From contig JAJEKV010000026.1 of assembly GCA_021234155.1 (NCBI GenBank), forward strand, positions 15,802,283-15,866,282: a stretch of DNA of 64,000 nucleotides. Direction: 5' to 3'. Under the pieces are notes generated by a model. The model did no database searches. It saw only the letters and a list, made by a program, of their open reading frames with translations, and was not told the origin of the DNA. Source of the DNA: Isoetes taiwanensis (taxonomy: Eukaryota; Streptophyta; Lycopodiopsida; Isoetales; Isoetaceae). The position numbers and the translations under genes were made by a program. Shown one piece after another: positions 1 to 64,000 of the stretch (positions are counted from its first letter, which is position 1; each line of letters starts with the position of its first letter).

Positions 1-842
1 TACAGACCTATTTCTCTCTCTAATGTTATATACAAAATTATTTCAGGAGCTATTGCCTCAAGACTCAAGACCATTTTAGATATCATTATTAGTAGTTCTC
101 AATCAGCCTATCTTAAAGATAGGTTTATTTTGGACAATGTGGTAACATGGCATATGCATGCTACACCCTGCCATTTTTGGAACCTGCCAAAGTACCTGCA
201 CTAGGTACTTCTGGATTGGGTACTATTTTCTTGTTCTTTTGGTCAAAACTAATTCAAAAGTTCAATATAAAATGTCAAAAGCATATCAATGTTCAAGGTT
301 AAGATAGAGACAATACTATTGGAGGCCAAAATGAATGCATTCAATTTAACATTTGTAGTTATTGAGATATTATAAAAGTACCCAGTACCCAGTGTTGGGT
401 ACTTTTTTAGGTAGTTTTATGGTTCCTAAATGGTACTTTTTTGATACAGTGTAGCATGCTTATGCCCAACAGCTATATTGGGACTCCAATGGGCAAAAGA
501 TTCTAACCAAGATGTGGCTCTTCTAAAACTCGACATCACCAAGGCATTTGATACAGTAAGTTGGAATTTTTTATTTAGATGTTGTAGGGCTCTTGGTTTC
601 AGCAATGAGAGCATTCAAATATTCGAGGCCATTTTGCACAACTCAAGATCAGCAGTTCTAATCAATGGTGAGTGCAGTCCATTCTTCACAATCCAAAGAG
701 ACGTGAAACAAGGTTGCCCTCTCGCTCCCTTCCTTTTTTTGATTATTATGGAAGCTCTCCATTGTAAGATGGAGGAAGCAAAGAATACTAACCTTATTAA
801 GGGTCTAAGGTCCCTGAGAATCCTCAGGCAGATCAAATTCTA
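1..842 (+). pseudogene. L1-type LINE reverse transcriptase, N-terminal part, interrupted
   Basis: The window opens inside the RT domain of a non-LTR retrotransposon. In frame 1 it reads [15 protein letters not shown], then [14 protein letters not shown], the usual first RT blocks of plant L1 elements. A 320-bp MITE breaks the frame at 148-467. After it the frame resumes with the motif-A block LLKLDITKAFDTVSW and the block VKQGCPLAPFLF. The frame ends at about 842; a shift is needed to reach the next block, so the gene is dead. RT copies element RNA at the nicked target site. The 5' part (ORF1, endonuclease) lies outside the window. L1 assignment rests on motif order and the zf-RVT domain that follows. 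Confidence 0.85.
148..467. mobile_element. 320-bp MITE inside the LINE
   Basis: Terminal inverted repeats are visible: the left end reads GGCATATGCATGCTACAC and the reverse complement of the right end reads GGCATAAGCATGCTACAC, 17 of 18 identical. AACA lies just outside both ends (144-147 and 468-471) and is the likely target duplication. Removing the insert restores the LINE RT frame. The interior has short inverted GTACCCAG / GGGTACTT stretches and no ORF. The superfamily is not clear from a 3-4 bp duplication. Confidence 0.7.
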
Positions 843-2426
843 AACGGGCATTTTGCAAATGACACCTTTATTCTAATCTCAATGGATGAGAATTCCATTA
901 CAAATACTCAAAGAATCCTTGCAGAATTTGGTGAAGCTTCAGGGTGTAAAATCAACCCTGCAAAATCAGCAATCCAAGCGAGAGATCAAGAAAAGGGAGA
1001 GATGATGGCTTTAGCCATGGGGTGTAAGTATAACTCTCCTAGTACTAGTTCAAAAATCCTTGGTATCCCTTTTGCGATCAGAAGCAATGCTTCCGATCTT
1101 TGGGGAAATATTATTGAAAAATTCTACAAAAAGGTTGACACTTTGAACTCAAAATATCTCTCTAAAAATGGTAGGGCGATTATTGCTAATTTTATGATTT
1201 CTTCTTCTCATGTGTATCAATCATCAGTTATTCTTGCTCCAAAAAAGATTTCTAACAAAAAAGATTTCCAAAAAAGATTCATTGCTTGTGGGCAAAACAG
1301 AAGATGCTGGCACCCGGTCTCAATGAAGGAGTGTTGCAAATCAAAAAGTAATGGAGGATTGGGAATTATAAATATTGAGAAGCAAGGGATGGCCTTGGCA
1401 GCCAAATACTTCTACAGGGCCTGCTATGAATCCATCAAGCACCCAATTTCCATTCTGATAAGGCACTATATTGGTAAATGCCATCCATATGGGTGGAGAT
1501 CTCTGAGAATGGAGCTTCCCCACTCTATCTTCTTTCCCTTCACAGTCCCGAACTCCACTCCAGGTATTATCAAGAAATGGATCAAGGCTTGGGATCAGAT
1601 CAAGGGGATGTACACTTGGAAAGAAGGTCTGTCCATGGATCAAACTATTTTTTGGAATCCAGCTGTTCTACTTAATAACCCCAATCTCTGCCTAGCTTGC
1701 CATTTTCCAGATCAAGCCAGGCTATGGAAGAGTAAAGGAATCATCTATATGAGAGATCTTTTTGATGATAATGGCATTATCCCCTTTGAGAACTCTACTC
1801 TGACAGAGGAAGGAATGCAGACCAGAACCCTTTACGAGAACATTCTTATTACCATCAACCAAAGCCATTGGACAAATGAAGAGAATTCCTGGCTAAATGA
1901 TGGACGAGATGGTTATACAGTCAGGAGAGCCTATAAATATCTTATGAAGGGAGAAAAAGTCACTATCCATACAAGATGGAGGGTTCAATCGGATAGGTGC
2001 ATCAAGAATCTGAGGTTTATGTGGAAGAGCCTTATCAATCCAAAGATCAAATCATTTATGTGGCAATTATGGCATAAAGCTTTGGCTACTAACTCGAAAA
2101 GATACAGGTTATCCATGGCTAATTCGGATATTTGTGAAAGATGCCTTGGAGCAAAGGAAGATGAAAATCATCTTTTTAGAGGATGCCTATGGTTTGAGTG
2201 GACTTTAGAGCTTGCCTCAGGAATCCTGGGCTATGATTTAATTAACCTCAGTGAGGAAGACTTCTTTATGCCAGAAAACCCCAATGATTGGAGAATCTTT
2301 GTCCTCCTTTGGAGGATCTGGAAGGGCAGGAACTCCTTCATCTTTAATTATGAAATTATTCCACCGGAAGGAATAATTAAACAGTTTCAATATGATGTTA
2401 AGTGGATTCAAGAGATTAATGGTTGA
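843..2426 (+). pseudogene. L1-type LINE RT C-terminal part with zf-RVT domain
   Basis: This frame starts with HFANDTFILIS, the RT catalytic block, where the usual FADD has become FAND, so one catalytic aspartate is lost. It then carries the RT thumb region (GCKINPAKS, ILGIPF) and, near residues 380-460 of the reading frame from 882, a zf-RVT domain (IKSFMWQLWHKAL, ICERCLGAKEDENHLFRGC). These are the standard C-terminal parts of plant L1 ORF2. The frame is offset from the preceding RT block. An RNase H domain is not evident. This is a decayed copy in the same orientation as the upstream fragment. Confidence 0.85.
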
Positions 2427-2809
2427 TTCTATGATTACAGGTACTTTGTTTCTGCTGGTGCGCAAACTTAAATGGAGGAAGATGGATCTAAACACGAAAT
2501 GGATAAAAATATTCGGGGCAGCCAAAGTGTTGGAGCATATGGAACAGTGTCGATGTGGATGCTGTTGCGACCAGAATTACAATATCAGAAGAGAATTAAT
2601 TTGCCAGGCAAAAGATAGCAGGGGCCGGTTCAACATGGCTAAAGCAAAATCATGTATGTGCATCTACTGCACTTTTTATGAGACGACAAAAGGAAAGGCA
2701 AGAAAGACCAAGAATTTCAATCTGAAATCTTACCACTGAATGCTCTCTCTTTCGAAGATTATGACAGGGACACAGACTCTTTTTAAAAATTAGCAAGGTT
2801 TTTTATCAG
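2427..2809. other. Stretch between LINE and PLE; probable LINE 3' remnant
   Basis: No convincing gene. A short open frame (to 2739) has no recognisable domain and may be decayed LINE 3' sequence. No poly(A) tail or target duplication for the LINE is visible before the T-tract at 2810. Confidence 0.4.
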
Positions 2810-3261
2810 TTTTTTTTTTTTTTTTTTTTTTTATTAATATAGTGATGGATATAGCACATAGTGATTGATATAGCACATATAATGGGTTGAATATTTCCTG
2901 ATAGACTTGTGGCTAAGGTAAAGCAGTGCTACTATTAGCCTATATCATGACATAAGTTAATACTAACTTGATATAAAGCAGAAGGGAAGGATAATGGTCA
3001 CTGGTACCATTGAAACCAGCTAGTAAAATAAATATGGACTTTACTTGGATTTTTACTAGCTTATCTTGACCTTTTATTTAAGGCTATGGTCATAGTAGTC
3101 AAGCGGCTAACCACCTACCTTTAATGATATTTATGTTTTACCTACAATTTTAGTAGTGAAGCGTAGCGTAGGGGTTACTGGCAATACTCTTTGGCAGACT
3201 GGCAACTCCTACCATTGATTGAATTGATATCTAAAGATTTTTGGATTTTCGCACCCAAGAA

Positions 3262-3551
3262 ATGGGTTACGACTTCGGGCTGAGACTTCCTGATCAGAAA
3301 ACGTAAAAAAACTAACAAAGAAGTTTGTAGGCGAGTTTGAGGAGTTCGAACTTGACAATAGATCTCAGATGTTATATGGAGAACCGTAGTGGTAGAGGCG
3401 GCTCGAGCGGAGAAGCTCATACAAATGAGATGAGTACTTGGCCAATCAAAGAAGTGGTAAGCAATATGGAAGTAGACGCCAAGAAGACTTTGGCTCTCCA
3501 CAAAGCATTAACGATACACAAGAAATAGATGAGGACCCCGACTATAATCAG
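3262..3551 (+). pseudogene. PLE 5' coding exon 1, R1 copy, frame broken
   Basis: This matches the intact exon at 10046-10342 but has small insertions and deletions that break the frame within 20 codons of the ATG. Downstream it rejoins homologous sequence and ends at ATAATCAG followed by GT, the same candidate donor as in R2. The donor (phase 0) would join in frame to the acceptor at 5523/5524. Being upstream of ORF1, this is the copy an element transcript would use, so its damage matters. The damage falls in patches typical of the R1/R2 differences and may be an assembly artefact. Confidence 0.5.
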
Positions 3552-4072
3552 GTTTTCGTCATTTGAATAGCTATAGATTGATAATATTTTGACATTTCAT
3601 TTCGGTTCTGAGCTATACGGGAGAGATCTTGTAATAGTTTAGACGTAATAAGATTTGCATATACTTAATGACCTTAGGGTGAATGATACCTAGGCCAAAA
3701 GCTATTGCCATAAAATATAAAGGCCATAGATAATAGATTAAAGCTAGTTTCGTCTAGTGAGTTTAGAGCACTACAAGAAAGGTGTTGCATAATCTGATGC
3801 AGACTAAATGTGTGGTGACAGCAATGGTATAAACTGTAGATGCAAGATCTATAACTCATTCTTTATATTATACCTGTTTCTAAGAGAGAGATTAGGAAAT
3901 ACTTCATAATAATCCTAAGTTATGAATATTGTGAATGATGTTTTAAGAGCTAAAGCGCCCAGTAATATAGTTATAGCTTTGATTCAACGGATTTAAATCT
4001 AATACATGCTATTTGATTATTATTTCTCCTGATACCATTTAGCTTAGACTGACTAATAGGGCAAAGGGCACA

Positions 4073-4167
4073 ATGGGTGATCAGCGAAGAGCTGAAAATC
4101 CCAATGTACCTTTTGGCCCTTGCCTTGCTACCATTTTACGTGCTAACAAGGTATTGATTGGCTGCAG
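4073..4167 (+). other. Candidate PLE exon 2 (PN-PFGPC exon), R1 copy
   Basis: From ATG 4073 the frame reads MGDQRRAENPNVPFGPC and continues to VLIGCR, ending at a consensus donor CTGCAG|GTACGG (4167/4168). A related peptide (EKPNIPFGPC ... VLIGSR) with the same donor occurs in the minus-strand relic at 17858-18690, with changes mostly at third codon positions. That conservation argues for real coding sequence. The acceptor may be ACTAATAG just upstream (about 4055). The phase does not join simply to exon 1 or to 5524, so the full splice chain is unresolved; it could be an alternative first exon. Confidence 0.45.
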
Positions 4168-5523
4168 GTACGGGATTTTCTTCCCATTGTTCTCTTTTGC
4201 GTTATTTGCTGGTTTTTTGCTGTATGGAGGATGGAGATCTTGAAGAACAATACAACTTGATGATTCTGGATGACAAGAAGATGACTTTTCAGGATAAAGG
4301 GCTGTAAAACTGATACTTCTCTTTTTCAAAATGATACTATTAACATATTTTAGTGTATGCTTTTTGAATGCTGGTCACATATGCAATTTTGCATCGAACA
4401 TCATTATAATAGCATAATGGCGACATTCTTAGGTCAAGTTTCTTGCTTTATAGAAGCATGTTTTCATAACTACCCTGCTTCATACTCATATGTTAAACAG
4501 TTTGACATATTATTGCTACCATGCTCTATGGGTTAAACATCTAAGTTAATCAATTATGCTTAAAAGCTTATTTCTGAATACTGTCTTCCGTTACGGGTAC
4601 ATTCCCTATTAAGTCTAAAGTTATGATAAAATGAAAGTTCTGCTGAGGAAGACAGGTTGCATGTCAAGAGATAGTTATGTACTGGATATCAGAATAGCAT
4701 ATAAGGAACCTGTTTGTGTCCCGGGTTAAGATAATACAAGTTCCTTTAGTAGATTCTACATGTTTACATTACGGTATGGTAATAGCTATGAAGTTAGTGG
4801 TCAAAACATTGATAAACATGATTTGTTATATTACACAATAAGAAGGCTCAACAATAATACAAATGGTGAAAGTTGTTCTTTGACGTTTTAAAGTCCCATA
4901 TAAAGATTAGATATTTGGAGAGTTGTAAAATGCCAAGGTAAAGTTTGCACGAGTCCCTAGTTTGCTGGTTGCTACATGAATTATACCTCGTATCATTGTA
5001 CTGTAATTTTGTTGAGCAGTGGTCTCATATAACTGTGGTATAATATTCTTGAACAGAATTATGTAAATTGGGTCTTACACGGGCCTTCCTAAGTAGTCTA
5101 AAATTCTACAGGCCAGTATCTTAATGATGAATAGTTTAAAGTTTTATGTTTCAATGGTTCTAGTCTACTTCTTTCTCAAGACATATGGTACTAAGATATA
5201 TAATGGCTAAATTTAATGGGTAACAAGACACTGATCTAGAAATGCTCAATCTAGTATCAGGGTGATAATACTGCTAAGGGATTGACCGAGGCAGATGTCT
5301 GGTCTAGGTTGACTAGTTCAGACTGGGTTTTTTTTAGACACTTCACCACACTGGAGATATCTGGTGTTGTCTTTTACCTGTTTGCTATTTGTTTGAGCAT
5401 GTATGTTTCCCTATGCTGCTACTTAGGGTACTCCAGTTTACTGACAGTTTCCATAAGATGTCTTGTAAGCCTATATGATGACTGATTTAAATATTTACAT
5501 GGTTTTCTGGATATTTATCACAG

Positions 5524-7089
5524 GATTACCAAGATGACGATGATGATTTCGAAGTAATACTTCCAACATGGAATGCCCAGCTGGTGGAAATTGGATATGA
5601 TAAAAATAGAATTGAGTGCCCTAATTCGGCTGTACAGACCATTCTGTGTTGCATCAAGAATATGAAATTTCATGAAATCGTGCTGGAAAGAGAAGCCATG
5701 AGGACACCTGATCAAATATCCGCTGTTACACATCTTGGCTTCAGTGAATGGCTCATGCTTTTACCACAGATTAATAAGCTTTCTGATAAGGAAGAGGAGG
5801 TATACCCGTTTGTTTATAACTTATATGATAATTTGCCACAGAAAGTATACAGCTGGACCAAGGCCGAAGATGAAAGGGCCAAAGATTTCATCATTGGGGT
5901 AACTGCACTAGAAGAAGTCAATGGGATTAAGAATACACATGCCAAGGAAGAAGAACAGTTACGAATAAATAAACCAGTAGTCCTGGATATGGAATCCAAT
6001 GATATTGATGACCCATTTGGTGAAGCTTTGCTGACTGAAGATGATAAAAAGGTTTTACATCCCTCGGTAGATGATAACAATGGCAGCAGCAATATTGACT
6101 TTAAGTTCACATTGACAAACTGTCTAAGGTTCCCAGTTATACCAGATAGGTTAGTGGAGAACCACGGACTACTTTGCAACCAGGGAATATGGAGAACAAA
6201 AAATTATGGAGCACTTGCTCCTATCACAGAAGAGGCATGGAAGGTACTAGGCGGTATAACGGAAGAGATGGTACAGGAGGCTAAAGCAGCAGCTTTTAGA
6301 ATGACAAGGATGAAAAGGACAAAAGTTAAGCTGGTTGTTGGCACTAAATTCTTCGACAAAAAATGCAACAAAAGTGATCTGATGATAATCTGCCAGAAAG
6401 GACATATGGCCTACACCAACATAACACGAGATGATTTCTATCTTAAACGTATTTGGCGGACTATGTGTCCATATTTTAAGTGTATTTGTGATAACAGAAG
6501 TAAAGGGAAACAGCCCAAGGATTGTGAAGAAAGCATGATCTGGTTTGATCATGCTGTTTGGTATATGCTTAATAACCTAGAGGTTCTTTATCCTGACTTA
6601 TCAGTTGCTGGTCGTATGGTGGCTTTCAGAAATACACTTGAGACCACACTAAAAACTGGGGTTACAGCATTCCTGGGGTACCTGGAGGTAAGGAAGATGT
6701 TAATAGGTATGACTTTAAAGATGGCGAATGACCACGATGCAGATCTGAAAACATCCTTCCCCAAAGGGATTATGACTGATATCTGTGAAAAAACAGTGAA
6801 GTCCATAAAATTCTTGAAAGATTCATATAGTACTGCTAGCACAAGTAGCAATCGTTACTCCAAGAAAGGAAAACCTGTGAAGACCAGTAGTTCCAGCTTT
6901 AAGATCAACGAACCACCTAGAATTACTGTTCTACCCATTGCTGCAGAGAGCACAGACCTATCTGACAGTGCAACAGTTGAAGGACTTATGACCCCCAACA
7001 ATATGGGGCATTCAGTTACAAAGAAAAACGATACATACGGGCCCAAAGGCATTGATGGTACTGCACAAGTCCTGCAATATGATATTTGA
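5524..7089 (+). CDS. PLE ORF1, unknown protein (about 520 residues)
   Basis: The function is not recognised. The frame is open from a good acceptor (TTTATCACAG|GATTAC) at 5523/5524, in phase with exon 1 of the repeat. It starts with an acidic run (DYQDDDDDFEV). No ATG is near the start, which supports splicing from the repeat rather than independent initiation. Later parts include a Cys/His-bearing segment (CQKGHM, CPYFKCICDNRSKGK, residues about 280-325) that could bind metal or nucleic acid, then a hydrophobic-aromatic helix-rich stretch (FDHAVWYMLNNLEVLYPDL), and a Ser/Thr/Lys-rich tail (TASTSSNRYSKKGKPVKTSSS). There is no gag zinc knuckle of the CCHC type, no protease and no GIY-YIG motif. 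It precedes the RT on the same strand, separated by a likely 294-bp intron. A nucleic-acid-binding ORF1 role is only an inference. Confidence 0.65.
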   Translation, partial: DYQDDDDDFEVILPTWNAQLVEIGYDKNRIECPNSAVQTILCCIKNMKFHEIVLEREAMRTPDQISAVTHLGFSEWLMLLPQINKLSDKEEEVYPFVYNLYDNLPQKVYSWTKAEDERAKDFIIGVTALEEVNGIKNTHAKEEEQLRINKPVVLDMESNDIDDPFGEALLTEDDKKVLHPSVDDNNGSSNIDFKFTLTNCLRFPVIPDRLVENHGLLCNQGIWRTKNYGALAPITEEAWKVLGGITEEMVQEAKAAAFRMTRMKRTKVKLVVGTKFFDKKCNKSDLMIICQKGHMAYTNITRDDFYLKRIWRTMCPYFKCICDNRSKGKQPKDCEESMIWFDHAVWYMLNNLEVLYPDLSVAGRMVAFRNTLETTLKTGVTAFLGYLEVRKMLIGMTLKMANDHDADLKTSFPKGIMTDICEKTVKSIKFLKDSYSTASTSSNRYSKKGKPVKTSSSSFKINEPPRITVLPIAAESTDLSDSATVEGLMTPNNMGHSVTKKNDTYGPKGIDGTAQVLQYDI

Positions 7090-7090
7090 G

Positions 7091-7384
7091 GTATGCATAT
7101 TTCTTACATATGTACATTATAGATTATGGTTTCAGTATTACTGGTGAACTTCATTTGCTTGTTTTAAGAATAGAATACCAATGAGGATACTTCTCACTGA
7201 TTAGTGTATAGAGCTCATTAGTTATGAGTACTCTATGGGCCAGGTGGCTCACATAATAATTCCAGGCTTCTGGAATTTCCAATTTGGATCAGATCTATAC
7301 CATCCTCCATATAGCCTGCCGATAGCAAAAATCTCTTTTCGAAAATATGTACTAACATAACATTGTAATACACTGTGGGTGCAG
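7091..7384 (+). other. Candidate intron between ORF1 and RT
   Basis: The left edge is a strong donor (TTTGAG|GTATGC), the right edge a good acceptor (GTGGGTGCAG|AATTTT). The RT frame has no ATG at its start and is open back to this acceptor. Splicing here gives TTT GAG|AAT TTT in the RT frame, but that upstream frame is +1 to ORF1, which itself ends at TGA 7087-7089. Either a frameshift joins the two, or ORF1 has a single-base error near its end, or they are separate proteins. Confidence 0.5.
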
Positions 7385-9454
7385 AATTTTAAAGTCCTAG
7401 AAAAGGACGTCCTAGGCAGAAAGCATCTGAGAGAGAATATACCAAAGCAAAAAAAGAAGATTGTACATTGTACATTTCTCTCTAAAATCTTAGACAAGAT
7501 TTGTCTTCCCAAAATCTTTCTGAAAGCTATGGTAAATATATTGGGCAGTATTGGAGAAGACATTATGGAGGATACCATGTTTGCATGGCGTTATACGGAA
7601 AACATGAGAGACTTATGCTATAAGCCATTCTACATATTTGCCCAGGCAGAAACAGAAATATGTCCGTGTTCTTTACCTGAACTTAATAAGTTTGTGGACC
7701 CTGCAATAGGGCATATCCGCACTACAGACCTTAAGTTTGTTCTAAATCTACCTTTGAGAAACATGTTAAAATTTGGGTTAAACCATATCCCAGATAAAAG
7801 TTTGGAGTTGGATGAGTTGAAAAAAGAATTGTATGCTACTACAGATAAGATCTTTGAAGTACATAGATTCACATACCAAAATATTGACGAGGCTACTATA
7901 TCCTTGGTTAAAGAGGCAGTCTTGTTAGACGTGACTAAAATGGTTAAAAAGGCCTTTAAGAAGGATACCACCAGAAAATTTCCCCTAAACGATGAAAGTG
8001 TAGTCAAGAGTATAGAGTGGATCAATAAATATTTCTATGTTGCGGGTGTTGATAAGGCGACAAATAACCCGGCATTTATTTGCCCTAAACATATGAGAAA
8101 CATGGCACTTGAAAGATTAAGCAGTAAAGATTTTAGGGAGATTGGTACTGAGCAAGTTGCTATCATCTGGAAGGTGAAAACAGAAATGCAACAGATCCTA
8201 CATTATACATATGGTCCTAGTGAAAGATTACCCTACTTATTAGGGATATACAAAGCCCATAAGAAAGATTATCGTTGGATTACTAATGCACATGGAACAG
8301 TATATACTCAGTTCGCCAATGTTATTACTGCTGGATTAAACATGTTCATTGAAGTCTGGCCAGACATTGCTAAAAAGCATTGTGAAAAATTCTGTAACTT
8401 ATTTCCAGGGAAGATTAACCCTAATTGGATGGTCCAATCTATCTATGACGTTATTCTTAACCTACCAGATAAGGTGACTGACATATTTGTTGCAGACATA
8501 ACTAAATGCTATGAGAGTATCCCACTGGTTGGTGATTCGGGTATATGTGCAATTATGACTCAAGTGATTAATGAGGTATGGGAATACAAGAAAAAACAAC
8601 ACTACAACAACAAGCTTTGGGTCAAGTATGATAGGGATGATCAATTCATTGTGAAATGGTTTAAAGTGGATCCTAAGGGTAAGTGTTGGTCTTTACTTAC
8701 CAAAGATATTTTTATCAGGGCAAATATCTGGCTGCTTACTAATTGTTATATAATGAGAGGTGACAGGACATGGGTACAAACAAGTGGAATACCAATGGGA
8801 TTTGCTTGTAGCCCTTGCTGGTGCAACATTTATCTTGCATGGTACGAAGCTGAATTCATTAAGAAACTGGCCATGCAAGGCAGGTATAAAGAGATCATAA
8901 TGTTTAAATCTACCTTTAGATATATGGACGATCTTATGGCACTAAACTGTCCTATCATTAAGAAATTCCTGGGATATGTTTTCCCAACGGGCCATGAAGA
9001 TATAATGATTTATGATATGAATCATCTAGGTATTAAAGAGGAAACCAAAATTGCATTCAAAGATGACCCCTTGGAGGCATATGGTTATCAGGGTAATTTC
9101 CTCAATATGACTGTACAGATTATGAGCAGAGCTAATGGTATTTTTAGGACTATCAGATATGATAAAAGAGATGTTCTCCCATTCAACGCCATTAAATATG
9201 TGCATGCTACCAGCTGTAGACCTTACTTTCAGGCCAGAAACGTCATCATTTCACAGATTCTTCCATACATGTATATTAACTCTTGCCCCAGGACTGCTGC
9301 AATGGATATCAGGGGGATAATCAGCAGTTTTGTTAACAATGGGTTTGATTATAGTGGTCTATGTACATGTGTACATAGATACATCAACAATAATGAATTT
9401 CCAGGGCTTCAATACGACAGCAAGGTCTTGCTACAATTTCTGAAGCCTACTTGA
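7385..9454 (+). CDS. PLE-type reverse transcriptase
   Basis: About 690 residues with a complete RT core. Residue numbers count from 7379, where the open frame begins. The N-terminal block VLNLPLRNMLKFGLNHIP (121-138) matches the PLE 'LSKGLNF.P' block. VDKATNNPAFICPK (224-237) matches the PLE 'RADKG..VV' block. LLGIYKAHKKD (287-297) stands where PLEs have LPK.HK. VADITKCYESIP (371-382) holds the first catalytic Asp, QTSGIPMGFACSP (467-479) the primer-grip side, and FRYMDDLMALN (513-523) the YMDD box. The C-terminal IRYDKRDVLPFN (592-603) and FVNNGFDYSG (651-660) match thumb motifs of PLE and related RTs. No GIY-YIG endonuclease follows, so it resembles endonuclease-lacking PLEs. Internal frame is intact. 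If translation began inside the exon the first ATG would be 7529. Alternative: a related unnamed RT family sharing the YDKRD motif. Confidence 0.8.
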   Translation, partial: NFKVLEKDVLGRKHLRENIPKQKKKIVHCTFLSKILDKICLPKIFLKAMVNILGSIGEDIMEDTMFAWRYTENMRDLCYKPFYIFAQAETEICPCSLPELNKFVDPAIGHIRTTDLKFVLNLPLRNMLKFGLNHIPDKSLELDELKKELYATTDKIFEVHRFTYQNIDEATISLVKEAVLLDVTKMVKKAFKKDTTRKFPLNDESVVKSIEWINKYFYVAGVDKATNNPAFICPKHMRNMALERLSSKDFREIGTEQVAIIWKVKTEMQQILHYTYGPSERLPYLLGIYKAHKKDYRWITNAHGTVYTQFANVITAGLNMFIEVWPDIAKKHCEKFCNLFPGKINPNWMVQSIYDVILNLPDKVTDIFVADITKCYESIPLVGDSGICAIMTQVINEVWEYKKKQHYNNKLWVKYDRDDQFIVKWFKVDPKGKCWSLLTKDIFIRANIWLLTNCYIMRGDRTWVQTSGIPMGFACSPCWCNIYLAWYEAEFIKKLAMQGRYKEIIMFKSTFRYMDDLMALNCPIIKKFLGYVFPTGHEDIMIYDMNHLGIKEETKIAFKDDPLEAYGYQGNFLNMTVQIMSRANGIFRTIRYDKRDVLPFNAIKYVHATSCRPYFQARNVIISQILPYMYINSCPRTAAMDIRGIISSFVNNGFDYSGLCTCVHRYINNNEFPGLQYDSKVLLQFLKPT

Positions 9455-9616
9455 ACCAGGTACTTTCTCTTGAAACTATCATGTGCTTTATTCTAATAAC
9501 ATGGGACATGGTTTAACCCCTACTGTGGCAGTGGGGGTTAGCCATCCCCATGGTCACAATGGTATAAATTCAGGGGCGTTAAACCTTGTACCACGGTAGG
9601 TGGTAGGGTTTTTTTT
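9455..9616 (+). other. PLE 3' non-coding segment with strong hairpin (9514-9540)
   Basis: After the RT stop, TAACCCCTACTG (9514-9525) pairs with CAGTGGGGGTTA (9529-9540) across a 3-nt loop: 12 pairs, one G-T wobble. A TGG/CCA extension lies just outside. The segment ends with GGTAGGTGGTAGGG and eight T before R2; GGTAGGTGGT is the inverse of ACCACCTACC in the repeats (about 3111 and 9895). A 3' structure used by the RT to recognise its RNA is plausible but unproven. Confidence 0.55.
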
Positions 9617-10045
9617 ATTAATATAGTGATGGATATAGCACATAGTGATTGATATAGCACATATAATGGGTTGAATATTTCCTGATAGACTTGTGGCTAA
9701 GGTAAAGCAGTGCTACTATTAGCCTATATCATGACATAAGTTAATACTAACTTGATATAAAGCAGAAGGGAAGGATAATGGTCACTGGTACCATTGAAAC
9801 CAGCTAGTAAAATAAATATGGACTTTACTTGGATTTTTACTAGCTTATCTTGACCTTTTATTTAAGGCTATGGTCATAGTAGTCAAGCGGCTAACCACCT
9901 ACCTTTAATGATATTTATGTTTTACCTACAATTTTAGTAGTGAAGCGTAGCGTAGGGGTTACTGGCAATACTCTTTGGCAGACTGGCAACTCCTACCATT
10001 GATTGAATTGATATCTAAAGATTTTTGGATTTTCGTACCCAAGAA

Positions 10046-10357
10046 ATGGGTTACGACTCAGACGGGGCTGAGACTTCCGGATCAGAAACAGAAAAACTTA
10101 ACAGTGAAGTTTGTAGGCGCGAGTTTGAGGAGTTCGAACTTGACAATAGATCTGTATGTTATATGGAGAACCGTAGTGGTAGAGGCGGCTCCGGGCAGAA
10201 GAGAAGCTCATACAACAGAGATGAGTACTTGGCCAATCAAAGAAGTGGTAAGCAATATGGAAGTAGACGCCAAGAAGACTTTGGCTCTCCACAAAGCATT
10301 AACGATACACAAGAAATAGATGAGGACCCCGACTATAATCAGGTTTTCGTCATTTGA
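10046..10357 (+). CDS. PLE 5' coding exon 1, intact R2 copy
   Basis: From ATG 10046 the frame reads MGYDSDGAETSGSETEKLN, then an Arg/Gly/Ser-rich middle (ENRSGRGGSGQKRSSYNRD, RSGKQYGSRR) and an acidic end (DTQEIDEDPDYNQ). It stops at 10355-10357, but the real end is probably the donor AATCAG|GT at 10342/10343, after exactly 99 codons. Joined in phase 0 to the acceptor before ORF1, it would add a 99-residue, low-complexity, RG-rich N terminus, a composition common in RNA-binding proteins. R2 lies downstream of the RT, so this copy could serve only a following tandem unit. Composition and the intact frame support coding; function is not known. Confidence 0.55.
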   Translation: MGYDSDGAETSGSETEKLNSEVCRREFEEFELDNRSVCYMENRSGRGGSGQKRSSYNRDEYLANQRSGKQYGSRRQEDFGSPQSINDTQEIDEDPDYNQVFVI

Positions 10358-10863
10358 ATAGCTATAGATTGATAATATTTTGACATTTCATTTCGGTTCT
10401 GAGCTATACGGGAGAGATCTTGTAATAGTTTAGACGTAATAAGATTTGCATATACTTAATGACCTTAGGGTGAATGATACCTAGGCCAAAAGCTATTGCC
10501 ATAAAATATAAAGGCCATAGATAATAGATTAAAGCTAGTTTCGTCTAGTGAGTTTAGAGCACTACAAGAAAGGTGTTGCATAATCTGATGCAGACTAAAT
10601 GTGTGGTGACAGCAATGGTATAAACTGTAGATGCAAGATCTATAACTCATTCTTTATATTATACCTGTTTCTAAGAGAGAGATTAGGAAATACTTCATAA
10701 TAATCCTAAGTTATGAATATTGTGAATGATGTTTTAAGAGCTAAAGCGCCCAGTAATATAGTTATAGCTTTGATTCAACGGATTTAAATCTAATACATGC
10801 TATTTGATTATTATTTCTCCTGATACCATTTAGCTTAGACTGACTAATAGGGCAAAGGGCACA

Positions 10864-10958
10864 ATGGGTGATCAGCGAAGAGCTGAAAATCCCAATGTAC
10901 CTTTTGGCCCTTGCCTTGCTACCATTTTACGTGCTAACAAGGTATTGATTGGCTGCAG
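10864..10958 (+). other. Candidate PLE exon 2, R2 copy
   Basis: Identical to 4073-4167, with the same ATG and the same CTGCAG|GTACGG donor. Confidence 0.45.
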
Positions 10959-12120
10959 GTACGGGATTTTCTTCCCATTGTTCTCTTTTGCGTTATTTGC
11001 TGGTTTTTTGCTGTATGGAGGATGGAGATCTTGAAGAACAATACAACTTGATGATTCTGGATGACAAGAAGATGACTTTTCAGGATAAAGGGCTGTAAAA
11101 CTGATACTTCTCTTTTTCAAAATGATACTATTAACATATTTTAGTGTATGCTTTTTGAATGCTGGTCACATATGCAATTTTGCATCAGACATCATTATAA
11201 TAGCATAATGGCAGCATTCTTAGGCTGTTTCTTGCTTTATAGAAGCATGTTTTCATAACTACCCTGCTTCATACTCATATGTTAAACAGTTTGACATATT
11301 ATTGCTACCATGCTCTATGGGTTAAACATCTAAGTTAATCAATTATGCTTAAAAGCTTATTTCTGAATACTGTCTTCCGTTACGGGTACATTCCCTATTA
11401 AGTCTAAAGTTATGATAAAATGAAAGTTCTGCTGAGGAAGACAGGTTGCATGTCAAGAGATAGTTATGTACTGGATATCAGAATAGCATATAAGGAACCT
11501 GTTTGTGTCCCGGGTTAAGATAATACAAGTTCCTTTAGTAGATTCTACATGTTTACATTACGGTATGGTAATAGCTATGAAGTTAGTGGTCAAAACATTG
11601 ATAAACATGATTTGTTATATTACACAATAAGAAGGCTCAACAATAATACAAATGGTGAAAGTTGTTCTTTGACGTTTTAAAGTCCCATATAAAGATTAGA
11701 TATTTGGAGAGTTGTAAAATGCCAAGGTAAAGTTTGCACGAGTCCCTAGTTTGCTGGTTGCTACATGAATTATACCTCATTATCATTGTAATCGTAATTT
11801 TGTTGAGCAAAGGTCTCATATAACTGTGTGGTATAATATTCTTGAAACGTAATTATGTAAATTGGGTCTTACACGGGCCTTCCTAAGTAGTCTAAAATTC
11901 TACAGGCCAGTATCTTAATGATGAATAGTTTAAAGTTTTATGTTTCAATGGTTCTAGTCTACTTCTTTCTCAAGACATATGGTACTAAGATATATAATGG
12001 CTAAATTTAATGGGTAACAAGACACTGATCTAGAAATGCTCAATCTAGTATCAGGGTGATAATACTGCTAAGGGATTGACCGAGGCAGATGTCTGGTCTA
12101 GGTTGACTAGTTCAGACTGG

Positions 12121-12349
12121 TTTTTTTTTTTTTTTTAATGAACAAGTAAAGGTCGATCCCTGATATGCAATCAGGTTTTTCGGATCACCTATCTATTTTA
12201 GGGTTCCTCCTCCCTTGAAAAAGGAGTTTCTGTAAAATTTCTTACTTATATATATATATATAGAAGCCTTCAATTAAAAAAAAAAAAAAAAAGACCCTCA
12301 GGTCCATGGGAGAAACGATTACAAAACAATATAGTTTTCAAGCTGGGCA
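12121..12349 (-). other. LINE 3' UTR and poly(A) tail (minus strand)
   Basis: On the minus strand the LINE coding region is followed by about 210 bp of 3' UTR, including an internal A/T run (12275-12292) and a TA microsatellite (12248-12262), and ends in 16 A (12121-12136 as T on the + strand). The tail abuts the end of PLE repeat R2 exactly. Confidence 0.65.
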
Positions 12350-13348
12350 CTAAAGGCCTTGTGCCTCCAATGTAGTTCCTAATAAGTATAGATCCAACAG
12401 CTCTTTTCTTTCTTTCCAATATTCGCTGAGGTATGTACCCAATTTTTTTGGGGGTAGATGTAATAAACCATTCAAAGTGTTTTCGTGAATACCATATTGA
12501 TTGTGCAGATAATCAAATGCCGTGCAGTGAAGTAAGGCATGTTGTTCGTCCTCTACTACCATATCTAAGCAGCACAGGCAGTACCGTAATTCATGAGGAA
12601 TTCTGTTTGCCCTCCCAACTTCCACTTCCAGGTGATGAGAACTAAGTCTAATTTGAGAGATTAGTTTTCGTCTTTTTCGATCTAAACCTGATTTTAAATA
12701 GTCTTGCTCTCCATAAACCACCATGGGATTTATCTCTTTTCGATAAAATTCTCTTTTCGTCCGTAGATCCTGATTAGGCCATAAACGGTGCTGGGCCTTT
12801 TCCTCGACCCATTGCCTGATTCCTGCCTCTGTTTCAGGGAGTTCTTCAATCGGGATATCCCATAAACGAGCCCATTCAATCAGCCGCTTATACCATCCAG
12901 GGTAGCATTGATGATTTGACTCTTGAAGAGCTTGATACGGCAGCCGTTTTGTTTCCATCCTTTTTACTCTAGCATAGTACAACAGTGTTTGGTAAAGAGC
13001 TTCTACTTCTAGTGAGTACATGCCGCTTTCAGCCAAGAGCATCTCATATGGGGTCTGTAACTTTGCACCCAATTCTTCCAATAGGAATCGTTTCAGCACC
13101 TGTTCTATTTTCTTCCATTTGTGCCTTGCAAGTCCTGGCTCCCAGGCAGGGCAAGCATACAGAACAATGGTCTGCACTAGCATGCTAAATAGAAGTTTTC
13201 TAAGTGGCCATTGCCATATACAATTTTGCGAGCAATAACTCAAACATTTATATAAAGCTCTGTATCCTCCTGATATTCTTTTCTGGACCCCAGTATTCCA
13301 TTTGTAGTTATTGGAGAATTCGACCCCTAGATATTTATAATCCTTCAC
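12350..13348 (-). pseudogene. LINE RT C-terminal domain with CCHC-like finger
   Basis: A 332-codon open frame begins with YKYLGVEFS, the block after RT in many non-LTR elements (YLG), then helical thumb sequence (LLFSMLVQTIVLYACPAWEPG). Near its end is a Cys/His finger (YCLCCLDMVVEDEQHALLHC) typical of LINE C termini. Two in-frame stops just upstream (in 13349-13450) cut it off from the YADD box, so the element is inactive. The style (YADDVVLIA, HALLHC) is unlike the L1 copies elsewhere in the window and closer to RTE/Jockey/Dualen-type LINEs; the clade is not certain. Confidence 0.8.
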
Positions 13349-14288
13349 CTATTCCAGGCTCTCCCCATCTAGTACCATGTCAATATTTTCTCGTGCTCCT
13401 ATAACCATTACTTTGGTCTTTGATTTATTTACTTTCATTCCTGTTGAGCAGCAAAATTATTCTAGTGCCAACAAGTGTTGTTGAAGGCTCTCTTTAGTTC
13501 GTGCTATCAGTACCACATCGTCTGCATACAGGAGGATTTTTAGCACATATTGTCCCAGGTGAGCCCCATTTCCAGCAGCCACATTAAGCCATTCCTCTAG
13601 CTTGTCTATGAAGATTCTCGTAGAGCCTTTCTCCTGCTTGTGTCAAATTAGGAGGTACCTTCATATCCTGCATTCTCTCTCCAAGCTTTCCTCTTGACAC
13701 TCGATCGAATGCCTTTGTGAAGTCCACAAAACAGCAGTAAAGAGCACGTCCGTGCCCTTTGGATCCTTCTGTCATCACTCTAAGTGTTATCAGATGATCT
13801 ATCGTGGAGTGGTCTTTCCGGAAACCAGCCTGCCCTATGACCCTTATCCCAGCGTCTTCCGCCCATGAGCTCAATTTCTTCTCTATAATTGCTCCAAACA
13901 GCTTGGCCATGATGCTACTTATCATGATTGTACGGTAATTCGTCACTAACTCTCGATCTCCAGCTTTGAAAATGGTGACTATCCTGTTCAAGCACCATGC
14001 CTCAGGAAAACCGTTTCTTACTGCCTTAGAGGTTTGCCAGTTTAGTATGCACAGCATGGCCACTCCATTTTAATAGTTCCACCATCATTCCCTTGCAGTC
14101 ACGGGCTTTCCCATTATCCATCTTATACAAAGATCTACATACATCCTCTACTGTGATGAAGTCTGTTACTGCTGTATCATTCAAACATAATGTTGTTGCT
14201 GACGCACTTTCCAGACATCCATTCGTCACTCGAATGCATTGCAATACTATATCCACACTCTCTAGTGAGTTTGGGAAACAGATACGGT
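13349..14288 (-). pseudogene. LINE RT core (minus strand), 5'-truncated and frameshifted
   Basis: Reading from about 14288 downwards: ITVEDVCRSLYKMDNGKA (pre-RT), RIVTIFKAGDRELVTNYRTI (YRPI block), QAGFRKDHSTIDHL, FVDFTKAFDRV (motif A), and YVLKILLYADDVVLIA (motif C, about 13500-13545) before FCCSTGMKVNKSKTKVM. At least two frameshifts and two stops interrupt it. The YADD catalytic box itself is intact. The 5' end, with any endonuclease, is missing; beyond 14288 the sequence is Ty3 pol on the other strand. No target duplication is seen. Confidence 0.8.
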
Positions 14289-15580
14289 AGGCCCTTCCCA
14301 TAGACCTAGAATTCTGGGAGATACGGCAAAGTGTATCCAAGGAAGCCAGGACGGACAAGGAATGGGAGACCTTCCGCCATTATAAGAAGGCGGCTGAACT
14401 CCTTTATTATAAGGATAAGTTATATGTTCCCGAAACATCAGGAGTTCGCAAGCTCATTCTTCACGATACACATAACAGTCCCATAGCGGGGCACGCAGGA
14501 TTTATGAAGACATATTTCAAAATCCGCTCTAGCTATTTCTGGCCAGGAATGAAGAAGCACATTGCCAGGTACATTAAGCAATGCCAGATCTGTCAGCAAA
14601 CAAAGGCTGAGCAGTTGCGTATTCCTGGGGAGTTGCAACCCCTAGATATCCCCAAAGCAAAATGGGAAGTTATTACCATGGATTTTATCGTGGGGCTTCT
14701 GCGCACCTTAAGAGGGTTTGATGCCTTAATGGTGGTGGTCGACAAACTTTCTAAGATGGCACATTTTCTTCCATGTCGTACCACGGACACTACATTGGAT
14801 ATCGCCTTGCTGTTTACCAAGGAGGTGTTTCGTCTGCATGGGATGCCCCGTACCATTATATCGGACCGGGATCCTAAGTTGTTAGTACGTTTTGGAAAGA
14901 TTTCTTTAGCACTATTCAAACTAAGCTTGCCATGAGCACAGCTTATCATCCAAAGACAGATGGTCAAACAGAGCATACCAATCGCATAATTGAGGACGTG
15001 CTACGTAACTATGTCTGGAACAAGCAATCTCAATGGGCCGATTACATCCATTTGGTGGAATTCGCCTACAACAGTACTAGACAGGAGTCCTCAAGGATGT
15101 CTCCTTTCATGATCAATTACGGCTATCAGTGCCTTACTCCAGACATGTGGCATAATCCAGTTTCCAAGGTGGAAGTTTCTTAACAGCTGCTTACAGATAT
15201 GCAGGCACTAGTCGAAGAGGTTCGGGCATACTTGCTAGCTGCAAGAGCTCGGCAAAAGAGTCTTGTTGATCGACATCGCACACCCCAAGAATTTCAGGTC
15301 GGTGATTCGGTTTCGCTAAAGATCAAGATGAAGCAAGCCAAACTTAAGATTGGCAATTGTAAGAAGCTTGCACCTAGATGGGCGGGACCTTTTCAGATAA
15401 CCGAAAGGATAGGTTCTCAGGCCTACCGATTGGAGCTACCTGCACATTTAAAGGTCCATAAAGTTTTCCATGTAAGTCTTCTCAAGAAGCATTATCTGGA
15501 TCCAGAAGTTCTTGACAGACCAACACTTCTAGAGATGACCGAGGATCAGTTGGAGATTGTGCCTGAAGCTCTTCTTTGAT
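14289..15580 (+). pseudogene. Ty3/gypsy integrase fragment (chromovirus pol 3' part)
   Basis: In order: the HHCC zinc domain (HNSPIAGHAG ... YIKQCQICQQTK, about 14470-14600), the integrase catalytic core with ITMDFIVG (first Asp) and IISDRDPKL (second Asp), then, after a frameshift near 14885, AYHPKTDGQTEHTNRIIE with the catalytic Glu, and after an in-frame stop at 15181-15183 the C-terminal domain (FQVGDSVSLKI, WAGPFQITERIG, HKVFHVSLLKKH). This enzyme inserts element DNA into chromatin. The frameshift and stop make it inactive. Protease, RT and RNase H are missing upstream, where the minus-strand LINE begins. Confidence 0.9.
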
Positions 15581-16285
15581 CGCGAATATAAGCAAACCCT
15601 CAAATTTTGCAATACTTGGTACCCACAGAGGACGCAACATGGGTTCTTAAAGCAGATTTGGATAAGACTTACCTGGACTTTATGAAAGAATGCCAAGATC
15701 AAACCATTCAAGATGCAATCAACTCCAACCCTAACGGTAAGTATGGTATTATGGGTCCGACTGGGGTCATGTGAGAGAGATCTGACAGGGATCAAGCTAG
15801 GGGTTGGGTTACATGCATCTTAGATGGGGAGCTGGGCATGTAGGCATTCATGATAGGATGTATTCGTCTGCGACTATAATGGGAATATGGCCATTCCTTA
15901 CGCCGAGACGACATGCAAGCCCTAGGCATAATAGGATCCTTGCATTCATATTCTTTTTTAATTATTTTAAGGGGGGTGGTCCCTTCAACCACACTACTTA
16001 ATCAATTTATTTCGTAAACATTGATGTACTTTACTTCTGCAAGCCAGTAGAGCGTACTGATAGACTGCAGAAGAACCTGGACCTCAGCCTGGAAGCCAAC
16101 TCGTGTTTTTGAAATTTTATGTTATGAGTGTACTCTTGAGTATGACTGTTTCTACTACTTATATTTTTGTCCTATCACCTGGATATGTAATCTTTGTTGA
16201 CTTTAATAAGTATGACTTATCTTTCCATATATAATCTCCAATAACTCTAATGTTGAGGACAACATTAATCCAAGGGGGGGGAGAA
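15581..16285 (+). other. Ty3 chromodomain remnant, 3' UTR and polypurine tract
   Basis: Out of frame after the integrase stop, LQYLVPTEDATWVLKADL (about 15610-15665) resembles the end of a chromovirus chromodomain (..W....EDATWE). The rest is non-coding. A polypurine tract of G and A (16272-16285) directly precedes the LTR and would prime plus-strand synthesis. Confidence 0.6.
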
Positions 16286-17600
16286 TGTGACGTTCTAGGT
16301 ATTTATATGGTATACATACGCATACCATGACACGTCGCCAACATGTAACTAGGCCTAGGGGCCAAATTGGGGTTCGCCTAAAATGGATTTTATTAGCTAT
16401 GTTAATAAAATCAATGGATAATTATGGATTTTATTAGCATAATTAACCTAATTATGCTAATTGGAGCCTTAATTATTTAAATACCACTAATAAGGGGGTG
16501 CCACCTGGCCCAAATTGATTGGGTAAGGGGGGCTTGCTATTTTGGTTGGAGAAATAGGGGTCCTACCCCCATTTCAGCCCAAATTCGAATTGGGAAGTGA
16601 GGAGGAGCAGCAGCTACCAACTTTAGCCAATCTTTGCCAGTACTTGCCAACAGCCTCAAACCATGGAAGCCTTCCGTGACAACGGCTCCAGCCAAGAGAC
16701 TGGTTAGTCCCTAGATAGCCTCTATTTATGGTGACACTTCAGCACCATATAACGAGTATGATGGTGAATCGGGGGTGGGGTCCTGCCTAGCGCGGCTACA
16801 GGACCCCTATAGTGTGCTAGGCTTATAGCCGGTCACTGTGTGTGGGCCGGGTATGGGTCTGACACTTCCTAGGTCGCAGGAGACGTGCCTATATGGACGC
16901 CCTGGACGCGAATGGGCTGGTGAGCCGGCCTTTAGATTTAGGGGAGTAAGTCGGGTACGGATGCGGGGGTCACTAAGGGGGCACGTGTTCTCTAGTACAC
17001 CCAGGGATTCGTCATGCTCAGGGAGGAGACGCTTCTCTGACCTGCCTCATCGGACCGGGGAGATGTAACTCGGAGTAGTCCCATAGGGTGATTCCTTGGG
17101 ATTACGTCTCCGGGGGCTACAAGCACGTCATAGCATGATTCAGCCTATCTGCAAAGTGTGCACAGGAGGGGCGGATGGAGTGGACTACCCTAGCCATTGT
17201 CTTATGCCAGCCCATGCCATGTTATACTTCCCTATTGATATCTTGAGGCCCTGACTGTCAGTTGACCCCTTGGAGTCTGAGCCCATGCTAGCGCCTTGTC
17301 ATGATGTCTACTTCATGTTATTATGGTTATACTGTCTTTTCGTTTATGATGATGGATGGGCCACCCTTCGTGGTGGTATATTATTTAGCATGATTGTTGT
17401 ATGCTAACATGCATGTATGCTTCCGCTGTATAGGATTCCCATAGAGGACGTGGGATGAATGACACCTCCGTATTCCTCGCCCGGACACTTGGCCATCCCA
17501 AAAGTGGTCCGAGTATGATGGAGGGCCCTAACATGGTGATGTAATCGTCATGGGAGGGGAATTCCCGTATTTGTACGATGGGAGCATCGTATAGATTCTG
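16286..17600 (+). repeat. Ty3/gypsy 3' LTR (5' edge firm, 3' edge uncertain)
   Basis: It begins TGTGACGTTCTAGG directly after the polypurine tract. The interior is GC-richer than its surroundings and has no coding frame of note. The 5' LTR is not in the window, so the right edge cannot be fixed; sequence character changes near 17600. The same polypurine-LTR start recurs at 61318. Confidence 0.6.
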
Positions 17601-17857
17601 AGAGCGTCATAGCAAAGAATGCTTAAGTTTGGCACCCTTAGAAGTAAAGTTCCAGACTATGGCAATAACAAACCGATGTTTTCAGATTTTCCATAAGGCA
17701 AAATATAATAGCCAAAATAAGATGTAGTGGTTTCCAAACACTTTTGCAAGCAAAACATAGTACCTTTGTTTAGGAATAGCAGAAAAAGAAGCACACATCC
17801 TATGCAAATGTTTTCAGCTCTCTTATTTGAACCATTTTTTTCTTTCCTTTGCTTCCA

Positions 17858-18690
17858 TTAAGCAGGATCCAACTTTTCCTCGAATATGTCACTCTTGCAT
17901 TCAACTTCCCAAGTACTCCTAATATAAACTGGACAAAAGTAGAACATTAAGAAGAGAAGCCCGTACCTGGAGCCAATCAGTACAAAATTAGCCATAAACT
18001 GGGTAAATTTGCAAGGGCCAAAAGGTATGTTAGGCTTCTCGACTATCAACCGTTTGCCTAATGTAATCCTTTTGCCCAAGGATAAAAAAGAGCTCAGAAG
18101 AGAATGCCATAATATAAAGCAAATGAGAGAGTCAACATTTAATGATCTATATAGAAGATGAAACATTATATAAGAATAAAGACGTAACCTTCTATAATTT
18201 TGATTGGGAATGATCATGACCTTTTAAGCACAATAGTGCTAGAAAGATATATGTTTATACCCAAGGCTAATAAAAAAGCCCTATTAAACAACCTTACACA
18301 AACAAATATCTGGTTATCTTCCTTGTCAGAGGCATGCTCACCCAGATATTGGGTTTCAGCAACGAAATGTGAAGTATCACCATAGATCTGTCTATGGGAA
18401 TTTTGGAACCTTTTGTTTTGAGGCTAGCCACCATAGTTATGCTTGACACGTTTATTGTAATTATCCATATCTCTATCCAGATCTAAGCCTTGCATGCAAA
18501 AAGCTATTTTCCTATTAAGGATAGAATCATTCAAACGTTGCTTGGCCACATCATAAATGAGAAGGTCTTCTTCCAGGATAAGGTCCCATTAATCAATATC
18601 TTCAAAAGCTCAGGAAATCTTATTCAATGTATCAACCAGACTTAAATCGAGTCTGTCAAATCTTATGGGGAAGAGTCCAACAAATATTAG
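17858..18690 (-). pseudogene. Diverged relic of PLE 5' exons
   Basis: Reading on the minus strand, a basic then acidic segment ends in ASDKEDNQIFV (about 18300-18690), resembling exon 1 of the PLE (DEDPDYNQ then VFV). Further on, VEKPNIPFGPC ... VLIGSR ends at a donor CTCCAG|GTACGG near 17970. PLE exon 2 has AENPNVPFGPC ... VLIGCR and CTGCAG|GTACGG. Order and strand are consistent with a second, older family of the same group. In-frame stops are present and no ORF1 or RT follows. The exon-2 match is good; the exon-1 match is weak. Confidence 0.5.
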
Positions 18691-19059
18691 TTGTGATAGG
18701 GAATCCCGTTGCAGCCCCGCACATAAATCTCACGGAGATATATAGAAATTTTAGGCTGTTTAGAGAATAATATAATATTTAAGGGTTATACCCATATTCC
18801 AAAGGTTTGAACAAAACACCCGTTGTTCCCTTATTACATGTTAGATGTAAGTATATCTAATTAGATTACATTATGTTTGTTTGGAAAGAGTTAGAACCCT
18901 ATATGCCACTCATATCACCATACATGGTGATCCTATTTTTATGGTAGTAAATACCAAGTTTCTCCACTTACTAGGAAAAAGAACTCAATGTTAATTCATG
19001 TCTAACAAATCTTTCAAAGAGTATAATGCTTACTAAGTATTTAAATATATATATATATA
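18691..19059. other. No gene seen
   Basis: AT-rich sequence ending in a TA microsatellite (about 19045-19060). Nothing recognisable. Confidence 0.5.
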
Positions 19060-20310
19060 TTTTTTTTTTTTTTGAGGGTAAGAGTGTGTTTTTTTTGTTA
19101 TTAATAATAATAATAAAGATACAGAGAGTCCCCAGTGGGACAAATAGGAAGCATTAGGCCAATTATATGGGTTCTCTATGCATCAATGATGTGTGTACTA
19201 AGGGAAGTCCTATTCCACAACAACATAATGGTAGAGAGGCCCCATCTGGACAGTTACTCAGATTGCTTTTTCCACTAAACTCAAGTTGTTCCACCATTAG
19301 ACCTATCAAGAAAGTCTAGGTCCTCCGAGCTCATCCAGTGGCACTTAAAGTAGTTATAAAATCCTTCAATCTTACCAATTCTGTCCAATCCCTTATTGTA
19401 ACTCATCCCCATCTTCCTGTGGTGGGACAATGCCATTAAAGCAACTTCCTTATTGAAAAGACTCTTAAGTTTATCAATAGAGATGGATTGCCCCCCCAAA
19501 GCGACATCGCATCGATGTCTCCATATAACCCAGAGAGCCACACTAAGCAGGGAGGCATCAGTACAATCTCTGTCTAAGATCATAACAACATTCGGCCATC
19601 CAAGTTGATGCATATGCAGTCTCATAAGAGGGCATACCCAATACCAGAACTCAATAATTCTTGGACAGAAGAAGAGATGTGAAAGAGATTCGCTAGCCTG
19701 GCACCCAAGAGGACATAGGTCTGTAGACACAATTCCTCTATGGACCAGCTTCACTTTAGTGTTGAGACCTCCCTGGAGAGCCTCCCATCTAAAAAATTGT
19801 ATTCTCCTAGAGCATAAGGTTTTCCAGGAGTTTGCTAAGAGGAGCTTAGCTGCGGATCCATTCACTTGAAGCCTAGCCTCTGCTTTAAGAGGAGAGTCAT
19901 CACAAAGGGTCCGATATACACTTGCAACATTGTATGTCTCCTTACCTGCACAGGACTATGAGGAGAAGCTTAACATTGCCTATAATTTTCCGTAGTATCT
20001 TTCTATCACCCTCCCCTGCTCTTTGCACTTTGAGTTTAAATTCCGTCCAAGAGATCCATCTATCGATTTCCCAAAGATGCTGCAATTTTAGGATCCCATG
20101 GTCTCGCCATTTCTTAAAGATGCGAGGATGAACTAATGCCAAGGGACGTCCATTCTCTTCCCATACATGAATGTTCCAGAATATACTGGCTTTCCCAGCC
20201 TCTCGAGGTATAGTCATGGGGGAGCATACTGTTTGCACCTCCCTCCAAGCATAAAGAATACGCCTCATGACTGGGGAAGTGCCAGGGGCCACCTTAAAGT
20301 TACAAAAAGA
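19060..20310 (-). pseudogene. L1-type LINE 3' end (zf-RVT), minus strand
   Basis: On the minus strand from about 20310: a thumb-like stretch (EVQTVCSPM, IFWNIHVWEENGRPLALV, WISWTEFKLKVQ), then an open frame (19865-19281) with the zf-RVT finger (SRRIQFFRWEALQGGLNTK, CPLGCQASESLSHLFFCP) and a short tail (IEGFYNYFKCHWMSS). It ends with a 3' UTR and a poly(A) tail seen as T at 19060-19073. It is 5'-truncated, as is usual for LINEs, and the two frames are offset, so it is inactive. Its finger resembles the LINE at 843-2426 more than the one at 12350-14288. Confidence 0.8.
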
Positions 20311-22557
20311 GGCTTTTTAATTGAAGTCAAGCGTCTACATGCTTACAAAAAGGAAAAAAGGAAAAGAAAAAAACAAAACAAGCCTACTCTGTGGAAACAA
20401 CGAGTAGTAAAGATAAAACTATACAAAAGCTTTAACAAAATAAAGAAGAAAGTCAGGAATGACTGAAACAAGAGTGTGTACATGGCCAAGCAGAGATTTG
20501 TTTTTCGGCATTCAAGGCCCAAAATCAGTTGAAGATGTACATGGCATTTCCTTTGGAGTTCCTAATTTCCTTATGAATTGAAATACACCATGTCTAACTG
20601 CAATGAGCAACGCCAAAGAAAAACGAAAGGGGAAAAAAATAAGCTATGATTTTTTGTGGGGTGACACGTGGATAGGCTAGGATTCCATGAATTGTTGTAT
20701 GGGGGTGAGGCAAGCCTATTAAAAAGAAAAAAGAGAGAGATAACAACAAATTTCACTCGCTCTTCTTATTTCACGATAAAGACAGTACTCCCATTCTACA
20801 CAACAAATTTCTAGGTAATATCCAAATAACAAGAGAACTAGGTAACGAAATGGGTGATAAATCGGCTCTTCGTAATCATCAAAGTTTCCTCGAAGTTTGC
20901 AAGCTATGGTATGGTTACTTTTAGCAACATGGTAACACAAAAATAAGTCCAAGTCTACATGATGAGTCCAGGTTAATTAGTATCTCATAGTTGAAGTTTG
21001 TTAAAACTCACTATAACAGCATTGACCCATGTCATGAGATTGTTTTGAACATATGGCAGTCAACTTTCAACTTTAATTTTGCTAAATAAAAATGTATGTA
21101 CCCAAACTTAAAATGTCCAAAAAATGCATTAATAGTAAGATAAAGATATCTTCCAGTGAAAATAACTCAATCCCATCGTATGTAGGTCTATAATGAGCAC
21201 TTGTGGCTAATGCTATTGTATTCAATTAATATCATTGACAATGTGAAATAAAAGGGAAGGTGAGATTTAACCTTCAGTCATCTCATTTTTATATCAAGGA
21301 GTTGCTTTGCCATTGTCTCCCCCTTGTTGAGCAGTGTCACCACTCACCATGTAACAAGTACCAGACAGTTAAGAACTCGCCAAAAAGGGATCCACTTGCG
21401 GCCAATGCTACTTGTATCCAATTAATATAAATGACAATACGAAATAAATGGGAGGGTGAAATTTTTGCCCATCAATCGATTTGTTTTTGCATCTAGGAAT
21501 CTTTTAGCCCTGTCTCCTCCTCGTTAAGCAGTGTTGACAGCTAATAATAAAAGAGCTCAACAGAAAAGGGTAAATCTCATCCTTCCCCTTATTTCATGGG
21601 AAATTTTACTGGACCACATAAGTTTTTGATGGCCATCAGAAAGTTTTTTCTGAGTTTTTTGCCCATTAAAATTCTCTAGTTATCTTTGTAAAAATTTTGA
21701 GTAATTTCTGAGCAGTGGCGTTTTTTTTCAACCAAGTATCATGTCATCTAACCGTCTAGCTATTGGGAGTTTAATGGTAGTGCCACTGCCAATTTTCCAC
21801 TGGAAACTCCCCATTACAACAATTTGAGATCTCTTTTCATCTCCATAAGGATCCTCCAATCTACCAAACTGCAATTAATGCAGCACCAACACCTCATTAT
21901 CCCCTCCCACCCCCAAGAATAGCTTTTGATTTACTAATCATGATGGTGTAGCATTTGTTTCCTTATATGCACAATGGAAAGGTCTTTTCAATGATATGTA
22001 GTCATGATATGTTTGAACATGACCCGAACATGCATTAACCTCAAATAGTCAGAGTTTTTTTCTTTTTTTTGCCCCACTTTTATATCTATAGTCAAAAGAT
22101 ATAGCAACATCATGGGTTCGACTGTGACGAACATCAGTCTAGTATGACGACATTAAAATTTATTGCTCTGAGGTCATATGTTAAAGACTGACTATACATA
22201 ATATACAATCACATACAGAGCCGCTTCTTGCATAAGATATCGCGGTCTGGAGTGGATTCAGATTGGCTTTATGTGATACATGTATTGTACTAGAGATGCT
22301 TGTGATGAATAAATGACTCAAGTCCTTCAATAAAAAGAAGAGATATAACAATGGGTTATCACTAGAAAGAACCCGAGAAGATGAATCCTTTGCAAGAAAT
22401 GGTTTATCGACCTGTTGCTTTGATTTCTTATGCAAGAGTGTTTGCATTTGCTCTACATTTTTTCATCACTACCTTGTATCCCTGTCTAAATGCATTTTAT
22501 TTAGAAGGGCCCAATCTTGTTCTGTTTTTTCTTGGCGATTTTGAACAATCTGTAGCC
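20311..22557. other. Non-coding stretch
   Basis: No gene recognised. It contains A/G-rich simple sequence (20340-20460), a G-box-like CACGTGG (about 20665), and a diverged tandem duplication (21198-21540, listed separately). Confidence 0.5.
21198..21540. repeat. Diverged tandem duplication, unit about 195 bp
   Basis: Copy 1 starts CACTTGTGGCTAATGCTA (21198), copy 2 CACTTGCGGCCAATGCTA (21393). Both continue with ATTAATAT..., TGACAAT, a GGGAGGGTGA-like run, and GTCTCCYCCTYGTT.AGCAGTGT near the end. Many substitutions show that it is old. Confidence 0.65.
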
Positions 22558-22843
22558 ATGTTTGTGGAGCTCTTAAGCGTCGAACCCAATGAGCTGAGAT
22601 TCCCATGTAAATGCCATTTATTTTCTTTTGTGTTTTTGTTCTGGTCTGGCATAATGCAAATATTATGCCTTTCCTGTTTTATTTTGAATTTTAAAGCTAT
22701 ATTCGTTATGATTTTTTTATTTTATTTTTTTTTCGCATTTCAAACATTCTAAATAGTTTAGCCTACTTCCAGTTGAATTGAAAAAGCAAATCAATTGTTC
22801 AGTTCTGCTAGTTAACAACATCGATAGCTATGTGGCATTCAAG
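22558..22843 (+). pseudogene. VAP27-like (MSP domain) gene, first two exons only
   Basis: Exon 1 (22558-22606) starts at ATG and reads ELLSVEPNELRFP; exon 2 (22773-22843) reads ELKKQINCSVLLVNN and DSYVAFK. Removing a 166-bp GT-AG intron (CCAT|GTAAAT ... CTTCCAG|TTGAA) gives an in-frame join (FP-FELKKQ) that matches the start of the major sperm protein domain of plant VAP27 proteins, ER membrane tethers at contact sites with the cytoskeleton and plasma membrane. Exon 2 ends at a donor AAG|GTACTG in phase 0. The next exon (VKTT.PKKY..RPN) is not found before Copia A at 23130 nor clearly after 34860. It is a truncated copy, or a gene whose rest lies far beyond the insertion. Confidence 0.65.
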
Positions 22844-23129
22844 GTACTGTTAAATGTTAAGATGATGTTTTTACTGATCTCTGCACTGTTTTATGATCAA
22901 ACAGTTGATAAAGTGTATGTTCTATCTAGATACTATGTTCTTTATCAGAAAAAGATACTCCTCTTGCTATTATAGATATCCTCATCTTGACGAAATCTCG
23001 TTTACGGACAAAATCTCGTTTATCCGGGTCCCCCCTTTTTTCTAATGTTCTTTTTTCCATGTTGCACGTCTCCTGGGGACTGCGGCATAATTATAGGGAC
23101 ATCGTTACCCCAGGTTTGACTTTGCGGAT

Positions 23130-24030
23130 TGATGGAAATTCAGCTAATAAGTCTATTATTTCAATGGAACTACCTATGAGAAGCAGTGGCAGTAGGTAAT
23201 TCTCAATTTATCACTTGCACTTAACTACTTCTGGAAAAAGGTCGCCTATGAGAAGCAAAGGCGAGATATGGCCAATCTTCTTACGAGTATATGTTTGCAT
23301 ATGAACTTGAAGATCAACATCTAAGACGTCTGCATCATCGGCTAAGGTATTGATTGTTAAAGACCAATGGTTATGTTAATCATTAAGAGGTGATAGCAAG
23401 AAGAACTACAAGGTTCGTGAATACAATATTAAAGGCAAATTTGGTTAATGGTTCAAAGGTTTTGTTTTTCCTAAGCAAGCATGTGGGATATATCACAAAC
23501 AGCCGTTTTTCATAACCGAGTCTGTGGGATATTGTGGATAGACGACGGACTCAGATTGGTAAGAAATATTGATGCCTTAACCGCCGGAACTGTTGAAGAT
23601 AGAAGCCGAGCAAAGATGACAAGTATATGTATGGGTGCTGGGCACATTGTAGTGGCGGAAACAAGTGCCGAACTTGTCTATTGGAGCCGTGTCAACCTTG
23701 CAACAGTGATCAGGTTAATAACCCTGTGAACAGTGAATTGCTATAGGGATATTTCAATGGTACTAGGTGAAAAAATATCTTAAGATAATATTTGATTGCT
23801 TCAACTTAGTATCTCGGTTGATTATGACTTTGAGCTCATAGCTCTTATGAAATTTGAAGAGAGCACTTTGGATTTGAACTTGTAATTATCTAGTGAAAAT
23901 TAGTGACCACTACTTGGCTTTTCACTAGAAAATAAAAATTGTACTCAAGTTTGATTGGTGCAATAAGAATTTGAAAGTTCAATCTTGCTAGACATCAAAT
24001 AGTTGTTCTTAAGTATCTTCAAATCTTTCA
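23130..24030 (+). repeat. Copia A 5' LTR
   Basis: 901 bp, TG...CA, nearly identical to the 3' LTR. Differences include point changes and several small patches at CAG/CTG sites (for example 23240-23255, 23280-23290, 23325-23340). It contains one perfect copy of the constant-loop stem-loop and one altered copy. Confidence 0.95.
23171..23198 (+). other. LTR stem-loop, A copy 1 (5' LTR)
   Basis: TACCTA, loop TGAGAAGCAGTGGCAG, TAGGTA. The 6-bp stem is perfect. The same loop recurs with other paired stems in the LTRs of A and B. Confidence 0.7.
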
Positions 24031-24031
24031 G

Positions 24032-24042
24032 TGGTATCAGAG
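24032..24042 (+). promoter_or_regulatory. Copia A primer-binding site
   Basis: TGGTATCAGAG, one base after the LTR, matches the plant initiator tRNA-Met 3' end used to prime minus-strand synthesis. Confidence 0.9.
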
Positions 24043-24052
24043 ATTGATTAAT

Positions 24053-24950
24053 ATGTCTAGCAGATTTGGAGCATCCTTGTTAAACACTTTACAAAGGAGG
24101 TCCAGGTTTCCAAGTTTGGAAAGATGCAATTGCTCACATATTAGAAGTGGCCGACCTTTGGGAGCTGGTTGATCCAGCAGGAACTGCAGGTACAGGTGTA
24201 CTAGTGAGAACAGGCTCATCAGACTCATTTGTTGGAGTTGTAGGGCAGTCTGCTGCAACAGGGACTGCAACACCAGGAGGTGCAGGAGGAGGTGATACGT
24301 TTGAAGTTGAGATCTCTAAGTCCTAGGGAAATGTGGAAGTTTTTACTTAAACACTATGAGGAGAAAACTTCCTCACAAATTGATCTGCTTGAGAATGAAC
24401 TAAGGGGGCTAAAATTGAAGGAAGATGAGGATGTAACTGAATATTTCAATAAGTTTGATAACCTTATTGCTGATTTAAATGGGGCTGGGGTTGTCATATC
24501 TGAAGGAAGCCAGGTGTTGCAAATATCTAGGTCTATTGGAGAGAATGAGACACTAGCTTTATTCATTAGGAATTCTAGCAGATCAAGAGAGGAGGCAGAG
24601 AATATTCTAAGAACAGAATGGGAACAAAAGAAAATTTTGAGACAAAGTCAAGTCAAGAAACTCCCGAAATTTTGCTACTCAAGAAAAGAGATAAAATTGT
24701 ATGCTACAATTGTCATGAGACAGGCCATTATAAAAATGAATGCCCAAAACTCAGAAAAGATTTCAATTGTTATACTTGTGGAGGTAGAGGACATATGGCA
24801 TCCAAATGTTCTACTCCCAAAAATTTTGGCAAATCTGCAAGAGGCAGAGGTGAGACTAGTTCAGCAAGATCTGGAAGAGGTAGAGGACGAGGCCATGAAA
24901 GGGCTTATGTGACAAGAGAACAAGAAGATAAGGTCAAGCCAAGTGATGAA
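24053..24950 (+). pseudogene. Copia A gag
   Basis: Gag forms the particle that packages element RNA. It starts MSSRFGASLLNTLQ at ATG 24053; a frameshift follows within 20 codons, after which FQVWKDAIAHILEVADLWELV reads on. A deletion or second shift near 24300 leads to the UBN2-type core (SPREMWKFLLKHYEEKTSSQ, LKEDEDVTEYFNKFDNLIADL). A third shift near 24620 leads to two CCHC knuckles (CYNCHETGHYKNEC, CYTCGGRGHMASKC) and a basic RG-rich stretch. The order matches Copia gag, and the start is similar to element B (MTTRFGANLLNSI), so A and B are related families. Confidence 0.85.
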
Positions 24951-26981
24951 GATGATGATGAGGTACCTCTTGAATTTGCAATTGTTAATGAGGATAAGTG
25001 CACTAACAAATCTGATCATTTAATAGTTGATAGTGGAGCTGAGAAATCGATAGTGCAAAATGCTGATTTCCTGAAGAATATATCAAGTGCAAATTCAAGA
25101 AAAATTCAGGTTGGAAATGGAGCTTTGCAAGATGTTCAAGGGAAAGGTTTATTACAGCTAATAGACTTAGCTGGAAATGTTGTAAACATTCAGAATGTTC
25201 TTTGTGTGCCAGACATTATTAAAAATTTGATATCAGTTAGTCAGTTGTGTGACTTGGGATATAAGGTTGTGTTTGACACTGATCAGTGTAATGTTATGAA
25301 GGAAAATGAAATAAAGTTTTATGGAAAACGTGTGGGAAACTTGTATGGGCTGGAAAATAATGTGCATCACTCTGTCAATGCAGTTCAAGAAGTTGGCTTG
25401 GAAATATGGCACAATAGACTAGCTCACACCAATTATAAAAAACTGAGATTCCTACATAAGCAAGGTCGTATAAACTCTGAAGATACAAACGACTTTATAT
25501 GTGAGGGATGTGCTCTAGGAAAGTTAAACAGGTTGCCTTTCCATAAAAGAAAGAATCGAGCACAACAAAAACTTGAATTGATTCATTCAGACCTATGTGG
25601 CCCATTAAATGTCAGAAGTAGAACTAATAAGAAATATTTCATAACCTTCACTGATGACTATAGTAGAATGTGTACCACATACTGCCTAAGGAAAAAATCT
25701 CAAGCCTTAAGTGCTTTCAAACAGCATGTGACAGAAATGGAAAGAGAGACAGGGCGCAAAGTAAAATGTATCAGATCAGACAGAGGAGGAGAATACCTTT
25801 CAAATCAATTTAAAACTTTCTGCATAGCACATGGAATCAAGAGGCAATTAACCTGTAGATACTCACCACAACAAAACGGTGTCTCAGAAAGAAAGAATAG
25901 AACAATACTAGATGCTGTTAGATCAATGCTAAAGGAGAGTGGTTTGCCTAACTACTTCTGGGAAGAAGCATTGTACACTGCTGTGGAAATTCAGAACATG
26001 CTGCCTTCTGTCAGTTTGCATGGAAATATTCCTAAACAGTTATGGGATCCAGAAAAGGAATTAGACTATGAGAAATACAAGGTATTTGGTTGTATGACCT
26101 ATGTGCATGTGCCATCAGAGATAAGAAAAAAGCTAGATAGCAAAGCAGAAAAAGGTTTCCTTGTGGGGTATGACAAAGAATCAAAGGGCTATAGGATTTA
26201 TATACCTGAGTCTAAGGAAATCAGAATTAGCAGGGATGTTCTATTTAATGACAAAGTCTTGTACAAACACAAATTCAGAAAAGGAATAAAAGTTCAAATA
26301 GACAAAACTGAAGAAACTCCTAAGTTTGAAGTAGAAGATGACATGGAGGCAGAAATGCAAGAAGAGACAAATGAGGTAGAAAAATCAGAAAATGTCCCTG
26401 AGTTAAAACTGAAGATGTTCCAGACTTAGAGCAAGAAAACCTTGAACCTGCTAAAACTCAACCTGAAAAGAAGAAAAGGAAAACTCAGGCTGAAAAACTT
26501 GTAGAGGAAGCTAAGCTTGGAGATCAACCTTATGGCAGAGATGAAATGGGAAGGAGCAGGAGGGGTCAGATTAAAAAAATTGGTCATGAATACATTATGG
26601 CAATTTTAGAAGATGAAGTAATACCTCAGAGTTTTGCAGATGTTCAGAAAAGTGCTGACAAGGATAACAACAGCCATGAATGATGAGCTTAAATCATTCA
26701 AGGAAACTAAGACATATGAGCTTGTTAAATCAGATGGTGAACATAATGTCATTGGCAGCAAATGGCTCTTCAAGATTAAATTAAATCCAGATGGTACAAA
26801 GAAGTATAAAGCAAGGCTTGTTGCCCAGGGCTTTACACAGAAAAAGGGAAGGGATTATGACGAGACATATTCTCCTATAGTTAAATTGACAAGTATTAGA
26901 ACACTTTTGGCCATAGCTAATGCCATGAAGTTAGAAATACACCATATGGATGTTAAATCAGCATTCCTAAATGCAACTTTG
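24951..26981 (+). pseudogene. Copia A protease, integrase and first part of RT
   Basis: In order: protease (HLIVDSGAEKSIV, catalytic DSG); pre-integrase zinc region (IWHNRLAHTNYKKL, ICEGCALGKLNRLPFHK); integrase with LIHSDLCGPL, TFTDDYSR, IRSDRGGEYLS and the catalytic Glu in NGVSERKNRTI; then, after two frameshifts (about 26400 and 26635), the RT start IGSKWLFKIKLN, KARLVAQGFTQKKG and HHMDVKSAFLNATL. Here the nested insertion begins, right after the codon for Leu. The integrase core looks intact. Frameshifts in the linker would prevent a full polyprotein. Confidence 0.92.
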
Positions 26982-27016
26982 TGTTGGAAATGACAAAATT
27001 ATGTGTCATGTGATAT

Positions 27017-27050
27017 TCTAATCTATGAGAAGCAGTGGCAGTAGATTAGA
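27017..27050 (+). other. LTR stem-loop, B copy 1
   Basis: TCTAATCTA, loop TGAGAAGCAGTGGCAG, TAGATTAGA: a perfect 9-bp stem, the longest of the set. Confidence 0.75.
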
Positions 27051-27099
27051 GTTGTTAAATGGTGTCATGTTATTCAAAGTTAAGCAGTTGAATGGGGGA

Positions 27100-27127
27100 G
27101 ACCTATGAGAAGCAGTGGCAGTAGGTC
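27100..27127 (+). other. LTR stem-loop, B copy 2
   Basis: GACCTA, loop TGAGAAGCAGTGGCAG, TAGGTC: a perfect 6-bp stem that differs from the other copies in both arms. Confidence 0.75.
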
Positions 27128-27542
27128 AAAGTCAAAGTCAAAGGTGGCGGGCACACCCTACCCGGGTGTTGCTGGGCTCGCTAGAAACACACAGACACCC
27201 CCTGCCCGCCACTTAGGGTTTTGGGTTGACTGGTCAACGGGTCAAAGTCAACGACAGCTGGAAGATAAGGACAGCAGGGCATCCTATTATTTAGGCAAGT
27301 TGAAAAACTTTCTATATGAAGGGCATGCACGATTTGACAAGTGGATATATCCAGGTTGATGAGAAAATATATATATGACTGATTGTCATAGAAAATATCT
27401 TGGTGAAAGTGCGGATACAGTGCGTGTATGCAAATATAGGTGCGGGGAGGGTTTGAAGGAGACAGAGTCTTGGCATACTTGTTTCAATCCCAAGCTCGAT
27501 TCTAACATTGGTATCGAGCTAACTAAATCCTCCCTGCGGATA

Positions 27543-28560
27543 ATGACAACCAGATTCGGGGCAAATCTATTGAACTCTATTGAAGTTTTTAAAGGAGATG
27601 GAGGATTTCAAATCTGGAAGGAGAGTATTAGAGCTTTACTGGAGTTTGAAAAATTGTGGTATTTGTTTGATGGTAGTCCAGTAAGGGGTGCAACTAGCTC
27701 AGGTGATTCAAGTCCTGCTGCTAGTAGTAGTAATGCTCAATCTGGTGCAGGGGAAACTTCAGGTGAAGGTGTGTCTACTGGAAGGGCAACTTCTCCAGTT
27801 CGGAGCGAGAAGATGAAGCTAAGATTATGGAGGCCCGGCCATAATCATGTGTAAGGTAGGCAATTGCCTTAAAACTGAAGCTTCTCGAGGCATGAAGCCT
27901 AAGGAAATGTGGGATTATTTGATAAAGCACTATGAACAAAAAAGTTCTTCACAAATAGATGTGCTAGAAAAACAGTTAAGGAAGATGAAATTGTTTGAGA
28001 AAGATAACTTGACTGACTTTTTGGAGAGATTTGATTCCATTATTGCAGATCTTGAGGGAGCTGGAAATATCTTGAATGAACAGTATCAAATACTAGCTTT
28101 GGCAAGAGCAGTATCTCATAATAGTCACTTGGCAACTTTACTCAGAAATGTAGCCACTTCCAAGGAGCATGCTATCAGAATGATACGCACAGAATTTGAA
28201 CAGTCTACTATTACTCAGGAGGAAGCTCATCAGTCCTCAGAGATCTTGTATGCAGGTAAGACTAAAAGAGGTGGTTTTTCAAGAGGAAAAGTAGGACCTT
28301 GTTATGCATGTAATCAATTTGGTCACCTAAAGAGTGAGTGTCCAAACAATAGTGAGAAGGAATTTAGATGTTTCAATTGTGAAGGCAAAGGTCATTTTGC
28401 TTCTGATTGTCCAAGCCCTAAAAAGGGAAGAGGTCGAGGGAGATTTTCTGGAACTTATAGAGGTGGCAGGGGCAAGGGAAAATTCAAAGGAGGCTCAAGT
28501 ATTAATGTGGTAGAAAAACAAGATAGTAGTGAAGGTGAACTTGAGGATGACACCTTGGAG
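27543..28560 (+). pseudogene. Copia B gag
   Basis: It starts MTTRFGANLLNSIEVF with FQIWKESIRALLEFEKLWYL. After a Gly/Ser-rich linker a frameshift near 27850 leads to the UBN2-type core (PKEMWDYLIKHYEQKSSSQ, NLTDFLERFDSIIADLEGAG), then two CCHC knuckles (CYACNQFGHLKSEC, CFNCEGKGHFASDC) and an RG-rich tail (GRGRGRFSGTYRGGRGKGK). This is the packaging and RNA-binding protein of the element. It is close to gag of A but clearly a separate family. Confidence 0.85.
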
Positions 28561-30630
28561 GTAAGGAAGAATTTAACTTGCAATGTTTCAGAGTTTCCAA
28601 GGAAAAGCAATAACCAATTTGTTGTTATAGATTCGGGGAGCGAGAAAAAAAGTGTGATGTGTGATCTGCATATGCTTAAGGAGTGGGAAAAGAAAGAAGG
28701 ACATGTGCAACTTGGTGATGGGGGTTTGAAGAAAATAGAAGATACTGGAGTTTTAGAGTTGTTTGACTTAAATGGCAAAATTGTAAAATTGAGAGATGTT
28801 TTGTGTGTGCCCAGTCTTGTTAGAAATCTCATATCCGTATGCCAGCTGGTGGATTTGGGATATAAAGTGCTGTTTGAACAGATCCATTGTAAAGTGTTTC
28901 TTAATGGTGAATTAAAGTTTATTGGCAAAAGAGTTGGTAATCTTTTTGGATTGAATATGGAGCATCTTCATGAAATTAATCTTGTGGAATATTCAGATGT
29001 GAAAGTATGGCATAACAGATTATGTCATGTAAATGCTGCAATAATTAAAAGGCTTGGGGAAAAGGGATTAATATCTGCCAAGGTACAAAATGAAAAGTTT
29101 TTATGTGGAGGCTGCCAACTTGGAAAGCAATCAAGATTGCCATTTAAAAGGTCACACAAAAAGAGCAAAGGGCATTTTGGATTTGGTACATACAGATTTA
29201 TGTGGTCCTATAAATGTTACTAGTTTGAGTGGGCATAAATATTTCATGAGCTTTATTGATGATTTCAGCGAAAAAACCAAGTGTTATATTTTGAAAACAA
29301 AAGACCAAGCTAGTGATGCTTTGAAGTTATTTACTTCTTTGAAACCGAGCTAGAAACCGAAGAAAGATAAAGTGCATAAGGTCGACAGGGGAGGTGAATA
29401 TATCTCGATGAATTTAAAGCTTTTTGTGTAAAATGGGGAATCAAGAGGCAATTGACATGCGATACTCACCACAACAAAATGGAGTTGCGTAAAGGAAAAA
29501 AAATAGAACCTTGCTTGATGCTTGTGAGATCCATGTTGAAGTATTCGTTTACCAAATTATTTATGGGATGAAGTCGTGAAGACAAATTGCCTACATTCAA
29601 AACTTGTTACCTTCATCAAGTATTAAAGGTGCAATTCGAAATGCTTTGGTCCGTAGTAAGTCACCTTCTTATGATAGATTAAAAGCATATGGGTGTTTAT
29701 GCTTTGTACATGTTCCTGAAGAACTGAGGAAAAAGTTGGATGATAGAGCATACATATCTTATCTAGTAGGGTATGATTCTAACTCAAAAGCATTCAGATT
29801 ATATGACCCTGCTAAAAGAAAAATTATAATAAGTAGAGATGTGGTCTTCAATGAAAACGAATTTTATAGGAAAACTCCTAAGATAAATACTGAAGATCCA
29901 TGTGAAAGTGAAAGGAAAGATAGTATTGAGGAAACAAATCAGTCAATAAGTGAAGAAGAAAAAACTCAAGGATTGGAGCAGGTAGATTTGAGTGACTCTG
30001 ATAGTGAGTCAGAAATGATTCCAAGTAATGTTGTTGAGCCAGAAGTGGAATCAGGTGTTGAGCAAGAGATTGAACACCAAGAGGCAGAAGTGGATAAAAT
30101 TGATAGACCAAAAAGAAAACCCAAACGAACAGAAGCTCAAATGTTGGCAGAAGAAGCCAAACATGATTTAGAGTCTCATGGTAGAACTGAACTTGGAAAA
30201 AGTAAAAGACTTAGATCTCAGGTAGGAGAAATTAATACTGTATTTGACATTTTGATACTTGAAACAGACAAGATTCCACAAAATTATATGGAGGCAGTTC
30301 AAGATATGAATGGAAAGAACTGGAAATGTGCTATGGAAGAAGAAATGAGAGCATTCAAAAGAACAAACACTTATACAGTAGTGGATATTCCTTCTGATAA
30401 GAATATAGTTGGAAGTAAGTGGATCTATAGAATAAAACCAGGAGTAGACAAAAATACAAAGAAATTTAAAGCCAGACTTGTTGCACAAGGCTTTACACAG
30501 AAAAAAGGAGAAGATTTTGATGAAACATTCTCACCATTGGTAAAGATAAATAGTTTAAGAATGTTATTAGCTATTGCTAATGCTTGTGACCTTGAAATCC
30601 ATCATATGGATGTAAGTACAGCATTCTTCA
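28561..30630 (+). pseudogene. Copia B protease, integrase and RT start, truncated
   Basis: Protease (FVVIDSGSEKKSV), pre-integrase zinc region (VWHNRLCHVNAAII, CGGCQLGKQSRLPF), integrase start (LVHTDLCGPINV, FIDDFS) with frameshifts at about 29170, 29350, 29480 and 29600, integrase C-terminal part (YGCLCFVHVPEELRKKLD, KIIISRDVVF), an acidic linker, then RT (IVGSKWIYRIKPG, KARLVAQGFTQKKGEDFDE, HHMDVSTAF). It breaks at 30630, so the YVDD box, RNase H and 3' LTR are missing. The acidic linker to RT is one of the longest intact frames. Confidence 0.88.
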
Positions 30631-30659
30631 TGTTGAGAAATGAGCCTTCTATGATTGGG

Positions 30660-30731
30660 TGGACAGGCTGGGGATCGAACCCAGGACCTCTTGCTTGCAA
30701 GCCAAGTACTCTACCACTGAGCTACCGGCCC
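30660..30731 (-). tRNA. tRNA-Ala(UGC)-like sequence, probable pseudogene or SINE head
   Basis: On the minus strand 72 nt fold as a tRNA: acceptor GGGCCGG / CCTGTCC with one mismatch, D arm GCTC / GAGT, anticodon loop CTTGCAA (UGC, Ala) with one mismatch at the stem base, T arm CTGGG-TTCGATC-CCCAG, and A at the discriminator. The G3-U70 pair that marks tRNA-Ala is kept. Box A (TAGCTCAGTGG) and box B (GGTTCGATCC) are intact. No T-run terminator follows. It sits 29 bp from the point where Copia B breaks off. Confidence 0.65.
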
Positions 30732-31500
30732 TTTGATGGGCTTTCGGCACTCCTCCACTACAATTTCTATGTCCTGCGAAAAACTCAATCATGACATTAG
30801 AACCTACAAACCCAACCAAATGCTATGGTTCTTTGGATTATACCAATAATTGCATGTATCGCCTACATAGGTTCATGTCTTACATATTAATAACCTAGAG
30901 AATTCAATGACCGAATGGTACATTTCTTTACCAACATATCCTCAAATGATTTTTCTTTTAGCATACCCACAGTAAGGCTTGAAATGGTTTATCAATGGCT
31001 TCAAATGAAATGCAGATACTTATGAAGATCTAATCAATCACAACCTAGGGAGACACCATGGCACGACCTATTTCCATATTCATTAAACTTCTATACCAAG
31101 TTATGCTCTGCAATTATTTCATATTAACCAATCGCTTCATGTTTCAAGCGACCTATGATTTTCTCAGTTCTTCATAAGCTGGCTCATAACTAGCATTGTT
31201 TCCCAGCACGTCTTTCAGGCTTTGATTTTGGCCGAGATTCAGTCAATACCTTAAATCTTTTTGGAGGTAGAACCCCATGCAAAAAAAAAAAAACAAGTTA
31301 ATGCTCTTATGCCATCCAGAATTCTAGTTACATTCCTCGAGACCTAGTCTTACTTCTTCAGAGCTTTTAATTTTGCTCAAACAAATACCAAAATATTTCT
31401 AATAGAGCAATTAGACTAGTTCTTACTCGTTCACTCAAAATGAACAAAATGAAAACACACAGGCTCCAAGAGAAATCGGAACTGTGCTCTGATACCAATT
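30732..31500 (-). other. Internal leader of element C (non-coding), primer site at its start
   Basis: On the minus strand, after the LTR at 31501, AA TTGGTATCAGAGCAC gives a tRNA-Met primer site (about 31485-31499). The following 750 bp have no coding frame. This looks like a non-autonomous or truncated LTR element. Confidence 0.55.
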
Positions 31501-32158
31501 TGATACGATTAGCTAGTCTCCAAAGATCTACTGCAAAAATAATCGTCAAGAAACAAGTCAAGTAAGCACAAATCCACCCTTCCGGGTAAGCTGACCACCC
31601 AACCGGGTTGTCCTTGAGCAAGAGTCTTCCAAAGAAAGGAAATAACGCAAGTTAGCCACTACAAATCCTTTGTAGCAAAAACATAGATTTAAGGAATAGG
31701 CTAGGCTTGGGATTTGGCTTAGATCTTCAATTGGGATAGAAACAAGCTTTGCCCTCACATACGCTTACTAGTTGCTCCTTTTGTAACATTCACCTCCCTT
31801 ACAAAAGATAAAGGTATCCCTTAATAAGCCTTACTTGAATAATGCTCTTATATTTAGCCCAAGTCCCTTTTTAACATTAAAAGTATCCCCGTTTTGCCCA
31901 TAGATATAATAGATGCGTACCTCATAGCTTTAAAGATAGTTTACTATCTTTTCTAAGGTTCTTAGATTAGCTTATGGTTTATAACTTGTCCTATATTAGA
32001 TTAAAATATCCCCCAATGGTCTAGCTAAGGATAATAGTTAACTTAATTTATTGTATATTCTCTAAGATACTTGGGTCCAAGGGTTGACATAAACATCTAT
32101 AGCTTTCTTTCTCATACTCTTGCTCCCGACAACCACTCCCCCGAGCGCCACCATATCA
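31501..32158 (-). repeat. LTR of element C (minus strand)
   Basis: 658 bp with inverted termini TGATA ... TATCA. A purine tract (AAGAAGGGAAGGAAT) precedes it and a primer site follows it, so this one LTR is flanked by 3'-type sequence on one side and 5'-type on the other, as in a tandem or recombined element. The first 40 bp and the preceding 100 bp match the relic at 51480-51620. Confidence 0.7.
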
Positions 32159-32255
32159 ATTCCTTCCCTTCTTGGGATTGATCGTGCTCGATCAAGAATT
32201 ATATGGCAAATTAATACAACCAAGTCCATGGTTGCAACCTGCACAATCAGAAATG

Positions 32256-32535
32256 GTCAAGTCCAGCCCTTTAGGCTAAAAATTTTCACGTCCAGCCCTT
32301 TAGGCTGAAAATTTTCGAGTCCAGCCCTTTAGGCTAAAAAATTTTCAAGTCCAGCCCTTTAGGCTAAAATTTTTCGAGTCCAGCCCTTTAGGCTAAAAAT
32401 TTTCAAGTCGAGCCCTTTAGGCTAAAAATTTTCCAAGTCCAGCCCTTTTAGGCTAAAAAATTTTCCAAATCCACCCTTTTTAGGCTAAAATTTTCAAGTC
32501 CAAAATTTTTAGGCTAAAAATTTTCAAGTCCAGCT
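32256..32535 (-). repeat. Tandem array, about nine 29-31 bp units
   Basis: Units of the form TCCAGCCCTTTAGGCT followed by A-run, TTTTC and AAG. Units drift at the right end. It lies upstream of the purine tract of element C, where plant LTR elements often carry tandem repeats. One unit-like copy also occurs at 51461-51490. Spacers are not unique, so this is not CRISPR. Confidence 0.85.
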
Positions 32536-32739
32536 ATTATGCTGCAAACATGTTAGTTGCCTCAGGACTTACTATATATTACATAAAGAAAAGAACACCT
32601 TATACTTCCACCTTGAATTTCCCTAAGGCAAATGTAACTCAAATATCCGTTTACCTTATAGCTACAAACGCCTAAAACTTAGGTTGCTCATGAGTCATTC
32701 TTCATGTGTGCCCATTACACATACTCCAGCATTCCAACA

Positions 32740-33950
32740 CTTTGGAGGAGGAAGCATTTATGAAGCAAGCTCCAGGGTATGAGCAAGGTAAAGATATGAT
32801 TTGGAAATTAAATAGGGCTGTCTATGGACTAAAACAGTCCCCAAGGGAATGGTACCTTTGCACGAACCAATTTCTGCAAGAACAAGGATTTCACAAGCTT
32901 CAAAATGATGGTAATCTATATAGGTTTGAGCAGAATGAAGAGTATTGTATGATTGCTCTTTATGTTGATGACTGCATCATGGTTGCTAGCTCATTGAATA
33001 TTTTAAACAAATGCAAGAGTATTCTAAAATCCAGATTTCAAATGACTGATTTAGGGGAGCTAAGAAAATTCTTAGGAATTGAAGTGGTTAGAAACAAAGA
33101 GCAAAGGTGGCTTAAGTTACATCAAAGCAAACATATAGAGAATATGCTTAAAAGGTTTAACTTGAAAGATGCAAAAACAGCAAAAATTCCCATGACACCT
33201 GGACACAGGCTTACAGATATTCAGGAATCTACAGATGCAAATATTGCTGAAATGGAAAATGTTCCTTATCGAGCTTTGGTTGGCTGTTTACTGTACTTAG
33301 CAAATAGCACACGCCCAGATATTGCTTATGCTGTAAACATATTAAGTCGAAGGAATCATGATGCCACAAGAAAGCATTGGGAAGCAGCCAAACGTGTTTT
33401 GAGGTACTTGAAAGGCACTCAAGAACAGGGAATATGCTTTGATTCAACTGATCTAACAATGTCATGCTATAGTGATGCAGATTGGGGAGGTGATCTTTCC
33501 ACCAGAAGGTCAACCTCAGGTTATGCCATATTTTTAGGAGGTGGTGTAATTGCCTGGAGGTGTAAAAAACAAGGAGCAGTAGCTATGAGCTCTGCAGAAG
33601 CAGATTATGCTGCCTCATCTCTAGTAGCTAGAGAAATAATTTGGTTAAGAAGACTGCTTCAAAAGCTAAACTGTGAACAAGTAGATCCTACAACAATTTG
33701 GACAGACAGCCAAAGTTGCATGGCTATAGTCAAAAATCCTGTGCAACATGACAGAACTAAGCACATAGAATTAAGCATACACTTTATACGAGAGCTGGCT
33801 GAGAAGAAGCTAATTCAAATGCTCTATGTAGATACTAGCAAACAAGTTGCAGACATTTTCACAAACGCTCTCTCTGAAAGCAAATTCAATGGATTTAAGG
33901 CTGACTTGAACATATCAGAAATGCAGACTTATGAGCTGAAGGAGGAGTGA
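32740..33950 (+). pseudogene. Copia A RT remainder and RNase H
   Basis: It continues from the nested insertion in frame: FMKQAPGYEQGKDMIWKLNR, AVYGLKQSPREWY, the catalytic box ALYVDDCIMVA, MTDLGELRKFLGIEV, YRALVGCLLYLANSTRPDIAYAVN, then RNase H (CYSDADWGGDLSTRRSTSGYA, MSSAEADYAA, TIWTDSQSCMAIV, HIELSIHFIRE). The frame is fully open for 400 codons. The stop TGA (33948-33950) is also the first three bases of the 3' LTR. A purine run (GAAGGAGGAG) just before it serves as polypurine tract. Confidence 0.93.
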
Positions 33951-33988
33951 TGGAAATTCAGCTAATAAGTCTATTCTTTCAATGGAAC

Positions 33989-34016
33989 TACCTATGAGAA
34001 GCAGTGGCAGTAGGTA
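33989..34016 (+). other. LTR stem-loop, A copy 1 (3' LTR)
   Basis: TACCTA, loop TGAGAAGCAGTGGCAG, TAGGTA, identical to the 5' LTR copy. Confidence 0.7.
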
Positions 34017-34062
34017 ATTCTCAATTTATCACTTGCACTTAACTACTTCTGGAAAAAGGCTG

Positions 34063-34086
34063 TCTATGAGAAGCAGTGGCAGTAGA
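34063..34086 (+). other. LTR stem-loop, A copy 2 (3' LTR)
   Basis: TCTA, loop TGAGAAGCAGTGGCAG, TAGA. The 5' LTR counterpart (23241-23260) reads CAAAGGCGA in place of CAGTGGCAG; there TCGCCT and AGGCGA can still pair. Confidence 0.65.
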
Positions 34087-34859
34087 TATGGCCAATCTTC
34101 TTACAGAGTATATGTTTGCATATGAACTTGAAGATCAACATCTAAGACAGATGCAGATCATCGGCTAAGGTATTGATTGTTAAAGACCAATGGTTATGTT
34201 AATCATTAAGAGGTGATAGCAAGAAGAACTACAAGGTTCGTGAATACAATATTAAAGGCAAATTTGGTTAATGGTTCAAAGGTTTTGTTTTTCCTAAGCA
34301 AGCATGTGGGATATATCGCAAACAGCCGTTTTTCATAACCGAGTCTGTGGGATATTGTGGCATAGACGACGGACTCAGATTGGTAAGAAATATTGATGCC
34401 TTAACCGCCGGAACTGTTGAAGATAGAAGCCGAGCAAAGATGACAGGTATATGTATGGGTGCTGGGCACATTGTAGTGGCGGAAACAGGTGCCGAATTTG
34501 TCTATTGGAGCCGTGTCAACATTGCAATAGTGATCAGGTTAATAACCCTGTGAACAGTGAATTGCTATAGGGATATTTCAATGGTAGTAGATGAAAAAAT
34601 ATCTTAAGATAATATTTGATTGCTTCAACTTAGTATCTCGGTTGATTATGACTTTGAGCTCATAGCTCTTATTAAATTTGAAGAGAGCACTTTGGATTTG
34701 AACTTGTAATTATCTAGTGAAAATTAGTGACCACTACTTGGCTTTTCACTAGAAAATAAAATTTGTACTCAAGTTTGATTGATGCAATAAGAATTTGAAA
34801 GTTCAATCTTGCTAGACATCAAATAGTTGTTCTTAAGTATCTTCAAATCTTTCACGGAT

Positions 34860-36675
34860 CGAAAGAATGATGGCATAAAAATATAAAGATCATTGCTTTA
34901 TTGCTTTACAACTCTGGTGCAGATATGTTCCAGCGTCAACAATCATGGCAACGCAAATTTGACCATGCAGATTGGGGTATGTGCTTTCGATGAATATTCC
35001 AAGGCAAGATGTGATCTATTATTGTAGACGGTTGTGCAAAAATGGTTTAGATTAGGTATCTGATGGGGAAGCAAAGGAAGCAGTGCACAGTATGGAAGTG
35101 CACGTCCAATGACCTGGGCATGTTGGGTTAAGGGTAATGATTCGATCTGGTCGTGCCTCTCTTCTTCTTATTTGTATATGAATTTGCTTAATACAGACAT
35201 TGAGTCTAGATTGATCAAATCCTAGATAGCAAGCAAATTTGAATCATGTTTGATGTTATTGGGATCCGTGCATAGAGAACCATCTTGGCTCTGTACCTAC
35301 TACAAAAAATATGCGGGCAAAACAAGGTGCTGCGAACGACGGGTTGCCCTCCGGTGGCTCGAAAGTGTGTTTTCATGTTTCGTCTTTTTGTGTCAGATAA
35401 GCAAATTTGAGTGACTAGTTTTTAGCACGGTATTTCGTATCAGATCCCTTTGAAATTGCACAATTAAACAAGCAAATTCAACAAACATTAACTAGTCCAC
35501 AAGTATTAACACAAATCTGAACTCTCTACTTGCTAAGGAAATGAGAATCAACAAAAACTATGGTACCTAGAAGTTATGACTCTGTACTTTATAAAGCAAG
35601 CAAACTCTAATATATCCACAAAGCTAGACTCTTAAAAGATAAGTGCAACAGGCTAATATCTAAACAAGAGGAAAAATAATATTGGATCTAAAATGCTTCC
35701 AAAGATAGCCTTCCATTTAGTAAACCTTAAACTCCACCACTTAACACATCTTGCATTGGAAAAAATCTGCAAGCTTTGTGTTCACCACTTTTATTTATCA
35801 TTATTACCACTACGGGTTTATCTAATGCACCATAGACCATGAAATTTTGAGTGGTATAAAAAAATTATGTTTTAATCTAAATGAACGAAATGTGTTAAGA
35901 AAAAATTAATCTTCATATCTTCCTAATTCTAATGTTCCCATGCATTGTAGCATGAGTAAAATCATCCATGTATAGATGTGGGTTGCCTTATAGCTTTCAA
36001 ATATACCTTTATCTTCCCTAAAGTATGACCCAAAAGGGCAACATGCGCATACAATGATATAGATACAAGTTACGCACCGTTGGGGCGGGCGCATTATTGG
36101 TTAGGTGCAAACTTAGGTAGCCGCAAAGTGGGGGTATGTGGTTGTATAGGATTGGGCTTGCAGTACCTGGCATTGTCTCTTAATGCCTAGCTAGCCTTCG
36201 TAAAGGATAAATATTTGTGGTAGCTGTGTAGCTGTAAGGTAGCTGGGCTGTTTAGAGAGTTTAGAATGTTCCTTAATCCACCTGGTTAGTGTCCCTAAAG
36301 GACAACATATTCTTATTGGTTTGTAATTGATGATGATATCGGCAATTGCAACGTAAATGGCGTATTCAATAAATTCGTTACTCTAATATATTTCTGGATT
36401 CTTTTGTTGTTAGAGATGGTGGTTGTAGATCCGTTTGTTGATGAATATTGTGGTTGTTCCAATATAAGTTTTCAAACCTTTCGAATTTTGTGAATGTACT
36501 TAGTTGTACTGTATCTTGCTTAATTTCATTTTATCCTTAATATGCATTTGCGTTTAGCCTTAGATTTAACTTTGCAACTTTTTTATATTGGTACGAAGAT
36601 CATCCTCATTATGACCTTGCATGCCTATTCCATCAACGAGTGTCTGCGTGAAACAAAAAACTAAGAATTAGAAAA
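34860..36675. other. Non-coding stretch
   Basis: No gene recognised. GC content rises briefly at 35310-35370. No VAP27 exon 3 is seen here. Confidence 0.5.
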
Positions 36676-36825
36676 TGTCCTGAAGTCTTGGGGTGACGAT
36701 TTGGCCAATTTGAAAGTCTTGAATTTCTATGGGTGGAGATCATTATGTTTGCATTTTGTCTTTAAAAGATTTGGAAGTGTTGAAACTCAATGGTCGGAGA
36801 TCATTGTTTTTGCATTTTTCCCGTA
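36676..36825 (+). pseudogene. Leucine-rich-repeat relic
   Basis: Two adjacent LRR-like units read DLANLKVLNFYGWRSLCLHF and, after a one-base frameshift, LKDLEVLKLNGRRSLFLHF. Spacing of about 23-24 residues and the L..L.VL.L.G.RSL pattern match LRRs of plant NB-LRR immune receptors. No NB-ARC or TIR sequence is nearby. It is a short, degenerate fragment. Confidence 0.55.
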
Positions 36826-38357
36826 ATAAATGATGCATCTCAAGATGCACTTGCACCTCAAGATGCATTTGCATCCTTGGATTGTCTTTGCAAGTTTATT
36901 ATAGTTACAAATGCGCAAATGGCTTTACTTTCTTTATGCACATCCTTTAGCGTGAAACAAATGCTTTAAACTTGTCTAAAAGATCATACACTGTGCCATC
37001 AAATAAACGTGCTTTATAATAACGGATAAAGGAAAAACACAAAGAATTTGGGCTCCATGAACAACAGAGCAACTCCAACAATAAAGCATCAGATCACCTC
37101 CATAATTGCAGGACAACGAACAAAATATGCAACTAATGGTAGACCATCTAGGAAATTCATAAAGGTCGTTACCAACACTCTCATGCGGACCTGCTACAGA
37201 CTTGATTGGTCATGTCAAGCTCAAAGCAAATTGTTCCTTCATTGTTTGACTGAGAGCAGATATAGTTAAGAGCACTGATAGGGTTTAAGAGCACTGATAT
37301 AGTTAAGAGCACTGATAGGAGATAGAGTTTACACACCTCAGAGTCCCCTCGCAGCACTGAGTCACTACTTCGAGTTCATGTTTAGAGATTCTTTTAACTT
37401 TAGCTGCATAGGTATCAAAGTTGTAGCTATACCTCCTATACTCCTTATCCAGCTTATATAGCCATTGTAACTCTTTGAATATCTTCAAAGTGATGCACGG
37501 TCTTGCATAAAAAGTGGAACTTGTTCTTCCAAGTTATGTGCATACTTCTCTAAAAGCAGACTTCTCTAAAATGACGAGATGCATACTTCTCTAAAAGTCT
37601 GCTCTAAAACTGTAACAGAAGATACATTCTGCAAAGCAATCTTACCTTTTTGTTGTACTTCTAGTTACATGCATGCCACATCCCCTGTGTTTCGGTTAAC
37701 CGCGCAATACTCTATAAATACTGGCATATCAAGGCAAGGCTCCTTAAGAAAGTCCATATAGCACGCATATCACACTGGTATCGTATTGTATAAAGGATAG
37801 AACCATCTACAAATTAAATTAAGCAATAGCCCTAATTGAAAAATCACTTGTCAGCCACTTACATGTGCTCCAGATTGAGTCACTTGCATGTGGTCCAAAT
37901 TATGCTGAACAAACATATACACCCATTGGAATGATGGAAGGCACTCCATTCAGAGGCCCACTTTGTTAGGTAACTTCATAATTCAGGGTTTTTTCTTGCT
38001 TCAATCGAGCAATCTACATGATTCAAAGAGTTCAACAGAAATTTGTAGGTCTCTATAAACCTTCCTTCACCTTCCTTCTGATAAATGTAGAATTAGATCT
38101 TGAATATGTAGCATTATAACAGGGGGTTGTTTTTGTATTTTTGTACTTTTTTTCCTAAGGTTTTTATATGATTTGATAATAGTATTCCATGAGACGTACT
38201 AATCGGTACATCTAGAGTGCACATACGCTCACTCCAAATTTAGTGGCATTTTTCAATGGTCATACCTATGATCTCTCTACATATCTGAAAATCAAACATG
38301 CAGGCATCGAACAAAGGTATTTTAGGGTTATTTTCGAGTTACATTTTCTTCTTTCAG
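36826..38357. other. Mostly non-coding; weak minus-strand coding-like segments
   Basis: Two minus-strand segments look exon-like but are not recognised: one at about 37760-37680 (FLKEPCLDMPVFIEYCAVNR) and one at 37490-37315 (LQWLYKLDKEYRRYSYNFDT) ending at a donor CTGAG|GTGTGT. Small direct repeats occur: AAGAGCACTGATA three times (37266-37317) and CTTCTCTAAAA three times (37546-37600). Confidence 0.35.
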
Positions 38358-38582
38358 GGCTCGGGAAGGCAAAGCCAAAGGAGCCACATCTCAGGACTCC
38401 GGGATGATGATGCGTCAGATGTTGTGATTCTTCGTCGCTGGCTTAACAGTTCTTCGTCGCTGGAATCCTTGCATATCAGGTTGTGGACGTGGTTGAGCTT
38501 GCTCACTGTCAGGGCGTTATCTTGAGGAACATTCGACCATCATGCTTTGTTTTATCCCCTTTAAATCGAGTTGCTTTCATTG
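38358..38582 (+). pseudogene. SPA-like (SUPPRESSOR OF PHYA) kinase-like domain fragment
   Basis: After a strong acceptor (TTTTCTTCTTTCAG), the sequence reads VILRRWLNSSSSLESLHI and, after a frameshift near 38475, VVDVVELAHCQGVILRNIRP with SCFVLSPLNRVAFI. This matches the N-terminal kinase-like domain of plant SPA proteins (VSLR.WLD ... HIFRQIV.IV..AHSQG....N.RPSCF..S..N.V..I), partners of the COP1 ubiquitin ligase in light signalling. Coiled-coil and WD40 parts are absent. A frameshift and lack of flanking exons mark it as a fragment. Confidence 0.7.
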
Positions 38583-38944
38583 TGCAGTTGAGAAGACTCT
38601 GGAGCAAGCAGGGTCGAAACAAGGTAGAACACCTAAATCCGTCAGCTTTGTGTGGTGATGGGATCTGGGATCTGCTTTTACCACTTTTTTTCCAGCACAG
38701 CTAATATCTTCATCTTGTTTCCTTCCGTTTCCACAGAGTCCGGACAAAGGATGATAACTTCGGCATCCATAGTTACAACTAGTTACAATCTCTTCCTAAC
38801 GTGTCTTTCTTCAAAACGAACAAACGAAGTTGTACAAAAACGAAGTTGTATGCAATAATTGTGGAGTTTCAAGGTATTTTTTTCGTATGATTCATTATGC
38901 ATCTTCCAATGAGTTCTTAATGAAGTCACTAAATCTCTTTGGTT

Positions 38945-39293
38945 TTGTGGACAGCCACCTTGCTTTATGATTGCCCTACTGAGAACCATTATGCCGTAAT
39001 TGTAAGAAGCTTCGGTCATATTGCTAGTTTATGTCGCAATGAACCCGTTTTGTAACATCTGCTGAAAAGTCCGGACACCTTGCAAAAGGGTGTCCCAGAC
39101 AGACCGGGCTTCCAAAGTCTCTCCTTTGTAATAATTGCTATCGAACTGGCCATATCTACGTACATTGCCCTAATGAAAAGGCATGTAATAACTACCGGCG
39201 ACATCGGGACATCTTGCACGGGATTGTATAAATAGTCCAATCTGTAACAGTTGCAGCCACCCTGGCCACATTGCTCGTGATTGTCCTCACTAG
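38945..39293 (+). pseudogene. CNBP/GIS2-like CCHC zinc-knuckle protein, degenerate
   Basis: With several frameshifts and stops, successive knuckles can be read: PTEN..C.NCKK.GHIASLC, NPFCNIC-KSGHLAKGCP, LLCNNCYRTGHIYVHCP, NEKACNN, then GHLARDC and PICNSCSHPGHIARDCPH ending at TAG 39291. The order and linkers match plant CNBP-type proteins of serial CX2CX4HX4C knuckles, which bind single-stranded nucleic acid. It follows the SPA fragment by 360 bp on the same strand. Upstream RS-rich and first-knuckle sequence is missing or unrecognisable. Confidence 0.75.
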
Positions 39294-39575
39294 CTAAGTA
39301 CTTTTGATTAAGTGCTTTTGGTTAACTGTTTTTGTGCATCCGGTGTTGCCATTTAATTGTGCTGTGCAGATTCCAGTAATCTTGCTCCTTTATGATCTTC
39401 AATTTGCTGTATACTTAGTTAGAAATGCCTCTGCTTTAAAGTCAGAAATGTAGCATCTGTAGTTACCAATGTAGTCGCTCTTGCTCTATAATGTTGCTAT
39501 AGCCAGTTTTTACAGATGGAGTTTTTCATTTTTCATAGATATAAGCAAAAGTTGAAGATTTTGATTTTTTTGCAG

Positions 39576-39728
39576 GAGATGGATTCTAATATCAATAAGG
39601 ATTCTCGTTTTGGTACAAATGAAAATCTCTATTGTATTGCTTGTAAGAATACTGCCATTTATGTCTACATGAAAGAGATTAGAATTATTGGAACAATGTT
39701 ACTGTGCAACTCCTGCCAGTTTACGTGA
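39576..39728 (+). pseudogene. Short exon with CX2C-X20-CX2C zinc-finger-like pattern
   Basis: A good acceptor (GATTTTTTTGCAG|GAG) opens a frame with MDSNINKDSRFG, YCIACKNTAIYV and TMLLCNSCQFT, ending at a stop. Four cysteines with a 20-residue spacing recall plant GATA-type fingers of the TIFY class, but the conserved Trp/Arg core is not kept. Unproven; it may be a relic. Confidence 0.3.
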
Positions 39729-40150
39729 TGGTTTTCATCAAATATTTTATTATTCAATTTGGCTACATTTAAGAGCAAATCCTAGCATCCACATGTGAAG
39801 GCACTATTCAAGGTCAGAAAAACTTTTACATTAATTGTGTCCTCTACTTTTGTTTATATTGTATATTGCAATCTGAGATCTATTATTATATGGTTCTACA
39901 TGAAGAAGGTGTAACCCTGATTGCAGATAATGTTTCCTAATACACATCCACATGAAACCATATTATGGTTCCCTTGATTGTTTCCATATGTTCTTTATCT
40001 GTTTATCTTTATTTAAAACTGGCAAATCACCATATTCTTAAATTTGTTTATTTTTTGGCACTTATGTACTTACATAAATAATCTCTATAGTGTATATTTC
40101 TTGGCACTTCAATATTTACATAAACAGGCCATAAAGTTTACCTATGTTTC

Positions 40151-40497
40151 CTTTAGTTAGGGCCCGAAGGGCCCAAAATTTTTTTTAATATAACAAATAC
40201 ACAACTACCATTAACATTATTAACACAAACCATTGCACTTAACACATTTAAATTAAAATCCCCCTTAAACCCCCTTTGGTTTGGGTGCATATTCACACGG
40301 GGGGTTACTCCGGGCAACGAGAGCTGTCGGATGGGCATATTTGCCATTTATTCCAAGATCTGAACCGTATATAACAATCCTCGTTTGTGGGGTATGCATG
40401 TACAAGTTTTTGTATACTGTATATTAAGGTTTGCAAAATACTATAAGGTTTGAGAGAATGTACTTAATGGTGTTAATTTTGTACATGTATTATAACT
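40151..40497 (+). mobile_element. Long-TIR MITE, left arm copy
   Basis: It begins CTTTAGTTAGGGCCCGAAGG at 40151. The first 160 bp (to the GGGGGGTTAC at about 40308) are the inverse of 44552-44711, and 40266-40497 is a direct match to 44283-44519. The right end is missing here, so this is half of an element, or one end of a 4.6-kb element ending at 44711. No target duplication is visible. Confidence 0.65.
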
Positions 40498-40917
40498 ATT
40501 ACAAAGACATATAAAAAAATTAATGCATGTGAAGAAAAGACATTATGATTACCAAATATTCTGCAAGCCCGCTCTGTCCTCTCACATTTGCCATACCTGT
40601 GAGCTAATACTTCCTAAAATTGGATATTCTTGCTAATTAATTTAATTATGAATCAACCTTCTAGTTTTGGCACTAATGCACAGTTTCAAAGCACTCAAAA
40701 AAAATGATTGCATGTGGATCTACACCTTGTTTCTGTATTTTTTCCATAAAGATTAAGGCTGTAAAGCCCTTGCCAAGGAAAGCATAAAGATAACAAAGCT
40801 ATACATTGTTCAGGAAGACCAAGCATTCAACTGCCCATAATAAAATTTATTGCAGCTATAAAAAACCAAGTTCAAGAGCACATACCTGGTGGTTTGACCC
40901 ATTTATATTAAGCATTT

Positions 40918-41225
40918 GAAAAATGTATGCCTAGCAACATTTGTGGACCATCCAATGATCTTTCCAGTACATGTTCTTACACAGACAATAGAGCTTTCTT
41001 TAGGAGTTATGGCCTTATTTCTACCCGATCAGAAAGCGTGGGCAGCAAGACATTGCTTGATTTGGCACTGTTTTGGCCCACTTATGCTAAGAATCTGGAG
41101 AATGGATGCCTAGCATCAATTGAAGACCTTCCAGTGACCTTTCTGATGGATGTTCTTCCGCAAAAAACACATTTTCCCTTTAAGAGTTATCGCCATATTT
41201 CTACCCGACTGTACTGGCAACATGA
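40918..41225. repeat. Diverged duplication, unit about 125 bp
   Basis: 40918-41040 and 41099-41225 share GGATGCCTAGCA-like starts, CCTTCCAGTGA / TCTTTCCAGTA, ATGTTCTT, GAGTTATSGCC and TATTTCTACCCGA. Old and strongly diverged. Confidence 0.5.
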
Positions 41226-41249
41226 GGCTTATATCTCGCACAAATAAAA

Positions 41250-42344
41250 TAGGTCCAATCTGAAGTAAGAACAATGGTAAGTTGCCATTGCCAGAAGAAG
41301 TGCCCCATGTGAAGCCTCTGCATACAAAATCTCCTCTTGCAATGATGTTACTTTCAATATCTTGTGTCCGACTGTCATAAGTTGTTGTGACAGTGATGCT
41401 GCTCTGTTTCACCAAATCATAACATAATTAGCAACAAAATTTTAGCCAAAGCCAGATGTTGTATTTAATAATTCCAGCATAGCCAACTTGTTTAACTGTG
41501 GATCCAGCCATTTCTTGGAATTCATAGCTCACCTGCTTTTGAAATTGGCCTGAGCTTTTAACAAAAAAGACAGCAACTCATCATGAAAATCAGAAACAAT
41601 ATCCTGGTTTGAAGGCCCTTCATCTGACCTCCTCTGCCTCGTATTCTGAGCTTGCCAGAGGACTCCTTCATTTGACCTCTTCACACAAGCCCCTAGTTCA
41701 GCACCTGCTTGCCCCAATTTCTGCCCTATCCCATAAAAACCCGATGCATTTTCTACCGATACCTCTGCTTCAAAATTTTTTTAAAAAACAGGGGAAATTT
41801 GCAGGCCAAGACTCAAAACCTCCCATTAATCCATGAGATTCATATGATCTCAGGCCGCTTTTCACTTGCTTCTTGCTTCTGGTACCCAAATCATAGTCTT
41901 CACACTGTATTGCCAGTTTCCTTTTCTAATTTATTTTGCTGGAATTAACATAATACAAACAAAAAGAATAGAGCTCCACAACTCTAGAATTTCCAGAATC
42001 CGCTAGGGTCTCTGAATCAAGCCTATTGGCCTTAGAAATAGTGGCTCTATCTGCATCGGAGAAGGCACCTTTGTGGAATCCGATGGAGTTTATGCATTCT
42101 GGGTTTTCATAAAAAAATGAGGCGGATTCCTCTGAAATGATGAGCTTCTCAAGCAATTTTACCTTCCCACTGATGTAACGCTATTATCTGCAACTCTGTT
42201 TGCCGGAACCCTTCTATCTAAAAACTCTACTAACCGCTTCATTTGTGAAAAACTCAACTCAGAGAACATCAGATTCATCAGATTGGAGCTGCCAGTTACC
42301 TGGTCCAAAAACTTCCTTGATCCACAACGCAACTGACCTAACAT
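41250..42344 (-). pseudogene. Multi-exon plant gene relic, unknown product
   Basis: Several minus-strand exon-like frames lie in order: 42344-42190 (FLDQVTGSSNLMNLMFSEL, MKRLVEFLDRRVPANRVADN), 42156-41945 (LLEKLIISEESASFFYENPE, FHKGAFSDADRATISKANRL), 41771-41546 (VENASGFYGIGQKLGQAGAE, DIVSDFHDELLSFLLKAQAN) with a good acceptor before it and a perfect donor AAAAGCAG|GTGAGC after it, then VSYEFQEMAGSTVKQVGYAG, and 41415-41220 (ITVTTTYDSRTQDIESNIIA, LPLFLLQIGPILFVRD). The codon-like composition and splice sites suggest a conserved plant protein I cannot name. Stops between segments suggest decay. Confidence 0.4.
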
Positions 42345-43390
42345 TTACAGGGAACAAAGGGTTTTTAGCAGTCATCAACATATACTGAGTATATTCTAGC
42401 ATATACTCAGTATATCCCACAAATCCACATAAACGAGGGTTTGCCCCCCTAGGGGCAACCCAAAAATTGACCTATATGAAATAAATGAGTTAGGTTTGTT
42501 CAATTACAAGACTTGCCATTTATACACTCCCCGAACCAAACTATAAGCATGTAAGCATGTCATTTTCATTTAGCACAGTAGGAGTAGAAAGAAAAATGGA
42601 TTCCCAAATGTATAGTGCTCAAAATCCTACTCAAATCTTTCGCACTCTTAGTACAGTATGTGGGAAAAAATGATGCTTCAATGCAGATATTAGAGTTAGA
42701 ATTACCGCCAAAGTAGAAGCCTTTTGTTGATGCGAGAGTGCAAAAATTGGAAAAGAAACATGTTGAGGTGGGAGTACAGACATCTCCACAATCCATAGTG
42801 GACCAAAAGCCGCACATCAAGCTAGTGAATAGGAGCAGGCTGTCTCAGTATCTGCTGCTACTAGTACCCTGACCTCATGTATTATAGGAATTGCAGAGGC
42901 AGAAACACATGCCCATTCGGTTGTGGATGAGGCTTTTCATTTCTTCATTGACATCATGCATATGACATCATGCATGTAAAGGTTGCTGGAGTTGTCTTTG
43001 CTATTAGGATGGAGTGGCAAGACCTGATCGTCCTCGACATGTTTTGGTTTAGTTTTGTGATGCTCTCAGCTGCCTACATGTTTTTTAGCATGGCAACCAT
43101 CTCAGAGAGACTAGTTTTTCAGTACAAGAGGACCTTTCTCCTCTTCAACCGTGTAATCATAAGGAGGAGCTCTGCATGGCCAAGGCAGCCTGCCTGCAAA
43201 AGAAATGGGCAGTGTACAGGGGAGGTGCAATAATCATTCTAGATCAATGGCCTTCCAATCCTTGGACTGGCTATGTCTACATAGTTTAAGTAGCACAAAG
43301 TTACCATTAGCATTAGCACTATTTTTTCGTTGATATTTTTGGGCTTCCATGCCGCTTTCGTTGTTTAGGTCTCATGGCCAATTTGGTCTC
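42345..43390. other. No clear gene
   Basis: Only short frames with stops; a decayed coding region (EAETHAHSVVDEAFHFF, about 42890-42955, +) is possible but not recognised. Confidence 0.4.
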
Positions 43391-43410
43391 CGTGGACGTT
43401 AAAAAAATTA

Positions 43411-43491
<81 letters not shown>
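43391..43491 (+). repeat. Retroposon-like tail and (ATCT)n microsatellite
   Basis: CCGTGGACGTTAAAAAAA at 43391 runs into about 20 ATCT units (43411-43491). The same motif followed by a different microsatellite occurs at 51796-51842. Confidence 0.7.
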
Positions 43492-43495
<4 letters not shown>

Positions 43496-44187
43496 ATGGG
43501 TAAATGTTTATCATGCTTTTATCTTTTAACACAACCCCTTAAAATATTATTTTGGCGGTTTTAGGAGCATTTTGTAATTTTTAGCCACCCCATGACATAG
43601 GAGATGGTACTCGTAATTTTAATGCTCCTTAGACTCTGTTTTGGCCCACGTACATTGGTGACAACATCATTTGGGCATCATATTTTGACATTGACCACTC
43701 ATGACCATCTTTCGGTGACAACCGTTGTTTCTTCCCCATATTTTTGGCACCATGTCAAAAATATGATGTCAAATCTGATGTTATAAAAGGCTTGTACATA
43801 GTTTGGTTTGATTTTTGTGTGGTTGTGTGGGGGTGGGGGGGACCCCAGTGGGCCGTCATTGGCATAAGTAGCATAAGCCACATGTCCTTAGCATATTGGA
43901 CCCCAAGATCTAAAGCTTAGATTTCATCCTAGATCTGCGGTATGCGAGATGTCAGTTAGGTTTAGGATTTTGCTCTACTATTTAGAGAGAGCATTTCCTC
44001 TCATTGTTTATGTTTCTGCTCACTTTTTGGAGTGCCTCATTTTAAAGCATAGTACATTTCAGATTTGTTTGTTCATATCTTGCCTTTCTTTTCGTTCTTG
44101 TCCACTCTTTCTATTGATCCATGAGCATTTGTGGCAGCTTGTAGCATCCGGCGGTCATGGACTGTTGCTGCAAGGTGTATGCCAAGA
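43492..44187. other. No gene seen
   Basis: AT-rich sequence with a G-run at about 43828-43840. Nothing recognisable. Confidence 0.5.
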
Positions 44188-44315
44188 GCCCAAAAAACTA
44201 ACACCACCTTTGGTTTTTCCTCCAGCAACTCCCCCCTTTGGTTTGGGTGCAGCCCAAAAAACTAACACCACCTTTGGTTTTTCCTCCAGCAACTCCCCCC
44301 TTTGGTTTGGGTGCA
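44188..44315 (+). repeat. 64-bp exact tandem duplication at the left edge of a MITE
   Basis: Units 44188-44251 and 44252-44315 both run from GCCCAAAAAACTAACACC to GGTTTGGGTGCA. They replace the left end expected for the MITE. Confidence 0.85.
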
Positions 44316-44711
44316 TATTCACACGGGGGGTTACTCCGGGCAACGAGAGCTGTCGGATGGGCATATTTGCCCTTTATTCTAAGATCTAGACCGTACATAG
44401 CGATCCTCGTTTATGGGGTATGCATGTACAAGTATTTGTATACTGTATATTAAGATTTGCAAAATACTATAAGGTTTGAGAGAATGTACTTAATGGTGTT
44501 AATTTTGTACATGTATTGTAAATAGATTTTTGGAGCTCTCGCTGCCCTACGTAACCCCCCGTGTGAATATGCACCCAAACCAAAGGGGGTTTAAGGGGGA
44601 TTTTAATTTAAATGTGTCAAATGCAATGGTTTGTGTTAATAATGTTAATGGTAGTTGTGTGTTGATTGTTATATTAAAAAAATTTTTGGGCCCTTCGGGC
44701 CCTAACTAAAG
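44283..44711 (+). mobile_element. Long-TIR MITE, right arm copy
   Basis: The left part (44283-44519) repeats 40266-40497 directly; the right arm (44552-44711) is the inverse of 40151-40308 and ends ...GGGCCCTAACTAAAG. The inner parts of the arms (CCAAAGGGGG / CCCCCTTTGG and the GGGGGGTTAC region) can pair with each other inside this copy. The left terminus is lost. Confidence 0.65.
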
Positions 44712-45017
44712 CAGAAAGAAAATAGGAAAATCTTCCACCTAACATCGAGAAATGAAGAAACATCCATTCAGCACTATTACAAGTTGAAACACCATATATA
44801 TAAATTTTTGCTCAACAAGCAATAGAATGTGAAAAAACACATGTCATAGAAATCTTTGCTGTAGTAGAACTTTGAAGAAACAAAGGTAAATAATAATGAT
44901 GCAGAACAATATTTCCACGCAACAATAAACAACTGTGTATGTTGTGGTGGCACACTGACTCTACGGTAAAAGGTGCAGGTCGTTGTAGAAGCTTACCACT
45001 GTTAAGGATCACCTTTT

Positions 45018-45662
45018 CCATAGACTTCACCATTTCATAGGCTCATCAGCCAAAGCTTTAGCAGGCAAAAATCTTCTCATAATAAAATCTCTGGCAGCTG
45101 GATCATTGTATAACTCAGTAGGAATTTGTAAAGTATTATCTTCTTGCTGGTCCAAGCTTACTCTTTCATCCAAGCTTACTTTGCAAGTACTAGCTACGGT
45201 GTCATTCTGATCAAGCGTGTCGCGACAAGATCGAAAAAATGTTTCACTATCTTCGCCAGGGACTCAAGTGCAATTAATCTCCCAGGGTTGAATCTTGTCG
45301 CTCAACCTTTTTCAATTGAGCGGGAGACTTCGGGAAAACCCGCAGTTTTGGGCTAAAAACAGAGTCTATGGTGAGTCGGACAAGGCATTGTTCTTCCGGG
45401 AGGCAAAGGCGAGGCATGGATGTGGCTTCAAAGTATGTTTCCCTATTCTTATTTTTACGTCTTCCAAGTGACTGCTCCCAGACAAATGGCACAGATTCTG
45501 GAATTCTAAGAGATCCCAAATTTGAATCAGAACTCATATAGAGGTCACTTCTACGACTGGCCCATATTAATACTTCTTCTTCATCATGCCTCACTAAATC
45601 TGGAGTATTCTCCAGACGAAATGAATCACCATGTCGAACTGCATAAATCGGCTTTATTTCTG
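45018..45662 (-). pseudogene. DUF688-like plant protein, two exons or frames
   Basis: The first frame (45662-45274) opens after an acceptor (TTTTTGTTTATGCAG) and reads DSFRLENTPDLVRHDEEEVL, IPESVPFVWEQSLGRRKN, PRLCLPEEQCL, then a stop. The second (about 45215-45018) reads LQIPTELYNDPAARDFIMRR then FLPAKALADEPMKW and a stop. The motif VPFVWEQ.PGR.K and the DFI..RFLPAA.A motif mark plant DUF688 proteins, whose function is not known. The two parts are in the right order with a frameshift or intron between them. It lacks a clear start, so a fragment. Confidence 0.55.
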
Positions 45663-45844
45663 CATAAACAAAAATAAAACAGAGGACTTACATTAGGTAG
45701 AGAGAAAGACATACTGAAGGAGAGATTTGGGACTGATTGCTCTGCTTCTTGCTGCATTTTTCTGACTAAGGGTCTTCATTCTGATTCTGCTCCTATTGTC
45801 ATTAGAGTTATCCTACAACAACATTAGCAGGTCAGTATGTCATT

Positions 45845-46881
45845 TCACAAAAATCTCGGGACTTTAATACAAATCTTGAAAATTTCTGCCATGTTAGCCG
45901 AAGTATTAGGACAACTATATGATATATCCCCGACACTTGCAGAAACTTGCTCCACCTTTTGGGAAGAGAACACGTGACATTTTTCAATTCTCTTGCTTAC
46001 TCCTAGCAATCCACCAACAGAAGGAAATTGAACATGAATCTGAAGATGGTAGACATGCCTGAGCTTCACTTTTATAACTTGCTCCACTGGCCAATACGTC
46101 TTCGCAAATTTCATGACCTGAATGTATTTCCAAAGGATGCTGCAAGTAAATATTCTCTGACGGTGAGATCAAATTTTGTTGATATACGTGCCATGCCATT
46201 TGGATCGTCCTGGCAGCATCATGCCAACTAGAAACCATGCATCTAAGAAACAAGCAGCCTAAGATATTTTCGTCTTGCAATTTTCATCCTAAAGCTTGCC
46301 TGAATTTTGATCACAGAGCGTTTCACATCAAGATATTTCTTTCTGCCATGACAGGCCTTCAAATAACTTTGTATCATGGTGGAGCTCTCTCCTTCATCTG
46401 AACATCAATAATTTGAGAAGGAATTTCTTGCCTTTGTTGACCCAAGAATAAAACAACTGTGTAAAGTAGCAAGTTTCCTGGTGAAATCATGTGTGGCCAA
46501 AGATGTCCCATGAAGTACAAGCTGTGAAATAGGCCTATAAATTTGATGCTGCTTCTCTAATATAAATTGCATAATTAATTGATTGCTCTGCTTCTTGCTG
46601 CATTTTTCTTTTGAGTGCTGCAAGAATCCAAAAATCCCTTTGCACTGGAGTAACCTGGCCCTTGTGTCCTCTGAAAAACAGATTTGAACGGATGCCTTGC
46701 TTATGGTAATGAATCCAGGGTCAGCAAAGGAAATCGAGTATCTATAAGACGTGGTCGGGCAAGAACAGATCCCGGCTTGTGCCTGGCCCTTGAGAGATGA
46801 GCAACTGGCATTACCAATTAGGCACAGAGGAATCTGCGCATGATGCTTCCAGAAATCTGCTCCCTGTTGTCTTGGGGGCAT
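45845..46881 (-). pseudogene. IQ-motif protein relic
   Basis: On the minus strand 46401-46243 reads STMIQSYLKACHGRKKYLDV then SVIKIQASFRMKIARRKYLR and a stop; the second part is a full IQ motif (IQ...R....R), which binds calmodulin. After a frameshift AARTIQMAWHVYQQN (about 46230) is another. Upstream, at about 46630-46570, ALKRKMQQEAEQSINYA looks like a coiled coil. Families with serial IQ motifs include myosins and spindle ASPM-type proteins; the parent cannot be named. The region is full of stops. Confidence 0.4.
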
Positions 46882-48184
46882 TCCGTGTGCTTTGCAACTC
46901 CAGGTGAGGATGGAAGATCAAAAGATAGCAACGGAAAAAGATAGAAGCGGGCCCTGTTAGGGTTTTGTAATGCATGCTTTGCACTTAAGCAAATTCCAAA
47001 TTTCAAAGATTTGCCATGGCGGCCAACATTGCTACAAAATCCCTCCTCCAGAGAGCAAGAACATAGAAGTTTCTTCTCCGGAAGCAAATCTGGCTGGCAA
47101 CCGTAAAGCAAACCCTTTCCTCAAAGAACCCTAAAATAAGGGACCTCGATGCTTGCATGTATGTGTTTGAAACTTAAAAATAATTGATTTTTCCTTAAAA
47201 AGAGGGCTTTTGTTGTGAGCCCTTGGATGTTGGACCATTGAAAAAAAAAAAACCAAATCAACGACTAAGAAATGGTGCACTCTAGATATACACATTAGTA
47301 CGTCCATTCGAATACGCCATGAAATCTTAGGAAAACCTTTGTGAAAAGCGTACAAAAACACAAAGAAAACCCCCTGTTATTATGCTACATATTCGAATAA
47401 TGTTGCTCAAAAGTTTCTATCATTTTCATGTTCACATAAAGGGACAACTACTGTCGAAGTATTTTTCTGCTAAATGAAGAATATATGTAGATGGCTTACA
47501 TATTATATATCCAAATCATACACGATGTTCAAGTTTGAGCTGAATTCAAACTACACATATCTTTATACCAACGTATTCACATGTTTTTTGTTTTTCATGC
47601 GTGTATCAAACGTTGATAAAGGTGGGGCAATCTTTAGTATTTTGTACTTGTTTTCTCGGGTGTTGTTTGATGCATACTGGCTTTTCAAACAATAGATTTT
47701 TCGGTTTTCAATAAATAGATCCATGAATTCCCATGAAATTGCATCTAGATTAGTTTTATCTAGTTCGCAAGAGTTTTACAGTAAGGAGAATATTGGACAT
47801 GATTGTGCAACATTTGCTTCCATGGGTTGTGAGAAATTATGTGATGATGACAAATTTTTGCATTGGAGGAGGATCTGACAATTGATTGCAAATGGGGAAG
47901 CAAAGACCTGGAAAGGGATGTCCGAATACCAAATACGAGGAAGCAAGAAGCGGATGGATTTGTTGCTTTTGCAGGTCACCTGCAAGTCACTCTAAGCGAC
48001 TGAGTGTCTATGACGTGAAGGGGAAGGTGATACAATTTCAACAAGGGAAGCGACGGGGTGCCGGGTTTTGATGATGTGGCAGCGCGTCTTGGGTAAAAGT
48101 ATGGTGGAAGAAGTGGGGACTTGGTAGGCTAACCACGCAAACAAAGCATTGCGTTTGGCACAAGAGAACACCATGCCATGATCG
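46882..48184. other. Mostly non-coding
   Basis: A short + frame starts MAANIATKSLLQRART at about 47013 (mitochondrial-presequence-like) but stops at once. Another (47892-48071, MGKQRPGKGCPNTKYEEARS) is unsupported. Nothing else is seen. Confidence 0.35.
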
Positions 48185-48186
48185 AA

Positions 48187-48196
48187 TATATATAAA
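48187..48196 (+). promoter_or_regulatory. TATA-like box upstream of the PAN-like gene
   Basis: TATATATAAAT lies about 190 bp before ATG 48385, leaving a leader of roughly 160 bp. Position and sequence fit a plant core promoter. Confidence 0.45.
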
Positions 48197-48384
48197 TCGT
48201 GCTCCTATTGTAAGAAATACTATCTAACCATCTATTTATACTTTTCACATATATGTATTTTCGTTTGTAATTTTATTTGTCTTCGTTGTACAAGTAAGGA
48301 GCTAATTGCATTCCGCTGCTTCGCATCCTCTGTTTTGGGGCTCGATTTAGGGCTTCAGATCCGTGGCACTTTGAGTTCCCAGCT

Positions 48385-48831
48385 ATGGCGTACGTTTGGC
48401 GCTTCAATCTTCCGGCGCTCCTTATCGTTTTTTTCGTTCTTGTACCTTCTCTGGTGGCCTCTTCTTGCCAGAGCTCTTCCTCCGTTGAAACATTTCCAGG
48501 TGTGAATCTTTTCCCACAGGATAAATTGCGGAGCCTTGCCGGCCAATTGACAGAGGAAAAATGCGTTTTGGAATGTCTGAAAGATTGTTCTTGCACTGGA
48601 GCTGTGTACAGAAGAGATACCATGTCCTGTTCTGTCACAGATCAGGCTCCTGAATTGAATGCTTTTTCTGCTGCAAATGAGGTGAGTTTTATAAGGATGG
48701 AACATGCAAATCGAAGGGTATTGCGTCAGTTGAGCCACACTGAGAAAAATATTGTGAAATGGGTTATCATAGTTGTTGCAGTGATGTTCTTTCTTTGCTT
48801 TGCTTGCTGCCTTTGCAAGTGTTTCTGCTGA
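48385..48831 (+). CDS. Small PAN/apple-like membrane protein
   Basis: 148 residues with ATG start and a clean stop. Residues 1-27 form a signal peptide (NLPALLIVFFVLVPSLVAS). Residues about 34-110 resemble a PAN/apple fold as in plant S-domain receptor kinases: EEKCVLECLKDCSCTGAVYR, with Cys 60, 64, 68, 70 and 82. Residues about 126-144 form one hydrophobic membrane span, followed by a Cys-rich end (CCLCKCFC) that could be S-acylated. There is no kinase domain, unlike the receptor kinases that usually carry PAN. It could be a cell-surface decoy or co-receptor, but that is inference. No intron is needed, and a TATA-like box lies upstream. It is the best intact small gene in the window. Confidence 0.7.
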   Translation: MAYVWRFNLPALLIVFFVLVPSLVASSCQSSSSVETFPGVNLFPQDKLRSLAGQLTEEKCVLECLKDCSCTGAVYRRDTMSCSVTDQAPELNAFSAANEVSFIRMEHANRRVLRQLSHTEKNIVKWVIIVVAVMFFLCFACCLCKCFC

Positions 48832-51460
48832 TTAGCCTATTCTTCTTCATTCACGATAATTTTTCTATTTCCTGCATTTGTGAAAAGCTGGAGATTTTAT
48901 ATGTTAATATAATATGTTTTATAAAATTATTTTTATGTTCAAAATTGTTAAATTATAATTTATGCCCTCTTTATATAAAATTGCCCTTACAAATCAAAAG
49001 GAACTAGCATTGCTCCATCATTGCTCCATCATGTGATATCTCGGTTTTTTAATCACGAACACCTCATGTAAATCAATCCATGTGGACTCTATTATTGAGA
49101 TTTTCTATATTTCGTGGTTTCCTGACCTCTTGTTCAAGATGCTTTCCTTTTGTACGTTTTCGCCCTCAACGCCATTACATTGTCATTATGGCCCGACAAT
49201 GACCATGTGTCAAGTTGTTTTCCTTTTGTGCCTCTCAATTCAAACCTCTTAAACACCAGTTAAAGAACCATTCCGCTCTCCAGTCCTATAGCGCCATGCC
49301 ACGTGTCATTGTTTCAAACCAAGAATGTTACCCAAAATATCGTCGTGCTTCGACGGACTTATGCGGCAGCTGTTACCTGCTGCTGCAGCATTTTTACCTG
49401 CACTCTGAAGATTTACATGTTGCTCGTGCAGTTTTATCCAACATTCTAATCGTTTACCTTGCATTCTGAAGTGTTTTACAGTTCGCATAATGGTTCTTAA
49501 CTTGTTTCCATGTTACAGGAGTGTCCTTTCAGGGACATTCTTGTATACATAATTGGCCAGTGTCGTGTTAGAACCACGAAAAATTTTCTCTGCCCCCTTT
49601 CCCCAACAAAAAAAAAGAAGGGAAGTAGCATGTTTTTTATGGTTCTAACAATTCGCCAAAATATGCCACGAATATACCATAACAGTTCACAAGTATACCC
49701 ATGGTTTTAATATTTAACAGGCTTGTCCCAAGGCGTTTGCAATTTCAGATTGCATGCGATCTCAACTAAGTGGTTGAATGCATAAAAAATTAGCATCAAC
49801 TGTGGGGAAATTTATAACACACCACTCCTCATGTGTTTGTTAATAGAAATTTGTTTTAACCCATGACAGGCTAAGCAAAAGAGAGCATACATCAATAGCA
49901 AATGGGAGCCGAAAATGATGTGACTCAAATTTTGAAGGTCATTCTATGCTACAACTATGGTGTATTAGTTGTTTTTTGCAAAGCTTAAAGGGAAGAGTCT
50001 AAGTTTGTTTAGTGGCTTTGGGTTTCGCTATCTCTATGAGCCTCTTAGCCTTGCAGGTTTAATGTTCATCCTAAACATTAAAATTTTCTTAAGAAATCAA
50101 TCTGGTATCATATTGGCTGGTGAGAATAAGCTCCTGCCAGTGACGCTGATCCCATATTTCAACTCAACGTGTTGCTTCAAGGTATAAGGAATGATGTCCT
50201 ATCGTTAGAAAGAAGAAAAATCCATTTGTCAATTATAAATCCTCCGTTTTACTTTGCTTCGTGCAACACAAGAAGAGATGCAACGTAACGAGGCATCAAC
50301 TTCGTACGTACAACCCTATAACTTTTGGTGATATATTTGTTAGTGAACGATATCCATATATAATAAACTGTTTATGGGAGTGATTATTGATTATGGAGAA
50401 ATAAAAAAGGGCAAAATATTAGATGTAACTCTAACCGATGCATGATCCAACTTTGCCTTTTGATGAAAACGGATCCTATCCAAAACTTTTTGCAGTCTGA
50501 TACAAAACAATCCACTCTAGCTAGATCAAGATATAGTTGAAATGCATGGAGGGCAAAAGGCAACAAAGCTATAAACAATCCGCTGCCGTAATCAAATTTG
50601 AAGTTTTTGAAACCCTACCCCATAGCTTCGTTGCAGAACTCTAGACAACCCGACTAAGAAGCATCTAGCATTGTTTCCTCTTTCAAACCCGAATGCTGCT
50701 CTAATTGTTTATGCCTTAAGAATTTCAATGCCATGTGGACATTAGACCTTTAGGGTTTGTTTAAAATTCATAGGTTGCTTCAACCATAGGAATTATTTAA
50801 TAAAATCCAACTTGGTAAGAAGTACTAAAAGTAATAATTAGAAGCAATAGTTAGATTGTGATGGCCTAATAGCCGTGGACGTAAAAGCCCCATCCATCTT
50901 TAAAAGAGAATCTTTGGAAACAAACATAAATCTGGGTTTTGACATGGAACGAGTTGAGATTGTGATTTGATGGTCGTATCAGGTGATTTCAGTAATATGA
51001 CTCATCCTGAGATGGCTGACATGACGATAGCTTTATGACATAAATGGAGCTATTGGACGGTAAGTTCCATGGAAAACTTTGTGGATGAAGTCAATCCTAA
51101 GCATAGCTTTGACTACTTCAAGTATCATTTCTTTGATTCTGGTTCAAACAAAATCCTATACTATGCTCGGTTAATTGAGGCTGGTACTTTGAATAAAGAG
51201 ATGTAGTTGTAGATAACCTTTTCTTGTCCTGAATCCAACAAATCAAAACCAAATTTTTTAGTTTTGTGAAATAATTTATCGTAAGGATTCTAAGGTGCTC
51301 TTTTCCCAAACCCTTTCTCAAGCCTAGTTGCTTAAGGAATTGTGAGTGCATTTACTGTGATTCAGACCCCCTATATTATTAAGCCTATTACAATAACAGT
51401 TTGAGACAACTGTTATGACTACAACATAATAGTTGGTCTTAGTAGTTTTTAACCTAAGGG
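48832..51460. other. Non-coding stretch
   Basis: No gene recognised. CCGTGGACGT at about 50874 resembles the retroposon tail motif seen at 43391 and 51796. TTGCTCCATCA is tandemly repeated at 49011-49033. Confidence 0.5.
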
Positions 51461-51795
51461 CTAGATTTGAGAATTTCTAGTCATGGACTCAACTACAGTT
51501 GTAACCATGGATTTGGTAATGTTATTTTGTCATGCAATTCCTTGATTGAGGACGATCAATCCCAGACAAGGAGGAATTGATATGGTGGTGCTCGGGGGAG
51601 TGGTTCGGAAAGCAAGTAGACTTTAACTATTGAGTTATTTATGGAACCTTGGAAAAGGTTGAGATCCTAAGATTGATCTATGTATCTTTTTAAAAAGGCT
51701 CTTTGGTCTTCACATGAAAGTGGTTTGCTCGTTGTGATTCAGATATTCCTCTTTCTGCTCTTCCACATCTTTGTCTCTTTGTCAATCTCTCCGAT
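51461..51795 (+). repeat. LTR relic of the element C family
   Basis: A degenerate array unit (CCTAAGGGCTAGATTTGAGA, 51463-51482), then GTAACCATGGATTTGG, GACGATCAATCCCA and a purine tract AAGGAGGAAT, then LTR start TGATATGGTGGTGCTCGGGG at 51578. All are in the order seen on the minus strand of element C. The rest of the LTR has diverged; its right end is not seen. Confidence 0.6.
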
Positions 51796-51842
51796 CCGTG
51801 GACGTTAAAAAATCTATTCTATTCTATTCTATTCTATTCTAG
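51796..51842 (+). repeat. Retroposon-like tail and (TCTAT)n
   Basis: CCGTGGACGTTAAAAAA followed by about six TCTAT units, the same tail motif as at 43391 with another simple repeat. Confidence 0.65.
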
Positions 51843-52458
51843 CCTTCATGAATTTTGTACTTTTTCTTAGAGAGGATTCTCTAAGGGTTGATCCTTCCAA
51901 ATCCCTTTCTGCTTTCATAACTTAAACTTTGCATGGACCATCTTAGAATTTCTTGTTTTTGTGAGTCAGTTTGGATGGTGAGCATTGGCTTTAAGGGCTA
52001 GTTTTAGAATTTACTTATGAATTTTTGTTGATTTATTAGATAGTAGGATTATCGTTTGTGCTTTAACCTTAGTTTTTGTAACAGTCAGTATCCATATTCT
52101 CATGTAGATGAGCATATATGAAATTAAGAAAAATGTCAATGTTCGCCTTGCACCAAGCATTGGCACTCCTGTTTATTAATTAATTCTTATTTGAGTCTCG
52201 ACGTTTGATTAATAAACCTTTGGCCAATAGTATGGCATTCTCATATCGCTAGAACTAGAATAAGATCAAAGGCTTTTGCCAAACTGGATGCTGTATGCCA
52301 AAGTAATATCCATGTAGTATGCAAGATGTCTTTTTGAGGTTTCCCAACCTTTAAAGGCATGCCATCTAGAAATGTTAGGCTCAAATACGAGGAGTCATCT
52401 CCATGTAGAAAAACAAATGGTTAATTGTCTCTAGCCATGGGAAAATTTTGCTGATGTG
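51843..52458. other. No gene seen
   Basis: AT-rich, no recognisable feature. Confidence 0.5.
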
Positions 52459-52580
52459 TGTAAGATCTATTTAAATCTATCTTATTGTTGGATATCAATA
52501 ATGGGTTTAATTCCACAGGTGTAAGATCTATTTAAATCTATCTTATTGTTGGATATCAATAATGGGTTTAATTCCACAGG
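52459..52580. repeat. 61-bp exact tandem duplication
   Basis: 52459-52519 and 52520-52580 are identical; each begins TGTAAGATCTATTTAAATCT. Confidence 0.95.
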
Positions 52581-52945
52581 TTTGAAATGACATCCTTGGC
52601 CCCCCTGATGGATTTTTCTTGTAATTTAAAAAAGCTCTCGAAATCTCTGTAACTTAGGTAGCAATCAAAGGCGGTCTTGAGCATATAGAGAAGGTTGGAC
52701 ATTATACACGAATATTGTTTCTCAAACTATGTAGCGCTTTGTTGCAATGGCTGATCAATGCTTGCAACCAAAACGGATTAGCGACGTTGGAGGTTAACAT
52801 GAATCTTGCTAGTTGCGGCATGGTATGATTCTAGTCAATTAGTGACCTAGGAGGTCTTTCAAACCAAATTCTTGTTGTCTTAATGGGACAAACCTATTTG
52901 GCAAAAGGTTGCTGGTACTCTGCCACTTGTTGCTCCAGAGCCTAT

Positions 52946-53515
52946 CCCATCGATCCGAGACATCAGATCGCCATTCTAGAATGGGGCGAGCATGCATGTC
53001 TTGCATGCATGCATGCAACGCATGCCCTTTCTGGTTGGGAGTTCGCTATTTTAGGCGCGGTTCTGCATCAACGTGTCATCGGCGCTTCCTCTTCTCTCTC
53101 AGCAGTACCTTATTCTCTTTTCTTTGATTCCAGGCAGGGGAGGGGCTTCTCCCTGCTTGGTTTGGCCAATTTGGCGTTTTTTTCATGCTGTGGCATGTCC
53201 TTTCTCGGCCTTGGCTCTTCTTTAGCCTTCATCCTCGCGGACCTTCGGCCCTCGATCCCGGTTTGTTAAGGAAGTCCTTTGGTATTCGGGCGGTTTGTTG
53301 GTTTCATCGCGAGCCCCATTCTAGAATCCCATCGATCCGAGACATCGGATCGCCATTCTAGAATAGGGCGAGCATGCATGTCTTTGCATGCATGCATGCG
53401 CGCGCATGCCCTTCGCTTGGGGAGTTTGTTATTTTAGGCGGTTCTCGCATCAACGTCTCATCGGGCGCTTCCTCTTCTCTCGCCAATATCTTATTCTCTT
53501 TTCTTTGAACCCACC
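52946..53515. repeat. Duplicated 180-bp segment, 392 bp apart
   Basis: 52946-53130 and 53338-53515 both start CCCATCGATCCGAGACATC and run through GCATGCATGCATGC, TATTTTAGGCG and CTTATTCTCTTTTCTTTGA, with about 10-15% differences. A shorter third match (GGTTTGTTGGTTTCAT ... GCCCCATTCTAGAA) is at 54008-54042. Confidence 0.8.
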
Positions 53516-53550
53516 CTCCCCCCCTTCTTTGTTTATTGTATTTGTCACCT

Positions 53551-53640
53551 GGCACGCGTGACCAGCCCCTCTATTTGAAGAGGTTTTTGTTTTATTGTTG
53601 CGTGGCACGCGTGATCAGCCCCTCCACTCTGGGAGGTTTG
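53551..53640 (+). repeat. Two tandem hairpin units
   Basis: GGCACGCGTGACCAGCC with hairpin CCTCT-atttga-AGAGG (53568-53583), then GGCACGCGTGATCAGCC with hairpin CCTCC-actctg-GGAGG (53621-53636). The loop is 6 nt in both; the closing pair changes from T-A to C-G. Confidence 0.6.
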
Positions 53641-53763
53641 TTTTGTCATGTTTTGTTTGTGTTGGTGATGTGCAGGTACAGGTTGGCGAGTGGCATCTAT
53701 TTCGACTTCTCCATTCGTGGGTTTTGGGAGCGATTTCTCTATCTTACGTTTGTCCAAGCCCCT

Positions 53764-53844
53764 TGCCGAAGGCTTATCACTAGGATTTTTCCTCGAAAAC
53801 CCGAAAGGGCAGGGTTTTTTAATCCTGGTGATAAGCTTTCGGCA
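53764..53844 (+). other. Long fold-back, 24-bp stem
   Basis: 53764-53787 pairs with 53821-53844 over 24 consecutive pairs: 22 Watson-Crick, two G-T wobbles. An inner stem AAAACCC / GGGTTTT encloses CCCGAAAGGG. Wobbles favour pairing in + strand RNA over minus-strand RNA. It could be a small-RNA precursor or a tiny fold-back transposon. Confidence 0.5.
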
Positions 53845-54073
53845 GGTACACCAGCCAAACATCTATTAGCATTGTATTTTATGGGGTCCAAATTATATAA
53901 TTGGATATTCCCTTTATTTTTCATGGGTAGTTCGCATGTGTGCGGCTACCCACTATCCACCATTGTAGAAAATCTGCTGAGAGGAATAAGAAGCCTAGTC
54001 TAGTGGCGGTTTGTTGGTTTCATGCACGCCCCATTCTAGAATTGAAGGGTGCATGTGGATTTCTCACCAAAGT

Positions 54074-54107
54074 GTTCACGAGCCTACACGAGCATAGGCT
54101 CGTGAAC
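54074..54107. repeat. Perfect 13-bp inverted repeat
   Basis: GTTCACGAGCCTA (54074-54086), 8-nt spacer, TAGGCTCGTGAAC (54095-54107). Confidence 0.85.
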
Positions 54108-54179
54108 TCTATGTATAAGCTGCTTGTTAACAGTGATATCCTTCCGCCACCCACTAAGTGGTCCCTTTAACTCCCCCCT

Positions 54180-54768
54180 CCTAGTTGGAGACGTATGTGG
54201 ACTTGGGCTTGAGATAAACTACTTCATCCTAAGGTGGCTGTGTTGTGGTGGCAGATTCTTCAAAGATGCCCTCGTGTCAATGTGCTTGTGCACAGACTTG
54301 ATCCTCAAGTATCAGCATTCTACCCACTGTGCAAGCAAAGGGATGAGACTATTGAGCACCTTTTTTTTTTTGTCACCACCTCCCCCAGCTTTGGCCTTGG
54401 CTACTTTCTCTTTTTCATGTGACATTGACAATTCAACAAGTGCTCTTGGCAATTTATCTGGATACTTGAAATAATCTACGAAGTCAAGCCTTTCACTTGA
54501 CGTCATGGTTGTGGTCTATTAAGGGCTTGGATACTCTTCCTGCTATTGTCCTCCAGAACGCTCAAGTTAGAATTGCTAAGGCCTACCATTGCTCTTCACT
54601 TGCTCCTGCCAAGCGCCAATTGATCTTTGAGACTTATTTGAGTGTTATCTTATGCATAGGCTAGTGGCCCTACTCAGTGGATCATGATTGTCCTCTGATT
54701 TGCCTGTGCCGTTGTATCTGTCTTTTGGCTTGGACTTTCAATATAGTTTGACGTCCTTCAAAAAAAAA
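54180..54768 (+). pseudogene. L1-type LINE 3' end (zf-RVT), degenerate
   Basis: In shifting frames, KVAVLWWQILQRCPRVNVLV, HRLDPQVSAF and CKQRDETIEHLFFF give the zf-RVT finger of plant L1 elements, followed by ATIVL- and AYHCSSLAPAKR-like tail sequence and a short A-run (54760-54768). 5'-truncated and inactive. Confidence 0.7.
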
Positions 54769-55313
54769 GGGAAAAAAGAAAAGAAGGAAATTTGCGACCA
54801 AGTTTGGGGCATTTTCACAAATTCAAAATAAGGGGGACATTCTAGTGATTATCTTTTGCAATTGAAGAAAGGATCAAGGCTTACATTAGATTTCCTATAG
54901 TTTTGGCAAGTATGAGTATGCCAAAATCGTACTTTGATGACGTCAGAAAATGGGTTTGGGTGTTGCATAGTTCTAGGATTTTTTTTATGGAGGCTTATTT
55001 TAGAAGTTTTCTCTGGCTCGTGGTGTTTTTGCAGGGAAAGAGCGGCCGTTTAGAGGCGACGGCATGACCTTGATGGTGGAGCAGCCAATCTGTTCTATGC
55101 CATAGCTGTCAGAAGGAGGTCGCAACTTCGAAGCTCTTTTAGAGTGGTTTTTTTTTTCTGGCACAGGTTCGACTTCATGTATTATGACGGTTGGGGGGGA
55201 TGCGGCTAAGGTTTGGCTGCACGTGCAGGCATAAGGAGCATATCAAGTTATGAAAGAGTGTAGCATTGGATAAGCACGTTTTCCCGATTCATACTTCTAT
55301 ACCTTTATTTTTT
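54769..55313. other. No gene seen
   Basis: A/G-rich simple sequence, then non-coding DNA. CCGATTCATACTTCTATA at 55284 recurs with small changes at 56134 and 56164, on the far side of the MITE. Confidence 0.5.
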
Positions 55314-56121
55314 GGGAAAATTATAAAAATACCCTTGTATTTTTAGATATTTATGAAAATGCCCCTGTATTTTCTTAAATTGTTAAAATGCCACTGCTTA
55401 TTCTTATTCCTGCGATCCTTATGCATGAGAAGACAATTCCGGTGGGAGATCACACTGCATCAAAGCCAATTCCAGAGGAGGCCTATTCTAGAACAGAGTC
55501 TAGAACAGAGTATTAAATTTAGGGTCGTTGCTTCCACTTAGCAGAGATTTAGATGAAATTTAACTGGTTTCTTTCTATTCTATTCAAATTAGATAAAGCT
55601 CCAGGAGAACGCCTTTGGCTGGCAGCTTCAACTCATAGAAATTTGAATTGATAACAAAGATGCTGATGAATAGATTCCGATTGCATCACAGAACTTCAAA
55701 GCTGGCAAACTGTGCTGGGTCCTTTCACCTCTGGGTCCTTTCGGTGAGAGCGGCAGAGCTACTACATGCAGAAATTGAAGGCCCTCATGCCTCATAATAC
55801 CAAGGTGAAAAAACAGATAACTTGTTGAGATCTAACATAGAAATGCGTTTGAAGTTCTGAACTTCTGAAAAAGCTTGCGTTTTGAAGAACCGAATCGCAC
55901 AGTTTTGTTTGTGGCTTCTGGGATTGACTCAATCCAAGCGTCTCTTGGCGAAAGTTTTGGTCTCCTCTGGAATTGGCTTTGATGCAGTGTGATCTCCAAC
56001 CGGAATTGTCTTCTCATGCATCGCAGGAATAAGAATAAGCAGGGGTATTTTAACAATTTAAGAAAATATAGGGGCATTTTCATAAATATCTAAAAATACA
56101 AGGGTATTTTATAATTTTCCC
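55314..56121. mobile_element. Mutator-type (MULE) MITE, 808 bp
   Basis: Terminal inverted repeats of about 170 bp (GGGAAAATTATAAAA ... CCAATTCCAGAGGAG at the left; inverse at 55952-56121), about 90% identical. A perfect 9-bp target duplication TTATTTTTT flanks both ends. Long TIRs and 9-bp duplications are the mark of the Mutator superfamily. The 430-bp middle has no transposase frame; its origin is not recognised. Confidence 0.85.
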
Positions 56122-57074
56122 TTATTTTTTCCTCCGATTCATGCTTCTATAGCTCCATTTTTTCCCCGATTCATGCTTCTATAGCTTCTATAGTTGCAGC
56201 AGTGACAATTTTAGAAAGATTTTCTTCTGGACAAGATGAAGAGATGATTGCTTTTCATAGGAAGTTATTGGTACTACGGTTTCATGGCAGGTGGTTGAAA
56301 TCCTCAAGAATCTGCATGTGCTATTCTGTTTCTCAGTTTCTCAGTTCTAAAATGTGCTTCCATGTGGCCTTCCAAGTTCTTGATTGCAACAGGTTCTAGT
56401 TTGGTGCAAGGAGCATCCTGGAAGCTGGGATGTGGATTCATTGTTGGAAAATTATTTAACAAAAGTGAAAAGAACTGATTGTTTCACATGTGGCATAGGA
56501 ATCACAAACATTTTGTAGTCTGATTTTATGATTTTATTTGCCTTTGATGGACTGCATAATTGACCCCTGTACCATGCCCCTGACGTGGAAAACCTAGTTT
56601 GACCCCATCTTTTTTTCCTGTCTAGTCAGGCTTTGAAGATAGGGTATATCCTGTGGAATATTCTTTAGGTGAGTGGTTCATATTAAAAGATTATGAAGAT
56701 GAAACGAGTATAATCTTGACTTTAAAAATACCCCCCTTTTCTTGTGAGTTCAAAGGTACCTATATTATTGGAATAATAACCCACGACGTCCTAGTGTATC
56801 ATTGTCTCTCCACAACGAGAACCTGATGTTCTCACCATGGTGAAGTTCTGCCATGATCCCTCGTTCCGACCCAATAGTACGATTTTCAAAGGTGAACAAA
56901 CTCATTTTTTTCTGCTTTGCAGTGATATTTCTCCTGATCTAACAAGAAAATTGTTGCCAGAATACGCCAAGCTTAAAGTATCGACCATCAAATAGAAATT
57001 CTAGGTAAGCGGAGGTATTACTGAAGTTGGACTTCCTTTATTTTCAACTCATTTGTTTGTGGGATAAATGTCAG
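56122..57074 (+). other. PPR gene upstream region, possible 5' UTR exons
   Basis: A pyrimidine-rich acceptor (TTTTCTGCTTTGCAG, 56909-56923) and a donor TTCTAG|GTAAGC at 57004 suggest a non-coding exon at 56924-57004, and a 70-bp intron to the acceptor AAATGTCAG|GAG at 57074. No coding frame of length is seen. Confidence 0.4.
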
Positions 57075-59955
57075 GAGCGAGCTGTGTCAAGAAACGTTGG
57101 AGAAGGCAGTCGACTCGGTAGACGTTTTAGTGAAGCAAGGCTTTTCACTAAGCAGAAATGATGTATACAATCTTCTGCTGGGATGTTCCAAAAGTAAAGA
57201 TTTGGAATGTGGAAGACGGGTGCAGTCGTTTACGGTGTATAGTGGGCTGGATTCAGTGTCCCCCTTGGCTGATCATCTCATTAGGTTGTTTTCGTCCAGT
57301 GGTAGGTTACTTGAAGCTAATCAAACGTTTGGAAAAGTTGCAGACCCAAGTGCATATACATGGGCCGCAACCATCTTGGCAAATGCCAGGCTTGGACAAG
57401 GAGAGGTGGCAATCCTCTTGTACCACAGGACACAATTATCAGATATGAAGAGAGACAAGTATATTTATGTTGCTGCTCTTAAAGCATGCACAATGACAAA
57501 AAGCATGTGCCAAGGAATGATCGTGCATGGGGAGGTAGTTAAGAGTGGTCTTCAATCTGATGTTGTGCTTGGAAGTATCTTAGTTGACATGTATGGGAAA
57601 TGTGGGAATTTAGAGATGGCAACAGAGGTCTTTAATCAATTAGTTGATCCAAATGTAATGTCCTTTAGTGCAATTATTACAGGATACACCCAGCATGGAG
57701 ATGGCCATATGGCTGTAGAATGGTTTCAGAAAATGCAGCAGGAGGGAATAAAGCCTGATGTCGTGTTATGGAGTGCAATGATTTCCGGATATGCTCAACA
57801 CGGGGAAGTTGCTCTGGCGTTACAATGTTTTGACAAAATGCAACAACAAGGCATAACACCTAATGAAGTGACATTTCTAAGCATTTTAAAGGCATGCACA
57901 AGTGTACAAGCGATACAACAAGGCAAGCTTATCCATGTCCTGATAATAAAAGATTGTTGTCATTCAGATGTTATTATTGGAAGTGCTTTGATTGACATGT
58001 ATGCAAAATCAGGAAGCATAGAAGTTGCACATGATCTTTTTTTGAGATTGTGTAGACCAAACGTAGCATTGTGGAATGCATTACTTGGAGGTTATGTTGA
58101 GAATGAGGAATATCTCATAGCATTAGAGTTTTATGACACGATGCAGGCTGACAATATTGAACCAGATGAAGTAACTTTCCTTTGTGTCTTGAAGGCATGT
58201 GCCAATATGGGAATCATAGAGCAAGGTAGACGTGTTCATGGAAAGATTGTCAAAACAAACTTTCAGTCTAATGCTGTGGGGAATACACTAGTTGATATGT
58301 ATTGTAAATGTGGGAGCCTGAAGGAGGCATGCGACATCTTCAACAGGTTGTCGATTAGAGATATGGTAACCTGGAATGCAATGATTTTGGGACACGTTTA
58401 TAATGGGGAGGATAGTTTAGCTTTAGAATGTTTTGAGTCACTGTCACAGGAGGATGTAGATTCAAATGACATCACATTCGTGGGCATCTTGAAAGCATGC
58501 ACCAGCTTGGGTGACATCGACTATGGAAGGGGCATTCATCAGAAAGTTGTTGAAATTGGGCTGCAATCAGATGTCTTAACTAATACTTTACTTGATATGT
58601 ATGCTAAATGTGGTAGATTGGAGGAAGCACAGAAGTTATTTTCTGAACTGCCAAATCGCAATGTGGTGTCATGGAACACAATCATTGCAGGATATTCCCA
58701 CAATGGTCAGTGCCTTTTAGCACTAAAGGCATTTGAAAAGATGCAAGAAGAGAATGTGGAGCCAAATATAGTATCATGGGGTGCTATAATTTCAGGATGT
58801 GTTCAGCATGGGGAATGCAGTCTTGCTCTAGACTGTTTTGAGAAGATGCAACAAGAAGGAATAGAGCCAAATGAAGTTCTACTTTCAGGAATCATAAACG
58901 CTTGTGCCAATATAGAGGCACTGGAGCAAGGGCGGCTTATTCATGAACAGTTCATTGGAACTAGAGTGCAATTGGACATTGCGGTAGGGAATAGCTTAGT
59001 TGACATGTATGCAAAGTGTGGGAGCCTGGAAGAAGCAGAGAATATATTCAACATCATGTTCAGTCGTAATGTGATATCATGGAATTCAATGATTGCAGCA
59101 TATGCCCATCACGGGAAAGATAGCATGGCTTTAGAATGTTTTACAAATATGCAACATGAAAGCATAGAACCAGACGTTGCATCATGGGGGGCAATAATTG
59201 GAGGGTATGTGCAGCATGACAGATGCCTTTTAGCCCTTCGATGTTTTCATGAAATGCAAGGAGGAGGTGTACGAGCAAATGAGGTTGTATTATCTCTTAT
59301 TTTAAAAGCGTGTGCCAATTTGGGAGCAATAGAGCAGGGCAGGATTATTCATAGAAAGATCCGAGAAGATGGCATAGAATCAGATCTTGTTATTGGAAGC
59401 ACCTTAGTTGATATGTATGCTAAATGTGGAAGTTTGGAAGAAGCTTGCAAGGTTTTTAACATTTTGCCGGACAAAAGTTTGGTGTCATGGAATGCAATGC
59501 TTGCAGGATATGCGTATCATGGGGAGTGTTACCTTGCACTGGAATGTTTTGAACAGATGCAACAACAAGGCATAAAGCCAGACCAATCATCATTTACTAG
59601 TATATTGATTGCATGCAGTCGTGCAGGTTCGGTGAATGAAGGTCTGTGGTGTTTCGAATCTAGAAAAGAATACAACAATTTTGCCCTTTGTATGCCACAC
59701 TGTACTTGCATCGTTGATCTTTTAGGACGAGCAGGGTTCCTTAGTGAGGCAGAAGATTTGCTTCACTCTGCTCTTGAAACTGATATCATGGGATGGATGT
59801 CTTTACTTAATGCTTGCAGAATGTTTGGGGATTTGAAGCTGGGTAGATATTGCTTTGACTATATCATGCATTTGGATGCTTGCTGTGCTGCTGGTTATGT
59901 GCTTATGTCAAACATCTATGCTGAGATTGCATGGGGAACAATGCTCGTGAAATAG
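57075..59955 (+). CDS. PLS-class pentatricopeptide repeat protein, E-type end
   Basis: About 960 residues of nearly pure PPR array. PPR proteins bind single-stranded RNA in mitochondria or plastids, each repeat reading one base, mostly for editing, splicing or stability. Repeats alternate in P, L and S types: VVSWNTIIAGYSHNGQ, MQQEGIEPNEVLLS, VGNSLVDMYAKCGSLEEA are typical, some 25 motifs. The N terminus (LVKQGFSLSRNDVYNLLLG) is a usual fern-type lead-in. The C terminus reaches the E1-like part (GWMSLLNACRMFGDLKLGRY, AAGYVLMSNIYAE) and stops before E2 and DYW. No ATG lies in frame from the acceptor at 57074 to about residue 120, so start and N-terminal targeting are unresolved; an upstream exon or an error is possible. 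No internal stops over 2.9 kb suggest a live gene. Confidence 0.85.
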
Positions 59956-60011
59956 GAACACTGGGAGCATTGCTATTCATATGCAGTCACAAAACTATGG
60001 TCAAGACATAA
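59933..60011 (+). other. Probable frameshifted continuation of the PPR E domain
   Basis: At TGGGGAACA (about 59932-59940) a one-base change would shift reading to NNAREIGTLGALLF, close to the family's E2 start (..DDAREIGTL), ending at TAA 60009-60011. In the given frame the protein ends AWGTMLVK. This may be a real frameshift or a G-run sequencing error. No DYW domain is found further on. Confidence 0.5.
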
Positions 60012-60984
60012 TTGCTTCCGCGAATTTATGAGTAAGTGCCAGTCATCTAGATGCTTACATATAAATGGTTCTCCTATTTTTGTGCAATTTTTTACTGGCT
60101 TTTTAAATTTACCCTTTTGCAGTGCCCTAGGAACAAGCAGGTTGAAAATTGCATATTGAGAAACAATTTATGTGCTAGACAAACATCTTCAGTCTTTATA
60201 GAGGTATGCGGAGTAGTTGACGCAAGCATAGAATGGCTATTTAGAATACAGGAGATTATGAAAAAACTTTATCAGTTATCCAAAGCCAGTTGGCTCCAAT
60301 TGGCACATTAGGCAGATAAATGCTTTTTATTTATTGATATTAGAAACTTTTGTTACACATGACAGAGGCAAACAAATTCTAATCAGAGCTTTTTCTATAT
60401 GCAGATATGGATGAGAGGAAATAGACTTCCAAATTGGGATCATTATTTTTGGTGAGATAATAGTTGATATTTTTGCAAGTAGGCTAGAAGAGATTTTTTT
60501 GTGGGGCAGGTGAAGCAAGCTTGTGAAATGCTTGGTAGCTTGAGATTCCTCAACCTTTTTGAAAAGCGGCATAATGCACAGAAGTAGTTCCCTGAGCACA
60601 CTTGCAGCATCACTTGTTGGTAGGTCTGATGCTTGGGCAGAGCCCTCATCTGCAAATGCTCTGATGTGATAGTTATTGCCGATTTAAACAAGACGGTAAC
60701 AGTTAGCAGAATTAACCTAGGATTGCCTATATATAAAGTATGGAAATTATGCCAAAATGTTGTGGCGCTGAGGTCGACCTGTATATTAAGGACTTGCCCA
60801 GCCTCGATTGTGTCTCATTTTAAATACAATAAAACACAACTAAAGACATCTAGCTGCCTCGGTTGTTGTTGTGCTGCGTGCTAGGATGGACATAAAAGAC
60901 AACGTTATACCTCTTATCGTTTCTTTTTTTTATACCTAAGAAAACCTTAGGCATGTTAGGAATCCCATTTTCAAGTTTACTTCA
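60012..60984. other. PPR 3' flank, no gene seen
   Basis: Only short frames; nothing recognisable. Confidence 0.5.
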
Positions 60985-61345
60985 TAGGGATTCATAGGGA
61001 TGGGCCCTTCAACCATAACATTTTATGTATCAGTAGATATTAATGTTAGTAACCCTCTGCCTCTGCAGGTTAGTGGCAGTTGACATTATGGTGCGGGTCT
61101 CACCCTGATCCAGTGAGGACCTACGACTCTTATTTCGCCTATGTTCTATGCTCTAGTGCTTTTATTAGTCTATGACTACGGTCGATGATCATATATGATC
61201 ACTATATATATCTTTTATTACGTACTTAAGTAATTCTCCTCCTTTATAATGTAACTCTTCCATTGAGTTAACCTATTCTGCTTCAATGCTGAGGACAACA
61301 TTAATCGGGGGGAAGAATGTGACGTTCTATGTATTTTATATGCTA
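60985..61345 (+). repeat. Ty3/gypsy 3'-end relic
   Basis: GATGGGCCCTTCAACCA matches the element at about 15975; GAGGACAACATTAATC, a purine tract and LTR start TGTGACGTTCTATG (61318) match 16255-16300. The LTR match stops within 30 bp. A relic of the same chromovirus family on the same strand. Confidence 0.65.
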
Positions 61346-61510
61346 CAAGCCTTTGTTGCGGCGGCAGTCGCCGTCGCCAATAGTTCTTTTTAGTGGGGCG
61401 GGAAATGCTCAACTCCATTAGAGTGAACAGAAATAGCCATGAACTAGCAACAAAAATTGGGCAGATGCTAACATCGTTAAGGTATTGGTGTTGTATCGCA
61501 TGGAGCCACA

Positions 61511-61620
61511 CAATTATATAAAAAGAATGAGCTAGTGTGCGGGGAAGTCAAATGTAACGCCACTACCAATTATATAAAAAGAATGAGTTAGTGTGCGGGG
61601 AAGTCAAATGTAACACCAAT
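61511..61620. repeat. 56-bp tandem duplication
   Basis: 61511-61566 and 61567-61620 both begin CAATTATATAAAAAGAATGA and differ at three or four bases. Confidence 0.9.
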
Positions 61621-61824
61621 ACAAACTTAGGTGGATTTGAGAACTAGTTCAAAGTTCCACATACAAACGTACATGGATTCGAGGACCAGTCCAAAGCGCT
61701 CCAGATTGTTACAGATCGAAAAGCAGTTGAGATTAAAAGCGTTAAGCTTAAGGAAGCAAACATGAATGACAAAGAGAATGCATAATTTGGATATGATGGA
61801 GTTTGAGGAACATTTCATCCTCAC

Positions 61825-62040
61825 CTGTCATAAGAAAACAGAGTCCATAAGGCAATACAGACCCATTTCCAGCATCCAAAGGAGCTCTAATTCTAGAAGA
61901 GAGTTGAGGGCCATAACTTAAGCCAGAAATTGGGCACAAAACATTTTTTGGTCCCCTCAACAAAATGGCCGGAATCCTGGCTGTCTGATGCACAGTCTTG
62001 GCAGATGAGTAGAAGTAAACGAAATTCGCCTTGATATTTT
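61825..62040 (-). other. Coding exon of an unknown plant gene
   Basis: On the minus strand a 216-nt open exon runs from an acceptor (AAACACACAG|AAAATATC) to a perfect donor (ATGACAG|GTGAGG). It reads NIKANFVYFYSSAKTVHQTA, IPAILLRGPKNVLCPISGLS, YGPQLSSRIRAPLDAGNGSV and ends PYGLCFLMT. The length is a multiple of three, with no stops in this frame. I do not recognise the family. No partner exons are clear nearby, so it may be an isolated fragment. Confidence 0.4.
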
Positions 62041-62137
62041 CTGTGTGTTTATCTTAGAATCTCACCAAAACAAAGCTCAAACTTGATCTCTATGCTGCTA
62101 ACCAGGGGCTGGCACTGACTGGGTTGAGAAAGACTCC

Positions 62138-62330
62138 ATTAAGAAAGACATGGCGAAAGGGGTTTCTGTCCTTCATATTCTAACAAACTTGAAGCTAGAT
62201 TAGTTGGCCTAGGTTGCAACAATCGAGGAGAAAAACTATTAAGAAAGACGTGGCGAAGGGGTTTCCTGTGCTTTCAGATTCTAACAAACTTGAAGCTGAA
62301 TTGTTTGACCTAGACTGCAACAATCAAGAA
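62138..62330. repeat. 100-bp diverged tandem duplication with coding-like frame
   Basis: 62138-62237 and 62238-62330 both begin ATTAAGAAAGACRTGGCGAA and share TCTAACAAACTTGAAGCT. The second reads KGFPVLSDSNKLEAELFDLD in + frame up to 62396, which looks coding but has no known match. Confidence 0.7.
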
Positions 62331-62399
62331 GATACGATACAGCCGACTGTAAATAAACAACCCATCGCCGTCGGCGCTCTATGCACCCCTGGGTATTGA

Positions 62400-63390
62400 A
62401 CCTAAGTATGTGATGTGTGATCTGGTATCTCTTTGCTTGTTTTTTTTTTGTTAGTCAAAACCATTGGCCAATTAGTTGGCTGGCCACCCAGGCAAATTCC
62501 TATTCTATAGCATCCTGTTGCTTTGGTTCCAGGTTTGGTCAGCTTATTGGTTGAACATAGGTCAATATGTGGTCAAACCCCTGCCAACCAGTGATTGAAC
62601 GTCTGGTGAAATTCCAGGTCGACTTCACGATCAGCCTAGGGCGATGCTTGCTCTATCGAACCAAATGAACTCTCTAAAATGTGAGCTTACTTGTGAATAT
62701 GAACGACTTCAAACTCTAGAAAACCATTTGCAATGCCCTTAATGTACATGGAGAGGTTTCTTAAGTTGAGAGTGCCAATGCATGATGACATACTTTATGC
62801 GTAAGGGCATTGATAAATAGGTCTCCTATAGATTCTCTTAAGATTTTGTATAGATTCCTCATGGATTTATGTTGTATTGTAATAACTACAAAGTTTATTG
62901 AGATTATAATATGTACCTACAAATAGCCTGCTATATGGAATGTCAAAGTTCATTAATGTTAGAAGTAGTTAAGAGGTCTCATATGAAACAAAACAAATAC
63001 AGACAATGAACCCCATTGTCCCTACTCAAATGTGCTTGAAAGGCAATGTCAAAAAATTCTATGAAGCAAGTCTATATGCTCTTGTATGGTTAGCACTATC
63101 AACTATGAGCATTAATAATTTTTCAATTTGTTTCTATTTTATATTTGTATGCCTTTGTCTAGTGCTAACACACTAGTCAGACACTAGTCATGGCCAGCTG
63201 CAGAGTTCACTGCTAGATTTGCTTTGGTGCATCACGAAAGAATAAATTCATAAAGAGTGACTGACAATAACTAAAGTCTTCTATAGGAAAAGGCATTGGC
63301 GAAACAAAACATAGATGCCATTTAGAGCTATTGCTTTGTTAAAGTCTCAATAATTCCTTAATCTATGCTCCGCATCGTCCCTAGCCGCAT
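62400..63390. other. No gene seen
   Basis: Non-coding sequence without recognisable features. Confidence 0.5.
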
Positions 63391-63480
63391 AGAAAAAATG
63401 CCACACACAAAGACAAAATGTAGCTGTAAATAGACAGAAAAAATGCCACACACAAAGACAAAATGTAGCTCTAAATAGAC
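63391..63480. repeat. 45-bp tandem duplication
   Basis: 63391-63435 and 63436-63480 begin AGAAAAAATGCCACACACAA; one base differs. Confidence 0.95.
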
Positions 63481-63807
63481 AGAACATCTAGGTGCATGCA
63501 TTAGAAGTAGTGAATTGTAACCAAAGAGGCTATAGAGATAAAGATTGATGAAGAAACATCTGCTCATGGCTCTCTACAGAATGCTTCCTGGCTCCATATC
63601 CCATAGAAGGGCATCCCGACCCTCTAAATTCTAGAACAATTCCATTCAATCTGCATCAAACAGCTGCTAAGGCTTTCCATTCTTCAAATTAGGTGTCCGA
63701 GCTACACGAATATTCGACCCAAAATAAGCAGGGAAAATGATATATTTGCCCCAGATTTGTAGATTATATTCCATGGCTAAATGCTCCGACATATTGGAAT
63801 AGACAGA

Positions 63808-63873
63808 ATTGCTTGTTCTCCGTTCATTTCTGAATCAACAATTGCTTGATCTTTGTTCATTTCTAAATCAATA
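63808..63873. repeat. 33-bp tandem duplication
   Basis: 63808-63840 and 63841-63873, ATTGCTTG..CT..GTTCATTTC, about five differences. Confidence 0.8.
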
Positions 63874-64000
63874 ATTCCCTTTTATGTTTTTAATGCTTAT
63901 TCATGCCTGTCTACCGGAATTATGAACAACACCAAATTTGGGTCAGATCAAAGTTTAGAAAGAACCCTGTGCCACATTTGATCAATCCAGTAGTTTATTT

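Follow-up and report, generated by a model that had tools for sequence, protein, structure and literature searches.

The 64,000-nt stretch of Isoetes taiwanensis DNA analysed here (the window) holds a single element, at 2810-12136 on the + strand, in which an internal region (int) lies between two long direct repeats (R1 and R2). The direct repeats of about 2.5 kb described in the initial annotation were recovered at 98.2% identity over the 2527 columns of their alignment, and the features of the element are as follows:

2810..2832, +: left outer T-run (T23), insertion point
2825..5335, +: R1, upstream long direct repeat, pseudo-LTR-like
3262..3551, +: exon 1 in R1, encoding the ORF1 N-terminus; frame broken in the assembly copy; donor CAG/GT at 3552
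3552..5523, +: predicted intron 1, spanning the R/int boundary and holding RNA elements B and C, with conserved donor and acceptor
4047..4219, +: RNA element B, conserved and non-coding, tested as a 54-pair structure; second copy in R2
5217..5383, +: RNA element C, with helix 1 formed by the end of R paired with the start of int around U8
5328..5335, +: T8 (U8) at the R/int junction, putative start of reverse transcription
5524..7090, +: exon 2, body of ORF1, 521 codons (620 with an R2-type exon 1), stop TGA at 7087-7089
7079..7081, +: RT start codon (ATG), overlapping the ORF1 stop and reading on by the predicted splice from 7090 to 7385
7091..7384, +: predicted intron 2, with conserved sites and a branch-like CTAAC
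7385..9454, +: RT exon, 689 codons, with CPCS ahead of the RT core, and YMDD
9505..9608, +: element D, conserved 3' end of int, terminating in purine-rich GGTAGGTGGTAGGG before T8
9609..9616, +: T8 where int meets R
9609..12129, +: R2, downstream long direct repeat
10046..10342, +: exon 1 in R2, frame open, 99 codons from ATG to CAG/GT
12121..12136, +: right outer T-run (T16), beyond which the interrupted LINE resumes

Coding sequences and predicted introns

We compared the exons and their borders across genomic copies, using alignments from which L016, L018 and L030 were left out and L024 and L025 dropped out as well. Judged by this comparison, exon 1, ORF1 and the RT are conserved as coding sequence, and the splice sites are likewise conserved. 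The acceptor of intron 1, before 5524, reads CAG/G in 12 of 15 rows; intron 2 has a GT donor and a TGCAG acceptor in all 14 rows and CTAAC in 12 of them. Of 14 aligned copies, 11 begin the RT with ATG, two have ACG there and one has TTG. The earlier proposal of an intron-bearing element with two ORFs is supported by splice-site conservation across copies. For copies with open frames (11 RT and 10 ORF1), dN/dS was 0.06-0.10 for the RT (6 of 55 pairs, those with defined dS) and 0.04-0.08 for ORF1 (9 of 45 pairs, likewise).

Exon 1 could be aligned across nine elements, the window counted. The suggestion that coding exons lie inside the repeats held for exon 1, which is conserved as coding, with the qualification that in this assembly only the R2 copy has an open frame, that of R1 being broken. 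It failed for a coding exon near 4167, where relatives show indels of 1-2 nt and in-frame stops while the DNA is still conserved; this site belongs to the conserved RNA structure B. Differences between R1 and R2 fell at CHG sites in 14 of 20 events (3.6 expected), an excess that suggests base-call error in the window.

A search for known relatives of ORF1 found none. The RT ORF (7361-9451, 697 codons) carries FRYMDD, and its match to Pfam RVT_1 was at E 1.7e-5, below the family cut-off; RVT_1 matched 11 of 11 RTs of the family (best E 1.5e-6), in all of which CPCS ahead of the RT core was invariant. Y-x-x-I-P after the Asp of motif A is a PLE/TERT trait. Pfam searches of 2810-9608 in its three forward frames (E<=1) returned only RVT_1 and a weak TIR_3; GIY-YIG was absent, in line with the initial description of a YMDD-bearing RT lacking this endonuclease, and GIY-YIG was not found in ORF1 relatives either. 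The same forward frames gave no tyrosine recombinase, a DIRS trait. A PDB profile search returned no RT among its hits, and fold models reached a pLDDT of 34.6 from a single sequence and 45.0 from 11 sequences, too low for use (best Foldseek E 4.1).

Family layout and insertion sites

Among 17 other elements sampled from the host assembly, 11 carried R on both sides, so that the R-internal-R layout expected of other genomic copies was found, and six had one-sided R blocks only. This census leaves out L030, which was fetched in part only, and assumes that L017 and L018, 13 kb apart, form one interrupted element. R1 and R2 of one copy were 90-99.7% identical, and R was usually far less similar between different copies. 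Tandem copies were found too: C1031 contains the repeated part three times (spacing 6.9 and 7.2 kb, 98.4-98.7%), and L027 continues into int. In the 9.9 kb read of a single copy from the 53-56% RT lineage, R-int-R was not seen. The RT was free of stops in 55 of 68 rows among the matches listed, which together with the near-identical repeats bears out the recent activity first surmised.

The element lies within a LINE, and no telomeric array was found in the window. L1, Copia and PPR sequences point to plant DNA. In 10 elements with both ends located, the outer T-runs measured 10-31 on the left and 11-27 on the right; the 54.7 kb of the window outside the element contains five T-runs and five A-runs of at least 9. 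Six insertion-free copies of related LINEs have T6-7 or a T-rich stretch at the site, and a flanking duplication other than T was seen in one of the 10 elements. We ruled out that the right T-run is the poly-A tail of a minus-strand LINE, as both flanks belong to one + strand LINE. That the repeats owe their origin solely to tandem copies, through unequal recombination or assembly, and not to a transposition cycle, would fit the existence of tandems and the visible, probable base-call damage; since 10 elements inserted at different sites share such T-run ends, we regard this as highly improbable.

RNA elements B and C, and element D

The alignment behind B (A1) comprises 16 of 28 sequences, leaving out L017, L020, L024 and nine second R copies; those for C and D (and A4, with the same rows) omit L015, L017 and L018 because of base-call damage. 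Fourteen of the 54 pairs of B were changed on both sides, compared with 7.6 in shuffles (reached by 1 of 500), and 19 of the 58 pairs of C, compared with 7.1 (reached by 0 of 500). For B, one of five measures, further pair types, was not above shuffles. Paired cells made up 93.7% in B and 96.8% in C, as against 40-52% and 33-47% when the structures were slid, a comparison in which B and C have an advantage because their pairs were derived from the same sequences. The U8 at the R/int junction was invariant in 13 of 13 rows, the end of R2 falls at the same place, and this tract of C is the exact spot where insertions end. The half of C that lies in int went undetected in the C1031 tandem.

The near-constant G-U pairs in B and C show that the sense strand is the one that folds. 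An antisense template RNA, as proposed for rotifer Penelope in PMC3846280, would account for retained introns without giving them a role; we consider it very unlikely for this element, since B and C covary as sense RNA and near-constant G-U pairs would be impossible in antisense.

A 2.7-kb tandem unit in which B, C and D alone were recognised gave no coding match, so that these three look like cis signals. A long-range pairing of GGTAGGTGG at the end of int with CCACCTACC at the start of R is present in the window but not conserved, and was rejected. The position of D and C bears on whether R is a true LTR that strand transfers would regenerate from a single-copy transcript, C being the primer-binding region and D the counterpart of a polypurine tract. 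The purine-rich end of D directly adjoins R2, C spans the end of R1, and long direct repeats that are near-identical within a copy are shared with LTR retrotransposons. Unlike these, the element gave no match to an RNase H, integrase or protease family (three forward frames, E<=1), it ends in T-runs with no constant duplication beyond T (9 of 10 elements have no other adjoining duplication), and tandem copies occur; LTR-like replication is accordingly unlikely.

A retrozyme-like route, in which a unit-length R-int circle of RNA is copied for more than one turn, fits both the tandem copies and the R-int-R products. It appears doubtful, as no Rfam ribozyme, hammerhead included, was found in 2700-12300 or in B and C searched alone, a search that a divergent motif could escape.

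Replication model and affinities

We place a probability of roughly two in three on an autonomous retrotransposon that behaves as a Penelope-like element (PLE) does, through an internal U8 start on an unspliced tandem or circular template. In the cycle that we infer, from splicing and the source of the nick to the internal start and the form of the template, spliced RNA would yield ORF1 (about 620 aa) and, from the ATG that overlaps its stop, the RT. Intron 1, and B and C with it, would be spliced out, so that unspliced RNA alone could be the template. Reverse transcription would begin inside this RNA, once the U8 of C had annealed to an A tract where the genome is nicked or broken; no endonuclease was identified in the element. 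The copy, made from a tandem or circular template, would cover R, int and R and end at the U8/T8 in front of R, which would join the T side of the target tract. Because C is present once per R-int-R copy, the element's own transcript would yield R only, hence the need for a tandem or circular template. In a lizard PLE, reverse transcription starts internally, 111-118 nt into the ORF and beyond the pLTR (PMC11167929).

Tentatively, and with rather less confidence, these observations could be read jointly: intron 1 may be kept as the template signal (B, C and U8), with splicing separating messenger from template, and U8 in a structured RNA may pair with A/T tracts in a telomerase-like but dispersed manner, without an endonuclease from the known PLE classes. 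Given the 2.7-kb unit that has no coding match, the three elements B, C and D may even suffice in trans. Intron retention and pseudo-LTR formation in PLEs are unsettled, and the family offers a testable answer, that the intron carries the start signal, along with a naturally occurring minimal unit (B, C, D) and, in a plant genome, a dispersed lineage that is PLE-like and has no recognised endonuclease.

The element is likely to be Penelope-like. Traits of the PLE order that it displays are pseudo-LTRs taking in the start of the coding region, tandem and partial-tandem copies, and introns that, to judge from conserved splice sites, are retained in genomic copies. EN+ Penelope/Poseidon PLEs, including PAc of Anolis, have direct terminal repeats with the coding start, tandem or partial-tandem copies and some introns, according to PMC3846280; the Isoetes element resembles them in these respects and, putatively, in initiation beyond the pLTR (PMC11167929). 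It differs in its separate ORF1, T-tract ends and covarying RNAs B and C, in lacking a detected GIY-YIG or Rfam hammerhead, and in its 2.5-kb repeats, compared with about 0.2 kb in the rotifer examples. Endonuclease-less RTs of EN-deficient PLEs (Athena; Selaginella, conifers) are reported in plants in PMC9033089 and PMC12477314, a likeness by description and not by sequence; rotifer and Selaginella members are reported to be telomere-associated, whereas the insertion here is in a LINE.

Relatives outside the host were scarce. None was confirmed in viral contigs and none was found in plasmids. Seven stretches came up in a scan for the motif B of canonical PLEs, and no RT-like frame was present in any of them. 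Prokaryote genomes scanned by motif yielded three stretches: L002 had no profile match, L001 matched at E 1 only, and L003, from a mussel-symbiont bin, holds a decayed related RT with one profile match (E 2.9e-6) and no Pfam family in three reverse frames. This RT fragment, with 41% over 41 aa at E 4e-7, was the sole outside relative found.

The Naiad/Chlamys PLEs of Craig et al. 2021 reportedly combine an N-terminal EN+ arrangement with a CxC motif or linker ahead of the RT. By that definition, CPCS in 11 of 11 RTs corresponds to CxC; unlike Naiad/Chlamys, the element has two ORFs with predicted introns and no N-terminal GIY-YIG found in the three forward frames. Its RT motif B resembles GIPMGTNCAP, presumably the Naiad/Chlamys form, with which the mussel-bin fragment may be compared.

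Repeats and ends of the element in the window

In the window, the element opens on the left with a T23 tract (2810-2832) and closes on the right with a T16 tract (12121-12136); its internal part (int) is enclosed by two long direct repeats (R):

2825-5335, left direct repeat, R1
5336-9608, internal part, int
9609-12129, right direct repeat, R2

R1 and R2 are 98.2% identical. Their differences amount to 20 events, 14 of which lie at CHG sites where 3.6 would be expected, and we therefore attribute part of the divergence, probably, to base-calling error at methylated CHG sites. The CHG excess was also significant (p < 0.05) in six of eight other copies, L014 and L019 being the exceptions, and differences clustered at CHG sites in the window, L012, L015, L022, L023, L026 and L027. 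This is the pattern expected from read errors on methylated plant DNA, and reading frames should be judged cautiously here.

The surrounding content is of plant type: besides an L1 that carries zf-RVT, there are Copia domains, a PPR protein and a fragment of an integrase. The element interrupts the 3′ region of a plus-strand L1-type LINE, leaving two pieces at 1-2809 and 12137-12292. Six of the ten related LINE copies cut out (L042-L044, L046, L047 and L050) were uninterrupted at the insertion point, carrying T6-7 in two cases and an interrupted T-rich stretch in four; none of the ten was an exact empty sister site. Amongst ten elements with both ends located, outer T-runs were 10-31 long on the left and 11-27 on the right. 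Of ten elements tested for flanking duplications, L026 was the sole one to have such a duplication, an imperfect one of 31 bp; L013 had a 13-bp flank match that did not abut the T-runs, and the other eight had none (for L017/L018 no shuffles were used). On the left side, the flanks of L012 and L013 resemble the R end of another copy, as judged by eye and, for L012, also by alignment.

Relatives in the host assembly

We searched the host assembly (1.66 Gb, 1110 contigs) with the reverse transcriptase ORF (RT). The DNA search gave at least 41 matches, from the best 40 of 851 first-look candidates scored, and the protein search at least 68 rows, from the best 66 of 4797; these candidate numbers are not copy numbers. 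Amongst the best-scored protein rows, in which two elements each appear twice, 55 of 68 were stop-free and RT identities formed two groups, 62-100% and 53-56%. A copy from the latter lineage, L058, keeps a GGAGGTAGG-T7-ATATA junction, and the 9.9 kb read there showed no R-int-R.

We examined layout in 19 fetched stretches, which we count as L030 and 17 other elements. In 11 of these 17, R blocks (conserved element B, or the R half of element C) flank the RT on both sides; in L016, L020, L021, L024, L025 and L028 they occur on a single side. In self-comparisons, a long R1/R2 repeat was visible at nine of 16 loci, with identities of 92.1-99.7% (L013 in two pieces, 98.8% and 90.0%). Between copies, R of the window and of its nearest element (L017/L018) are 92-94% identical; elsewhere the exon 1 region of R reaches about 66-77% where alignable, and the remainder is mostly unalignable outside conserved blocks. 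Because identity is high within copies and mostly low between them, R1 and R2 are homogenised, at insertion or later; T-run ends at differing sites favour insertion as the moment. Further arrangements include a tandem on contig C1031, in which the repeated part occurs three times at spacings of 6.9 and 7.2 kb (98.4-98.7% identity) with two RTs and no detected int half of C, and L027 on C1028, where int resumes after R2 and a further RT follows.

Conserved RNA elements and formation of the repeats

A conservation profile over nine relatives revealed three non-coding blocks, B, C and D, whose conservation roughly matches or exceeds that of the coding exons, with 40-nt means of 0.86-0.91, 0.85-0.92 and 0.76-0.89, respectively. 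The initial annotation had suspected an exon at what proves to be B, a non-coding block with a covarying fold that is constant in most of the copies read (exceptions: L017, L020 and one L015 copy). In C, the final part of R pairs with the initial part of int, enclosing an invariant U8. Two-sided changes occurred in 14 of 54 pairs in B (shuffles 7.6, reached by 1 of 500) and in 19 of 58 pairs in C (shuffles 7.1, reached by 0 of 500), including 9 of 14 pairs in helix 1 of C, with both structures derived from the tested sequences themselves, so that slid controls are biased toward them. In D, at the 3′ end of int, 6 of 31 predicted pairs carry a double change (custom script, without shuffle control). 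Rfam gave B and C weak matches only, far under gathering scores. A relic of B also lies at window 17933-18064 on the minus strand (76% over 108 nt), with no further element part matched around it.

R2 terminates at the same U8 that C holds at the R/int junction. Since C is built from R and int together, and since both B and C fall within intron 1 (3552-5523), the predicted start site would be confined to R/int junctions and to unspliced RNA. An antisense template, which one account of rotifer Penelope proposes (PMC3846280), fits less well, since in B and C, read as sense RNA, some G-U pairs hardly vary between copies. With a start at C, reaching R-int-R would call for a tandem or circular template; in a lizard Penelope-like element (PLE), reverse transcription begins internally, beyond the pseudo-LTR, and copies lie in tandem (PMC11167929).

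Searching with C gave at least 40 rows (best 40 of 908 candidates scored), and among the matches listed C recurs at 2.7-3.1 kb spacing on contigs C1107, C1034, C1030 and C1078. One C1034 unit, L059, is 2.7 kb long, has T7-T8 at its junctions, and carries B followed by C and then D, along with about 2 kb of unrecognised sequence; exon 1, ORF1 and RT were unmatched at E 1e-4, and it holds no forward ORF of 80 codons. L059, the single unit read, is a tandem derivative without coding match, a natural minimal element.

Coding parts and comparison with Penelope-like elements

Exon 1 sits within R and encodes a product (MGYDSDG...) that is acidic and then RG-rich, and it would join the exon at 5524 in phase 0. 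Of the nine elements aligned, the window among them, six (window, L012, L013, L014, L016 and L019) have at least one copy whose exon 1 frame stays open to about the donor; in L015, L017/L018 and L030 the frame is broken. At the threshold of this alignment exon 1 was unmatched in L020-L029, though another comparison matched its first part in L021 and L029. ORF1 and RT are under purifying selection, with median dN/dS of 0.057 for ORF1 (9 of 45 pairs with defined dS) and 0.083 for RT (6 of 55). ORF1 had nothing below E 0.03 in Pfam and no match in PDB.

For intron 2 (7091-7384), every one of the 14 copies in the alignment shows a GT donor and a TGCAG acceptor, and 12 show CTAAC; a TGA or TAA stop codon abuts the donor in 14 of 14. 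Since an RT-frame ATG overlaps this ORF1 stop in 11 copies (ACG in two, TTG in one), the arrangement suggests that ORF2 may be translated by stop-start coupling. Window 7200-7260, inside intron 2, contains a conserved hairpin-like stretch (AGAGCTCATTAGTTATGAGTACTCT).

Every named PLE subgroup has a defining trait, GIY-YIG (looked for with Pfam in three forward frames) or telomere location (looked for within the window), that the element does not show, and we therefore file it as PLE-like, outside any named clade. A CxC motif ahead of the RT reportedly defines the Naiad/Chlamys elements of Craig et al. 2021. Among the openly licensed papers that our searches listed, no title or abstract opening described such an element. 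PLEs lacking an endonuclease are reported from both Selaginella and conifers, and Dryad elements from the latter (PMC9033089); Selaginella also has PLEs associated with telomeres (PMC12477314). Other sources report that Penelope is active in Wollemi pine (PMC10473749) and that a brown alga carries Chlamys PLEs (PMC12477816), and further ones treat the relationship of PLEs to telomerase RT (PMC5718144) and terminons (PMC6431247). A decayed animal-type RT was also seen in L003 (JACCHT010000015.1), a contig that was assigned to a mussel-symbiont bin and is probably host DNA.
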